Positions 1-54,990 of a stretch of DNA of 54,990 bases are shown piece after piece. The notes beneath the pieces are model-generated. The model was given only the letters and a program-made list of their open reading frames with translations. It did no database searches and was not told where the DNA came from. Numbering within the stretch: the first letter of the stretch is position 1; the number at the start of each line of letters is the position of its first letter. The translations under genes and the position numbers were made by a program. The DNA comes from Pseudomonadota bacterium (GTDB taxonomy: Bacteria; Pseudomonadota; Gammaproteobacteria; Burkholderiales; Burkholderiaceae_C), in the NCBI GenBank assembly GCA_023460715.1, contig JAEWPH010000070.1, positions 1-54,990 of the forward strand, given 5' to 3'.

Positions 1-687
1 GGCCAGCGCATCGTCCGGCCGGCCGCCCGCCGCGCGCAGCAAGGCCTGCGCGGCATCCGGCGCCACGCCCTGCCCCGCCAGCCACGCGTGCATGGCCGGG
101 GGCTGCGGCCAGACCATGGTGTGGCCCAGGCAGCGGCTGCGGATGGTGGGCAGCAGCTGGTGGGCCGCCTCGGTCGCCAACACGAAGCGCACGTCGCCGG
201 GCGGCTCCTCCAGCGTCTTCAGCAGCGCGTTGGCGGTGACGTGGTTCATCTGCTCGGCGGGATAGACCAGCACCGCCTTGCCGCGGCCGCGGGCCGACGT
301 GCGCTGCGCGAACTCCACCGCATCGCGCATGGCCTCCACCCGGATCTCGCGGCTGGGCTTGCGCTTCTTGTCGTCGATCTCGGCCTGTGCCTTCTCGGGC
401 AGCGGCCAGCCCAGCGCGACCATCTGCGTCTCGGGCATGAGCACGCACAGGTCGGCATGGGCACGCACGTCGATGGCGTGGCAACTGGTGCAGTGGCCGC
501 AGGCGCCGTGGGGCGTGGGCGCCTCGCACAGCCAGGCGCGCACCAGTTCCAGAGCCAGGCGGTACTGGCCCAATCCGGAAGGCCCCTGCAGCAGCCAGGC
601 ATGGCCTCGCTGGGCCAGCAGCTGGTCGCGCTGCGCCGCGATCCAGGGCGCTACGGGCTGCTCCGCCAATGCGGCAGCGTCGCTCAT
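1..687 (-). CDS. holB: DNA polymerase III delta' subunit, C-terminus beyond window
   Basis: Clamp-loader delta' subunit. It works with delta, tau and gamma to open the beta clamp at replication. The 229 visible codons start at the ATG on the complement of 687 and run off the left edge, so the C-terminal part is missing. Visible marks are a P-loop-like segment near residue 35 ([14 protein letters not shown]), a zinc-binding C-x8-C-x2-C-x2-C-type cluster ([18 protein letters not shown], about residues 53-70), and the conserved LLKTLEEPP motif followed by a typical RSRC near residue 190. As in other delta' proteins the P-loop lacks a normal GKT. The start overlaps the tmk stop by ATGA, and mltG-tmk-holB is a common proteobacterial order. 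Identification is firm. Only the length is unknown. Confidence 0.93.
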
Positions 688-1370
688 GCCGGCGCCCCGG
701 CAGCCGGTACCAGCCAGCCCCGCTGTACCAGCACGTCGGCCAGTTGCGCCCACACGGCCTCCCGGGGCTGGGCGGCGTCCAGCCGGGCGAACCGCTGGGG
801 CGCGACGGCGGCGCGGTCGGCATAGCCCTGCGCCACACGGGCGAAGAACTCCACCGGCTGGGCCTCGAAGCGGTCGGGCACCCGCGCGCCCGCCAGCCGC
901 TGCGCGGCCACGGCCGGGGGCAGGTCGAACCACAGGGTGAGATCGGGGTTGCGCATCGGGCTGGGCTGCGGGCCCAGGCCGGTCTGGGCCATGCGCTCCA
1001 GGTCCAGCAGCGCGACGGTGTCGAAGCCCCGGCCGGCCCCCTGGTAGGCGAAGGTGGCGTCGGTGAAGCGGTCGCACAGCACGACCTCGCCGCGGGCCAG
1101 GGCCGGCTCGATCACGCAGCGCAGGTGGTCGCGCCGGCCGGCGAAGATGAGCAGCGCCTCGGTCAGCGGGTCCATGGCGTCGTGCAGCAGCAGCGTGCGC
1201 AGCTTTTCGGCCAGCGGCGTTCCGCCGGGCTCGCGCGTGACGACCACGGTGCGGCCCGCGGCCCGCAAGGCATGCGCCAGCCCGTCGATGTGCGAGGACT
1301 TGCCCGCACCGTCGATGCCTTCGAACGTGATGAACAGCCCGCGCTCGGCGGGTGCTTGCTCCAATGCCAT
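684..1370 (-). CDS. tmk: Thymidylate kinase
   Basis: Phosphorylates dTMP to dTDP in the cytoplasm for DNA synthesis. The protein is 228 aa, normal for the family. The Walker A loop is at residues 17-26 ([10 protein letters not shown]), followed by the dTMP-binding TREPGGTP motif near residue 45 and the [16 protein letters not shown] segment near residue 98. I start at the ATG on the complement of 1370. A much longer upstream reading in the same frame runs through mltG in the wrong frame and is not credible. The stop overlaps the holB start (ATGA), which implies translational coupling. mltG ends 65 bases upstream. Confidence 0.95.
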
Positions 1371-1435
1371 CGACGTTCCTGTTCCTGTGGATTCCGGTGA
1401 ATGAAAGAGAGGGGCCGCCGTCTGCGCGCGTCCCG

Positions 1436-2479
1436 TCATGGGCCGCCGCGCTGGTAGCGGTTGACGGCCCGGTTGTGTTCGTCCAGCGTGGGGCTGAAAT
1501 GGCTGGTGCCATCGCCGCGCGACACGAAATACAGCGCCTTGGTCTGCTCCGGCTGCACCGCTGCCAGCAGCGAGGCCTTGCCCGGCATGGCGATAGGCGT
1601 CGGCGGCAGGCCGCCCCGCGTGTAGGTGTTCCAAGGCGTGTCGGTCTGCAGGTCCCGCCGGCGCAGGTTGCCGTCGAACTTCTCGCCCATGCCGTAGATC
1701 ACCGTCGGGTCGGTCTGCAGCAGCATGCCGATGCGCAGCCGGTTGGTGAACACCCCGGCGATCTGCGCGCGGTCGGCGGCGCGGCCGGTTTCCTTCTCGA
1801 CGATGCTGGCCAGGATCAGCGCCTCGTCGGCATTCTTGAGCGGCGTGTCCGCGGCCCGCTGCGCCCAGGCGGCCTCCAGCCGCTTGTCCATGGCATGCAG
1901 CGCGCGGCGCAGCAGGGCGAGGTCGCTCGTGCCCTTGGCGTAGTTGTAGGTATCCGGAAAGAACCGACCTTCCGCCGCGACGCCCGGACGGCCCAGCGCC
2001 TGCATGAGGGCGGCCTCGGTCATGTCGCGGGTCTCGGGCTTGAGCTGGTCTTCGCGCGCCAGGGCCTGGCGTACCTGGCGAAAGGTCCAGCCTTCGACCA
2101 ACGTCAGGGCGCGCAGGGCTTCCTCGCCACGCACCAGCATCTGCAGCAGCCCGCGCGGCGTGGTGCCTACCGCGATCTCGTAGTTGCCCGCCTTGATGAG
2201 CCGGTCCTGGCCCGAGAAGCGGAACCAGGCATAGAGCACGCGCGCATCCAGCCCCACGCCCGCCTCGACCACGGCACGCGCCACGCCGCGCGGCGTGGTG
2301 CCGGGGTCGATGACCAGCTCCAGCGGCTGGTTGGCGGGCACGCCGGCGCGCGGGCGCACGGGCATGGGCTCGTGCAGCCACCAGAAGGCCACGGCCCCTG
2401 CCGTCAGCACCATCACCAATACCAATGCGAGAAATCGACGCACAACCCTGCTGCCTGTGTGAATGGAACCGGGCATCAT
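1436..2479 (-). CDS. mltG: Endolytic murein transglycosylase MltG
   Basis: Inner-membrane lytic transglycosylase (YceG family) that cleaves nascent peptidoglycan and helps set glycan strand length. The protein has an N-terminal transmembrane helix (about residues 14-33, [20 protein letters not shown]) and a LysM-like segment. The catalytic domain carries [11 protein letters not shown] (catalytic Glu) around residue 225 and the later [10 protein letters not shown] and TPYNT-like ([16 protein letters not shown]) motifs. The start is uncertain. The ATG at 2479 has no ribosome site and sits 9 bases from the ygfZ ATG. A GTG at the complement of 2443 would start directly before RRFLALV and gives 335 aa. 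I think the GTG start is at least as likely. First gene of the mltG-tmk-holB run. Confidence 0.92.
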
Positions 2480-2488
2480 AATTCAGCC

Positions 2489-3409
2489 ATGACCACCACC
2501 CTGCCTGTGCCGCTGGACGGCGTGACCCCTCCTCTGACGCACCTGGGCGTGATCCGTGTCGAAGGCGAAGAAGCCGCCAAATTCCTGCACGGCCAGCTCA
2601 CCCAGGACTTCGCCCTGCTGGGGCTGGACCAGGCCCGCCTGGCGGGCTTTCTCTCGGCCAAGGGCCGCATGCAGGCCAGCTTCATCGGCTTCAAGCGCAG
2701 CGCCTCCGAGGTGCTGCTGGTGTGCTCGGCCGACCTGCTGGCGCCCACGCTCAAGCGCCTGTCCATGTTCGTGCTGCGCACGAAGGCCAAGCTGACCGAC
2801 GCCAGCGCCGACTTCACCCTGCGCGGCCTGGCCGGCAGGGCGGCCCCGGCAGAGCGCGCGCCCTGGGCCAAGGCCGACGCAGGCGCCGCCAGCGTGGTGC
2901 AGCTCTACCCGGCCGACGTCCAGGCGCGTGCCCTGTGGGTGGCGCCGGCCGGCACGCCGGCGCCGGAGGGCGCCGAGCTGCCGCTCGAAGCCTGGCGCTG
3001 GAGCGAGGTGCGCAGCGGCGTCGCCACGCTGACCGCGCCGTTGGTCGAGGCCTTCGTGCCGCAGATGCTCAACTACGAGTCCGTCGGCGGCGTGAACTTC
3101 AAGAAGGGCTGCTACCCCGGCCAGGAGGTGGTGGCCCGCAGCCAGTTCCGCGGCACCCTCAAGCGCCGCACCTACCTGGCCCATTCAGTGGAGGACATGC
3201 CCGTCGGCGCCGAGGTGTTCGCCGAGGGCGATGCCGAACAACCCGTGGGCACCGTCGTTCAGACCGCGCCGGCACCCACTGGCGGCGTGGACCTGCTGGT
3301 GTCCATGCAGATCAGCGCTGCAGACGCCACACGCCTGAACGCCGTGCGTGCCGACGGACCCGCGCTGGCGTTGCTGCCCCTGCCCTACGCGCTGCTCGAC
3401 GACATCTGA
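2489..3409 (+). CDS. ygfZ: Folate-binding YgfZ/GcvT-like Fe-S assembly protein
   Basis: A 306-aa GcvT-fold protein that uses tetrahydrofolate and supports maturation or repair of some Fe-S enzymes. The family signature K-G-C-Y-x-G-Q-E is present at about residues 206-213 (KGCYPGQE), including the key cysteine. The N-terminus carries the expected FLHGQLTQD segment. The ATG at 2489 is chosen because the upstream in-frame extension is antisense to mltG and lacks family similarity. It diverges from mltG with about 9-45 bases between starts, so the two promoters must lie inside each other's 5' coding regions. Convergent with the Bug-protein gene on its right. Confidence 0.93.
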
Positions 3410-3454
3410 GTACCACCCGGCACGCGGCCGGGCCGCCCGGTCGCCCGGGCGCTG

Positions 3455-4432
3455 TCATTCCGGCTGGATGCCGGCTTCCTTGACGACCCGGCCCCACTTG
3501 GCCAGGTCCGACTTGATGACTGCGGCGTACTCCGCCGGCGTGCCGCCCTGCACTTCGATGCCGGCGCCTTCGAGCTTGCTGCGGACATCGGGCAGCTTCA
3601 ACGCGGCGTTGATCTCGGCGTTGAGCCGGTTGACGATGGCCTTGGGCGTGCCGGCCGGCGCGAGGAAGCCGCCGTTGGTATTCGCGTCGTAGCCCTTCAG
3701 ACCCTGCTCGGCCGCCGTGGGCACCTCCGGCAGCGACCTGGACCGCTGCTGCGTGGAGACCGCCACGGCCTTCACCGTCCCGGCCTTCACATGGGCCTGG
3801 ATGGCGCTGATGGTGTCGATGTAGAGCGCCGTGCGGCCGGCCAGCAGATCGGGGTGGGCGGCGGAGGAGCCCTTGTAGGGCACCAGCAGGATGTTGGCGC
3901 CGCTGGCGAGGCGGAACATCTCCGCCGCCATCTCCTGCGCACTGCCCCGGCCCGAGGTGGCGACCTTGGCCTCGTCCGGATGGGCCTTCATCCAGGTGAT
4001 CAGCTCGGGCAGCGTCTTGGCGGGCACCTGCGGCGCCACGGCGAACACCAGCGGCACCTCGTGCGTGTAGACGATGGGCTCGAAGCTCTTCTCAGGGTCC
4101 CATCCCAGGTTCTTGAACAGGAACTTGTTGATGTTGTGGCTGCCCCCGACCACGCCGATGGTGTAGCCGTCGGGCGGCGACTTGGCGAGCACATCGGTGC
4201 CCAGGTTATTGGATGCGCCGGGCTTGTTTTCGATGATCACCGGCTGCCCCATGGACATCGCCATCTTGTCGCCCACCACACGCGCCAGCGTGTCGATGGC
4301 GCCGCCCGGCGGGGCCGGCACGATGATCTTGATGGCCCGGCTGGGATACGCCGCCTGGGCTGAGGCGAGCGCGGGGGCGACGGCCAGGGCCGCGCCCAGG
4401 GCAAGGGTCTTGAAGAGAACGACGGATTTCAT
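3455..4432 (-). CDS. Bug-family (TctC-like) periplasmic substrate-binding protein
   Basis: A 325-aa extracytoplasmic solute receptor of the tripartite tricarboxylate transporter family. These proteins bind small carboxylates, often with no transporter genes nearby. The signal peptide ends at ALASA-QAAYP, and the mature start YPSRAIKIIVPAPPGGAIDT followed by GQPVIIENKPGA is diagnostic. The ATG at the complement of 4432 follows an AGGAG eight or so bases upstream. It is the last gene of a five-gene minus-strand operon with an SDR, an FAH-family enzyme, another Bug protein and a hydroxyacid dehydrogenase. No TctA or TctB membrane genes are visible. The ligand cannot be read from sequence. A carboxylate processed by its neighbours is an inference. 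Confidence 0.9.
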   Translation of the reverse strand: MKSVVLFKTLALGAALAVAPALASAQAAYPSRAIKIIVPAPPGGAIDTLARVVGDKMAMSMGQPVIIENKPGASNNLGTDVLAKSPPDGYTIGVVGGSHNINKFLFKNLGWDPEKSFEPIVYTHEVPLVFAVAPQVPAKTLPELITWMKAHPDEAKVATSGRGSAQEMAAEMFRLASGANILLVPYKGSSAAHPDLLAGRTALYIDTISAIQAHVKAGTVKAVAVSTQQRSRSLPEVPTAAEQGLKGYDANTNGGFLAPAGTPKAIVNRLNAEINAALKLPDVRSKLEGAGIEVQGGTPAEYAAVIKSDLAKWGRVVKEAGIQPE

Positions 4433-4487
4433 GCTTTGTCTCCTGGTGGATGCAGGTGTCTCCTGCGGTTTATGTCTCTGGCCGGGT

Positions 4488-5267
4488 TCAGCCGCGGCCG
4501 ACGAACGGCATGGCGCTGGCCATCACCGTCATCCGCAGCACGTTGGCCTCGGGCGGAAGCGCGGCAATGTGCCGCACGGCATCGGCCACATGGCTGGCGG
4601 CCATCATGGGTTCGGGCGCCACACTGCCGTTGGCCTGCAGCACGCCGCGCGTCATGCGCTCTGACAGCTCGGTCAGCGCATTGCCGATGTCGATCTGGCT
4701 GGCCACGATGCCGTAGGCCCGGCCGTCCAGCGCGATGGCCTTGGTCAGCCCGGTCACCGCGTGCTTGCTGGCCGTGTACGGCGCCGTGAACGGCCGCGGC
4801 GCGTGGGCAGAAATCGATCCGTTGTTGATGATCCGCCCGCCCTGCGGCTGCTGGCGCCGCATCAGGCCGAAGGCAGCCCGGGCGCACAGGAACACGCCGG
4901 TCACATTGGTGTTGATCACGCTGAACCATTTGTCCAGCGGCAGCTCGTCCATCGGCACGGCGGGTGCATTCACGCCGGCGTTGTTGAACAGCAGATCCAG
5001 CCGCCCCCAGCGCCGCTCGATCGCGTCGAACAGCGCCTGCACGCTTTCCGGGTTGGTGACATCGGTCGGCACGGCCATCGCCGTCTGGCCGCGCGCGGTG
5101 GCCTCGGCGACCAATTGGTCCAGCGGCTCGGGGCGGCGCCCGGCCAGCACGACGGTCCAGCCGTCGCCGAGCAGCCCCAGGGCGACCGCCCGGCCGATAC
5201 CGCTGCCGGCACCGGTCACGAGGGCGATGCGCGGCGGACGCGAGGAGGATGGAGAAGAGAGGTTCAA
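4488..5267 (-). CDS. SDR-family NAD(P)-dependent oxidoreductase
   Basis: A 259-aa classical short-chain dehydrogenase/reductase. The cofactor loop TGAGSGIG is near residue 19 and NNAG near residue 95. The catalytic Ser (NNGSISA) is near residue 149, with Y-x-x-x-K (YTASK) about 15 residues later. There is no ATG at the expected N-terminus. The best start is a TTG at the complement of 5267, preceded by GGAG with an 8-base spacer. The next Val or Met would cut into the Rossmann loop. It lies 21 bases after the FAH-family gene and 55 before the Bug gene, so it is probably co-transcribed. The substrate is unknown. Context suggests oxidation of a hydroxy acid or alcohol in the same catabolic route. 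Confidence 0.88.
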
Positions 5268-5288
5268 GACAGGGCTCCAGTAAGGGAA

Positions 5289-5984
5289 TCACGAAGAGGT
5301 GGCGGTGACGTCCATGGCCAGTTCGCCGATGCCGTCCACACCGGCCCGCACGCTGTCGCCGGGGTGCAGCACGTCGACGCCGGCCGGCGTGCCCGTGAAG
5401 ACCAGATCGCCCGGCGCGAGAGTGACCGAACGGGACAGCATGGCGATCAGCTCGGCCACCGGCCATAGCAGCTGCGCCACGTCCGACCGCTGCCGCTCCA
5501 CGCCGTTGACCGTCAGCCAGATGGCGCCGCTGCGGGGGTGGCCGCAGCGTGCGGTCGGCACCAGCGGGGTACACGGTGCGGAATGGTCGAAGGCCTTGGC
5601 CGGCTCCCAGGGGCCGCCGGCTGCCTTGGCCTGCCGCTGCAGGTCGCGCCGGGTCATGTCCAGCCCCACGGCGTAGCCCCAGACGTGGCCGGCTTCGGCC
5701 CGTGCGGGATCGATGCCGCGCCCGCCCTGGCCGATGGCCACCACCAGCTCCACCTCGTGGCAGAACTCGGTGGTCTGCGGCGGGCAGTGCAAGGCCCCCT
5801 GGGCCGGCACGACGGCACTGGCGGGCTTCATGAACCACGCGGGCATCTCCGCCGGACGCGGCTCGCCCGCGCTCCAGGCGTAGTTGCGCCCGATGCAGAA
5901 CACCCGGCCCACGGGAAACCGTGCGCTGCTGCCGGCCACCGCCAGGGTGACGGGGGCGGGCACGGGAATGGCGAAAGACGTCAT
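5289..5984 (-). CDS. Fumarylacetoacetate hydrolase (FAH/FAHD1) family enzyme
   Basis: A 231-aa cytoplasmic enzyme of the FAH fold, the size of FAHD1-type acylpyruvases and oxaloacetate decarboxylases rather than full FAH. Visible signatures are FCIGRNY near residue 29, the metal-binding EFCHEVEL (H-E-x-E) near residue 71, a metal-coordinating Asp in VGLDMTRRDLQ, and the C-terminal GDLVFTGTPAGV near residue 197. The ATG at the complement of 5984 has AGGAG nine bases upstream. It probably cleaves a C-C bond in a 2-oxo acid intermediate (acylpyruvate hydrolase, or oxaloacetate or keto-acid decarboxylase). The exact reaction is not decidable from sequence. It sits in the five-gene operon between the second Bug protein and the SDR. 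Confidence 0.88.
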   Translation of the reverse strand: MTSFAIPVPAPVTLAVAGSSARFPVGRVFCIGRNYAWSAGEPRPAEMPAWFMKPASAVVPAQGALHCPPQTTEFCHEVELVVAIGQGGRGIDPARAEAGHVWGYAVGLDMTRRDLQRQAKAAGGPWEPAKAFDHSAPCTPLVPTARCGHPRSGAIWLTVNGVERQRSDVAQLLWPVAELIAMLSRSVTLAPGDLVFTGTPAGVDVLHPGDSVRAGVDGIGELAMDVTATSS

Positions 5985-6069
5985 GCAGACAGCTCCTGCG
6001 GCAAGCGGGTGCGGAACGAACGAACGGACGGACGGACGGAGGCGGTGCGAACCGGGCCCAGGGCGCGGC

Positions 6070-7068
6070 TCAGTCGACGGTGATCTTGCGGCTGCGGATG
6101 ATCTGCGCGTAGCGCGCGCGGTCGTCCTTGATCAGCTTGGCGAATTCCGGGGGTGTCGTCGTGCGGGGCACACCGCCCAGCGCCGCGAACCGCGCCTTCA
6201 CCGCCTCGTCCGCCATCACGGCGCGCACGTCGGCGGCGATCTTCTGCACCAGTTCCGGCGGTGTGCCGCCCGGCGCCAGCACGCCGATCCACGAGATGGC
6301 GTTGAAGCCGGGCAAGGCGCCTTCCGCCAGCGTGGGCACGTCGGGGAAGGCCGCCACGCGCTTGTCGCCGGTGACGGCCAGAGCCCGCAGCTTGCCGGCC
6401 TTGATGTGGCCCGAGGCCTCCAGCACCGTCATGAACGACAGCTGCACATGGCCGGCCAGCAGGTCGGCGATGGCCGGGCCGCCGCCGCGGTAGGGCACGT
6501 GGAGGATGAATGTCCCGCTCTGGTCCTTGAACAGCTCGGCCGCCAGGTGCGGCGCGCCGCCGGCGCCGGAGCTGCTGTAGGTGAGCGAGCCTGGCTGGGC
6601 CTTGGCCAGCGCGATGAACTCGGCCGGCGTGCGCGCCTGCACGCTGGGGTGGACCATCATCGCCAGCGGCAGTTCGGCCAGCAGGGTGATGGGAGCGAAG
6701 GCCGTGTCGGCGTCATAGGGCAGCTTGGGGTACAGCGACGGGTTGATGGCCTGCGTGCCGATGTTGCCCAGCAACAGCGTGTAGCCGTCCGGCTTGGCCT
6801 TGGCCACATAGTCGGCGCCGATCTGTCCTGCGGCGCCGCCCTTGTTGTCCACCACCACCGTCTGGCCCCAACGCCGGCCCAGTTGCTCGGCCAGCAGCCG
6901 GGCACCCGTGTCGGTGCCCCCACCAGGGGGGAACGGCACGACGAGCGTGACCGGCTTGGACGGAAAGGCCGGGGCCGGGGCCGAGGCCTGGGCCCAAACC
7001 GGCGCGACTGCGCCAAGGGCCGCGGCCAGAGCCAGCGCGCGGATGAGGATGGAACGTCGTTGGGTCAT
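6070..7068 (-). CDS. Bug-family (TctC-like) periplasmic substrate-binding protein
   Basis: A 332-aa solute receptor, second of two in this operon. It has a signal peptide with an A-rich core (LALAAALGAVAPVWAQA). Then come FPSKPVTLVVPFPPGGGTDT, GQTVVVDNKGGAAG and the VPYRGGGPAIADLLAGHV segment typical of Bug proteins. The ATG at the complement of 7068 is preceded by GGAGACAAGAC, a good ribosome site, nearly the same leader as the other Bug gene at 4432. The two Bug proteins are clearly diverged from each other, so they probably bind different ligands or work under different conditions. No membrane partner is encoded nearby. Ligand unknown. Confidence 0.9.
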   Translation of the reverse strand: MTQRRSILIRALALAAALGAVAPVWAQASAPAPAFPSKPVTLVVPFPPGGGTDTGARLLAEQLGRRWGQTVVVDNKGGAAGQIGADYVAKAKPDGYTLLLGNIGTQAINPSLYPKLPYDADTAFAPITLLAELPLAMMVHPSVQARTPAEFIALAKAQPGSLTYSSSGAGGAPHLAAELFKDQSGTFILHVPYRGGGPAIADLLAGHVQLSFMTVLEASGHIKAGKLRALAVTGDKRVAAFPDVPTLAEGALPGFNAISWIGVLAPGGTPPELVQKIAADVRAVMADEAVKARFAALGGVPRTTTPPEFAKLIKDDRARYAQIIRSRKITVD

Positions 7069-7183
7069 GTCTTGTCTCCGTTGTCGTTGTGTGGTCTTCG
7101 TTCAAGCAGTGCCCTCCCCTGCGCCGCACCTGTGTCCGGCTTGTGCGCAGGGGTGGGCGGCACGCGGCCGCCAGGCCGCGCGC

Positions 7184-8137
7184 TCAGGTCGTCAGGCTCA
7201 TCGCGGGGCGTTCGCCCGCCAGGGCCTGGGCCACGCTGGCGAGCACCATGTCGGCCATGGCCGCACGGGTCTCCCAGGTGGCGCTGGCGCGGTGGGCCTG
7301 TAGCGTCACGGCATCGGACTGGCGCAGGGCCAGGGGCACGCGCGGCTCGTCCACGAACACATCCAGTCCAGCCCCGGCGATGCGCCCGGCCGTGACCGCA
7401 GCGGCCAGGTCCGCCTCGTTGACCAGCCGCCCGCGGGCCACGTTCACCAGGAAGCCGCTGGGGCCCAGGGCATCGAGCACTGCCGCGTTGACGATGCCCT
7501 CGGCCTGGTCCGCCGCTGCACAGAGCACCAGCGCGTCCGACTCCTGGGCCAGCTCCAGCAGGGTCGGTACGAAGGGATGGGCGATGTCGTCCATGGCGCG
7601 CAGATCGGTGTAGCGGATCGGGCAGCCGAAGGCCGCCGCGCGCACCGCCACGGCCCGCCCCACCCGGCCCATGCCCACGATGCCCACGCGCATGCCGCTG
7701 AAGCGACGCGCCAGCGGAATGGCGCTGGGCTGCGGGTACAGCTCCCACTGGCCGTCCCGCACGAAGCGGTCGCCCGCGCACAGGTTGCGGCAGGCGGCGA
7801 TCAGCAGGCCGATGGCCAGGTCGGCCACGTCTTCGGTCAGCGCGCCCAGCGTGGCCGTGACCGGCAGGCCGCGGGTGCGGCAGTAGGCCAGGTCCACGGC
7901 ATCGGTGCCGACACCATTCACGGCCACCACCTTCAGCGCGGGCAGCTGCTCCAGCATGGGGCGGGAGATGCCGGTATGCCCGCCCGTGATCACCGCCTCG
8001 ATGCTGCTGCCGTACTCACGCAGCCACGCCTCGGGGTCGGCGATCTCGAAGTACTTGTGCACCTCGTACAGCGCTGCCAACTGATCGTTGGCAGCGGGAA
8101 TGAGGATGGGATTGAGTTGGAGGATGCGAGGCTTCAT
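7184..8137 (-). CDS. D-isomer-specific 2-hydroxyacid dehydrogenase
   Basis: A 317-aa NAD(P)-dependent enzyme interconverting 2-oxo acids and D-2-hydroxy acids, probably the glyoxylate/hydroxypyruvate reductase branch. The N-terminal catalytic domain is followed by the nucleotide loop GMRVGIVGMGRVGRA near residue 148. Catalytic residues are the Arg in NVARGRLVNE (near 232), the Glu in DVFVDEP (near 262) and the His in QAHRASAT (near 281). The start at the complement of 8137 lacks a strong ribosome site but matches the family N-terminus. It is the first gene of the minus-strand operon and is transcribed away from the citrate-synthase-like gene across an AT-rich 112-base region holding a palindrome. 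Confidence 0.92.
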   Translation of the reverse strand: MKPRILQLNPILIPAANDQLAALYEVHKYFEIADPEAWLREYGSSIEAVITGGHTGISRPMLEQLPALKVVAVNGVGTDAVDLAYCRTRGLPVTATLGALTEDVADLAIGLLIAACRNLCAGDRFVRDGQWELYPQPSAIPLARRFSGMRVGIVGMGRVGRAVAVRAAAFGCPIRYTDLRAMDDIAHPFVPTLLELAQESDALVLCAAADQAEGIVNAAVLDALGPSGFLVNVARGRLVNEADLAAAVTAGRIAGAGLDVFVDEPRVPLALRQSDAVTLQAHRASATWETRAAMADMVLASVAQALAGERPAMSLTT

Positions 8138-8185
8138 GGCGTGCGATACAGGTCAGCAGGAGCGATGGACGCATCCTAATTAACA

Positions 8186-8222
8186 GTTGACCAATCAAGC
8201 AATATTGATCTATAAAATCAAC
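8186..8222. promoter_or_regulatory. Palindromic operator-like site in a divergent promoter
   Basis: An inner palindrome ATCAA-6-TTGAT (8194-8198 and 8205-8209) fills the spacer between the -35 and -10 boxes of the promoter above. An outer pair GTTGA (8186-8190) and TCAAC (8218-8222) is arranged around the same centre region. Four related half-sites around one promoter suggest binding of a dimer or tetramer that would block polymerase. The natural candidate is the DNA-binding domain encoded by the gene it precedes. The role is inferred. The symmetry is read directly. Confidence 0.5.
8187..8216 (+). promoter_or_regulatory. Sigma-70 promoter for the citrate-synthase-like gene
   Basis: TTGACC (8187-8192) and TATAAA (8211-8216) are spaced by 18 bases. 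This predicts transcription starting near 8222 and a leader of about 28 bases to the ATG at 8250. It is the clearest promoter in this part of the window and lies in a locally AT-rich stretch. Confidence 0.6.
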
Positions 8223-8249
8223 ATATATTTTTGTGAAAGCCTCCGGACC

Positions 8250-9443
8250 ATGGCCTCCTGGATCACGATGGAAGAGGTCTGCACCCAGCTCGGGGTGCAG
8301 CCCCAGACCGTGTACGCATACGTCAGCCGCAAGAAGATCGAGGTGGCAGCCGACCCGGCCGACAGCCGCCGCAGCCTCTACCGCGCCGACGACGTGGCCG
8401 TGCTGGCGCGGCGCAAGCAGGCCGGCCGCAAGCACGAAACCCTGGCCAACAACACGCTGTTCGGCGCGGAGCCGAGCATTCCCACCGCCCTCTCGACCTT
8501 CGCGCGGGGGCGGCTGTACTACCGCGGCCAGGATGCGGTGGCGTTGGCCGCCACGTCCACCCTGGAAGAGGCCGCCCGGCTGCTGTGGGCCGCCGACCGG
8601 CCGGTGGACTTCGCCTGCCCCGTGCCCGTCGCCGACGGCCCGGCGGGGCGCACCGCGGCCTTCACCGCCCTGGCGCAGCTGGCGGCCACGGGGCATTCGA
8701 CGCGCGGGCGCATGGTGCATGTGCTGCACGCCGAGGCGCAGGGCTTGGTCGGCCGCCTCGCCACGGCCTTTGGCGCGCAGCCGGGCGACGGACCGCTGCA
8801 CCAGCGCTTTGCCAACGGCTGGAAGCAGAAGGCCCCGGTGGCCGAGCTGCTGCGGACCGCTCTCGTGCTGCTGGTGGACCATGAGCTGACCAGCTCCGCC
8901 TTCGCCACGCGCATCGCCGCGTCCACCAACGCCTCGCTGCCCGCCTGCCTGCTGGCCGGGCTGACGACCCTTTCGGGCCCGCTGCACGGGGACGCCTCAG
9001 GCCGGGTGCAGAACCTGTTCGCCGACGTGGAGCGGCTGGGCGAGGACCAGGTGGTGGGGCATTACCTGTCCGCAGGGCTCCCGTTCGCGGGCTTCGGCCA
9101 CCACATCTATCCGGACGGCGACCCCCGCGCCGCCGCCCTGCTGGCCCGCTTCGAGCCGCCGGAATTCATCGCCCGGTTCATTGAGAAGGTGACCGCGCTC
9201 ACCGGCCTGCAGCCCAACATCGACGTCGCCCTGGCCGCGCTGGTGGCCCACTACCGCCTGCCGGCGGACGCCGCCTTCGCCCTGTTCGCCACCGCGCGCA
9301 GCGTGGGCCTGCTGGCCCACGGCCTGGAACAACTTGGGGTAGCGCAGGTGATCCGCCCGCGCGGCCGCTACGTGGGCATCGTGCCTGGCACCGAGGGAGC
9401 CGATGGGCCGGGCGCGGCATCGCCACGGGCCCCGCTCGCCTGA
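8250..9443 (+). CDS. Citrate-synthase-like protein with N-terminal DNA-binding domain
   Basis: A 397-aa fusion. Residues 1-60 form an excisionase/MerR-like helix-turn-helix (WITMEEVCTQLGVQPQTVYAYVS, then a basic wing and RRSLYRADDVAVLARRK). Residues of about 85-385 are a citrate synthase fold. Positions matching the family's active site are all kept: His211 (DHELTSS), His246 (SGPLHGD), His284 (GFGHHIYP) and Asp325 (PNIDVAL). The protein could therefore condense acetyl-CoA with a 2-oxo acid, or bind such ligands as an effector. I use the ATG at 8250 because the upstream ATG at 8187 lies inside the predicted promoter. It diverges from a hydroxyacid dehydrogenase operon and is followed by a substrate-binding-like gene. 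Such fusions occur in Burkholderiales annotations. I know of no established function. Confidence 0.88.
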   Translation: MASWITMEEVCTQLGVQPQTVYAYVSRKKIEVAADPADSRRSLYRADDVAVLARRKQAGRKHETLANNTLFGAEPSIPTALSTFARGRLYYRGQDAVALAATSTLEEAARLLWAADRPVDFACPVPVADGPAGRTAAFTALAQLAATGHSTRGRMVHVLHAEAQGLVGRLATAFGAQPGDGPLHQRFANGWKQKAPVAELLRTALVLLVDHELTSSAFATRIAASTNASLPACLLAGLTTLSGPLHGDASGRVQNLFADVERLGEDQVVGHYLSAGLPFAGFGHHIYPDGDPRAAALLARFEPPEFIARFIEKVTALTGLQPNIDVALAALVAHYRLPADAAFALFATARSVGLLAHGLEQLGVAQVIRPRGRYVGIVPGTEGADGPGAASPRAPLA

Positions 9444-9447
9444 ACGG

Positions 9448-9461
9448 CGCTGTTTACAGCG
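9448..9461. repeat. Small perfect palindrome between two genes
   Basis: CGCTGTTTACAGCG is a 14-base perfect palindrome just after the citrate-synthase-like stop. It has no following T tract, so it is a poor terminator. It could be a protein-binding site or chance. Confidence 0.3.
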
Positions 9462-9532
9462 GGTGCGAAAGCCGGCACGCTGTGCGCCCGGCACCCTCGC
9501 CCACCCATCCCATCCGCCCGAGAGACCTTGCC

Positions 9533-10270
9533 ATGCCTGCCACGCCCGACCTGCTGACCACCCTGGCGCCCACGGGGCGCATCCGCGCCGCCATCAACAC
9601 CGGCAACCCCATCCTGGCGCGGCGCGAGGCCGACGGCCGGCCCGCCGGGGTCTCGGTCGATCTGGCCCACCGCTTCGCCGAGCGGCTGGGCTTGCCCCTG
9701 GAGCTGGCGGTGTTCGACACCGCAGCCCAGTCGGTGGAGGCCGTCACGCGAGAAGAGGTCGACTTCGGCTTCTTCGCCATCGACCCGGTGCGCGGCGCGG
9801 GCATTGCCTTCTCTGCGCCCTATGTGCTCATCGAAGGCAGCTACCTGGTGGCGGCCGCATCGCCGCTGACTGACAACGCCCAGGTGGACCAGCCGGGCCG
9901 CACCGTCGTGGTGGGCCGGGGCAGCGCCTACGACCTCTTCCTCAGCCGCACGCTGGCGCATGCGCAGATCGTCCGAGCGCCCTCGTCGCCGGCGGTGGTG
10001 GAAACCTTCCTGGCCACCGGCTCCGATGTGGCGGCCGGCGTGCGCCAGCAGCTGGAGGCCGATGCCGCCCAGCGGCCCGGCCTGCGCCTGCTGCCGGGGC
10101 GCTTCATGGTCATCGAGCAGGCCATGGGCGTGCCTAAGCCGCGGGGCCAAGCCGCTCAGCGCCTGCTGGCCGATTTCGTCGAAGAGGCCAAGGCCTCGGG
10201 CTTCGTCGCACAGGCCCTGCAGCGGCACGGCATCCAGGGCGCGGCGGTAGCGCCGCTGGCTGGGATCTAG
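9533..10270 (+). CDS. SBP_bac_3-like substrate-binding protein without signal peptide
   Basis: A 245-aa protein resembling amino-acid ABC-transporter binding proteins (GRIRAAINTGNPILARRE, GVSVDLAHRFAERLGLPLEL, EEVDFGFFAIDPVRGAGIAFSAPYV, then a second lobe). The usual N-terminal signal peptide or lipobox is absent. The reading from the ATG at 9533 begins almost directly at the first beta strand, and the short in-frame extension upstream is proline-rich and not signal-like. It may therefore act in the cytoplasm as a ligand-binding or enzyme-like domain (as in cyclohexadienyl dehydratase-type proteins, though those are exported). It follows the citrate-synthase-like gene by 89 bases and may be co-transcribed. 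No permease or ATPase gene is nearby. Function unknown. Confidence 0.82.
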   Translation: MPATPDLLTTLAPTGRIRAAINTGNPILARREADGRPAGVSVDLAHRFAERLGLPLELAVFDTAAQSVEAVTREEVDFGFFAIDPVRGAGIAFSAPYVLIEGSYLVAAASPLTDNAQVDQPGRTVVVGRGSAYDLFLSRTLAHAQIVRAPSSPAVVETFLATGSDVAAGVRQQLEADAAQRPGLRLLPGRFMVIEQAMGVPKPRGQAAQRLLADFVEEAKASGFVAQALQRHGIQGAAVAPLAGI

Positions 10271-10435
10271 GTAGCCGGCCGCGCGCCACGGGCGTTGTCT
10301 TGCTGCTGGGTGATCCGGCCCCTTCACCATTGCGGGGACGGAAGCAGCGGGTCCGGATAAACGCCCCCAACACCAAAAACCGCGAGCAAGGGACAAGGGT
10401 TGATCTAGTGCTCGCTATGGAATCAGAAGCGTGCA

Positions 10436-10513
10436 GCGCACATTCGCCAATGACTTCAGAAGGTTTTACAACCCAAAACCATACAAATCAAGCGCAAGCA
10501 GCTCCGTTTTGCA
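10436..10513 (-). repeat. Partial copy of dispersed intergenic repeat
   Basis: On the minus strand the segment reads GAGCTGCTTGCGCTTGAT and so on, matching the left half of repeat copies at 32826, 42016 and 53149. The right half (TTTTGGGTTGTAAAACC) has diverged. It supplies the last codons and the stop of the thioesterase-acetyltransferase gene. The boundaries are approximate. Confidence 0.4.
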
Positions 10514-11432
10514 TCGCACCTAGGAAAACGCGCTCCATCGTGACGTGCGGCAGCCCCGCCTCCTCATACGGCTCGCCCACTGCCACGAACCCGGCCCGCC
10601 GGTAGAAGGCCTCGGCGCTCGCCTGGGCGTGCAGCGTCACGCGCCGGTCGCCGCGGTGCTCGGCGTGCGCCACCAGGGCGTCCAGCACCTCGCGGCCCCA
10701 GCGCTGGCCGCGCACGGCCCGGTCCACCGCCATGCGGCCGATCAGCGCCTGGCCTGGCTCGCCGGACAGCAATCGCCCGGTCGCCACCGGCAGGCCCAGC
10801 CGGTTGAACGCGACGGCGTGCACGGCCGTGCCGTCCCGGTCGTCGGCCTCGATCGCGGCGTCGATGCCCTGTTCCTGCACGAACACGGCCGTGCGCAGCG
10901 CACCGGCATCGCGGCCCAGGGTGGCCCAATCGCCCACCCGCGTCTCCACCATCGCGTGCCCGGCCTCGAATTGCTCCAGCATGGCGCGCAGCGTGGCGGG
11001 TACCGGACTGGAGGTCTGCGTGGCCGGGTCAGCAAACACATAGACCAGCTCGCCTGACACCAGCAACCGGTCGCCCCCAAAGATGCCGAAGGCGAACAGC
11101 AGCGACGAGCGCCCGATGCGCACGCAGCGCAGCCCCACATCGACGATGTCGTCCAGCCGCGCCGACGCGTGGTATTCCACCGTCGCCTTCTTCACGTACA
11201 GCTCGCCGCCCAGCGCCGCCATGCCGGACTCGTAGGGCACGGCCAGGGCGCGCCAGTACTCGCCCATGGCCGTATCCGCATACATCAGGTAGTGGGCATT
11301 GAAGACGATCTTCTGCATGTCCACCTCCGCCCAGCGCACGCGCAGCCGGTGCAGGCAGCGGAACTGGGCGCGCCGCGGCCCCGGGGCGGCCCCGTCCGGG
11401 GCGGCGAACGTGGTGCTTGGCGGTGTAGTCAT
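10488..11432 (-). CDS. Fused YbgC/FadM-type thioesterase and GNAT acetyltransferase
   Basis: A 314-aa two-domain protein. Residues of about 20-150 are a hotdog-fold 4HBT thioesterase (RVRWAEVDMQKIVFNAHYLMY with the catalytic Asp in the conserved place). Residues of about 165-305 are a GNAT domain (VFVQEQGI near 187, RMAVDRAVRGQRWGREVL acetyl-CoA loop, then ASAEAFYRRAGF). The two activities (acyl-CoA hydrolysis and N-acetyl transfer) in one chain suggest action on one acyl or amine substrate, but that is inference. The start overlaps the stop of the upstream esterase gene (ATGA). The C-terminal tail MQNGAACA is encoded by a dispersed repeat, so the natural end may have been changed by that sequence. 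Confidence 0.88.
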   Translation of the reverse strand: MTTPPSTTFAAPDGAAPGPRRAQFRCLHRLRVRWAEVDMQKIVFNAHYLMYADTAMGEYWRALAVPYESGMAALGGELYVKKATVEYHASARLDDIVDVGLRCVRIGRSSLLFAFGIFGGDRLLVSGELVYVFADPATQTSSPVPATLRAMLEQFEAGHAMVETRVGDWATLGRDAGALRTAVFVQEQGIDAAIEADDRDGTAVHAVAFNRLGLPVATGRLLSGEPGQALIGRMAVDRAVRGQRWGREVLDALVAHAEHRGDRRVTLHAQASAEAFYRRAGFVAVGEPYEEAGLPHVTMERVFLGAMQNGAACA

Positions 11433-12397
11433 GCCTCGTCCTCCAGGCCGAAGGCGCTGCGCAGGGCGCGGGCCGCGTCGGCGTGCGCCTGGCGCGCCTC
11501 GGGAATCGCGCGGCCCATCTTGATGAATTCGTGCGTCACCCCGCGGTAGATCTCCAGGTCCACCGGCACGCCGGCGGCCCGCAGCTTGTCGGCATACAGC
11601 ACACCCTCGTCCACCAGCGGATCGCACTCGGCCAGGCCCAGCCAGGCCGGGGCCACGCCGTCCACATCGGGGGCGAGCAGCGGCGCAAAGCGCCAGTCCT
11701 CCCGGTCCGGGCCCTGCCCCACGTACTGGTCGAAGAACCAGGCAATGGCCGGCGCCTCCAGCACCAGGCCGTGGGCGAATGTCTGGTGCGACGGCGTGTC
11801 CTGGTGGGCCGTCGTGCCCGGGTAGATCAGCAGCTGCAGCGCCAGCGGCAGGCCCGCATCGCGCGCCAGGATGGCGTTCACCGCCGCCAGCGTGCCGCCG
11901 GCACTGTCCCCGCCCACGGCCAGCCGCGCCGGGTCCGCCCCCAGCTGGCGCGCCTGCGCGGCCAGCCAGACCAAGGCATCCCAGGCATCGTCGCTCGCCG
12001 TGGGAAACCGGTGCTCGGGCGCCAACCGGTAGCCCAGCGACACCACCATGCACCCGGCCAGCCGCGCCAGTTCGCGGCACAGCACATCGTGCGTATCGAT
12101 GCTGCCGATGGTGAACCCGCCCCCATGCAGGTACAGCAACAGCGGCAAGCCCGCATCGGACGACGGCGCGTACAGCCGCGCCGCCAGCGCAGTGCCGTCC
12201 CGCGCGGGGATCTGCAGGTTCTCTACCCGGGGCAGAACGGCCTTGGGAATTTCAAGCACGCCGGCGCCCGCTTCGTAGGCCGTTCGGGCCTCAGCGGCCG
12301 GCAAGGTGTGGAGCGGTGGACGGCCGGCGCGGGCCATGCGGTCCAGGACATGTCGCGTAGCGGGCGTGAGACGGGCCGTGTAAGACAAATTCGACAT
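11429..12397 (-). CDS. Alpha/beta hydrolase, HSL-type esterase
   Basis: A 322-aa cytoplasmic esterase of the hormone-sensitive-lipase group. The oxyanion-hole motif HGGG lies near residue 90 (LYLHGGGFTIGS). The nucleophile Ser is in GDSAGG near residue 163. The catalytic Asp is likely in AECDPLVDEG near 258 and the His in GVTHEF near 288. The family acts on short-chain esters. It overlaps the thioesterase-GNAT gene by four bases, so both are probably made from one transcript. The start at the complement of 12397 has no clear ribosome site. It diverges from the polysaccharide locus. Confidence 0.9.
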   Translation of the reverse strand: MSNLSYTARLTPATRHVLDRMARAGRPPLHTLPAAEARTAYEAGAGVLEIPKAVLPRVENLQIPARDGTALAARLYAPSSDAGLPLLLYLHGGGFTIGSIDTHDVLCRELARLAGCMVVSLGYRLAPEHRFPTASDDAWDALVWLAAQARQLGADPARLAVGGDSAGGTLAAVNAILARDAGLPLALQLLIYPGTTAHQDTPSHQTFAHGLVLEAPAIAWFFDQYVGQGPDREDWRFAPLLAPDVDGVAPAWLGLAECDPLVDEGVLYADKLRAAGVPVDLEIYRGVTHEFIKMGRAIPEARQAHADAARALRSAFGLEDEA

Positions 12398-12552
12398 TTG
12401 GTGGCAGCGGGATAGCTCGATAAGGGTCAGTAAGTGCGGTGCTTTATCATCGCCCCGCCTTAGCCACCGTATCAGAAGAACAACGAGAAACCGGCGCGGC
12501 TTCCATTAACGGGGTGCATGCCCTCCCCATTTTTGCCAGCCTCGGCTGCCTT

Positions 12553-12590
12553 GGCTGCGTCTGCGGACGCGGCCTTTCTTCATTCCATTT
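12553..12590 (+). terminator. Terminator-like hairpin in leader of polysaccharide operon
   Basis: GGCTGCGTC (12553-12561) pairs with GACGCGGCC (12566-12574) as nine base pairs including one G-U, closed by a TGCG loop of the stable UNCG type. It is followed at once by TTTCTTCATTCCATTTT. It lies 31 bases before the first gene of the operon. Shape and position fit an intrinsic terminator used for attenuation. A plain leftover terminator for an unseen upstream transcript is the alternative. Confidence 0.45.
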
Positions 12591-12605
12591 TCCATATCTG
12601 TTTAC

Positions 12606-15233
12606 ATGAACCATTCCGTTCCAAGCCTCAGGGCGCTACGAAGCCAACTTGCCGTGGCAGCGTTTTTTGCATCCCTCGCGCCCATTGCCCTCGCACAAAG
12701 CCTTGGCGGTGTGGGCGTTGACGCTGGCGGCATGGGCGGTGGCGGCGGCGGGAGCTTCCTGTCGGGTGGCACCGGCGGCACACCGGGCGGCGGCGGCGCG
12801 GGTGGCGGCAACATGTCGGGCATGGGTGGAATGGGCGCCATGGGCAATGGCAACGCCATGCAAGGAATGGCGCCCACCGGCCCCATGAACCTGAATGTGG
12901 GCGACGGCTCGCCCATGGCAGGTGATCTCAACAACGCAACCGACCTGCGCGGGGACGACCGCAACAGTGGCAACAAGCAGCGCTCTGCGCAGCGGGCGCC
13001 CGAGCCGCCCAACCAGTTCCAGCGCTTCGTGGAACAGGCTACGGGCGTGATGCTGCCCATGTATGGGCAAGACCTGTTCTCCCAGCCGGATGCCTACAAG
13101 GCAGATGCCACCGCGCCTGCCCCTGTGGACCACCTCATCGGCCCGGGCGACGAGCTCAATGTGCAGGTATGGGGCAGCGTGAACTACCACGGCAAGCTGC
13201 GCGTGGACCGTAACGGCCAGGTCAGCATCCCCCGCATCGGGCCCGTCACGGTGGCTGGCGTGCGCGCATCCGAGGTCGCCAGCACCTTGCGCACCCACAT
13301 CGGCCGCACCTTCCGCGACTTCGAGGTCAGCGCCACCATCGGCCAGTTGCGCAGCATCCAGGTGTACGTGGTGGGCCAGGCCCGCCAACCCGGCACCTAC
13401 ACGCTGTCCAGCCTGGACACCCTGGTCAACGCCCTCTTTGCCAGCGGCGGCCCCAGCGCCCAGGGCAGCATGCGCAACATCCAGCTCAAGCGCAACGGCA
13501 AGCTGGTGACCACGCTGGACTTGTACGAGTTCATCGGCGGCGGCGACAAGACGCACGACGTGGCACTGCAACCCGGCGACGTGATCGTCATCCCACCGGC
13601 GGGCCCCCGCGTAGCCTTCTCTGGCGCGCTGGACAAGCCGGCGGTGTACGAGCTCAAAACGCAGGCCAACGGCGCCTCTACCACCGTGGGGGACATCCTG
13701 GCGCTGAACGGCGGCGTGCCGGTGCTGGCCACCACGCGCAAGGCACTCATCGAACGCGTCATCCCCACGATGAACCCGCCCCGGCAAGTGCAAGACCTGG
13801 CCCTGGACACGGCAGGCCTGGCGCAACCCCTGCGCGACGGCGACATCGTGACCCTGCTGGACATCAGCGGCGCCTTTGCCAATGCTGTCACCCTGCAGGG
13901 CAACGTCGCGGCACCGCTGCGCTATCGCTGGTTCGAGGGCATGCGCGTACGCGACCTCATCCCTGAGCAAGATGCCCTGATCACAGGCGACTACTACCGC
14001 CGCAAGAACCTGCTGGTGCAGAACCTCTCGCCAGACGCACAGGCGGCAGCCATCCGGGGAACGAATGAGACCTCGGGAACCCGCAGCAGTGATGGCCGTG
14101 CAGGTGGCAACAACCAAGGCGCTGACCAGCAAGCAGCCGGTGGCCGCCTCGGCCGAACGGGCAACCAGGACGGTAGCGGCAACGTCAGCGCGAGCGAACT
14201 CTCCCGTACCGCCGGCCGCAATCTGGACACGCGCTACCGCAACATGGTGGACCAGATCAACTGGGACTACGCCGTGATCGAGCGCCTGGACAAGACCAAC
14301 CTGCGCACCACGCTGATCCCCTTCAACCTGGGCCGGGCCATCATCCAGAAGGATGAATCGCAGAACCTCCCGCTGCAGCCGGGCGACGTGGTGTCGATCC
14401 TGAGCCAAAAAGACCTGAAGCTGCCCGTGGAACGCCAAACCCGGCTGGTTCGCCTGGAAGGCGAAGTGGCCGCCCCCGGCTTGTATGAAGTGCAGCCGGG
14501 CGAAACCATGGGCGACCTGCTGCGCCGCGTGGGTGGCTTGACGCCCCAGGCCTATGTGTATGGGCTGTCCATCGACCGCAACTCCGTTCGCCAGAAACAG
14601 CAAGAAAACCTGGAAATGCTGATCCGCCGGCTGGAAAGCCAGCAGCAGAGCCAGATCCTGTTCTTGCTCGCCAACCGCAGTTCCAACGACACGGCTTCCC
14701 AAGCCGCGCTGATGCAGCAGCAACAGCAATTGGCGAAGTCCCAGCTCGACGCCCTGCGCAAGCTGCAGAGCAACGGGCGCATTGCCTTGGAAATGGATCC
14801 TGAAAACGCCAGCCTGGCGGCACTGCCAGAACTGCCGCTGGAAGACGGCGACCGCATCGTGGTGCCTGCAGCGCCTGGCTTCGTCACCGCCGTGGGCGCC
14901 GTCAACAACGAAAACGTGTTTATTTACCGCTCGGGCCGCACGGTGGGAGACATCGTGAAGGTGGCCGGCCTGCGTGAGGAAGCCGACCCCGACCAGATGT
15001 TCGTGCTGCGCGCCGACGGCAGCATCGTGAGCCGCAACAACGCAGGCGGCATTTTCGGCTTTGGCGGCTTTGACAGCCTGAAGCTGATGCCAGGTGACTC
15101 CGTCGTGGTACCCGAAAAGCTGGACCGCGAAAACCGCCGCAACTTCATTGCACGTCAGTTGAAGGACTGGACGCAAATCCTGTCTCAGTTCGGACTGGGG
15201 ATTGCCGCCATCAAGGTGTTCCGAGATCTCTAA
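12606..15233 (+). CDS. SLBB-domain polysaccharide export protein (Wza-like)
   Basis: An 875-aa outer-membrane polysaccharide exporter, first gene of the locus. It has a signal peptide (cleavage near ALAQS, residue 31) and no lipobox. Next comes a glycine- and methionine-rich low-complexity stretch, about residues 34-105. The Poly_export domain starts near 175 (LIGPGDELNVQVWG). At least three SLBB-type segments follow (VYVVGQARQPGTYTLSS, VRLEGEVAAPGLYEVQPGE, VTAVGAVNNENVFIYRSG). A second low-complexity insert lies at about 480-550. It ends in an amphipathic segment IAAIKVFRDL. No ribosome site precedes the ATG, but the signal peptide fixes it. It is about twice the length of E. coli Wza, as in the multi-SLBB subgroup. 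Its GC matches the flanks, not the cassette downstream. Confidence 0.9.
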   Translation: MNHSVPSLRALRSQLAVAAFFASLAPIALAQSLGGVGVDAGGMGGGGGGSFLSGGTGGTPGGGGAGGGNMSGMGGMGAMGNGNAMQGMAPTGPMNLNVGDGSPMAGDLNNATDLRGDDRNSGNKQRSAQRAPEPPNQFQRFVEQATGVMLPMYGQDLFSQPDAYKADATAPAPVDHLIGPGDELNVQVWGSVNYHGKLRVDRNGQVSIPRIGPVTVAGVRASEVASTLRTHIGRTFRDFEVSATIGQLRSIQVYVVGQARQPGTYTLSSLDTLVNALFASGGPSAQGSMRNIQLKRNGKLVTTLDLYEFIGGGDKTHDVALQPGDVIVIPPAGPRVAFSGALDKPAVYELKTQANGASTTVGDILALNGGVPVLATTRKALIERVIPTMNPPRQVQDLALDTAGLAQPLRDGDIVTLLDISGAFANAVTLQGNVAAPLRYRWFEGMRVRDLIPEQDALITGDYYRRKNLLVQNLSPDAQAAAIRGTNETSGTRSSDGRAGGNNQGADQQAAGGRLGRTGNQDGSGNVSASELSRTAGRNLDTRYRNMVDQINWDYAVIERLDKTNLRTTLIPFNLGRAIIQKDESQNLPLQPGDVVSILSQKDLKLPVERQTRLVRLEGEVAAPGLYEVQPGETMGDLLRRVGGLTPQAYVYGLSIDRNSVRQKQQENLEMLIRRLESQQQSQILFLLANRSSNDTASQAALMQQQQQLAKSQLDALRKLQSNGRIALEMDPENASLAALPELPLEDGDRIVVPAAPGFVTAVGAVNNENVFIYRSGRTVGDIVKVAGLREEADPDQMFVLRADGSIVSRNNAGGIFGFGGFDSLKLMPGDSVVVPEKLDRENRRNFIARQLKDWTQILSQFGLGIAAIKVFRDL

Positions 15234-15256
15234 CTGCGACAGCTTAAGAAAATAAA

Positions 15257-16426
15257 ATGCAGCCCATTACGCCGACCATCTCCGAGAGCAACGAGATTAG
15301 CTTATTGGATTTGATAAACGTCATCGCAGACAATCTACGCCTCCTAATACTCGGCCCTTTGGCCATAGGCCTTATTGCGCTGGCTATCACCTTCACTGTG
15401 AAACCCACATTCACAGCATCTACTCGGTTTCTTCCACCTCAGCAGCAGCAAAGCGCAGCCGTTTCCATGCTGCAATCGCTCGGTGCGCTGGGAGGCCTAG
15501 CCGGCGCTGCGTCGGGGCTCAAAAATCCGAGCGACCAATTTGTATCACTCCTCAAATCAAGAACCATTGGTGATGCGCTAGTGGACCGCTTTAATTTAAT
15601 GGAGCGGTATGAAAGCGAATATCGACAAGATGCCATAAAAATCCTGGCGGATAGCAGCAACATCAACGCCGGCAAAGACAATATTATCACTGTCGAGTTT
15701 GACGACGAGAATCCACAGATCGCTGCAGACATTGCGAATGCGTATGTCCAAGAACTCGAAAAGATGCTGGGTGGACTTGCTGTAACCGAAGCCCAGCAGC
15801 GTCGCTCGTTCTTTGAAAAGCAGTTGGCGTCTACAAAGGAAGCATTAATCAAAGCCGAGCAGAGTTTGGCTGCCAGCGGCGTAAGCACCTCTGCCCTTAA
15901 TGTCTCTCCCCAAACCGCACTAGAAGGGCCGGCTCGGCTTAGAGCTCAGGTAACCGTTCAGGAGGTCAAGATTGCGTCCATGCGCAGTTACCTTACTGAA
16001 TCCGCCCCGGAATTTAGACAAGCCCTCTCAGAACTTGCAGCCATACGTGCACAACTGAATAAAGCCGAGCGAGAGCAACCTGCGAGCGGAAGCAACGACT
16101 ACATAGCTAAATTCCGCGAATTTAAATACCAAGAAACACTTTTCGAATTATTCGCAAAGCAGTTTGAAATTGCTCGCATTGACGAAAGCAGAGAAGGCAC
16201 GGTGATTCAGGTGGTAGACAAGGCAATTCCACCCGAGAAGAAGAGCAAACCGAAGAAAGCACTTATAGCGATCATGGCGACTTTAGCCACGGGTTTTGCG
16301 CTGCTTTTCTTTGTCTTTATCCGACTGGCCTTACGAAATGCCACCCAGACGCCGGAGTCGGCCGCAAAGATAGTAGCTCTGCGACTTGCGCTGGGTCGCG
16401 CTATCGGCCGCAAGCCAAACTTCTGA
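15257..16426 (+). CDS. Wzz/GNVR-type polysaccharide chain-length protein
   Basis: A 389-aa inner-membrane polysaccharide co-polymerase. Transmembrane helix one lies at about residues 30-52 (LLILGPLAIGLIALAITF) and a second at about 335-358 (IMATLATGFALLFFVFI), with a long periplasmic coiled-coil region between. The proline-rich IPPEKKSKPKK motif before the second helix is typical. No C-terminal Walker-type tyrosine kinase is attached, so this is the Wzz or kinase-less PCP class. It probably sets chain length with the Wzy-like polymerase and meets the SLBB exporter. First gene of the low-GC stretch, 23 bases after the exporter stop. No strong ribosome site (AGAAAATAAA). Confidence 0.88.
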   Translation: MQPITPTISESNEISLLDLINVIADNLRLLILGPLAIGLIALAITFTVKPTFTASTRFLPPQQQQSAAVSMLQSLGALGGLAGAASGLKNPSDQFVSLLKSRTIGDALVDRFNLMERYESEYRQDAIKILADSSNINAGKDNIITVEFDDENPQIAADIANAYVQELEKMLGGLAVTEAQQRRSFFEKQLASTKEALIKAEQSLAASGVSTSALNVSPQTALEGPARLRAQVTVQEVKIASMRSYLTESAPEFRQALSELAAIRAQLNKAEREQPASGSNDYIAKFREFKYQETLFELFAKQFEIARIDESREGTVIQVVDKAIPPEKKSKPKKALIAIMATLATGFALLFFVFIRLALRNATQTPESAAKIVALRLALGRAIGRKPNF

Positions 16427-16463
16427 GCCAGTAATTCTTATTATTAGTGCCCTCAAATAAAAT

Positions 16464-17744
16464 ATGCAAAAACAACAACTCGACGCGAAATTGGCTGTTA
16501 TTGGCCTTGGCTACGTAGGCCTTCCTCTTGCCGTTGAGTTTGGCAAGTATCGACATGTTGTGGGTTTCGACATCAATACGAAACGAATATCTGAACTGCA
16601 AGCTGGCGCGGACCACACACTCGAAACGACCAGTGAACAACTTGCAGAAGCCAAACTGTTGACCTATACCGCGAATCTGGAAGATCTCCGTGATTGCGGA
16701 ATTTTCATTGTCACCGTTCCAACGCCTGTAGACGAATCCAACCGGCCAGATCTGACGCCATTGGTGAAAGCCAGCGAGACAGTGGGCAAAGTTCTCTCAA
16801 ACGGTGCCATCGTTATCTACGAGTCGACCGTCTACCCTGGCGCTACAGAAGAAGTTTGCGTGCCCATTCTGGAGAGTACCAGCGGAAAGAAATTCAATGT
16901 TGATTTTTTCTGCGGTTATAGCCCCGAACGCATCAATCCCGGCGACAAAGAGCATCGTTTACCGAACATTAAGAAGGTGACCAGTGGCAGCACGCCTGAA
17001 GTCGCTGAAACGGTAGATGCCTTGTATAGGCAGATCATCAAAGCTGGCACTCATAAAGCGAACAGCATAAAGGTGGCGGAAGCCGCCAAAGTGATTGAAA
17101 ACACACAACGAGACGTCAATATTGCCCTCATTAACGAGCTTGCGATCATATTCAACAAAATGAATATCGACACGGAAGCCGTCCTATTGGCGGCAGGCAC
17201 AAAGTGGAATTTTCTGCCCTTTCGTCCGGGCTTGGTGGGCGGTCACTGTATCGGTGTCGATCCTTACTATCTCACACATAAAGCGCAGGCTATTGGCTAC
17301 CACCCTGAGATCATCTTGGCCGGTAGAAAAATCAATGACGGTATGGGCTCTTATGTTGTGACCCAACTGGTCAAGGCCATGACGAAGCGCCGCATCCATG
17401 TTGAAGGGTCCAGAGCTTTAGTAATGGGTCTGGCATTCAAAGAAAACTGCCCAGATATTAGAAATACGCGGGTAGTGGACATTATCAGCGAATTAAAAGA
17501 ATACAACGTTTCCGTAGACATCTACGATCCTTGGGTGGACTGCCAAGAAGCTCAGTCTGAATATGGATTAAATCTTGTGAACGCAGCCGAGCCCGAAGCG
17601 TATGACTCAATCATCGTTGCTGTAGCTCACGATGAGTTCAAAAAAATGGGGGCAGCAGCCATCCATGCGCTTGGAAAAAAAGATCATATTCTCTTTGATC
17701 TAAAATATATCCTCAACACAGAAGATTCCGATATCAGACTCTGA
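16464..17744 (+). CDS. tviB: UDP-N-acetylhexosamine 6-dehydrogenase (TviB/WbpO type)
   Basis: A 426-aa nucleotide-sugar dehydrogenase that oxidises the C6 hydroxyl of UDP-GlcNAc or UDP-GalNAc to the uronic acid in two NAD-dependent steps. The N-terminal Rossmann loop is [12 protein letters not shown] near residue 12. There are TPVDE near 92 and [16 protein letters not shown] near 150, a sequence typical of the TviB/WbpO group rather than UDP-glucose dehydrogenase. The [21 protein letters not shown] motif with the catalytic Cys is near 263. The next gene is a TviC-like C4 epimerase, so the pair would deliver UDP-N-acetylgalactosaminuronic acid. Specificity is by family likeness. Confidence 0.9.
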
Positions 17745-17777
17745 GCGTGCATCCCGACTAAAGCTGACCGTTCCCAA

Positions 17778-18818
17778 ATGCAGAATATTTACCAGATAGC
17801 CAAGGAAGAAATTATCAATCGCCCACGCGTGTGGCTGATTACTGGCGTAGCCGGCTTCATTGGCAGCAATCTTTTGGAAGCATTACTCAAGCTGAATCAG
17901 CGAGTTATAGGATTGGATAATTTCGCAACGGGTCATCAGGCCAATCTGGACGCCGTACAAACGTTGGTCGAGCCAACGCAGTGGAAGAACTTTCATTTTC
18001 ATCAAGGTGATATTAGAGATTTAGCGACTTGCAGAAACGCATGCGAAGGTGTAGAGCATGTACTGCACCAGGCAGCGCTAGGCTCGGTGCCACGATCAAT
18101 CAACGATCCCATAACGACCAACAATGTGAACGTTGATGGATTTTTGAACATGCTTGTTGCGGCCAAGGACAGCGGTGCGAGAACTTTTACCTACGCTGCC
18201 TCTAGTTCCACCTATGGAGATCATCCAAGCCTGCCAAAAATCGAGGAGACCATAGGCAACCCGTTGTCCCCCTATGCGGTCACAAAATACGTCAACGAAC
18301 TATATGCAGGTGTTTTCAGCCGCGTATATGGTTTCCATGCCACGGGGCTACGCTACTTCAACGTGTTTGGACGACGTCAAGATCCTAAGGGTGCATATGC
18401 TGCGGTGATTCCGAAGTGGACAGCAGCACTGCTAAACAACGAAGAAGTATTCATCAACGGAGACGGCCAAACAAGCCGGGATTTTTGCTATATCGACAAT
18501 GTCATCCAGGCGAACATTCTTTCCGCCACGAAAGAAACAGCCAGTTCGCAATCAGAGATTTATAACATTGCAGTAGGTCAGCAAACCAATCTCAACGAAC
18601 TTTTCAAGTTAATAAAGCAAAGTCTGGCCGCCCAGGGATTTCTTGTAGATAGACAGCCTAAATACCGGGAGGGGCGAGCTGGAGACGTGAAGCACAGCCT
18701 CGCAAGCATTGACAAGGCGGCTCGACAACTCGGATATGCTCCAACCCATTCAGTAGCTCAAGGAATGTTAGAGGCAGTTGCTTGGTATATAGATGAAAAT
18801 GCAAAGAAGCACAGGTAA
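17778..18818 (+). CDS. tviC: UDP-N-acetylglucosamine C4 epimerase (TviC/WbpP type)
   Basis: A 346-aa extended SDR that interconverts GlcNAc and GalNAc forms, or their uronic acids, bound to UDP. The NAD loop [16 protein letters not shown] is near residue 22. The catalytic Ser-Tyr-Lys set is [13 protein letters not shown] and the Y-x-x-x-[13 protein letters not shown] near 172. The N-terminal extension and the [13 protein letters not shown] segment are characteristic of WbpP/TviC enzymes. It follows the dehydrogenase by 33 bases and its 3' end overlaps the flippase start by 26 bases. GC is low, as for its neighbours. Confidence 0.9.
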
Positions 18819-20250
18819 GGCAAAAGCCATACTTTTGCAGGCCTCTGTTACCGTAACGGGGGTCATCAAAGGCATTCTACTTCTCAAGCTAATTGCAGGG
18901 TTGGGCAAAGAGCATTACGCTTTCATATCCCAGTTCCTCGTTATCGGAATGATCGGTGCTCAAGCGTTGATGGCAGGCTTTGACGCACCGATGGTTTCAG
19001 ACACTGCTACACAAAAAAGCGAATGTGCGCCAGATGCTTTGAAGCTGGTAATACTGATCAACTTACTGGGATTGTGCTTATTATTCCTCCTTGCCCCTGA
19101 AGCAATTGCAAATTTTGTGTGGGGAGATGCAAGCCATAGCACAGAAGCAATGTTGCTTCTAGCATATATAGGGGTGCAAGGCTTGAGCTTAACTAAGCTC
19201 ACGCAATTTCAGGGCGAAAAGAAGTTCAGCCTCTACACACGTTACCAGATGGCGCAGCAGCTTACCCAGTTGGCTGCAATCGCACTAACTACGTGGACTG
19301 GCAGTATCTTCTATATTGTCAATGCTGTCATCTTAGCCGAATTGACTGTTTGGACCTTAACTTCTCTCCTGGTGCCACTGGCACCTTTCATCGGAAAACC
19401 AACGACGAAAGAGAAGCTTATTTGGATCAAAGTGAATTTAAGGGTAGCACTTCCTCTCTTTGCAAGCACGCTACTCATCTGGATAATTACAAATGGTGGC
19501 CGCTTAGTGGCGGTAGATCAGACCGATCTCAAGACTTTGGCGATGTACTCATCCACACTTGCAATTGCAGTGTTATCGAGCGCACTCACCAATCCGCTTT
19601 GTACGGTTTTTTTCCCGTATTTATCTGCCGGCAAAGGTAAAAACAAAGAAGATTCTCAGAGCAACCTAGAACAAGCGCAGTCGGCACTTCTCGCAACTTC
19701 TACCCTGCTCTCGATTGGAATATTGTGCCTCGCCCGTCCTGCCATAGATTATTTAGCAGGGCCCTCTTTTTATGCAGGCCCATTATTTACGTTCCTGATA
19801 TGCGCAGGATATATCTTTTTCGCACAATCCCGCATTGTGGGCCTTTACCACTCCATCAATGGAAGCTCTGGAGCAATATTTAGAATTTATTGCTTAGGGA
19901 GCATCCTTTTCTTGGCTATGGCATGGCTCTCATCTCAGCTAATTGGAATCAACGGGATAGCACTGTCATTTGCTCTGGGTTGTTTTATGTTGTTCTCCCT
20001 GCTTATGAAGATAGACAGAAAACCATCTTTCAAGCATTTGAAGTTGACTGCATCTCGATTTTTAGTCGCTTTATTGACGTTGTACACAGCATGCTATTTT
20101 GATTTCTCCAGTTTCTACACAGGAATAGTGGGAGCATCTCTCATATCAGCAGCGGCGATGATTATTTTATACGCCGTTGCAACCACGCATGAGCGCGAAG
20201 TTCTTAACGGCATGACAAGTCGACTAAGAGCCAAATTAACGAAATCTTAG
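18793..20250 (+). CDS. Wzx-like polysaccharide flippase (MOP superfamily)
   Basis: A 485-aa very hydrophobic protein with about 12-14 predicted helices and the general pattern of O-antigen translocases: charged N-terminus, then paired helices, with Arg and Lys in cytoplasmic loops. It would flip the lipid-linked repeat unit across the inner membrane. No soluble-domain motif is present, and flippases have little sequence conservation, so the call rests on hydrophobicity, length and position next to a Wzy-like gene. It starts within the end of the epimerase gene. ATGs at 18793 and 18799 are both possible. Confidence 0.8.
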
Positions 20251-20303
20251 AACAATATTTCCAACTAGAAATTACGACTAGGATTACCGTGCAAGGAAAA
20301 AAA

Positions 20304-21221
20304 ATGCCACTTGTCAGCATCATCATGGCGGCGTATAACGCCGAAGATTTTATTGGCAGCACCATCGAAAGTGTCAGGAGCCAGACTTTTCAAGATTGGG
20401 AACTGGTCATTGTCAATGATGGCTCTACAGACAAAACCCTGGCAATTGCTGAACAAGCAAAAAGACAAGACGATCGCATCCAGATTATAGATCGATTAAA
20501 CCAGGGTGCGCATATTGCAAGGAATATCGCCTTCCAAGCCTCCAAAGGTAAATATATCGCCATACTTGATGCCGATGACCGATTGCTCCCCAAAAAGTTG
20601 CAAATACAAGTCGATTTACTTGAAACGAAACGGGAATTCGACGTGGTATATGGCGATACTTGGCATTGCGACGAAAAAATGAATCGACTGATTCTCGAAT
20701 CAGAGAAATACAGAGGCCAGCAGCACTCGGGAAATGTTTTCGAAAAAATAGTACTTGGCAATCTTTTCGCTGTGCATGCTGCTTTAACGCGTAGAGAGTG
20801 CTTCGAAGAGACCGGCTTGCACAGGAACGAAAAAGATCTAATTGGAGATTGGGATTTGTGGGTTCGAGTAGCAGTGTCTCATAAGTTTTTTTACCATCAA
20901 GATCCCGTGTGTGAATATAGGCTTCATAGCCAAATGTCTGCAAGAAAGGATGTTGCCAGCAAGCAGTTAGAGCAACGCCTTGGGGTAGTAAAACATATCG
21001 AAAAAATGCCACAATTTCAGAAGCTACGCCCGGTGACAAAGCATTTATTCCACTATGCAAATGGACGATTTGCACAGAAGTTCTCACTTCATAGTGCGGC
21101 TATACCTTTTTTAATTTCCTCAATTAAATATTGGCCATTCTCCTGGAAAACATATGCAGCACTATCTTTCTCCCTAATAAAAACGCTAATGCCCAAAGAT
21201 ATAAAAAATGCAAAATCATGA
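20304..21221 (+). CDS. Glycosyltransferase family 2
   Basis: A 305-aa GT-A fold inverting transferase. The first strand PLVSIIMAAYNAEDFIGSTI, the NDGSTD nucleotide-binding motif near residue 37 and the D-x-D-like ILDADDR near 88 are clear. I use the ATG at 20304 because AAGGA lies about six bases upstream. A GTG 15 bases earlier is also open. It probably adds one sugar to the lipid-linked unit in the cytoplasm. The sugar is not predictable. Its stop overlaps the ATG of the Wzy-like gene. Confidence 0.88.
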   Translation: MPLVSIIMAAYNAEDFIGSTIESVRSQTFQDWELVIVNDGSTDKTLAIAEQAKRQDDRIQIIDRLNQGAHIARNIAFQASKGKYIAILDADDRLLPKKLQIQVDLLETKREFDVVYGDTWHCDEKMNRLILESEKYRGQQHSGNVFEKIVLGNLFAVHAALTRRECFEETGLHRNEKDLIGDWDLWVRVAVSHKFFYHQDPVCEYRLHSQMSARKDVASKQLEQRLGVVKHIEKMPQFQKLRPVTKHLFHYANGRFAQKFSLHSAAIPFLISSIKYWPFSWKTYAALSFSLIKTLMPKDIKNAKS

Positions 21222-22303
21222 AATATCTATTTTGCACCTTGCATAGGACAATCTGGTTAAATCCAGCCTGGGTAATATTTTTCATAGGGATCGGCTCCCT
21301 TACAGTCAACATTATCTTCTATGGTGAGCCTGGCACTTCACATCGACTTTTTTTTATAGGCATATTATTATGCGTATTGACTTATCTGCTTTGCCAGATT
21401 GCCACATCCAATGCGCCATTAAAAATTCAGAAAAAGGCAGTAATTTTCAAAACAATTAAGCCAATTCGCTTCATTAAAATATATGAAGCGCTTGGCGTTT
21501 TTGGTCTGATTATTTCCTTGTATTTAATCTACTCAAGAGGCATACAAGGTGCCAGCGAAATCTATGTGAACCTGCGGTATGCCAGAACGGTAGATCAATT
21601 GCCAGATTACGGCGCAGGACATCTTTCTCTCTTTTCTCTAGCTGCGTCTGTTGGAAACCTAATTTGCAACAATAAGCGGCGCTCCATTATTTTTTTGGTA
21701 ATTTCATTCTTCCCATCATTTGCCGCAATGGAAAGAACAGGAATACTATATCGAGTTATATTTTACGCATATTTTTATTTTTCGATTTACGGCATTAAAG
21801 CGAGAACTACAGTACTCTCTACTACAATCGTTTTAGGGGCGTTCTATTTAATGTCAGAACTTCTAAACAAGAGCACGTACAACGATTTGCCCTTCTTCGT
21901 TCCATATTTTTCATATGGATTGACAGCATTTAATGAACAGATAAATGCAGGATCGGCAGTTACTGCAAGAGATGTGTTTGGAATTGCTGCTGCGCCGCTA
22001 GATGCCCTATTAAAACCAGTATATGAATCAGATAGCTCGGGATTTTTTAACGTTTACACCTACATATTTCAGCCTTATGTCTTAATGGGCGAATTGGGAT
22101 TGTATGCCGTAATGATAGGACTCGGAGCTATTTTCTACGCATTGCAGAAATATGCAGATAAAATTTTTTACTTAAACTTTATAACTGCTTCGCTTTTATT
22201 CTCAGCGGTGATGATTTTTTATGATTGGACATTTTCGCTGACTACGCATCTCTATATGGCAATCATAGCAATTCCATTAACCATTAAAATAAAATTTAAA
22301 TGA
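21218..22303 (+). CDS. Wzy-like polysaccharide polymerase
   Basis: A 361-aa integral membrane protein with about ten predicted helices and a large polar loop around residues 200-280, the usual plan of oligosaccharide repeat-unit polymerases. It would link repeat units on undecaprenyl diphosphate in the periplasm. The start at 21218 forms ATGA with the preceding glycosyltransferase stop. It has among the lowest GC in the window (24 of 60 bases in 21361-21420). As with most Wzy proteins the call rests on topology and context, not on a motif. Confidence 0.75.
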   Translation: MKYLFCTLHRTIWLNPAWVIFFIGIGSLTVNIIFYGEPGTSHRLFFIGILLCVLTYLLCQIATSNAPLKIQKKAVIFKTIKPIRFIKIYEALGVFGLIISLYLIYSRGIQGASEIYVNLRYARTVDQLPDYGAGHLSLFSLAASVGNLICNNKRRSIIFLVISFFPSFAAMERTGILYRVIFYAYFYFSIYGIKARTTVLSTTIVLGAFYLMSELLNKSTYNDLPFFVPYFSYGLTAFNEQINAGSAVTARDVFGIAAAPLDALLKPVYESDSSGFFNVYTYIFQPYVLMGELGLYAVMIGLGAIFYALQKYADKIFYLNFITASLLFSAVMIFYDWTFSLTTHLYMAIIAIPLTIKIKFK

Positions 22304-23223
22304 TCGACGTAGTGATTGTGAACTGGAACTCCGGCGAGCTACTTGAAAGCTGCATAAAAACAGTCATCAGCGAAAAAGACTCATTGGTAAAAAATATTTA
22401 CGTCATTGACAATAATTCATCAGACAATTCGGTAGAATTTCTAGGAAATTTTAACGAAATATTGCTTATAAAAAACAATGAGAATATTGGATTTGGTGCG
22501 GCTTGCAACCAGGGCGGTCGCATAGCTACAGCGAAATATATTTTATTTCTAAATCCTGATTCAAGGATTTTTAAAGAAACCCTGTCGTCAACGCTTAATT
22601 TCATGGAGCGCAAGGAAAACAGCTCTATTGGAATTTGTGGAGTTCAGCAAATAGATTTAGCAAATCAGGTTGCAAAAACATGCTCCCGCTTCCCGACACC
22701 AAGGCGTTTGCTATTTAAAGCCTTAGGCGCCGATAAAGCATTCCCCAAATTGGGCGTTCTCATGTCAGATTGGGATCACGCCTCTACGCGACGGGTAGAT
22801 CAGGTCATAGGAGCCTTCTTCTTCGTGAGAACGAATGTATTTACGCAGCTTTCAGGGTTTGACGAAAGCTTTTTTGTATATTACGAAGAAGTTGATTTCT
22901 CATATCGCGCAAAACTATTGGGTTGGGACAGTGTCTACTTTGCTGGCGCGCAAGCTTTTCACGAAGGTGGCGGCTCATCCAAGAATATCAAAGCAAAAAG
23001 ATTATTTTATTCACTGCGAAGCCGTATCGTTTACGCTCACAAGCATTTTGGTCAGGTGGGTTTTTTTGTTACTCTAACAGCCACTTTAATAATTGAGCCG
23101 TTCAGCAGATGCAGCATTGCAGCACTAAAATTCTCTGCATCTACAATTAAGGAGACTTTGCTGGGTTTTGTGATGCTATATAAGTGGTTGCCAAAATGGT
23201 GTTTTCGAGGATCGACGCGATGA
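22300..23223 (+). CDS. Glycosyltransferase family 2, rhamnosyltransferase-like
   Basis: A 307-aa GT2 enzyme of the WbbL-like group: IDVVIVNWNSGELLESCI at the N-terminus, VIDNNSSDNS near residue 36, NIGFGAACNQGG near 61, FLNPDSRI near 83 and the acceptor-site motif FDESFFVYYEEVDFSYRAKLLG near 187. A C-terminal hydrophobic segment suggests membrane association. Many relatives transfer rhamnose, but no dTDP-rhamnose genes are in the window, so the donor is open. It is translationally coupled to the Wzy-like gene upstream and the GT4 gene downstream by ATGA overlaps. Confidence 0.87.
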   Translation: MIDVVIVNWNSGELLESCIKTVISEKDSLVKNIYVIDNNSSDNSVEFLGNFNEILLIKNNENIGFGAACNQGGRIATAKYILFLNPDSRIFKETLSSTLNFMERKENSSIGICGVQQIDLANQVAKTCSRFPTPRRLLFKALGADKAFPKLGVLMSDWDHASTRRVDQVIGAFFFVRTNVFTQLSGFDESFFVYYEEVDFSYRAKLLGWDSVYFAGAQAFHEGGGSSKNIKAKRLFYSLRSRIVYAHKHFGQVGFFVTLTATLIIEPFSRCSIAALKFSASTIKETLLGFVMLYKWLPKWCFRGSTR

Positions 23224-24311
23224 TGCCATTGCGTATACTGACGCTGTCAAAATATGGCCGCCAAGGTGCATCGTCAAGAATGCGGACATTCCAATATTTT
23301 CCTTATTGGAAGGAGATGAAATGGACCATCAAGGCCAGCCCTTTGATCTGCGATAATGCCTTGAGCGTTCGATATAAAGATGGTCGACACAATAAAAAAC
23401 AAACATTGAAGGCTTATATCGAACGCGCTCGCCTACTGATAAGTAGCGCAAAAGACTACGATCTTATTTGGATAGAGAAAGAGGCTTTTCCTTGGCTTCC
23501 ATATTTCCTAGAGCAGTCTCTAATAAACAAGACGCCATATGTCTTGGATTACGATGATGCCATCTTTCACAATTATGATCTACATCGATCTAAGTTAGTT
23601 CGACAGATATATGGAGAAAAGCTGGATCAACTGATGCAGCAAGCCGCCCTCGTCGTTTGTGGAAATAGGTATTTGGCGGACAGGGCTAGAAATGCAGGTG
23701 CGAATCAGGTGGTCGAAATACCAACCGTTATAGATCTCGAGAGATACCCGTGTATTGATTTTGAATCAACTGCTCAAAACGATATACCGCGCATTGTTTG
23801 GATTGGCTCTCCTTCGACTGCGAAATATCTCGAAATTTTGGCAGAGCCATTGCGAGCGCTGGCTGAGAGAATTCCTTTTATACTGCGTTTGGTAGGATCT
23901 GGAAATAAAGAAATTCCTGGAGTTAGAACCGAAATAATGAACTGGTCAGAGGAATGTGAAGTAGAACTGATCCGTTCATCCACCATTGGAATCATGCCAC
24001 TGGCTGACTCTCCGTGGGAACGAGGCAAGTGCGGTTATAAACTCATCCAATATATGGCCTGTGGACTGCCGACGGTCGCAAGCGACGTGGGAGCCAACGC
24101 GGATGTCATGGTGCATGGGCAGACCGGTTTCTTGGCAAAAAGCCCGCATGAGTGGTTATCTTCCTTACAGGCTCTTTTGGAAAATTCGACGCTCCGAGAA
24201 CGAATGGGATCCGCGGGCAGAGCACGCGTTGAGCGTTTCTATTGCATTCAAAAGACAGCACCCCAACTCGGGGAAATTTTGAACAGAGTGGTTATGGACT
24301 CTTCCCGTTAA
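23220..24311 (+). CDS. Glycosyltransferase family 4
   Basis: A 363-aa GT-B fold retaining transferase. The N-terminal lobe carries RILTLSKYGRQGASSRMR. The C-terminal donor lobe carries RIVWIGSPSTAKYLEIL, then KCGYKLIQYMACGLPTVASDVGAN near residue 275, the usual nucleotide-sugar site. Translation can begin at the ATG at 23220 overlapping the previous stop, or at the next codon (ATGATG). It shares YKLIQYMACGLP with capsule and O-antigen transferases, but the sugar is unknown. Confidence 0.86.
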   Translation: MMPLRILTLSKYGRQGASSRMRTFQYFPYWKEMKWTIKASPLICDNALSVRYKDGRHNKKQTLKAYIERARLLISSAKDYDLIWIEKEAFPWLPYFLEQSLINKTPYVLDYDDAIFHNYDLHRSKLVRQIYGEKLDQLMQQAALVVCGNRYLADRARNAGANQVVEIPTVIDLERYPCIDFESTAQNDIPRIVWIGSPSTAKYLEILAEPLRALAERIPFILRLVGSGNKEIPGVRTEIMNWSEECEVELIRSSTIGIMPLADSPWERGKCGYKLIQYMACGLPTVASDVGANADVMVHGQTGFLAKSPHEWLSSLQALLENSTLRERMGSAGRARVERFYCIQKTAPQLGEILNRVVMDSSR

Positions 24312-24315
24312 ATAT

Positions 24316-25449
24316 ATGAAAAGTCTTTTGCTGGTCGGCAGCTTCGCTGATTCTTTGCTTAATTTCAGAGGCCCTTTGATTGCAGCATTGCTTGAAAAAG
24401 GCATCAGGGTGCACGTTGCAGCTCCGGGATTGGGTCAGCACACCGTACAGCGAAAAGCTTTGGAAACTTTGGGCGTAATCGTCCATGATTTGTACATGGC
24501 GCGAACGGGCATGAATCCTATAACCGACATTCGGACGTTATGGAACATGTTTCGCTTAATCAAGAGCATTGCACCAGATGCGGTTCTTGCATACACGATC
24601 AAGCCAGTCATTTACGGAGTTATCGCCGCAAAAATTGCCCGCGTCCCTCATATTTTCGCTCTCATTACCGGCCTTGGCTACGCCTTTCAGAGCAAAGGTA
24701 GCCGGATTACACGCAGCATCGCGCAGTTGTTGTACCGTTTTTCGCTCTCCAGGGCTGAAAAAGTCTTTTTTCAGAACCCTGACGATAAGCAACTTTTTCT
24801 TCAACGCAAAATAATTTCATCCAATGTACCTGCAGTGGTTGTCAATGGCTCAGGCGTTGATTTAGATTTTTTCAAGCCAGCTGTACCTCCGACGCAGCCT
24901 GCTCATTTTCTACTGATTGCCAGACTTCTTGGGAGCAAAGGAGTCAGGGAATATGTACAGGCAGCCGAAATCATCAAGCAAAAACACGCCGATGTCTGTT
25001 TTTCGTTGGCCGGCTGGATCGACAGCAACCCTGACTCTATCAGTGAAACGGAGTTGAGCAATTGGATCCAAACAGGAACAATTAATTTTCTTGGGAAACT
25101 CGCTGATGTCAGACCTGCATTGCAAGCCTGCAGTGTGTACGTATTGCCCTCTTATAGAGAGGGGACGCCTCGTACAGTCTTAGAAGCAATGTCCATCGGA
25201 CGGGCCATCATCACGACGGATGCACCAGGGTGCCGCGAAACCGTGATACACGGTAAAAATGGTTTCTTGGTACCAATCCAATCAGCAGAATCACTTGCTT
25301 CCGCCATGGAAATTTTTATTAAAGACACCGCCCTTATTATTAGCATGGGAAGAGAATCTAGGGATATCGTGGAGCAAAAATATGACGTACGTAAAGTCAA
25401 CGAATTCATGCTAGCCGAGATGAAAGTTCATGCCCTAAGTGATATTTGA
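24316..25449 (+). CDS. Glycosyltransferase family 4, PglA-like
   Basis: A 377-aa GT4 enzyme resembling the Campylobacter PglA/CapM branch, which adds GalNAc to lipid-linked bacillosamine. Signs are VGSFADSLLNFRGPLIAALLEKG at the N-terminus (positions 6-28), AYTIKPVIYG near residue 93, and VNGSGVDLDFF near 176. The donor-site block SYREGTPRTVLEAMSIGRAI with GCRETV lies near 280-310. It sits directly before the PglC-like phosphoglycosyltransferase, so the second sugar of the unit is plausibly added here. That is inference from order. It begins 4 bases after the previous stop. Confidence 0.85.
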   Translation: MKSLLLVGSFADSLLNFRGPLIAALLEKGIRVHVAAPGLGQHTVQRKALETLGVIVHDLYMARTGMNPITDIRTLWNMFRLIKSIAPDAVLAYTIKPVIYGVIAAKIARVPHIFALITGLGYAFQSKGSRITRSIAQLLYRFSLSRAEKVFFQNPDDKQLFLQRKIISSNVPAVVVNGSGVDLDFFKPAVPPTQPAHFLLIARLLGSKGVREYVQAAEIIKQKHADVCFSLAGWIDSNPDSISETELSNWIQTGTINFLGKLADVRPALQACSVYVLPSYREGTPRTVLEAMSIGRAIITTDAPGCRETVIHGKNGFLVPIQSAESLASAMEIFIKDTALIISMGRESRDIVEQKYDVRKVNEFMLAEMKVHALSDI

Positions 25450-25481
25450 ACCTGCCAAAAATTGATGGAGGTTCGCAATTA

Positions 25482-26096
25482 ATGAAAAGATTCAGCGATA
25501 TTTTTTTGGCGTCTATAGCCATTCTCATATTGGGCATACCCTTAGCTTTCCTGGCTCTAGGCATCCGCTTCAAATTAGGTAGCCCTGTTTTTTTCTCCCA
25601 AATAAGAGCGGGAAAAGATGGCCGACCGTTCGTGATGAAGAAGTTTAGAACGATGACGGAGGAGAGAGATGCCAATGGAAATCTACTACCAGACTCAGAA
25701 CGCCTTACGCCTTTTGGCAAGCTCCTTCGATCTACCAGCCTAGACGAACTACCAGAACTGTGGAATGTTTTGAAGGGTGAAATGAGTCTTGTCGGTCCAC
25801 GTCCGCTTTTGATGGACTACTTGCCCCTCTACAGTCCTCAACAAATGCGCAGGCACCTTGTGCGCCCCGGCATCACTGGTTGGGCACAGATCAATGGAAG
25901 AAACTCTTTAGGTTGGGAAGAGAAGTTTGCATTAGATACGTGGTATGTCGATAATCAATCTTTATTTTTGGATATTCGTATTCTTTGGCTTACCGTCAAG
26001 AAAGTATTGATTAGAGAAGGAATCAGTGCAGACGGAGAGGCAACAATGGTCCGATTCAAAGGCAATAAAGATCAATCCGGAAAGGAATTAAAATGA
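25482..26096 (+). CDS. Initiating phosphoglycosyltransferase (PglC-like)
   Basis: A 204-aa small monotopic sugar transferase that moves a phospho-sugar from a UDP-sugar to undecaprenyl phosphate, starting repeat-unit assembly at the inner membrane. There is an N-terminal re-entrant hydrophobic helix (IFLASIAILILGIPLAFLAL). Conserved motifs are SQIRAGKDGRPFVMKKFRTM, DELPELWNVLKGEMSLVGPRP and RPGITGWAQINGRN. The size is that of PglC rather than the long WbaP type. GGAGG (25467-25471) lies ten bases before the ATG at 25482, which decides the start against an upstream TTG. With PglD, PglE and PglF homologues after it, diacetylbacillosamine phosphate is the likely substrate. Confidence 0.9.
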   Translation: MKRFSDIFLASIAILILGIPLAFLALGIRFKLGSPVFFSQIRAGKDGRPFVMKKFRTMTEERDANGNLLPDSERLTPFGKLLRSTSLDELPELWNVLKGEMSLVGPRPLLMDYLPLYSPQQMRRHLVRPGITGWAQINGRNSLGWEEKFALDTWYVDNQSLFLDIRILWLTVKKVLIREGISADGEATMVRFKGNKDQSGKELK

Positions 26097-26752
26097 GTAG
26101 AAATTTGTATGCCGTGTACGGAGCCAGTGGTTTTGGGCGTGAAGTTATGCCTTTGGCACGTGCTGCAGCATTAAAAGCTGGTGCCTCTCCAGATGAAATT
26201 GTGTTCATTGACGACAACCCTACCAGCACCACAGCGAATGGTCACCGAGTAGTGTCTTACAACCAATTCTTACAGTTAAATGCTTCTGAGCGCTACGTGT
26301 CCTTGGCGATAGCCAACAGCCAAATACGGGAGCGTTTGTCGGTGCGTTGTAACGATGATGGCGTAAAAGAGTGGTCTCTCACAGCCAGCAATGTTGTGAT
26401 AATGGATGAGGTTCAAGTAGACAATGGAGCGATTCTTAGCCCATTCGTTACGTTAACCTCGAACATCCGTATCGGTCGGCAATTTCACGCCAACATATAC
26501 AGTTATGTGGCACATGATTGCATTATCGGCGACTATGTAACCCTAGCACCCTCAGTGAAATGCAACGGCAATGTCGTAATTGAGGATCACGCGTATATAG
26601 GCACAGGAGCTGTGCTGAAACAAGGCACGCCAGATAAGCCTTTGGTGATTGGCAGGGGTGCAGTGGTCGGGATGGGTGCAGTAGTCACCAAAAGCGTTGC
26701 TCCCAATACTGTTGTGGTAGGCAACCCCGCCAAAGTATTTATCAAAGGTTAG
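26093..26752 (+). CDS. PglD/NeuD-family sugar O/N-acetyltransferase
   Basis: A 219-aa left-handed beta-helix acetyltransferase. An N-terminal Rossmann-like part (YAVYGASGFGREVMPLA, then VFIDDNP) is followed by hexapeptide repeats from about residue 105 to 215, with the catalytic His probably in YSYVAHDCIIGDYVTLAP. In the Pgl pathway this step acetylates the 4-amino group of UDP-4-amino-sugar to give UDP-diNAcBac. The C-terminal VVVGNPAKVF is typical. It overlaps the PglC-like gene by ATGA and is the last gene of clearly low GC. Confidence 0.87.
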   Translation: MSRNLYAVYGASGFGREVMPLARAAALKAGASPDEIVFIDDNPTSTTANGHRVVSYNQFLQLNASERYVSLAIANSQIRERLSVRCNDDGVKEWSLTASNVVIMDEVQVDNGAILSPFVTLTSNIRIGRQFHANIYSYVAHDCIIGDYVTLAPSVKCNGNVVIEDHAYIGTGAVLKQGTPDKPLVIGRGAVVGMGAVVTKSVAPNTVVVGNPAKVFIKG

Positions 26753-26758
26753 TTTGAC

Positions 26759-27946
26759 GTGCTGAATACCCAATTTTCCCCTTGGCCCAGTTTCACTGCC
26801 GAAGAAGCCGACGCAGTGCACAACGTGCTGCTTTCCAACAAGGTCAACTACTGGACGGGCAACGAATGCCGTGAATTTGAAAAGGAGTTTGCCGCGTGGG
26901 CTGATTCCGAATACGCGGTGGCACTCGGCAACGGCACGTTGGCGCTAGATCTGGCGCTGCACGCTCTGGGAGTGGGTGCTGGCGATGAGGTCATCGTTAC
27001 CCCCCGCACCTTCATGGCCAGTGTGTCCTGCGTGGTCAACGCGGGGGCCGTGCCCGTGTTCGCCGATGTGGACCCTGACAGCGGCAACCTGTCTGCCAAC
27101 ACCATTGCCCAGGTGATTACCCCTCGTACCAAGGCTGTCATCGTGGTGCACCTTGCCGGTTGGCCTGCCGATATGGACCCGATCATGGCGCTGGCGGAAC
27201 AGCATGGCTTCAAGGTGATCGAGGATTGCGCGCAAGCCCACGGGGCACGGTACAAGGGCCGCAGCGTGGGGTCCATCGGCCACGTAGGTGCCTGGAGCTT
27301 CTGCCAGGACAAGATCATGACCACGGGCGGCGAAGGCGGCATGGTCACCACCAACGACCGGACCCTGTGGGCCGCCATGTGGGCATTCAAAGACCACGGC
27401 AAGACCTGGGAGGCAGTTTACGAACGCCAGCACCCGCCAGGCTTTCGCTGGGTGATCGAAGGGTTCGGCACCAACTGGCGCATGATGGAGATGCAGGGCG
27501 CGATAGGCCGGATTCAATTGAAACGCATGGCCGAATGGACTGCCGCGCGCACCCGCAACGCCCAGGCCATTCTGGGTGCCGCCAGCCAGCACGCCTGTGT
27601 GCGTGCGCCCCGCCTGGACGACCATGGCGGGCAGACGGTGCATGCCCACTACAAGACGTATGTCTACGTACAGCCAGAGCGCTTGGCGCCCGGCTGGAGC
27701 CGCGACCGCATCGTGGACGAGATCATGCAACGTGGGGTACCTGCGTACCAGGGCTCGTGTTCCGAGGTGTACCTGGAAAAGGCCTTTGACGGTACGGGCT
27801 GGCGCCCCGCGCAGCGGTTGCCCAGCGCCCAGGCGCTGGGTGAAAACAGTCTGATGTTTCTGGTGCACCCTACACTTACGCCCGCGGAGGTTCAAAAGAC
27901 CGTGGACGTTTTGAACAGCGTTCTTGCAGAAGCGACTGCCGGCTGA
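26759..27946 (+). CDS. DegT/DnrJ/EryC1 PLP aminotransferase (PglE-like)
   Basis: A 395-aa sugar aminotransferase that would convert the UDP-4-keto-6-deoxy sugar to the 4-amino sugar with glutamate. The PLP-phosphate region is near residue 60 (LGNGTLALDLAL). There is DCAQAHGA near 160 and the Schiff-base Lys in FCQDKIMTTGGEGGM near 187. The start is a GTG at 26759, 6 bases after the PglD-like stop. Base composition jumps here (42 of 60 GC in 27241-27300), so this gene belongs with the conserved high-GC end of the locus. Confidence 0.9.
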   Translation: MLNTQFSPWPSFTAEEADAVHNVLLSNKVNYWTGNECREFEKEFAAWADSEYAVALGNGTLALDLALHALGVGAGDEVIVTPRTFMASVSCVVNAGAVPVFADVDPDSGNLSANTIAQVITPRTKAVIVVHLAGWPADMDPIMALAEQHGFKVIEDCAQAHGARYKGRSVGSIGHVGAWSFCQDKIMTTGGEGGMVTTNDRTLWAAMWAFKDHGKTWEAVYERQHPPGFRWVIEGFGTNWRMMEMQGAIGRIQLKRMAEWTAARTRNAQAILGAASQHACVRAPRLDDHGGQTVHAHYKTYVYVQPERLAPGWSRDRIVDEIMQRGVPAYQGSCSEVYLEKAFDGTGWRPAQRLPSAQALGENSLMFLVHPTLTPAEVQKTVDVLNSVLAEATAG

Positions 27947-28087
27947 CGGTGATGCTGCCACTGACCGAAGGAGCCCCGGCCAACCTTCGGCGCTTGGAGG
28001 GAGAAGAACAACAATGCTCCGAGCAAGGATGCCCACCGCACGAGCGGACCTGGGCTTGGCCTTAGCGGCCAGTAGAAGAAAGACAAC

Positions 28088-30124
28088 ATGCCGATTGAAA
28101 AGATAGCTGCGTCCATTCGCCAGATGCCCCGGTGGGGCAAGCGGCTGGTGGTCATCAGCACCGACGCACTCCTGTGCACCGCCGCAGTCGCCCTGGCGCT
28201 CATGCTGCGCACGGAGCGGTGGGATGTGCTGCGTCTGCCCTACCTGCCCAGCCTCTTGGTTGCCCTGCTGCTGTTCCTGCCGGTGTTCTATGCGGTGGGT
28301 GTGTACCGTGAGGTTTTCCGGGCAGGCAGCGGCACGACGGTGTCGCGCGCAGCCAAGGCCACCCTGCTGTACGGCGCGGTGTATGCGCTGGTGTTCACGG
28401 TGGTCGGCGTTGCGGGGGTGCCGCGCACCGTAGGCGTACTGCAGCCGGTGATGTTCTTCGTGCTGGTGGCGGCGTCTCGGCTGCTCGCGCGCTACTGGCT
28501 GGGCGGCATTTACCGCGATGCCCATCTGCGCAAGCAATGGCCGCGCGTGCTCATCTACGGCGCGGGCGAGGCCGGCCAGCAACTGGCCAGCGCACTGGAG
28601 AATGGGCGCAAGGTGTGGCTCATGGGCTTCGTCGATGATGACGCGCGTTTGCACGGCAGCACACTGCATGGTGTGCCCGTTCTGCCCTCCGCGGACCTGG
28701 ACAAATGGCTTTCCAAGCTGCGCATCAACGATGTGCTCCTGGCCCTGCCCAGCGCATCGCGCCGGCGCCGCAGCGAGATCGTGGACACCATCCGCGCCAT
28801 AGACCCCGAGGTGGTTGTGCGCACGCTTCCCGCCGTGACGGACATCGCCCAGGGGCGTGTGCAGGTCAGCCAGCTGCACGATGTGGACGTAACCGATCTG
28901 CTGGGCCGCGACCCGATTCCCCCCAACGCCCAACTGCTGGGCCGCAACATTGCCGACAAGGTGGTGGTGGTTACCGGCGCGGGCGGTTCCATCGGCAGTG
29001 AACTGTGCCGCCAGATCTTGGTGGCCCGGCCGGCCACTCTGCTGCTGGTGGAAGTGAGCGAGTTCGCGCTGTACGACATCCACCGCGAGCTGAGCGGCGT
29101 GGCCGAGCAGGAAGGCATCGACACCATGTTGTTGCCGCTGCTGGGCTCGGTGCGCGATCTGGAACGCATGCGCAAGATCTTCACCACCTGGCGGCCCGAT
29201 ACCGTGTATCACGCAGCGGCGTACAAGCACGTGCCGATGGTGGAGCACAACCCGGCGGAGGGCATTGCCAACAACGTGTTCGGCACCCTGCGCACGGCGC
29301 AGCTGGCGGTAGAAAGCGGCGTGACCGACTTCGTGCTCATCAGCACGGACAAGGCCGTGCGCCCTACCAATGTGATGGGCGCCAGCAAGCGCCTGGCAGA
29401 ACTGTGCCTGCAGGCCTTGGCCAACGATGCGGCGGCCTCGCGCATCACGCGTTTTTCGATGGTGCGTTTCGGCAATGTGCTGGGCTCGTCGGGCTCGGTC
29501 GTTCCGCTCTTCAGAGAGCAGATCCGCAAGGGCGCGCCCATCACGCTCACCCATAAGGACATCACCCGCTACTTCATGACCATTCCGGAGGCGGCGCAGT
29601 TGGTGATCCAGGCAGGTGCCATGGCGGAAGGCGGCGATGTCTTCGTGCTGGACATGGGCCAGCCGGTGAAGATCATCGACCTGGCGCGGCGCATGATCGA
29701 GCTGTCGGGCCTGACCGTGCAGGATGAGGACAACCCCGACGGAGACATCGCGATCGAGGTGACCGGCCTGCGGCCCGGCGAGAAGCTCTATGAAGAGCTG
29801 CTGATTGGCGACAACCCGCAACCCACCGCCCATGAACGCATCATGAAGGCGCATGAAGACTACCTGCCCTGGTCTTACCTGCGCGAGCAGCTGGACGCCA
29901 TGGCCGAGGCGGTGCGCAGCAACGACGTGCAGGCCATGCGCACCTTGCTCAAGGCGCTGGTCTCGGGTTACCGCCCTGCCAGCGATGTGGTGGACTGGCT
30001 CCACATGGAGCAGGACTCGCAGATGCAGAGCCTGGGCACCGATACCGGCACCCTCGGGCGGACGGTAGCCCGCGCGCCAGCGCAGCCGCCCCTTCCTGGA
30101 GCAGAACGCCTGCGCGTTATTTGA
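28088..30124 (+). CDS. Membrane UDP-GlcNAc 4,6-dehydratase (PglF/WbpM/CapD type)
   Basis: A 678-aa enzyme with about four N-terminal transmembrane helices (residues 20-135), a Rossmann-like middle domain (VLIYGAGEAGQQLASAL near 155) and a catalytic extended SDR domain (VVVVTGAGGSIGSELC near 297). As in this family the usual Y-x-x-x-K is replaced by the STDKAVRPTNVMGASKR block near 418, and AAAYKHVPMVEHNP is near 377. It makes UDP-2-acetamido-2,6-dideoxy-4-keto sugar, the first step to bacillosamine. A 141-base gap with no gene separates it from the aminotransferase. Its end overlaps the convergent hydratase-like gene by 8 bases. Confidence 0.92.
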   Translation: MPIEKIAASIRQMPRWGKRLVVISTDALLCTAAVALALMLRTERWDVLRLPYLPSLLVALLLFLPVFYAVGVYREVFRAGSGTTVSRAAKATLLYGAVYALVFTVVGVAGVPRTVGVLQPVMFFVLVAASRLLARYWLGGIYRDAHLRKQWPRVLIYGAGEAGQQLASALENGRKVWLMGFVDDDARLHGSTLHGVPVLPSADLDKWLSKLRINDVLLALPSASRRRRSEIVDTIRAIDPEVVVRTLPAVTDIAQGRVQVSQLHDVDVTDLLGRDPIPPNAQLLGRNIADKVVVVTGAGGSIGSELCRQILVARPATLLLVEVSEFALYDIHRELSGVAEQEGIDTMLLPLLGSVRDLERMRKIFTTWRPDTVYHAAAYKHVPMVEHNPAEGIANNVFGTLRTAQLAVESGVTDFVLISTDKAVRPTNVMGASKRLAELCLQALANDAAASRITRFSMVRFGNVLGSSGSVVPLFREQIRKGAPITLTHKDITRYFMTIPEAAQLVIQAGAMAEGGDVFVLDMGQPVKIIDLARRMIELSGLTVQDEDNPDGDIAIEVTGLRPGEKLYEELLIGDNPQPTAHERIMKAHEDYLPWSYLREQLDAMAEAVRSNDVQAMRTLLKALVSGYRPASDVVDWLHMEQDSQMQSLGTDTGTLGRTVARAPAQPPLPGAERLRVI

Positions 30125-30989
30125 ACGTCACCGTCACCGGCCTGGCCCCCGGCAGCCCCTGGTAGGTGGCCGTCACCGCCAGGCCCGGCCGCGGTGGCAG
30201 CAGCGGGGAGAACGAGCCCAGGCTGACGAGGTCGCCCGGCTGCAGGGTAATCTCTTCCTTTTGCAGTGCCTCGGCCAACCAGACCACGGCCTGCAGCGGG
30301 TGGCCGAGGATGTCGCTGCCCTTGCCGGCTGGGGCCAATAGTTCGCCTTTCTCATTGGTGAGTTGCACGCTCATGCGCTCCAGCGCATCCAGCAAGGCAT
30401 GGCGCTCGCCGCGCGTCTGCGGAATGGCGATGGGCTCGCCGGCCACGCCCAGGCGGGCTCCCACGTTGATGGCGGCCACGCCCGGGCCATTGAGTTGCGG
30501 AGGGGCCTGCACCAGCAGGTCAGGCAGTTCGATGAAAGGGATGATCTGGTCGATGCCGTCGAGCACTTCCAGGGGCGTGCGCGCATGGTTGACGGCGGCG
30601 CTCTTCACGCGCACCAGCATGTCGGCCTCGTACAGCGGGCGGGCGCCAAAGGCCGCCTCCACCACCAGGCCGCTGGGCCGCACCATGCCCTCGTACAGCT
30701 TGCCCCATACCGGCTTGTCCGTGTTGAAGCGCTGTTGCACGGCCGGGTTGGTCAGGCCCGCCTTGTAGCCCACAACCTTGCCCATCTGCTGGGCGAGGAG
30801 TTGATTGAAGCGCGCCCGCGTGCAGGCCCCGTCGGCGTCCGACAGCGGCGCGAAGTTGGGCGCCGGCGTGCGGGCGGCGTAGTGCCGGGCCAGTTCGGCC
30901 ACCTGGTCGCTGGACAGGCATTCGGCGTGCGCGGCTGTCACGCCGGCGACGGCCAGGGCCCATGCCGTGAGGGTTTGCTTCATGGTCAT
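30117..30989 (-). CDS. Exported 2-keto-4-pentenoate hydratase-like protein
   Basis: A 290-aa member of the hydratase branch of the FAH superfamily (MhpD-like). Family signs are VVGYKAGLTNPAVQQRF near residue 73 (with the active-site Lys), YEADMLVRVK near 123, PFIELPDLL near 151, INVGARLG near 173, and LGHPLQAVVWLAEAL plus LQPGDLVSLGSFS near 230-260. Unusually it begins with a clean signal peptide (MKQTLTAWALAVAGVTAAHA, then ECLSS), so the product should be periplasmic, where this enzyme family is not expected. AGGAG precedes the ATG at the complement of 30989; a second ATG at 30983 is possible. It diverges from an iron-dependent alcohol dehydrogenase 60 bases away. Substrate unknown. Confidence 0.85.
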   Translation of the reverse strand: MTMKQTLTAWALAVAGVTAAHAECLSSDQVAELARHYAARTPAPNFAPLSDADGACTRARFNQLLAQQMGKVVGYKAGLTNPAVQQRFNTDKPVWGKLYEGMVRPSGLVVEAAFGARPLYEADMLVRVKSAAVNHARTPLEVLDGIDQIIPFIELPDLLVQAPPQLNGPGVAAINVGARLGVAGEPIAIPQTRGERHALLDALERMSVQLTNEKGELLAPAGKGSDILGHPLQAVVWLAEALQKEEITLQPGDLVSLGSFSPLLPPRPGLAVTATYQGLPGARPVTVTFK

Positions 30990-31049
30990 CCCGCGCTCCT
31001 GGTTGTAGGGTGGATGGCGATCTCATCACAACTCCGGACGTCGCGCACC

Positions 31050-32186
31050 ATGGCTTTCATCAATTACGTCACCCAGATCCAGTTCGAATTCGGCGCCATC
31101 CAGCTTCTGAAGCAGGAATGCCAGCGCGTGGGCATCAGCCGCCCGCTGGTGGTGACCGACCAGGGGGTCAAGGCTGCAGGCGTGTTGCAGAAGGCGCTGG
31201 ACGCGTTGGAGGGCATTCCCGTAGCGGTGTTCGACCAGACGCCGTCCAACCCGACCGAGGCCGCGGTGCGGTCCGCTGTGGAGGTGTACCGCGCCCAGGG
31301 CTGCGACGGGCTGATCGCGGTGGGTGGCGGCTCGGCCATCGACTGCGCCAAGGGCATCGCCATCGCGGCCACGCACGAGGGGCCGCTCAAGACCTACGCG
31401 ACCATCGAAGGCGGCTCGCCCAGGATCACCGAGCGCGTGGCGCCGCTGATCGCCGTGCCCACCACCAGCGGCACCGGCAGCGAGGTGGCGCGCGGCGCCA
31501 TCATCATCGTGGACGACCACCGCAAACTGGGCTTCCACTCCTGGCACATCGTGCCGCGCACGGCTATCTGCGACCCGGGCCTGACGCTGGGCCTGCCGCC
31601 CATGCTCACCGCCGCCACGGGCATGGATGCGATCGCGCACTGCATGGAAACATTCATGTCGTCGGCCTTCAACCCGCCGGCCGACGGCATCGCGCTGGAC
31701 GGGCTGGAGCGCGGCTGGAAGCACATCGAGCCGGCCACGCGCAACGGCGCCGACCAGGATGCACGCCTGAACATGATGAGCGCCAGCATGCAGGGTGCCA
31801 TGGCCTTTCAGAAGGGGCTGGGCTGCGTGCACTCGCTCAGCCACAGCCTGGGCGGCGTCAACCCGCGCCTGCACCACGGCACGCTCAACGCGGTGTTCCT
31901 GCCGGCCGTCGTGCGCTTCAACGCGCAGGACCCGACCGTGCGCCAGAACCGCCGCCTGGAGCGCATGGCGCACGCCATGGGCCTGGCGAGTGCAGGCGAC
32001 ATTCCCGAGGCTATCCGCGACATGAGCGCCCGGCTGGGCCTGCCGACGGGTCTGGCGGCCATGGGCGTGACGGAGGACCTTTTCGACGACGTGATCCGCG
32101 GCGCCATGGCCGACCATTGCCACAAGACCAACCCACGCGAAGCCAGCGTGGAGGATTACCGGGACATGCTGCAGGCGTCGATGTGA
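31050..32186 (+). CDS. Iron-containing (group III) alcohol dehydrogenase
   Basis: A 378-aa NAD(P)-dependent Fe-ADH. It has the dinucleotide motif VGGGSAIDCAKG near residue 92, PTTSGTGSEVA near 137, and metal-ligand regions GMDAIAHCMETF near 190 and CVHSLSHSLGGVNPRLHHG near 258-276. It could act on a hydroxy acid semialdehyde or lactaldehyde-like compound, but the substrate is not readable. The ATG at 31050 is chosen from the family N-terminus; the ribosome site is weak. Divergent from the exported hydratase-like gene, so shared regulation is plausible. Confidence 0.92.
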   Translation: MAFINYVTQIQFEFGAIQLLKQECQRVGISRPLVVTDQGVKAAGVLQKALDALEGIPVAVFDQTPSNPTEAAVRSAVEVYRAQGCDGLIAVGGGSAIDCAKGIAIAATHEGPLKTYATIEGGSPRITERVAPLIAVPTTSGTGSEVARGAIIIVDDHRKLGFHSWHIVPRTAICDPGLTLGLPPMLTAATGMDAIAHCMETFMSSAFNPPADGIALDGLERGWKHIEPATRNGADQDARLNMMSASMQGAMAFQKGLGCVHSLSHSLGGVNPRLHHGTLNAVFLPAVVRFNAQDPTVRQNRRLERMAHAMGLASAGDIPEAIRDMSARLGLPTGLAAMGVTEDLFDDVIRGAMADHCHKTNPREASVEDYRDMLQASM

Positions 32187-32509
32187 CGACGGGGCGGTCC
32201 TGCCCTGCCCCTGCAGTCGAGACAAGTATCCCCAGCAAACGGCAGGAATGGTCGCCGTGGTGGCTGCCGCGGCCGGACCGCGGTTGACGGCGCCCAGGCG
32301 CCGAAACCGCGTGGCCTTACCTGACGGCACATCGGCGCTGCGCCAGGTTTGCGCGGGGCGCCTGCCCGAACGGGGACGGGACGCACCACACTGCGCGCCG
32401 CCTGCTCACGGCCCTTCCTGCCCTGCACTGTCGCATTCGGGGAGCCGATTGGCCGATTGGCCGGTTGGCAGGAAGACTGGCTGGCCGCAGGTTCAGCCTC
32501 GCCTGCGCA
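32187..32509. other. Intergenic region without a credible gene
   Basis: A 323-base gap between two convergent genes. I see no gene and no strong terminator. It contains three near-identical 9-base units at about 32444-32469 (GCCGATTGG type) and otherwise has no feature I can support. Confidence 0.5.
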
Positions 32510-33694
32510 TCACAGCGGCTGCAGCTGCGACGGGTCCGGCCGTTGCAGCCACTGCGCCCACTCGTCGGCCAGTTGCTGGCTGGCAGCGGTGGCAGCCGTC
32601 CATGCGGCGGCGCGCGCGGTGGTGTCGGTGCCGTAGTGCATGAAGTCGTCGCGATCGGGCAGCTTGGCGCGCGGCAGCGTGGCGACCCATTCGGCGCTGG
32701 GCGACAGCACCACCATGCGGTCCAGCGCCGGCGTGCTGCCGTGGCGCCAGCGCAGGCCCTTGTCCAGCCAGCCGGGCACCACGCGGTGCTGGAAGTGGGG
32801 ATAGAGCACCAGTGGAGCTGCGGAGTTCAAGCCATTTTGGCCCTCAGCGCCCGTCCTGATTGCGCAAGCAGCTATGCTATCGATAGCATCCTGAGAACCA
32901 TAGCGCAGGTGCAGGTGGTAATCGGTGATGCCGCCGTCCCAGTAGGCGCCGCGCGGCGCGCCGGGAATGTCGTGTACCGCCTGCAGCACGAACGGAATGG
33001 AGCAGCTGGCCTGCAGGGCCGGCAGAAAATTGCCCTCATGCAGCGCGACCTGCCGCGTGGGCAGATCGCGCGCGTCGAACGGCAGCGGCGCCGCCCCGCC
33101 CGCAGTGGTGCCAGCCGCGGCCGGAACAGGCGACGAGAACACCACCCGCTCCAGCCACCAGCCCAGCGCACGGCGGTGCACCGCGTTGGACGCGAAGGCG
33201 CCCAGGTAGCCCAGCGGCGTGGCCCAGCGGTGCTCCCGCGCCAGCAACTGCCGCCCGCGCGAGGTGACGATGTGCAGGCGGTAGCGCGGGTGTGCCAGCA
33301 CGTCGGCCACCTGACCGGCGTAGAACGCCTGCAGGGTCTGCCCAAAGCGCTCGCTCACATGCGCGGCGGAAGGCCGGCGCGCGCCCGGCGGCACGTCGTA
33401 GTGCTGGTGGATGTAGTCGTGCTCCAGCCGGGCCCAGCCCGCAACCCTGTCGGGCAGACAGGCGGTGGCCATGCGCCACGCGCCGATGGATGCGCCCACC
33501 AAATGCACGGGCTGGTGGGACTGAGGCAGCCAGTGGCCGAAGAGAAAGCGGTCGAGCGGCCCGAGGATGAGGCCCTTGGGGCCGCCTGCCGCAGCCGGAA
33601 TCACGCCCACATCCGCCGGCTGCAGCCCCTGCTGTTCGATGTGGCGCCGGGCCGCCGGGCCGGCATGCATGCGCAGCGCCTTCAGCACGCTCAT
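32510..33694 (-). CDS. Patatin-like phospholipase family protein
   Basis: A 394-aa acyl hydrolase with the Ser-Asp dyad of patatins. The oxyanion glycine run is AAAGGPKG near residue 34. The nucleophile Ser69 sits in GASIGAW (G-x-S-x-G) and the catalytic Asp253 in WDGG. It is likely to be a cytoplasmic or membrane-associated lipid hydrolase. Residues of about 269-289, shortly after the catalytic Asp, are encoded by a copy of the dispersed repeat inserted in frame, so part of this loop is of repeat origin. The start overlaps the HDOD gene stop (ATGA). Confidence 0.85.
   Translation of the reverse strand: MSVLKALRMHAGPAARRHIEQQGLQPADVGVIPAAAGGPKGLILGPLDRFLFGHWLPQSHQPVHLVGASIGAWRMATACLPDRVAGWARLEHDYIHQHYDVPPGARRPSAAHVSERFGQTLQAFYAGQVADVLAHPRYRLHIVTSRGRQLLAREHRWATPLGYLGAFASNAVHRRALGWWLERVVFSSPVPAAAGTTAGGAAPLPFDARDLPTRQVALHEGNFLPALQASCSIPFVLQAVHDIPGAPRGAYWDGGITDYHLHLRYGSQDAIDSIAACAIRTGAEGQNGLNSAAPLVLYPHFQHRVVPGWLDKGLRWRHGSTPALDRMVVLSPSAEWVATLPRAKLPDRDDFMHYGTDTTARAAAWTAATAASQQLADEWAQWLQRPDPSQLQPL
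32826..32893 (-). repeat. Dispersed repeat copy inside the patatin-like gene
   Basis: Read on the minus strand this segment is ATAGCTGCTTGCGCAATCAG, then a GGGCGCTGAGGGCC-type block and AAAATGGCTTGAA. It aligns along its length with the copy at 53149 and, in both halves, with the one at 42016. A short extra palindrome GCTATCGATAGC precedes it. The reading frame of the host gene stays open through it. Confidence 0.6.
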
Positions 33695-34515
33695 ACGAAG
33701 GCGCCGGCGTCGGGCCGCACCGTCCAGTCGATCGGATCCTGCTGCAGCACCATGTCGATGTCCAAGTCCAGCGCCAGGCCGACCTCGGCGGGAAAGCTCA
33801 CCGCCAGTTCGCGCTCGGACAGGCCGGCCTCGCGGGCGCGGGCGCGCCAGGCCGCCAGGTGCAGCACACCGGCCAAAGGTTCATAGGCCAGGTTGTCGAA
33901 CGGTGCGGTCAGGTGCTGCAGCGCATCCACCACCTCGCCGGGCAGCTGCCAGCGGTAGGCCAGGCTGGCAGTCACCTGCGCGTAGCTGAAGCCCAGCAGC
34001 CGCTGCTCCAGCTTGGCGCGGCGAGCATCCAGCGGGGCGACCAGCGCGTCCATGGACTGCATGCGCTCGGGCGCAGCCAGATGCAGCACGAGCTCGCCCA
34101 GCCCGTGCAGCAGGCCGGCGGTGTACGCGGCAATCTGGTTCTGGCGCACGATGCCCGCCAGGGACCGCGCCAGCTTGGCGGTGTGCAGGCTGTAGCGCCA
34201 GAACTGCTGCAGATTCACCCCGGGAACCGAGCGCGAAGTGGTACCGAGCGGCGCCGTGGTCACCAGAGTGCGCAGTTGCGTCAGGCTGAGCAAGGCCAGC
34301 GCCTCGGAGATGCCCGACACCGTGCGCGGTGCCTGGAAGGCCGGGCCATTGGCCTCCTGCAGCAGGCGCGCCGCCAGCGCCGGGTCCATGCCGAAAAAAA
34401 GGTTGATGCGCCGCAGCGAGGGCTCGGGCAATGCCAGCTCGGTCGCCAGCAACGCCACCGCCTTGGGCAGGCTGGGCAGCGTGACGGGAGCGGCCAGCAG
34501 AGCGTTCAGGTCCAT
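33691..34515 (-). CDS. HDOD-domain signalling protein
   Basis: A 274-aa protein made almost wholly of an HDOD domain, the HD-related fold without the metal-binding histidine-aspartate pair, used in bacterial signalling and stress output. Typical parts are TLPSLPKAVALLATEL at residue 12, the hydrophobic core AARLLQEANGPAF near 50, ISEALALLSLTQLRTLV near 70 and AAYTAGLLHGLGELVLH near 130. There is no attached kinase, EAL or receiver domain. It is coupled by a four-base overlap to the patatin-like gene, so the two products may be needed together. Partner and signal unknown. Confidence 0.85.
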   Translation of the reverse strand: MDLNALLAAPVTLPSLPKAVALLATELALPEPSLRRINLFFGMDPALAARLLQEANGPAFQAPRTVSGISEALALLSLTQLRTLVTTAPLGTTSRSVPGVNLQQFWRYSLHTAKLARSLAGIVRQNQIAAYTAGLLHGLGELVLHLAAPERMQSMDALVAPLDARRAKLEQRLLGFSYAQVTASLAYRWQLPGEVVDALQHLTAPFDNLAYEPLAGVLHLAAWRARAREAGLSERELAVSFPAEVGLALDLDIDMVLQQDPIDWTVRPDAGAFV

Positions 34516-34779
34516 GGGTGGTTACGGCGGCGCGGCAGGGCGAAGAGACAGGTCGGAGAACGGCACAGGGCGCAGTCCACCTGCGCCGCGTCAGCCGGTC
34601 GTCCGGGCCGCGGCACCGGCATGTGCGTGGTGGGCCGGATTATCCACGCGCCGCTGCACGCGCGCAGCCCCTGCCCACCACCCGGCTTCACCTCGGTGTG
34701 CAAAGCGGACACCTGGCGCAGCGCCAACGAAGCGCCCCGGCAGCACCCGGTGCATGGCGCGCTCCGGGCACCGCCCGGC

Positions 34780-37131
<2,352 letters not shown>

Positions 37132-37356
37132 GTGCTGACTGTGCGCGGTACGAAAAACGAAGCGTGGGAGTTTGCCATAGGCACTGCAGCGGGCCGGCGG
37201 GGCGTCGGCCGGAGGGTCGTCAGCAATCTATTGCTTACACACCCCCCACCACAGGCGGGTTTTCTAAGCGGCGCGCGGGAAATACGGTGCTCACCTGTTC
37301 AAGGTCCGGCACATGGGGTGCCGCGCCTGCAGGACATTTTTCCCGAAATCCAAACC

Positions 37357-38970
37357 ATGTCACAACCTTCTCTTCCCATGCGTCGGGCTGCTGCTTACGT
37401 CGCTCTGGCCGCCGTCACGGCGATGTCCTTGTCTGCCTGCGGCGGGGGCGACCAGGTTTTTGAAGAGCAGCCTGCGCCTGCGCCCTCTCCGTCTCCCTCA
37501 CCTTCTCCTTCGCCCTCTCCCAGCCCGTCGCCCTCGCCGGCGCCGACCCCATCACCGTCCCCCTCCCCGGCACCTTCGCCTTCGCCAGCCCCCGCGCCCA
37601 CGCCCTCTCCGTCTCCTTCCCCCGCTCCGGCCACGGGCAGCTGGGGTGCGCCGCAACTGGTGGAGAACGACACTGCTGGCGTCACCCAGCACAAGCTCGC
37701 CGTCGCGCCGAATGGCAAGGCCGTGTCGGCCTGGCTGGAAGACCGTTCCACCAGCACGCAATCGCTGTACAGCGTGCATGCCCGGGCCTACTCGCCGGAC
37801 ACTGGCTGGGGCGCGGTTGCTGCCTATAACGTGACCGGAACGAATGGTGCTGGCAAGCCCCAGATCGCCATCAACTCCAACGGCGATGCCATCTTGGTCT
37901 GGGTGCAAATTAGTGCGACGCAGGGCATCACGCGCGACTTCAATATTGCATCCGTTCGTTACAGCGCCACCACTGGCACCTGGGACGCGGCCCCCACCAA
38001 TATTCTGGGTGTGAACGAGATCCCGCGCGCTTATGACGTGGACATGGATTCGCACGCTGTCACGCTCGACGACGCCGGCAACTCCTTCTACGCCATCGCC
38101 AACCGCACCATCTTCGATGAGCCGGACGGCGCCTGGTACAAGCAGTACCGCAACGGCACGTGGACCCCCACCACCCGCTTCCTGGCAGGTGCCAGCTCGG
38201 AGGGCAAGGAGATCGCGCTGGTGGCGGCGCCCAATGGCGCAACGGCTACGGCGCTGTGGAAGCAATACGATAACAACGCCAGCAAATACCGCATCCTGGC
38301 GAGCGAATACCGCGACGGCTCTGGCTGGACCGCCGGCCACGCGGTCGACGGTGATCTGGCGCGAAGCTACGGCCCTGCACGCATCGCCATCGCTGCCAAC
38401 GGTGACACCACGGCCGTGTGGGAGGCATCGACCACCGGCGGTACGCGCACCGATATCTACGCAGCCCGCCTCACCAGCAGCGGCTGGAGTACGCCCACCA
38501 TCATCACAGCCTCGGCCCTCGGCCGCGACGGCTATCTGGCCGACCTGTGCAGCGACGCCGCGGGCAATGCGGTCATGTTGACGCTGCCGTTCGACCTGGG
38601 GCAAGTGGCTGCACAGCGATTCAACGTGGCCACCGGCTGGGGTGCTCCGGAGCGTGTGCCGGCGGACGATCAAGCCTTCATCGTTCCGCAAGCGTCCGTG
38701 GCGTGCAACACCAAGGGCGACGCCATGGTGTCCTACCGTGCCGCACTCGGCGCAGACAACAGCTACCAGCTGTGGGCCCGCCCCTTCGTGGCAGGAACGG
38801 GTTGGGGTACGCCATCCCAACTGATCTCTCTGTCGTCTGCCAGCGGTCTGACGCTGACCACTCCAGTCGTGGGGCTGGACGACAGCTTGCGCGCCCTGAC
38901 CCTGTGGCGCCAAGACCAGCAGGCCGGCGTGAACTCGCCCAAGGACCTCTGGGGTTCGTCCTTCCGTTAA
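37357..38970 (+). CDS. Repeat-rich lipoprotein, probable beta-propeller
   Basis: A 537-aa exported protein. The signal peptide ends in a lipobox (SLSACGGG, Cys near residue 28). It is followed by about 60 residues of Pro-Ser/Pro-Ala repeats forming an extended spacer. The rest holds seven to eight copies of a 45-60-residue unit, with an N/D-G-x-A-x-x-x-W strand (APNGKAVSAWLED, NSNGDAILVWVQ, APNGATATALWKQ, AANGDTTAVWEAS, NTKGDAMVSYRA) and an ending G-W-G/S/T (TGWGAV, SGWTAG, SGWSTP, TGWGAP, TGWGTP). This pattern suggests a 7- or 8-bladed propeller held off the outer membrane by the spacer. ATGs at 37357 and 37378 are both possible. Binding partner unknown. Confidence 0.8.
   Translation: MSQPSLPMRRAAAYVALAAVTAMSLSACGGGDQVFEEQPAPAPSPSPSPSPSPSPSPSPSPAPTPSPSPSPAPSPSPAPAPTPSPSPSPAPATGSWGAPQLVENDTAGVTQHKLAVAPNGKAVSAWLEDRSTSTQSLYSVHARAYSPDTGWGAVAAYNVTGTNGAGKPQIAINSNGDAILVWVQISATQGITRDFNIASVRYSATTGTWDAAPTNILGVNEIPRAYDVDMDSHAVTLDDAGNSFYAIANRTIFDEPDGAWYKQYRNGTWTPTTRFLAGASSEGKEIALVAAPNGATATALWKQYDNNASKYRILASEYRDGSGWTAGHAVDGDLARSYGPARIAIAANGDTTAVWEASTTGGTRTDIYAARLTSSGWSTPTIITASALGRDGYLADLCSDAAGNAVMLTLPFDLGQVAAQRFNVATGWGAPERVPADDQAFIVPQASVACNTKGDAMVSYRAALGADNSYQLWARPFVAGTGWGTPSQLISLSSASGLTLTTPVVGLDDSLRALTLWRQDQQAGVNSPKDLWGSSFR
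37477..37635 (+). repeat. Low-complexity Ser-Pro codon tract
   Basis: A run of CCx-TCx codons (with some GCx and ACC) encoding Pro-Ser, Pro-Ala and Pro-Thr pairs. The hexamer-like repeats are imperfect, so slippage could change the spacer length by pairs of residues without breaking the frame. Confidence 0.75.
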
Positions 38971-39091
38971 GGCAGCCATGCCCGGCGCGGCCCTCACCGG
39001 CCGCACCGCGCTGTGCAGGTGCGGAGCCTAGAGAGGCTCTGTAGCTATTGCTTCCCGTGTGCCTCCGCGGCATCGGACGGCCCGCATAGTC

Positions 39092-39127
39092 ACACCCCGG
39101 CGATCGCTACGGCGATCTCCGGGGTGT
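39092..39127. terminator. Strong bidirectional hairpin between convergent genes
   Basis: ACACCCCGG plus GATCGC pair with GCGATC plus CCGGGGTGT, giving 15 pairs interrupted by one mismatch (39101/39118) and closed by a TACG loop of the UNCG type. Short T runs or mixed bases follow on both sides. It lies between the lipoprotein gene (plus) and the DUF4832 gene (minus), the right place for a shared terminator. Confidence 0.6.
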
Positions 39128-39188
39128 TTGCGTTAGAGCCCTTCCCTTCAACCGCCCGCAGTTGCCGCCCGATGCGTGCCGAAACCAG

Positions 39189-40742
39189 TTAGCGCACCAG
39201 CACCCGTGTGCCCAGCGCGAAAGCGCCCAGCGCGGCATCCCAGCGTTGGCCCGCGGCCGGGGCGTCCGCGTTGGCCGGGCGCACGGCAAAGCGTGCATCT
39301 GCGGCCAGGCGGGCATCGCCGTCCGGCAAGGCCAGCAATACCTCGTAGGTGCCCGCAGGCAAGTCCGCCGGAACGGTGCTGCGCACGGTCTCTGCGGTCT
39401 CGGAACCGGCGGCCCACGTGCGCGGGTCAGCACCGCTGGCGGGCAGGCGGTGCACGGCTCCCGCTCCGTCCCGCAGCACCAATTGCATTGCGCGCGGATT
39501 GAAGAGGCGGGCCCAGCCCGTGTTGCGCACCGTCAGCGCCACGGCTAAGACTTCGCCGCGCCCGACGGCGTCGGCATGCTCGGCCTGCACCCACTCCAGC
39601 CGATAACCCATGCGTCGACGCACCTCGGCCATGCAGCCCCCCTTTTCCCACTGCGTGTGGAACAGGTCGCGGTAGTACTCGTCGTTCAGATAGGTCAGGT
39701 TGTAGCGCGCGCCTTCGGCCAGGATGTCCGGGCAGGTGGTGCGCGGCGTCGGCTGGTCTTCGTCGGCCGGGTCGCAGGTTTCGCCGCCGAAGGGGGCGAG
39801 GTCACCCAGACGGTCCACATACTCGCGCTGGGTGGCGCGGCGGCCGGCGTTTTCGTCGTAGGTGCCCACGTCGGTCGTGCTGGCCAAGAAGCAGTCGTTG
39901 TGCACGCCCATGCGATAAGCGCCGCCCAGCACCGCCGCGAGCGTCGGCAAGGTGGGCGCCCAGTCCATCACGTACGCGGGCGTGCGCAGCTGCACGAAGC
40001 GGCTGGCGGGTACGGCGTCCAGCAGCGCGTCGCGCACCTGGGTGCGGTTGGCCGGCGTGGTGAGCTGGTTGGACGAGGTATGCCATTCCCCCCAGGCGCC
40101 GATGAAGCCGGCCTGCACGAAGGCGATCACATCGGCGTTGCGCTGCAGAACCGGCTTGAGTTGTGCGATATGGCCCAGCACGCGGGACAGCGGGGCGTCC
40201 TTGACGTTGCGGTACTCCGTCTCGGATTCGGGGTAGTTGTACGATGCGCGCACGATCAGCTTGACCCCGGCCGCACGCGCCCGGGCAAAGGACGTATCGA
40301 GCCGCGTCAACAAGCTGGCCGGCAGTTCGCGCGAGCGGTAGGAGGACAGGTCCAGCGGCGTGTAGAGCAGCCGGTAGCCTTGCTCGTAGGCGTCCTGCAT
40401 GTCGCTGGCACTGAGCGCGTTGAGCTTCGTCCATGACCAGCGGTAGAAGCCGCGCTCAGGGTTCGGCCAGTCCGCGTCGCTCGGCGTGAACCGGGCCACC
40501 ACGGTGCCGGCAGCCGTAGCGGCCGCCGTCACGGGGGTGGCACCCGCCAGGGGGGCCGCCGCAGCAACGCCCGCCGCATCGCCGGCCTCCTCCGTCTTGG
40601 CGACGCCTTCCGCCGCGCCGCTGCTGCCGCCCCCGCAGGCCGCCACCAGCAGCGCAGCCGCGCACGCCGCGGTCCGCGCGCGCCAGGCGGTGGAGGCGGT
40701 GGGCCAGGTCAAGGATCGAAGGCGTGGGTGGGAGCGGGGCAT
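39189..40742 (-). CDS. DUF4874/DUF4832 lipoprotein
   Basis: A 517-aa exported protein. The lipobox-like LLVAACGGG is near residue 36, after an Arg-rich N-terminus. A low-complexity Ala-rich linker follows, then a domain beginning NPERGFYRW (near 93), the mark of DUF4874, a TIM-barrel-like region (IVRASYNYPE, IAFVQAGFIGAWGEWH). Then comes DUF4832 (YRMGVHNDCFLAS, YLNDEYYRDLFHTQWEKGGC), and a C-terminal beta-sandwich (VRNTGWARLFNPR, LPAGTYEVLLALPDG). These domains occur in predicted surface carbohydrate-active proteins, but I know of no proven activity. The catalytic acids may be in GAWGEWH. It is convergent with the propeller lipoprotein. Confidence 0.85.
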   Translation of the reverse strand: MPRSHPRLRSLTWPTASTAWRARTAACAAALLVAACGGGSSGAAEGVAKTEEAGDAAGVAAAAPLAGATPVTAAATAAGTVVARFTPSDADWPNPERGFYRWSWTKLNALSASDMQDAYEQGYRLLYTPLDLSSYRSRELPASLLTRLDTSFARARAAGVKLIVRASYNYPESETEYRNVKDAPLSRVLGHIAQLKPVLQRNADVIAFVQAGFIGAWGEWHTSSNQLTTPANRTQVRDALLDAVPASRFVQLRTPAYVMDWAPTLPTLAAVLGGAYRMGVHNDCFLASTTDVGTYDENAGRRATQREYVDRLGDLAPFGGETCDPADEDQPTPRTTCPDILAEGARYNLTYLNDEYYRDLFHTQWEKGGCMAEVRRRMGYRLEWVQAEHADAVGRGEVLAVALTVRNTGWARLFNPRAMQLVLRDGAGAVHRLPASGADPRTWAAGSETAETVRSTVPADLPAGTYEVLLALPDGDARLAADARFAVRPANADAPAAGQRWDAALGAFALGTRVLVR

Positions 40743-40934
40743 GGTGGCGGGCTGTGAGCGATCGGGAACCGGATTCTGCCGCCTCTGCGCTGCCGCCGCG
40801 TCGCACCGGTACGCGCCGGAGCGCCGCGTGGCGCCGCAGTCTGTCGGCCAGCCGGCCCTTCATGGCCGCACCGGGCCGGGATAATGGTGCCGGTTCTCTT
40901 TCGCTGTTCGCAACGCCCCCTCCCCGCCACCGGC

Positions 40935-42020
40935 ATGCAAGACGACCTGTTCGGCGCCCCGCCCGATACGCCCACGCCACCGCCACCGCCCGATTCCGCC
41001 CTGGCTCCGCCGCCCGGCACGGCGGCGCCCGCGCGGCGCACCGGCGTGCACCCCGCCGCATGGGATGCGGAGCTGCACGCCTTGGCGGCCCGCCTGCCTC
41101 CGCAGCTGCGACTGGGAACTTCCTCATGGAGCTACCCCGGCTGGCAGGGGCTGGTCTGGGAAGGCGCGCATTCCGAGCAGACCCTGGCCAAGAAGGGCCT
41201 GCCCGTCTATGCGCAGCACCCGTTGCTGCGCACGGTGAGCATCGACCGCAGCTTCTACCGCCCGCTCACGGTGAGCGACTACCTGCGCTACGCGGCCCAG
41301 GTGCCGCCGGACTTCCGCTTCGTGGTCAAGGCGCCCAGCCTGGTGACCGATGCGCTGGTGCGCAGCGAGGACGGACGAGGCCGCGAGCCCAATGCGGCAT
41401 TTCTCAGCCCGCAGCTGGCGGTGCAGGAGTTCGTGAAGCCGGCGCTGGAGGGCCTGGGCCCGCTCACGGGGGCGCTGGTGTTCCAGCTCAGTCCCCTGCC
41501 CTGGCCGCAGCTTCAGCGCATCGATGCCGTGCTCGACCGGCTGCACGCCATGCTGCAGGCCCTGCCCGCGCTGGCGCCCACCGCGCCGGACGGCGTTGTC
41601 GCAGTGGAAGTGCGCGATCCCGAATGGCTGGCCCCGGCGGTGATGCCGCGGTTGGCCGAAGTGCTGCGTTCGGCGGGCGCCACCTACTGCGTCGGGCTGC
41701 ATGCCAAGATGCCGCCCCTGGCCGACCAGCTCCGCTTGCTGCGCCTTCTGTGGCCGGGTCCGCTGGTGTGCCGCTGGAACCTGCATCCCGTGCACGGCCC
41801 CTATGGTTATGAAGAAGCCGAGAAGCTCTACGGCCCCTATGACCGCATCCACCACCCCGAGCCCGCGCTGCACGCGGCGCTGGCGCAGGCCATTGCCGGC
41901 ATCACCGGCCGGGGCCAGCGGGCGTACGTGACCATCAGCAACCACGCCGAAGGCTGCGCACCGCTCACCGTACGCACCCTGGCGCAAGAGATCGCCGGAC
42001 GCCTGGGCAACGGCCCATAG
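40935..42020 (+). CDS. DUF72 family protein
   Basis: A 361-aa member of the DUF72 (YecE-like) TIM-barrel family, whose function is not established. The core begins near residue 58 with LGTSSWSYPGWQGLVW, and FYRPLTVSDYLRYAAQVPPDFRFVVKAP near 115 is characteristic. A proline-rich N-terminal extension of about 50 residues is extra compared with short DUF72 proteins. I begin at the ATG at 40935; the frame is open 51 bases further up. A dispersed-repeat copy begins at its stop codon. Confidence 0.85.
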   Translation: MQDDLFGAPPDTPTPPPPPDSALAPPPGTAAPARRTGVHPAAWDAELHALAARLPPQLRLGTSSWSYPGWQGLVWEGAHSEQTLAKKGLPVYAQHPLLRTVSIDRSFYRPLTVSDYLRYAAQVPPDFRFVVKAPSLVTDALVRSEDGRGREPNAAFLSPQLAVQEFVKPALEGLGPLTGALVFQLSPLPWPQLQRIDAVLDRLHAMLQALPALAPTAPDGVVAVEVRDPEWLAPAVMPRLAEVLRSAGATYCVGLHAKMPPLADQLRLLRLLWPGPLVCRWNLHPVHGPYGYEEAEKLYGPYDRIHHPEPALHAALAQAIAGITGRGQRAYVTISNHAEGCAPLTVRTLAQEIAGRLGNGP

Positions 42021-42092
42021 CTATTATATTGATATCAATATGCGCTTATCTATCAAGCGCTTGCGGCCATTTTGGCTTTAAAGGCTTGCGAC
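42016..42092 (+). repeat. Dispersed repeat copy after the DUF72 gene
   Basis: Begins ATAGCTATTATATTGATATC across the stop codon of the DUF72 gene, then ATCAAGCGCTTGCGGCCATT and TTGGCTTTAAAGGC. It shares the ATAGCT start, the GCGCTT/AAGCGC inverted pair and the GGCCxxxxTGGCT end with the copies at 32826 and 53149. The insert TATTGATATCAATA is a perfect palindrome. Confidence 0.55.
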
Positions 42093-42224
42093 AGGCCCAC
42101 GGTACGTGCGTAGAGCCCGCGCCACAACGCTGCATCTAGGCGAGCAAAACGCGCTGGCCTCCGCTATCGCGGCGCTGCTTTTTCCAGTACACCGGAGCTG
42201 TTCCACCTGCAGGAAAGCCCCTCC

Positions 42225-43463
42225 ATGCGCCACCCGCCCAGCCTCTTCGATGCCCGTCCGAATCCCGTGTCCACCGTCATTGCCGAGAGCGTGGGCCTGG
42301 TCGGCATCGACCGCATGCTGCACACGGTGCGCAAGCACCTGGGCATGGACGTGGCGTTCATCTCCCGCTTCCGCGCGCAGGACCGCCTGTTCGACCATGC
42401 GGATGCCGACGACCCTGCATCGCCCGTCCAGCGCGGCGGCAGCCTTTCGCTGCAGGAGGGCTACTGCCTGAAGGTGGTGCGCGGTGAGCTGCCGCAGTGC
42501 ATTCCGGACACCTCCGCCCTGCCTGCCGCGCAGGCCATTCCCGCCACGGCGGCCATTCCCATCGGCGCGCACCTGAGCGTGCCCATCGTGCTCAGCACCG
42601 GCGTGGTCCACGGCACGCTGTGCTGCTTTCGCCACCAGCCCGACCCCAGCCTGGGCGAGCGCGACATGCAGCTGATGCGCGCCTTCGCCGACGTGATCGC
42701 CGACCGCATCGACGAGCAGCACGCCGCCCAGCGCGTGCAAAGGGAAACGGTCGCGCGCATCCGGCACGCCATGGACAGCGGGGCGCCGCGCATCGTCTAC
42801 CAGCCCATCTACGCGCTGCGCCCGCAGCGGCTGGAGGGCTTCGAATGCCTGTCCACCTTCGACCTGGAGCCGCGGCGCCCGCCGAACGTCTGGTTTGACG
42901 CTGCGGCCGGGGCCGGGCTGGGCACCGAGCTGGAGCTGCATGCCCTGCACAAGGCACTGGAGATGCTGCCGGCCTTCGCACCGCACCTGTCGCTCAGCAT
43001 CAACTGCTCGCCGGCGGCGGTGCTCGACGGCAGCCTGGCCCGCACCCTGGAGTTCGCCGACCTGTCGCGCATCGTGGTGGAGATCACCGAACACGCCACT
43101 GTGGACAACTACACCACCCTCGCGGCCACGCTGCAGCCGCTGCGCGACCGCGGTGCGCGCCTGGCCATCGACGATGCCGGCGCCGGCTACGCCAGCATGC
43201 GGCACATCCTGAACCTGCAGCCGGACGTGATCAAGCTGGACATGAGCATCACCCGGGGCATCGACACCGACGCCAGCCGCCGCGCACTGGCGCGTGGCCT
43301 GATCCTGTTCGCGCACGACATCGGCAGCGGCATCACTGCCGAAGGCGTGGAAACCGAGGACGAGGCCCGCACGCTGGGCGACCTGGGCGTCGATCATCTG
43401 CAGGGCTACCTGCTCGGCCGCCCCATGCCTTTCGACGACGCCCGCCGCTGCGCGATGCATTGA
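42225..43463 (+). CDS. GAF-EAL protein, probable c-di-GMP phosphodiesterase
   Basis: A 412-aa cytoplasmic protein with an N-terminal GAF-like sensor (about residues 20-165, FISRFRAQDRLF and LSVPIVLSTGVVHGTLCCF) and a C-terminal EAL domain (about 185-405). The EAL signature is ECLS, not EALL, but the metal and substrate residues are kept: E in FECLS, N in SINCSP, E in EITEH, DD in DDAGAGYAS, K in IKLDMS, E in AEGVET and Q in LQGYLLGRP. Loop 6 has Ala for the usual Phe. Activity is therefore likely but could be altered. CAGGAAAG lies about 11 bases before the ATG. No GGDEF partner is nearby. Confidence 0.88.
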   Translation: MRHPPSLFDARPNPVSTVIAESVGLVGIDRMLHTVRKHLGMDVAFISRFRAQDRLFDHADADDPASPVQRGGSLSLQEGYCLKVVRGELPQCIPDTSALPAAQAIPATAAIPIGAHLSVPIVLSTGVVHGTLCCFRHQPDPSLGERDMQLMRAFADVIADRIDEQHAAQRVQRETVARIRHAMDSGAPRIVYQPIYALRPQRLEGFECLSTFDLEPRRPPNVWFDAAAGAGLGTELELHALHKALEMLPAFAPHLSLSINCSPAAVLDGSLARTLEFADLSRIVVEITEHATVDNYTTLAATLQPLRDRGARLAIDDAGAGYASMRHILNLQPDVIKLDMSITRGIDTDASRRALARGLILFAHDIGSGITAEGVETEDEARTLGDLGVDHLQGYLLGRPMPFDDARRCAMH

Positions 43464-43508
43464 CGCCGCAGCAGGCCCACCCGGCCTGAGCGGCCGCCCT
43501 CTGCCCTT

Positions 43509-44957
43509 TCAGCCGTGCGGCTGGCGCACGCGCAGCGTGCTGCACACGCCGCCCAGCACGGCGCAGCCGGCCGCCAGCATCAGCGCGATCGACTCGCCCC
43601 GGCCGTCGTGCTCCGTCCATACCGCGAAGATGCCTGCGAGCACCACCGCGCCCAGCGTCTGCCCGGTCAGACGCGCGGTGCCCAGCATGCCGCTGGCCGC
43701 GCCGCTGCGGTGCAGGGGCGCGGAGGTCACGATGGTGTGGTTGTTGGGCGACTGGAACAGCGCAAAGCCCACGCCGCACAGCGCCATGCGCCACACCACG
43801 TCCGCCGTGGCGGCCTGCGTGGGCATCAGGGCCAGCGCCAGCAGGCCGCAGGCGAACAGGCCCATGCCCACCCCGCCCAGCCAGCCGTCCTGGAAGCGCC
43901 CGATGAGCCGCCCGGCGATGGGCGCCACGATCACGATAGCCAACGGCCAGGCGGTGATCAGCAGGCCCGCCTCCAGGTGCGAGCGGCCGTGCACCTCCAG
44001 CAGCAGGAAGGGCAGCGCCAAGAAGGCCAGCATCTGCGCGCTGAAGGCGCTGACCGAAGAGGCCATGGACAGCGCGAACACGGGAATGCGCAGCAGATCC
44101 ACCGGGAAGAGCGGCGCCGCCAGCGGCCACTGCCGGCGCAGGTACACCGCCCCCACGGCCAGCCCCGCCGCCAGCAGCGCCCAGCCCAGCCAGGGCGTGG
44201 TGGGCGCACCGGGTGCCGCGGCATCGCTGCGCACGCCGAGCTGCTCGCCGCCGATGAAGATCAGCGTGAACATGGCGATGTTCAGCGCCACGTCGATGAA
44301 CGAGAAGCGCGGCGTGTCGTGCGCCTTGACCGGATTGCCCGGCAGCGCCTGGCGGCCCAGCCACAGCGTGAGCAGCCCCAGCGGCAGATTGATCGCGAAC
44401 AGCCAGTGCCAGGACGCCACCGACAGGATGCCCGCCGCCACCGACGGCCCGGCCATCGACGCGGTCGCCACCACCAGCGAGTTGATGGCCATGCCGCGCC
44501 CGAGCGCCGCCCGCGGGTAGATGAGCCGCACCAGCGCCGCGTTCACGCTCATGAGGCCCGCCGCGCCCATGCCCTGCAGCGCCCGCGCCGCGATCAGCAC
44601 CGGCAGCGAGGTCGCCAGCATGGCCGCCAACGAGGCCGCAGCGAACAGCACCATGCCCAGCAGGTACACGCGCCGGTAGCCGTAGCGGTCGCCCAGCGCG
44701 GCCAGGGGCAGCAGCAGCACCAGCGTGGCGATCTGGTAGGCATTGACCACCCAGATGGACTGCGCCGAGCCGGCACCCAGCTCACGCCCGATGGCTGGCA
44801 GCGCGAGGTTGACGATGCTGCTGTCCAGCACGGCCAGGGTGATGCCGAGGATGATGACCAGCATGGCCCGGTGGCGCGCGGGCACCGGCAGGCCGTCGTG
44901 CAGCACGGGCGCGCTGGCGCCGGCCGGGGCGCCCGGCAGCGGGGCAGCGGTGCTCAT
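43509..44957 (-). CDS. MFS transporter, DHA2 (EmrB/QacA) drug-efflux family
   Basis: A 482-aa 14-helix proton antiporter. Motif C-like TLAVLDSSIVNLALPAIG is in helix 1 (near residue 40), the DHA2 mark. The motif A loop LAALGDRYGYRRVYLLG is near residue 85, and LFAINLPLGLLTL follows near 180. I begin at the ATG on the complement of 44957, which overlaps the stop of the Bcr/CflA gene upstream (ATGA). Substrates cannot be told. No TetR or MarR regulator is adjacent. Confidence 0.9.
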   Translation of the reverse strand: MSTAAPLPGAPAGASAPVLHDGLPVPARHRAMLVIILGITLAVLDSSIVNLALPAIGRELGAGSAQSIWVVNAYQIATLVLLLPLAALGDRYGYRRVYLLGMVLFAAASLAAMLATSLPVLIAARALQGMGAAGLMSVNAALVRLIYPRAALGRGMAINSLVVATASMAGPSVAAGILSVASWHWLFAINLPLGLLTLWLGRQALPGNPVKAHDTPRFSFIDVALNIAMFTLIFIGGEQLGVRSDAAAPGAPTTPWLGWALLAAGLAVGAVYLRRQWPLAAPLFPVDLLRIPVFALSMASSVSAFSAQMLAFLALPFLLLEVHGRSHLEAGLLITAWPLAIVIVAPIAGRLIGRFQDGWLGGVGMGLFACGLLALALMPTQAATADVVWRMALCGVGFALFQSPNNHTIVTSAPLHRSGAASGMLGTARLTGQTLGAVVLAGIFAVWTEHDGRGESIALMLAAGCAVLGGVCSTLRVRQPHG

Positions 44958-46174
44958 GCCTGCGGCCCCGCCACGCGGTGCGCGCGGGTGCCGCCCAGGG
45001 TGACCCAGGTGAGGGCGAAGCCGATGAGCGCGCCCGTGGCCATGCCCACCACCATGGGCAGCGGTTGGCCCGTGGCGAACAGGCCCACCAGGCCCATGGC
45101 CACCGCGCCGATCAGCATCTGCAGCGTGCCCAGCAGCGCCGAGGCGGTGCCGGCGATGGCGCCATGCTCTTCCAGCGCCAACACGGAGGTGGTGGGTATC
45201 ACCAGCCCCATGCAGCCGCTGGCGACGAAGTACAGGCCCAGCAGCACGGCCAGCCGGTCGCCGCCCGACAGGTAATACGCCAGCAGGGCCAGCATGACGG
45301 CCGCCGCCGCACTGACGGCGGCCTTCACCACCGCCACCAGCCCGAAGCGCCGCCCCAGCCGGGCCGTGAACTGGGCCGAGGCGAAGAAGGCCGCAGCGTT
45401 CACCGAGAACGCCAGGCTGTACTGCACAGGCGTGAGGCCGTAGTGGTTGATGAGCACGAAGGGCGAGCTGGCCAGGTACACAAAGAAGCCGCCGATCGAG
45501 CAGCCGCTGATGAACACCAGGCCCAGGAAGTGCGTATCGCGCAGCAACACGGCATAACCGGCCAGGGCACTGCGCAGGTCGCTGCCCAGCCGGTCGGCGG
45601 GCAGGCGCGTCTCGGGCAGTGCCTGGCGCACCAGCACCAGGCCGGCCAGAGCCGCCACGGCCACGGCCCAGAACACGCCGCGCCAGCCGGTGAGCGCAAT
45701 GACCCCGCTGCCGGCCAGCGGCGCCAGCAGGGGCGACACGCTGAACACCAGCATGAGCAGCGACATCAAACGCGCGGCCTCGTTGCCGGTGTGCATATCG
45801 CGCACCACGGCGCGTGGAATCACCATGCCGGCCGCCGCCCCCAGGCCCTGCACGAAGCGCAGCGCCACCAGGGTGTGGATATCCGTAGCCAGCGCGCAGC
45901 CCACGCTGGCCAGCGTGAACAACGCCAGGCCGAAGTACAGCGGCGGCTTGCGGCCCACCATGTCGGAAACGGGCCCGTAGAACAGCTGGCCCACGCCCAG
46001 GGAGAGGAAGAAGGCCGTCAGGCTCCACTGCACGGCGGCCACGTCAGCGCCCAGGCTGGCGCCGATGGCCGGCAGCGCCGGCAGGTACATGTCGATGGCG
46101 AAGGGCCCAATGGCCGAGAGCAGGCCGAGCACGAGCGCGGCCTGGAGAAAACGGGACAACTGCATTGACCCCAT
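44954..46174 (-). CDS. MFS transporter, Bcr/CflA (DHA1) family
   Basis: A 406-aa 12-helix exporter. AIGPFAIDMYLPALPAIG in helix 1 is the Bcr/CflA signature, GQLFYGPVSDMVGRKPPLYFG is motif A and RFVQGLGAAAGMVIPRAVVRD is motif B. Relatives export bicyclomycin, chloramphenicol or sulfathiazole. Possible starts are the ATGs at the complement of 46174 and of 46165 (the second has a weak GGGG before it). The stop overlaps the DHA2 gene start, so the two pumps are translationally coupled. Confidence 0.9.
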   Translation of the reverse strand: MGSMQLSRFLQAALVLGLLSAIGPFAIDMYLPALPAIGASLGADVAAVQWSLTAFFLSLGVGQLFYGPVSDMVGRKPPLYFGLALFTLASVGCALATDIHTLVALRFVQGLGAAAGMVIPRAVVRDMHTGNEAARLMSLLMLVFSVSPLLAPLAGSGVIALTGWRGVFWAVAVAALAGLVLVRQALPETRLPADRLGSDLRSALAGYAVLLRDTHFLGLVFISGCSIGGFFVYLASSPFVLINHYGLTPVQYSLAFSVNAAAFFASAQFTARLGRRFGLVAVVKAAVSAAAAVMLALLAYYLSGGDRLAVLLGLYFVASGCMGLVIPTTSVLALEEHGAIAGTASALLGTLQMLIGAVAMGLVGLFATGQPLPMVVGMATGALIGFALTWVTLGGTRAHRVAGPQA

Positions 46175-46253
46175 TGTGGTGCACGGCGCGCGCGTCTGCC
46201 GCCGTGGGGTTGATCGCTGCGGCGCTCCGGAGGCCCTCGGCGCTGCCTCCAAA

Positions 46254-47441
46254 TCACAGGTACTTGAGCCAGGCGATGTCCTTGCGGCGGGCCTTGAAGC
46301 GGCCGAAGGCCCGCACCGGCCCATACAGCGCCAACGCCAGCAGCACCGCGCACAGCCACACGCCCCCCATGCCGTCGAAGCCGAAGTAGCGGCCCTGGTT
46401 GAAGCCCCAGATGCCCACCGCCGCCAGGTACAGCAGCTTCAGCAAGTACAGGTGGAGCAGATAGAAGAACATGGGCGCGGCCCCGAACACGGCCAGCACG
46501 CCGAGCCAGCGCGCCGGCTGGCGCCGCTCGAAGACCCACAGCGCCAGCAGGCCGATGCCCAGCGTCAGCAGCAGGAACAGCAGCGAGGGCGGGTACTTGG
46601 TGACGTTCAGAAAGCCCATCACCGTGCGCAGCGGCGTGGAGCCGGCGGTCCAGGGAGCTTCGCCGTAGCCGTTCAAGGCCCGCAGCACGGCAAAGCCCAC
46701 CAGCCATGCCACGCCCCAGGCCAGCAACCGGCGCTGCCGCAGGGCCGGCGCCGCACTCCCCACAAACCAGGGCCCCGCGGCATACCCCAGCGCGATCACG
46801 CCGATCCATGGCAGCAGCGGGTACGAGGTGCGCAGCCGCAGCGCCTCCCCCAGTTCGATCCAGCCGCGGTCGTGCAGCACCGCCCAGGGGATGTGCATGG
46901 CGTGGCCGGGGTCGAAATGTAGCCCGTCCAGCAGGTTGTGCCCGGCCACCAGCGCCAGGCCCACCACGATCAGCACCGGCCGGGGCAGCCACAGCAGGGC
47001 CGACAGCGCCAGCATGCTCAGGCCGATGACCCAGATGACCTGCAGGTACAGCACCTGGGGCGGAAACTGGAAGGTCCAGGCAAAGTTGACCAGCGTCAAC
47101 TCAAGCACAACCAGGAACAGGCCGCGCTGGGCCAGGAACGTGGCGGCCGCGGCCCGGCTGTCGACCTTGTTCGCGCCGTACAGGCAGGCCGACAGCCCGG
47201 TGAGGAAGACGAACACCGGAGCACACACATGGGCCAGCAGCCGGCTGAAGAACAAGGCCGGCTCGGTGGCCGCGACATCCATCGGGTCGCCGACCTGGTG
47301 GTGGAGATAGAAGGTCTCCCGCACATGGTCCAGCAACATGAACAGGATCACCAGGCCGCGCAGGGCATCGATGGACTGCAGGCGCCCGCCCAGGGCGGAG
47401 CCCGGGAAGGACAGCGGAGCGGAGGCAGAAGGCGGGTGCAT
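46254..47441 (-). CDS. DUF1624 (heparan-alpha-glucosaminide acetyltransferase-like) membrane protein
   Basis: A 395-aa inner-membrane protein with about ten helices. The N-terminal RLQSIDALRGLVILFMLLDHVRE motif (residues 20-42, with the conserved Asp-Ala-Leu-Arg-Gly and Asp-His) is diagnostic for DUF1624/HGSNAT-like acyltransferases. Such proteins may pass acetyl groups from cytoplasmic acetyl-CoA to a periplasmic sugar, but the acceptor here is unknown. I start at the ATG on the complement of 47441. Upstream sequence in frame is Arg- and Pro-rich and unlike the family. A 79-base gap separates it from the Bcr/CflA gene. Confidence 0.85.
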   Translation of the reverse strand: MHPPSASAPLSFPGSALGGRLQSIDALRGLVILFMLLDHVRETFYLHHQVGDPMDVAATEPALFFSRLLAHVCAPVFVFLTGLSACLYGANKVDSRAAAATFLAQRGLFLVVLELTLVNFAWTFQFPPQVLYLQVIWVIGLSMLALSALLWLPRPVLIVVGLALVAGHNLLDGLHFDPGHAMHIPWAVLHDRGWIELGEALRLRTSYPLLPWIGVIALGYAAGPWFVGSAAPALRQRRLLAWGVAWLVGFAVLRALNGYGEAPWTAGSTPLRTVMGFLNVTKYPPSLLFLLLTLGIGLLALWVFERRQPARWLGVLAVFGAAPMFFYLLHLYLLKLLYLAAVGIWGFNQGRYFGFDGMGGVWLCAVLLALALYGPVRAFGRFKARRKDIAWLKYL

Positions 47442-47680
47442 GGGCCAAGGGCCGCTCGTCCGTCCGGTCGCCGGCAGCGGCCACCCGCGACGATCGACGG
47501 GATCGTGCGCGGGCAGGCCGGCCGGCAGTCCCCGCACGGGCGAGCGGGATCAACAAAGGGCCCACATTCTGCCCGCGGGCCAGGGGCTTGCCGCAGAATG
47601 CACCCACGGCCCGCTCCCCGGGCCCGCAGGCCCGGCACCCCGGCCCTCCCGCAGACGCACGCCCTGGAAGGCCCTTCACC

Positions 47681-48367
47681 ATGCAGACCTTGCGTTCTAT
47701 TCGCTCCCTGGACCGCCGTCACACCGCCATGGCCCGCCGCGGTGCGGCCGCCGCCCTTTCCCTCCTCGCCGCACTGCTACTGCCCTGCGCAGCCCAGGGC
47801 CAGGGCACGGCAGCCACACCCGCCAAACCGCCCGCCTCCGCACCGGCCACCACCTTCACCCTGTCGCCCGACGGCACCTTGGTGATCGACGCACGCACCC
47901 ATCTGGCCTGGCCCCGCTGCGTGGAAGGCATGCGCTGGAACGGCAAGACCTGCACCGGCACGGCACAGCTATTCACCTACGCCCAGGCCCAGGCGCTGGC
48001 CAAGGAACGCTGGAAGGCCGAGGACGTGCGCTGGCGCCTGCCCCGGGTGAACGAGCTGCGCCGCTTGGTCAACCGGTCGGTCCAGCCGCCGACGCTGGAC
48101 CCGGTGCTGTTCCCGGCCACCCCGATGGAATGGCACTGGACCGGCACGGCCAGCATCAATACCGCCACGGTGAACCCCTACGCCTACGGCAATGTGCAGC
48201 GCGGCGGACAGGGAGAGAGCGGAATGTCGGCGCAGAAAGGCTGGGCGGTGGACATGGAAACCGGCGAGACCACGGGCAACATGGGCAAGGGAACGCAGTT
48301 GCCCGTGCGGCTGGTACGGCCCCAGCCCACGGCGGGCCCGCAAGAACCGTCGCCCGCATCGCCCTAG
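47681..48367 (+). CDS. Exported DUF1566 (Lcl-type) domain protein
   Basis: A 228-aa protein with a signal peptide (ALSLLAALLLPCAAQGQG, cleavage near residue 40) and one DUF1566 domain (about 58-215). Domain signs are VIDARTHLAWPRCVEGMRW, FTYAQAQALAKE, WRLPRVNELRRLVNRS and EWHWTGTASIN. DUF1566 is related to the Legionella collagen-like protein C-terminal domain and to FGE-like folds; binding to polysaccharide is proposed for some members. GGAAGG lies about ten bases before the ATG. It ends 14 bases from the convergent EAL gene. Confidence 0.85.
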   Translation: MQTLRSIRSLDRRHTAMARRGAAAALSLLAALLLPCAAQGQGTAATPAKPPASAPATTFTLSPDGTLVIDARTHLAWPRCVEGMRWNGKTCTGTAQLFTYAQAQALAKERWKAEDVRWRLPRVNELRRLVNRSVQPPTLDPVLFPATPMEWHWTGTASINTATVNPYAYGNVQRGGQGESGMSAQKGWAVDMETGETTGNMGKGTQLPVRLVRPQPTAGPQEPSPASP

Positions 48368-48381
48368 GCGAGGGCTGCGGC

Positions 48382-49152
48382 TCAGGGCCAGAGGACGGCG
48401 GGCAGCGCTTCGACCGCAGGCCGGGCGAACAGGTAGCCCTGGAACAGGTGCACGCCCATGCCCTGCAGCGTCTGCAGTTCGGCCGCCGTCTCCACACCCT
48501 CGGCCACCACGCCGATCTGCAGCGCGGCGCAGATGCCCACCACGCCCTGCACGATGGCCTGGCGCACGCCGTCGGTGTCGATGCCGCGCAGCAGCGACAT
48601 GTCGATCTTGATCACGTCGGGCTGGAAGTCGGCCAGCAGCTCCAGCCCGGCATAGCCCGCGCCGAAGTCGTCGATCGCCGTGCCGAAGCCATGGCGCCGG
48701 TACGAGCGCATGATGTTCTTGAGGTGCAGCTTGTCCACCACATGCTCCTGCTCCGCCACCTCGAAGGCGATGCGGTGCAGCGGAAAGCCGGAGCGCTCGG
48801 CTGCGGCCAGCGTGGCGCGGATGCAGGCCTCCGGCTGGTAGACGGCGTTGGGCAGAAAGTTGATGTTCAGCCGGCAGGCGATGCCGAGCCGCTGGGCCAG
48901 CTCGATGGCCTTCACCCGGCAGGCCTGGTCGAAGGTGTAGCGGTTCTCGGCCGTCACCTGCTGCAGGATGTGGCCAGCACCGGCACCATCCTTGCCGCGC
49001 ACCAGGGCCTCATAGGCCACCACGCTGCGCTCTCGCACATCGACGATGGGCTGGAACGCCATCGTGAATTCGAAGCCCAGATCCTGCCCGTCCCGGCACG
49101 AGCGGCAAGGCGGAATGGGAGCGGGAGCCGGAAGGTGTGCGGGGAGTGCCAT
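48382..49152 (-). CDS. EAL-domain protein, probable c-di-GMP phosphodiesterase
   Basis: A 256-aa protein almost entirely EAL. The N-terminus carries a C-x-x-C pair (PCRSC, near residue 16) of the kind seen in short YdiV/BlrP1-like EAL proteins, which could bind metal or sense redox. Catalytic marks are all present: YEALVRG, NINFLP, FEVAEQEHV, DDFGAGYAG, KIDMSL, AEGVET and FQGYLFARP. It has no transmembrane or receiver domain. Its upstream region is occupied by the inverted-repeat element at 49239-49576. Confidence 0.9.
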   Translation of the reverse strand: MALPAHLPAPAPIPPCRSCRDGQDLGFEFTMAFQPIVDVRERSVVAYEALVRGKDGAGAGHILQQVTAENRYTFDQACRVKAIELAQRLGIACRLNINFLPNAVYQPEACIRATLAAAERSGFPLHRIAFEVAEQEHVVDKLHLKNIMRSYRRHGFGTAIDDFGAGYAGLELLADFQPDVIKIDMSLLRGIDTDGVRQAIVQGVVGICAALQIGVVAEGVETAAELQTLQGMGVHLFQGYLFARPAVEALPAVLWP

Positions 49153-49238
49153 GGCCGCAGCTTACGCGCTGGGCGCCGACCTGCACGCAGGACATGGCCG
49201 CACAAATGCCAGGCCTTGCGGGCCCGCCCAGCCACTTG

Positions 49239-49306
49239 CAACGTGCTGGCGATCTCCCGGGGGGCCGGGTTGGAACGCCCGTCCCCTGAGACCGTCAACC
49301 CGTTCC
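49239..49306. repeat. Degenerate short copy of the inverted-repeat element
   Basis: AACGTGCTGGCGATCTCCCG (from 49240) resembles the left end of the full element, and CCCCTGAGACCGTCAACCCG (from 49283, running on to GTTC at 49305) resembles its right end. The two are only about 20 bases apart, so the centre is missing. It lies directly beside the full element at 49308. Confidence 0.5.
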
Positions 49307-49307
49307 A

Positions 49308-49576
49308 AGAACGTGTTGACGATCTCCCTGGGGCCGCGCAGTGGGGTTTGCGGGAGGGGATGCAAGGCGCGGTGCGCTGCCAATAGCTCGGCTATTGGCA
49401 AGCGCCGCAACGCCGCAGACCGCCCGCAAACGCCACTGCCCGAAGGGTTGGAGCGAAATCGGGCGATTGAACGCCTCGAATGCTTGCATGGGCACGAGCC
49501 CATGCGGCGCATACGAAGCGTCCACTCCTCCCGATTGCGCTTCAACGCGACCCCTGCGAGATCGTAAACACGTTCT
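49308..49576. mobile_element. MITE-like element with 26-bp inverted ends and two hairpins
   Basis: The left end (49308-49333) and the right end (49551-49576) are inverted repeats matching at 23 of 26 positions, starting AGAACGTGTT. Inside are two long imperfect hairpins. One runs from 49339-49354 paired with 49423-49438 (15 of 16) to a central GCCAATAGC-TCG-GCTATTGGC. The other is centred on GCATGGGC-ACGA-GCCCATGC (49486-49505), with outer arms near 49462-49476 and 49510-49524. There is no coding capacity. No target-site duplication is obvious. The right end runs into the LysR stop codon. I do not know a named family for it. Confidence 0.55.
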
Positions 49577-50472
49577 CAGCGCCGGCTCATCAGCGTCCAG
49601 AGCGTCTCGGCCAGCGCGCCCAGGCGGCGCTTGGGGCGGTACAGGCGCACATCGAAGCGGATCTCCATGCGCTTGTCGCCGGCGGCGGCCAGGCGGCCCG
49701 CCTTCACGTCGGCATGCGCCATCGACCACGGCAGCCACGACACGCCCAGGCCCTTGAGCACGTATTCGTAGTGCGCATCGGGCGAATCGCATTCCACCAG
49801 CCGCTGCAGGCGCGGCGCCGCGCGGTGGTTGGCCAGGTGGTCTTCCACCAGCCGGCCCAGGGCCAGGGTGCGGGCATACGCCACGTAGGGCACGGGGCCG
49901 TCCTGCGCGGCGAAGCGGAACACCGGCGCGCCGCTGGCGTCCGCACGCGACAGCGGCACCAGCCGGTCGCTGGCCAGCGTCAGGTGCGAGAACTGGCGCG
50001 CGTCCAGCGGCACCACCAGTGTGGGGTGGTGGTAGATGAGGGAGAAGTCGGCCTCGCCGCGCTGCATCTCGCCCACGGCCTCGGCCAGGGTGCGCGTGAG
50101 GATGCGCAGCTCGCCGTCGGCCAGCACCGGGCGCAGGCGCACCAGCAGGTCGGCCACCACGGTGCGCGCCAGCGTGCGGCCCGTGGCCAGCGTGACGGTG
50201 CGCGCCTGTCGGCCGGCGACGGCCTGCATCTCTTCATGCGACTGCGCGAGGTTGCGCGCCATCTGCTCGGCGCTGTCCAGCAGCACCTGGCCCGCGGGCG
50301 TGAGCCGCACGGGCCCGCCGCCGCGCTCGACCAGCGGCGTGCCGGCCCAGGCCTCCAGCGAGCGGATGCGCCGGCCGAACGCCGGGTGGGTGACATGGCG
50401 CAGTTCCGCCGCGCGCGTGAAGCTGCGCTCCTGCGCCAGCAGGATGAAGTCTTCCAGCCACTTGAGCTGCAT
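49576..50472 (-). CDS. LysR-family transcriptional regulator
   Basis: A 298-aa regulator with an N-terminal winged helix (LKWLEDFILLAQERSFTRAA, positions 3-22, then RRIRSLEAWAGTPLVERG) and a C-terminal effector-binding domain (TVTLATGRTLARTVV from about residue 92). Compared with usual LysR proteins the helix 3 segment reads HVTHPAFGRRIR, a recognisable variant (Pro-Ala-Phe in place of Pro-Ala-Val-Ser). The TGA stop begins inside the last base of the inverted-repeat element. The gene follows pyrF by 17 bases on the same strand, an unusual partner, so its target is not evident. Confidence 0.88.
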   Translation of the reverse strand: MQLKWLEDFILLAQERSFTRAAELRHVTHPAFGRRIRSLEAWAGTPLVERGGGPVRLTPAGQVLLDSAEQMARNLAQSHEEMQAVAGRQARTVTLATGRTLARTVVADLLVRLRPVLADGELRILTRTLAEAVGEMQRGEADFSLIYHHPTLVVPLDARQFSHLTLASDRLVPLSRADASGAPVFRFAAQDGPVPYVAYARTLALGRLVEDHLANHRAAPRLQRLVECDSPDAHYEYVLKGLGVSWLPWSMAHADVKAGRLAAAGDKRMEIRFDVRLYRPKRRLGALAETLWTLMSRR

Positions 50473-50489
50473 GGCGGGCAGCCCGGCGG

Positions 50490-51314
50490 TCAGGCCCGGG
50501 CGGCGTTCAGCGTGTCGCGCGTGGCGAGGGCGGCGGCGCGTGCGGCCGCCGCGAAGTCGTCGCCCTGCGACGCATACAGGATGGCGCGCGAGGAGTTGAC
50601 GATGATCGGCCCGTTCTCGCGCAGGCCGGCGCGCACGGTGGCCACGGCGTCGCCACCCTGGGCGCCCACGCCGGGGATCAGCAGGGGTAGCGTGGGGGCG
50701 AGTTCGCGCACGCGCTCGATCTCCTGCGGGCGCGTGGCGCCCACCACCAGGCCCAGCTGGCCGTTGGTGTTCCACGGCCCCTGCGACAGCGCAGCGATGT
50801 GTTCGAACATGCGGGGCTGGCCGGGCACGTCGGCCAGCGCGCGGGCCTGCAGATCGTCGCCGCCCGGGTTGGAGGTGCGGCACAGCAGGAAGGCGCTCTT
50901 GCCGTGGTAGGCCAGGTAGGGCGAGATCGAGTCGAAGCCCATGAAGGGCGACAGCGTGACCGAGTCGGCGCCGTAGCGCTCGAAGGCCTCCTTGGCGTAC
51001 TGCTCGGCGGTGGAGCCGATGTCGCCGCGCTTGGCGTCCAGGATCACCGGCACGTGCGGGGCGTTGGCGCGCATGTGCTGCATCAGGCGTTCGAGCTGGT
51101 CTTCGGCGCGGTGCGCGGCGAAGTAGGCGATCTGCGGCTTGAAGGCGCAGGCTAGGTCGGCCGTGGCATCGACGATGGCGGCGCAGAAGTCGTAGATCTT
51201 GTGCGCGCTGCCTTGCAGCGGGGCGGGGAAGCGCGTGGGTTCGGGGTCCAGGCCCACGCACAGCATGGAGGCGTTCTGCGTGGTGGCGTCGCGCAGCATG
51301 TCGATGAAGGTCAT
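50490..51314 (-). CDS. pyrF: Orotidine 5'-phosphate decarboxylase
   Basis: A 274-aa cytoplasmic enzyme converting OMP to UMP, the last step of de novo pyrimidine synthesis. It belongs to the longer type 2 class, with [14 protein letters not shown] near residue 17, [11 protein letters not shown] near 58 and the catalytic [15 protein letters not shown] near 93. The phosphate-binding [13 protein letters not shown] and PGVGAQGGD are near 190-220. The ATG on the complement of 51314 fits the family. It diverges from the EamA exporter gene. Confidence 0.95.
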
Positions 51315-51405
51315 GGCCGGGATTGTAGAAGGCGCCCCCCCCTGGCGCCGGCCAGGTGCCGCGCACGACTGCGCGGGCCGTGCCATGGCGGCACAATGCG
51401 CGCCC

Positions 51406-52287
51406 ATGCCCGCCCTCACCTCCCGCCAGCTGCTCGTCCTAGTCCTCCTGACCCTGGTCTGGGGGCTGAACTGGCCGGTAATGAAGCTGGGCGTGACGGG
51501 CTTTCCGCCGCTCACCTTCCGCGCGCTGGTGCTGGGCCTGGGGCTGCCGCTGCTCGGCGTGGTGCTGGTGGCCCTGCGCGTGCCCTTCGCCGTGCCGCGG
51601 GCCTACTGGGGGCCCCTGGCCGGCCTGGGCCTGGCCAACATGGTGGTGTGGCATGTGCTGGCCATCCTGGCCATTCCCGAACTCTCCAGCGGCCGCGCCG
51701 CCATCCTGGGCTACACCATGCCCATCTTCTCGGCCCTGCTGGGCGCGGCCTGTTTCGGCGAGCGCCTGGCGCCCCGCGCCTGGGCCGGCGTGGCCGCGGC
51801 GGCGGGCGGCGTGCTCTTGCTGTTGTGGCACGAGCTGAGCGCGCTCGGCGGGCGGCCCTTCGGCGTGCTGCTGATGCTGTCTGCCGCGGCCGGCTGGGGC
51901 CTGGGCACGCAGCTGCTGCGGCGCAGCGCCATTCCGGTGCCCACGCTCACGCTGTCGTTCTGGATGACGGTGCAGACCCTGGCGGTGCTGGCCATTCTCT
52001 CGGTGCTGTTCGAGCAGAGCCGCTGGGTGGCGCCCACGCCGACCGTGTGGGGCGCCGTGCTCTACAACGCCGTGCTGGCCTTCGGCTTCGCGCAGCCGGC
52101 GTGGTTCTACCTGGCGCGCGGGCTGCCGCCGGTGGCCTCCACGCTGTCGGTGATGTTCATCCCGGTGCTGGGCGTGTTCAGCGGCGCGCTGTGGCTGGGC
52201 GAGCGGCTGCACTGGCAGGACTGGGCCGCCGTCGCGCTCATGGTGGCCGCCATCGCCTCGGTGCTGTGGCCGGGCCGGCGCGCCTGA
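51406..52287 (+). CDS. EamA-family (DMT) transporter
   Basis: A 293-aa membrane protein with ten predicted helices in two EamA repeats. The first begins [19 protein letters not shown], with [22 protein letters not shown] near residue 95. The second begins near residue 150, with [24 protein letters not shown] near 247. Relatives export amino acids or metabolites; the substrate is unknown. I start at the ATG at 51406. Upstream ATGs at 51385 would add a short polar tail. Confidence 0.88.
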
Positions 52288-52434
52288 CGCTCTGTCGCCC
52301 CCATACCCGGCCCCTGCGGCGGGATAAGCATGCCGCAAGGCACATGCCGGTGGCCGATTCCTAGAATGGGACGGTCAGGCTTGCGCTCGCCAGGGCGCGC
52401 AGCCGCGTCCCTTACCGCACAGGAGATTTCCCGC

Positions 52435-53070
52435 ATGCAACTCACCAGCCACAGCTTCCAGGATGGCCAGGCCATCCCCGGCGAATTCGCCTTCGCCGTG
52501 CCCGATGCGGCCGCGCACGTCGCGCTGTCTGCCAACCGCAACCCGCACCTGGCCTGGAGCGGCGCGCCGGCCGGCACGCAGTCGTTCGTCGTGGTCTGCC
52601 ACGATCCGGACGTGCCCAGCCAGGGCGACGACGTGAACCAGGAAGGACGCACCGTGCCCGCCAGCCTGCCGCGGGTGGACTTCTTCCACTGGCTGCTGCT
52701 GGACATTCCGGCCGACCGCGCCGAAATCGCCGCCGGCGCCCACGCGGACGGCGTCACGCCGCGCGGCAAGCCCGGCCCTGCCGCGCCCGAAGGCCTGCGC
52801 CACGGCATCAACGACTACACCGGCTGGTTCGCAGGCGACGACGACATGCGGGGCGACTACTACGGCTACGACGGCCCCTGCCCGCCGTGGAACGACGCCA
52901 TCGTCCACCACTACGTGTTCACGGTGTACGCGCTGGGCACGCCCACGCTGCAGGTCGACGGCCCGCTCACCGGCGCCAACGTGCGCGCCGCGCTGGCGAA
53001 GGCACCGGTGCTGGGGCAGGCCAGCCTGACCGGCCTGTACACGCTGAATCCGGCCGTCGCCTTGCCTTGA
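52435..53070 (+). CDS. YbhB/YbcL-type PEBP-family protein
   Basis: A 211-aa Raf-kinase-inhibitor-like (phosphatidylethanolamine-binding) protein of the bacterial YbhB group. Signs are NPHLAWSGAPAGTQSFVVVCHDPDVPS (positions 31-57, with the D-P-D motif), FFHWLLLDIPA near 83, YYGYDGPCPPWND near 142 and HHYVFTVYAL near 158. No signal peptide, so cytoplasmic. AGGAGA at 52421 lies eight bases before the ATG. The role in bacteria is not settled. A strong terminator follows 41 bases after the stop. Confidence 0.92.
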   Translation: MQLTSHSFQDGQAIPGEFAFAVPDAAAHVALSANRNPHLAWSGAPAGTQSFVVVCHDPDVPSQGDDVNQEGRTVPASLPRVDFFHWLLLDIPADRAEIAAGAHADGVTPRGKPGPAAPEGLRHGINDYTGWFAGDDDMRGDYYGYDGPCPPWNDAIVHHYVFTVYALGTPTLQVDGPLTGANVRAALAKAPVLGQASLTGLYTLNPAVALP

Positions 53071-53110
53071 CGGCGCAGGCGTCCCGACAGCGGCGCGTGC
53101 ACGAATGAAG

Positions 53111-53148
53111 AAGAGCCCGCAGGCTGGGTGCCGGCGGGCTCTTGTTTT
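53111..53148. terminator. Intrinsic terminator, usable in both directions
   Basis: AAGAGCCCGC (53111-53120) pairs perfectly with GCGGGCTCTT (53134-53143), followed by GTTTTGA. On the other strand TCTTCATTC follows. It separates the PEBP gene from convergent pgk. Confidence 0.8.
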
Positions 53149-53203
53149 GATAGCTGCCTGCGCTTGCTGGACAAGCGCCGGAGGCCTAAAAGGCTCTGAA
53201 AAA
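53149..53203 (+). repeat. Dispersed repeat copy between terminator and pgk
   Basis: Reads GATAGCTGCCTGCGCTTGCT, then GGACAAGCGCCGGAGGCC and TAAAAGGCTCTGAA. It is the best-preserved of the four copies in the window, with TGCGCTTG/CAAGCGC and AGGCC/GGCT inverted pairs. It lies 17 bases from the end of pgk. Confidence 0.65.
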
Positions 53204-53219
53204 AGCGGGTCGCCGGCCC

Positions 53220-54413
53220 TCAGCCGTTGGCGCGCTTTTGCAGGATCTCGAAGGCCGGCAGCGTCTTGCCTTCCAGCACTTCCAGGAAGGCGCCGCCGCC
53301 CGTGGAGATGTAGCCCACGTCCTTCTCGATGCCGTACTTGGCGATGGCGGCCAGCGTGTCGCCGCCGCCGGCGATGCTGAAGGCCGGCGAGGCGGCGATC
53401 GCCTGGGCGATGGCCTTGGTGCCGTTCTCGAACGCGGCGAACTCGAACACGCCCACTGGGCCGTTCCAGACGATGGTGCCGGCGGCCTTGAGCTGCGCGG
53501 CCAGCTTCTGGGCCGTCTCGGGGCCGATGTCCAGAATCAGGTCGTCATCGGCCACGTCGCTGGCGGCCTTGATGGTGGCGGGCGCATCGGCGGCGAAGGT
53601 CTTGGCGACGACCACGTCGGTGGGGATCGGCACCTCGGCGCCACGCGCCTTCATGGCGTCGATCACGGCGCGGGCCTCGTCCAGCAAATCGGGCTCGGCC
53701 AGGCTCTTGCCGATCTTGAGACCCGCAGCCAGCATGAAGGTGTTGGCGATGCCGCCGCCCACGATGAGCTGGTCCACCTTGTCGGCCAGGCTCTTCAGGA
53801 TGGTGAGCTTGGTGGACACCTTGCTGCCCGCCACGATGGCAGCCAGCGGGCGGGCCGGCTGGGCCAGCGCCTTGGTGATGGCGTCGATCTCGGCCGACAG
53901 CAGCGGGCCGGCGCTGGCGATGGGCGCGTATTCGGCGATGCCGTAGGTCGTGCCCTCGGCGCGGTGGGCGGTGCCGAAGGCATCGTTCACGTAGATGTCG
54001 CACAGCTGGGCCATCTTCTTCGCCAGCTCGGGCGCGTTCTTCTTCTCGCCCTTGTTCACACGGCAGTTTTCCAGCAGCACGACCTGGCCGGGCTGCACCG
54101 TGACGCCATCGACCCAGTCCGCCACCAGCGGCACCTCGCGGCCCAGCAGCTCGGACAGGCGCGCGGCCACGGGGGCCAGCGAGTCGGAGGGCTGGAACGC
54201 GCCTTCGGTCGGGCGGCCGAGGTGGCTGGTCACCATCACGGCGGCGCCGGCGTCCAGTGCCATCTGGATGCAGGGGACCGAGGCGCGGATGCGCGTGTCT
54301 TCGGTGATGCGGCCGGCATCGTCCTGCGGCACGTTCAGATCGGCACGGATGAACACGCGTTGGCCACGGGCCTTGCCTTGGGAACAGAGGTCAGAAAAGC
54401 GAAGAATGTGCAT
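53220..54413 (-). CDS. pgk: Phosphoglycerate kinase
   Basis: A 397-aa glycolytic enzyme moving a phosphate between 1,3-bisphosphoglycerate and ADP. The N-terminal [13 protein letters not shown] (near residue 19) and TSHLGRP (near 62) bind the sugar phosphate. The C-terminal domain carries [13 protein letters not shown] near 215, [19 protein letters not shown] near 325 and the GGGDTLAAI nucleotide loop near 357. Length and motifs are normal. The ATG on the complement of 54413 lacks a clear ribosome site. No gapA or other glycolytic gene is next to it within the window. Confidence 0.96.
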
Positions 54414-54557
54414 GGTTGCTGAGGGGCCGCGAAGGCGTGGGAAGGTTGGAAAACACTGCGCCGCATTGTAGGCGGCACGTGGTAACCGACTGGTAACCGC
54501 GCCTCTGGGCTGGGGCGGCGCCCGCCCGCCCGCACTTGCGCCGTCCCTCGGCGGACG

Positions 54558-54893
54558 CTACCAGCCCAGGCCGATGTGCAGCGGCAGGTAGATCGCCATG
54601 CCCACGACGATGGTGCCCAGGATGTCGCGGCGCCAGAAGTAGTAGCCCACGGCGCAGACGACGGCGGGCAGGCGCGCGTCCACCACGGTGTGGATGAAAC
54701 GGCCCTGCGTCATCAGCAGTTCGGGCGCGATCACGGCCGTGAGCGCGGCCAGCGGCGCGTACTTGAGGCCGCGCTTGAGCCAGTCCGGCAGCGGCAGCTC
54801 GCGCTCGGGAATCATGAAGAACGCCCGCGAGACCAGGGTGATCACGGCCAGGCCGACGATGGCGATGACGGTTTCGACGCTGTCCCAGTTCAT
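54558..54893 (-). CDS. azlD: AzlD-family branched-chain amino-acid exporter subunit
   Basis: A 111-aa membrane protein with about four helices (VIAIVGLAVITLVSRAFFMI, then AALTAVIAPELLM, then the pair near the C-terminus). With the larger AzlC it forms an exporter of branched-chain amino acids. GLAVITLVSRAFF and LKYAPLAALTAVIAPEL are characteristic. Its ATG overlaps the azlC stop as ATGA. A 144-base gap without a gene separates it from pgk. Confidence 0.9.
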   Translation of the reverse strand: MNWDSVETVIAIVGLAVITLVSRAFFMIPERELPLPDWLKRGLKYAPLAALTAVIAPELLMTQGRFIHTVVDARLPAVVCAVGYYFWRRDILGTIVVGMAIYLPLHIGLGW

Positions 54894-54990
54894 GGCCGGC
54901 GCTCCTCGGACGGGGCCGCCACGGGCGGCTCCTGCGGCGCGGGCGCCGGCACGGGCTCATCGGCCCGGCTGCGCGTGGTCAGCCGCCAGG
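54890..54990 (-). CDS. azlC: AzlC-family exporter, C-terminal end only
   Basis: Only 33 codons are visible before the right edge: a short Trp-Arg-Leu-Thr stretch and a Pro/Ala/Glu-rich tail ending EERRP and TGA. The assignment rests on the ATGA overlap with azlD and the usual azlC-azlD order, not on any domain. Confidence 0.6.
   Translation of the reverse strand, partial: WRLTTRSRADEPVPAPAPQEPPVAAPSEERRP

Follow-up and report, generated by a model that had tools for sequence, protein, structure and literature searches.

A helix-turn-helix domain fused to a citrate-synthase fold, probably a local transcription factor, and the proposed operator that accompanies its gene in Pseudomonadota

Introduction

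What is the role of a citrate-synthase fold that carries a DNA-binding domain? The question is raised by a gene in the 54,990-nucleotide stretch of DNA analysed here (the window), whose predicted product, HTH-CS, joins an N-terminal helix-turn-helix (HTH) to a citrate-synthase fold. In databases such proteins go by citrate synthase, citrate synthase family protein and excisionase, among other names. An earlier note on this DNA had read the protein as a transcription factor acting on a palindrome in its own promoter region. We compared the protein, its upstream DNA and its neighbouring genes across Pseudomonadota, and asked whether HTH-CS is better understood as an enzyme, as a regulator, or as both.

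Results

The likely start of HTH-CS is ATG 8250, in an open frame that ends at 9443 (Table 1). A TTG at 8187 was discarded as the start, the ATG at 8250 being conserved in orthologues. The window protein matches Citrate_synt (PF00285) with E=5.5e-48 and 164.3 bits against a cut-off of 27, and does not reach the curated NCBIfam cut-offs for citrate synthase (PRK12350, 124.5 bits vs 332; TIGR01800, 109.7 vs 421.3). Its N-terminus matches HTH_17 (E=4.9e-5, 23.9 bits) below the 27-bit cut-off, which is exceeded in three of six relatives scanned (L065, 36.3; L038, 37.9; L070, 28.0) and not in the remaining three (L060, L064 and L076). In an AlphaFold model (pLDDT 86, pTM 0.75) this N-terminus forms a winged HTH, with helices at residues 7-14 and 18-26, strands at 32-35 and 38-45 and a helix at 46-57; a poorly predicted linker (~60-80) lies between the HTH (1-57) and the citrate-synthase domain. 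Together these results bear out the excisionase/MerR-like HTH of the earlier note. By the Pfam cut-offs, which the window protein does not reach (MerR_1, 18.0 bits vs 21.6; MerR, 13.7 vs 28.2), it was not assigned to the MerR family itself. The top Foldseek match of the model is Mycobacterium tuberculosis CitA (8gll; TM 0.69 by query length, E 1.4e-13, 24% identity), and a sequence search of the HTH piece alone against the PDB gave no match. The recognition-helix region reads QTVYAYVSR, and Y22, S26, R27 and Y44 are invariant across 81 HTH-CS proteins. Distribution is patchy: searches found HTH-CS in 21 of 200 family genomes (E 1e-40) and in 8 of 399 genomes of the order (E 1e-60).

Table 1. 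Features of the HTH-CS locus in the window.
Feature	Position	Strand	Basis
HTH-CS (HTH and citrate-synthase fusion), 397 aa, ATG start	8250..9443	+	ORF and domain matches
Winged helix-turn-helix domain, residues 1-57	8250..8420	+	Pfam, structure model, protein alignment
Citrate-synthase fold, residues ~81-370	8490..9359	+	Pfam, GltA alignment, Foldseek
H211	8880-8882	+	alignment with GltA
T214, in place of GltA Asn	8889-8891	+	alignment
H246	8985-8987	+	alignment with GltA
H284	9099-9101	+	alignment with GltA
D325	9222-9224	+	alignment with GltA
Putative HTH-CS promoter: TTGACC (8187-8192), 18 bp, TATAAA (8211-8216)	8187..8216	+	by eye
Extra upstream half-site TTGA, in 27/27 close orthologues	8187..8190	+	upstream-region comparison
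Proposed operator GCAATATTGATCTATAAAATCAA, one mismatch to TCAATNTTGAT-N7-ATCAA	8199..8221	+	upstream-region comparison
Putative divergent-operon promoter: TTGCTT (8202-8197), 18 bp, TAGGAT (8178-8173)	8173..8202	-	by eye, inferred
D-2-hydroxyacid dehydrogenase, most constant partner in the window's clade	7184..8137	-	domain match, clade survey
TctC/Bug-type substrate-binding protein	6070..7068	-	domain match
FAA-hydrolase family protein	5289..5984	-	domain match, structure comparison
SDR oxidoreductase	4488..5267	-	domain match
Second TctC/Bug-type substrate-binding protein	3455..4432	-	domain match

The earlier note had picked out His211, His246, His284 and Asp325 correctly: its numbering fits the start at ATG 8250, and all four align with GltA residues that we take to be active-site residues. 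R293, R350 and R369 also align with GltA counterparts; H246, H284 and D325 are presumably catalytic and the three arginines presumably contact substrate. All seven positions are kept throughout the clade that holds the window protein (the window's clade; 38 of 38 proteins), and among the 43 other HTH-CS proteins each is kept in 42 or 43, the single H284 exception possibly being a misalignment. An active site so strongly conserved is also expected of an enzyme. Position 214 is Asn in GltA and in 43/43 of the other HTH-CS proteins, and Thr in 38/38 of the window's clade.

The divergent hydroxyacid dehydrogenase operon that the earlier note had described was borne out by open reading frames and domain matches. 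A putative fumarylpyruvate hydrolase (4maq) and FAHD1 are among the solved structures closest to its FAA-hydrolase family product. The gene that follows HTH-CS immediately, on the same strand, encodes a solute-binding protein of family 3 (SBP_bac_3, 9482-10270), and 12606-20250 holds long genes that by eye resemble those for polysaccharide export, chain-length control, a UDP-sugar dehydrogenase, an epimerase and a flippase.

Between HTH-CS and the operon, the earlier note had seen a promoter, TTGACC-18-TATAAA, with ATCAA-N6-TTGAT in its spacer. The letters of the promoter are present, and a sigma-70 consensus scan of 8130-8260 reported no promoter. The palindrome is likewise literally present (8194-8209), and the comparison of orthologues that the note had proposed went against it: the left arm ATCAA was found in 2 of 27 upstream regions, those of the window and its near-identical twin L046, and TTGA[TC]-N7-ATCAA was kept instead in all 27. 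We therefore discarded the palindrome as operator; from this comparison, the conserved element at the window locus is the proposed operator at 8199-8221. It covers the putative -10 of the HTH-CS promoter and overlaps the putative -35 of the divergent operon, both promoters having been placed by eye; this -35 reads TTGCTT in the window and TTGAC in many orthologues.

A sharply conserved block is common to HTH-CS upstream regions, and from 51 such loci we derived the pattern TCAATNTTGAT-N7-ATCAA. In these loci (788 kb, short duplicate loci excluded, nearly all from Burkholderiales) 30 sites match it exactly and 22 with one mismatch; ten Markov resamples gave 0 of either kind. The pattern is present within one mismatch in 46 of the 51, a description and not an independent test, as it was taken from the same loci. 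Exact and one-mismatch sites are found between 34 and 196 bp ahead of HTH-CS, apart from those of six Burkholderia-type loci (L035, L055, L058 and L076-L078) in which HTH-CS is the last gene of an SDR-MFS operon. There they lie 2.7-2.9 kb upstream, before the SDR gene, a position named as the place to check before scanning. These six loci have two opposed operators 138-171 bp apart within one divergent intergenic region, an arrangement that suggests one site per promoter.

For an independent test, 398 Pseudomonadota genomes were searched with L065 as query, and 48 of them had HTH-CS. Thirty of the 49 matches listed were taken as loci; one, L115, is the same place as L068, leaving 29 new loci, whose HTH-CS proteins are ~40-50% identical to the query. 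The unchanged pattern was found in 28 of the 29 (26 exact, two with one mismatch, one locus with none), at -23 to -79 from HTH-CS; eight rows (f88) are near copies, so the independent cases number fewer than 29. Across the loci scanned, no site was found at L061, L038 or L124, degraded operators alone at L053 and L070, and a site with two mismatches at L066. At L124 (genome G731) a cation-efflux gene adjoins the HTH-CS that has no operator. In these sequence comparisons the operator follows the HTH-CS gene across Pseudomonadota.

Whole genomes were scanned for the operator as well. A 26-bp form (<=1 mismatch) was run on 24 genomes picked for carrying HTH-CS: 24 of 24 matches fall at HTH-CS loci and the reversed control gave 0. 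One of these genomes has no match, and G479 has two, the site of its second HTH-CS copy missing this longer form. A looser pattern, run on eight Burkholderiales genomes with the gene, placed 8 of 9 matches at HTH-CS (control 0). A shorter pattern gave 69 matches in 200 family genomes. Twelve of its 14 exact matches lie at HTH-CS, and the two elsewhere (G004:C1:638805 and G177:C1:579954) have no citrate-synthase-fold gene nearby. The 55 one-mismatch matches divide into 8 at HTH-CS, 46 elsewhere and one ambiguous (G080). The reversed control gave 4 matches in these 200 genomes, a number that the off-locus one-mismatch matches exceed; the reversed pattern contains stop codons and may for that reason be rarer within genes. 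G089 and G191, two genomes of the same genus, have citrate-synthase-fold genes of other kinds only, and neither gave an operator match. The first two of these scans support the operator as a single-locus site in genomes chosen for having HTH-CS.

The genes facing HTH-CS differ between lineages. Of the 37 loci in the window's clade, 36 have a D-2-hydroxyacid dehydrogenase, the 37th (L024) having just 164 bp upstream; in the six Burkholderia-type loci this enzyme shows 34-37% identity. The other partners, counted over the same 37 loci, are Bug proteins (28), SDR (20) and FAA hydrolase (18). Outside the clade, at 43 distinct loci (44 rows, L115 and L068 being one place), the upstream-side neighbour is a divergent stand-alone citrate synthase in 24, a divergent CaiB-type CoA-transferase in 10, prpB in 4 and another gene in 5. 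The prpB assignments rest on methylisocitrate lyase matches above cut-off (L119, L121 and L122) or on tblastn (L130), and in L119 and L122 prpB is followed by the start of a prpC-like gene, cut by the locus end. The five others are L061, with CaiB upstream in the same direction, L124, with its cation-efflux gene, and L133, L067 and L038, whose neighbours were assigned no identity.

In a tree of 71 HTH-CS rows, made by a quick method and with several long branches, the window's clade is a single group (100), its sister (98) being four rows that belong to a different class of the phylum and have a citrate synthase as partner. The neighbour-group labels need 11 changes across the whole tree. So, on this tree, the dehydrogenase target would have arisen once, on the branch on which N214T also lies, with the operator retained; with both on one branch, the association of T214 with the dehydrogenase counts as one event. 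In the same tree a Comamonas plasmid row is grouped (98) with the HTH-CS of L025, whose record is titled Pantoea sp. 18069 and whose gene cluster is of Comamonadaceae type; either a wrong label or a mixed assembly may explain this.

Two homologues have lost presumed catalytic residues. In L067 and L106, the latter found separately and outside the 43 proteins above, H246 is replaced by Asn or Ser and R369 by Val or Trp, and L106 additionally has Asn for H211; both retain the HTH and an exact operator. Judged from these alignments, the HTH and the proposed operator persist when catalytic residues are lost.

A possible experimental counterpart comes from Caulobacter crescentus, in which, according to PMC7083601, citB complements E. 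coli gltA and the adjacent citC does not. We suggest that citC is probably the HTH-CS, since at the Caulobacter-like locus L131 HTH-CS is divergent from a citrate synthase above the curated cut-off (PRK12350, 466 bits vs 332). The L131 protein is 94% identical to a Caulobacter protein, and both domains are present in a C. vibrioides protein that matches it at 85%. Neither helix-turn-helix nor HTH came up when the main text of PMC7083601 was searched for these words.

Discussion

We propose that HTH-CS is, with high probability, a dedicated local one-component transcription factor in which the citrate-synthase fold serves as sensor, and that it probably represses its own gene. The transcription-factor reading of the earlier note thus stands in outline: comparison gives good support to a citrate-synthase-fold regulator that acts on its own divergent promoter region, as the operator follows the gene, is a single-locus site in the genomes examined for this and outlasts catalytic residues; the operator is not the palindrome that the note had drawn. 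The element could be read by another factor, and its tie to HTH-CS across differing neighbours argues against this.

As the fold family would lead one to expect, a citrate-synthase-fold dimer would place its pair of N-terminal winged HTHs on the operator (TCAATNTTGAT-N7-ATCAA / TTGAT-N7-ATCAA). Because the operator covers the likely -10 of HTH-CS and the likely -35 of the operon, bound HTH-CS would most likely repress both its own gene and the hydroxyacid-dehydrogenase operon. The retained active-site pocket would then bind a metabolite resembling a substrate or product of the neighbouring enzymes, altering DNA binding. The candidate ligand, going by the fold, the conservation of the pocket and the enzymes encoded nearby, is an acyl-CoA, a 2-oxo acid or a citrate-like acid: citrate-like or acyl-CoA where citrate synthase or prpB adjoins, and perhaps different in the window's clade, where Thr in place of Asn at 214, together with a D-2-hydroxyacid dehydrogenase operon as target, suggests a change, perhaps to a 2-oxo or 2-hydroxy acid.

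The sign of regulation might be the opposite for the operon, which would be switched on through a MerR-like distortion of the 18-bp spacer instead of being repressed. The HTH is MerR-like and the operator lies inside a likely promoter with an 18-bp spacer, placed by eye; MerR promoter spacers are 19-20 bp long, and MerR proteins have a long dimerisation helix. An operator lying on the likely -10 and the likely -35 favours steric repression, however, and HTH-CS has no MerR match outside the HTH, so that we regard activation as possible but doubtful.

HTH-CS might also be a trigger enzyme, at once a working citrate/2-methylcitrate-type synthase and a regulator, with turnover or bound substrate setting DNA binding; PutA offers a parallel. 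Such a dual role is compatible with the transcription-factor reading and is suggested by the near-universal retention of the two His, the Asp and the three Arg and by the citrate synthase or prpB that adjoins many members. We consider it unlikely, as L067 and L106 keep the operator without the catalytic H246, the window's clade has T214 instead of Asn, and E. coli gltA was not complemented by Caulobacter citC, which is probably the HTH-CS (PMC7083601).

A secondary citrate-synthase-like enzyme and nothing more, with an N-terminal protein-protein or allosteric module and with the conserved DNA a promoter element or another regulator's site, would suit the citrate synthase annotation and the kept active site, but is very improbable given that several HTH residues are as invariant as active-site residues and that the element is asymmetric and tracks HTH-CS whatever the neighbours, even 2.7-2.9 kb off in operon arrangements.

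Returning to the sensor-regulator, we think it probable, with less assurance than for the local role, that HTH-CS proteins form a Pseudomonadota-wide group of transcription factors with citrate-synthase-fold sensors and one operator (TCAATNTTGAT-N7-ATCAA). The regulated enzyme would have been swapped several times (citrate synthase, methylcitrate-cycle prpB, CoA-transferase, D-2-hydroxyacid dehydrogenase), and ligand specificity changed within the old active site, for example by Asn-to-Thr at 214. Proteins labelled citrate synthase or excisionase look like regulators. If this is true, a central enzyme fold has been turned into a gene switch, and its operator lets regulons be read from genomes. 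Citrate synthase and the 2-methylcitrate cycle would then be regulated through a direct metabolite sensor in bacteria including Caulobacter, and the proteins could serve as parts of biosensors that report acyl-CoA, 2-oxo acids or citrate-like acids.

In searches of an open-access library, no description of a regulatory HTH-citrate-synthase was found among the titles and abstract openings listed. Enzyme-derived sensors or folds on DNA-binding proteins are already known from MocR/GntR-type regulators, PutA and BirA, which, like HTH-CS, combine a DNA-binding domain with an enzyme-derived fold; in HTH-CS the sensor is a citrate-synthase fold, the HTH is HTH_17/excisionase-like, and the operator is its own. 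MerR proteins resemble it in the winged HTH (MerR_1, below cut-off at 18.0 bits), whereas HTH-CS carries a citrate-synthase fold in place of the MerR dimerisation and effector parts. The Caulobacter pair CitB/CitC (CCNA_03757/03758; PMC7083601) is an adjacent citrate synthase pair, like HTH-CS and the stand-alone citrate synthase at L131. With the citrate synthase family (PF00285) and M. tuberculosis CitA (8gll), HTH-CS shares the fold and the active-site residues, at 24% identity to CitA; in contrast to them it has an N-terminal DNA-binding domain, a conserved operator and, in the window's clade, T214.
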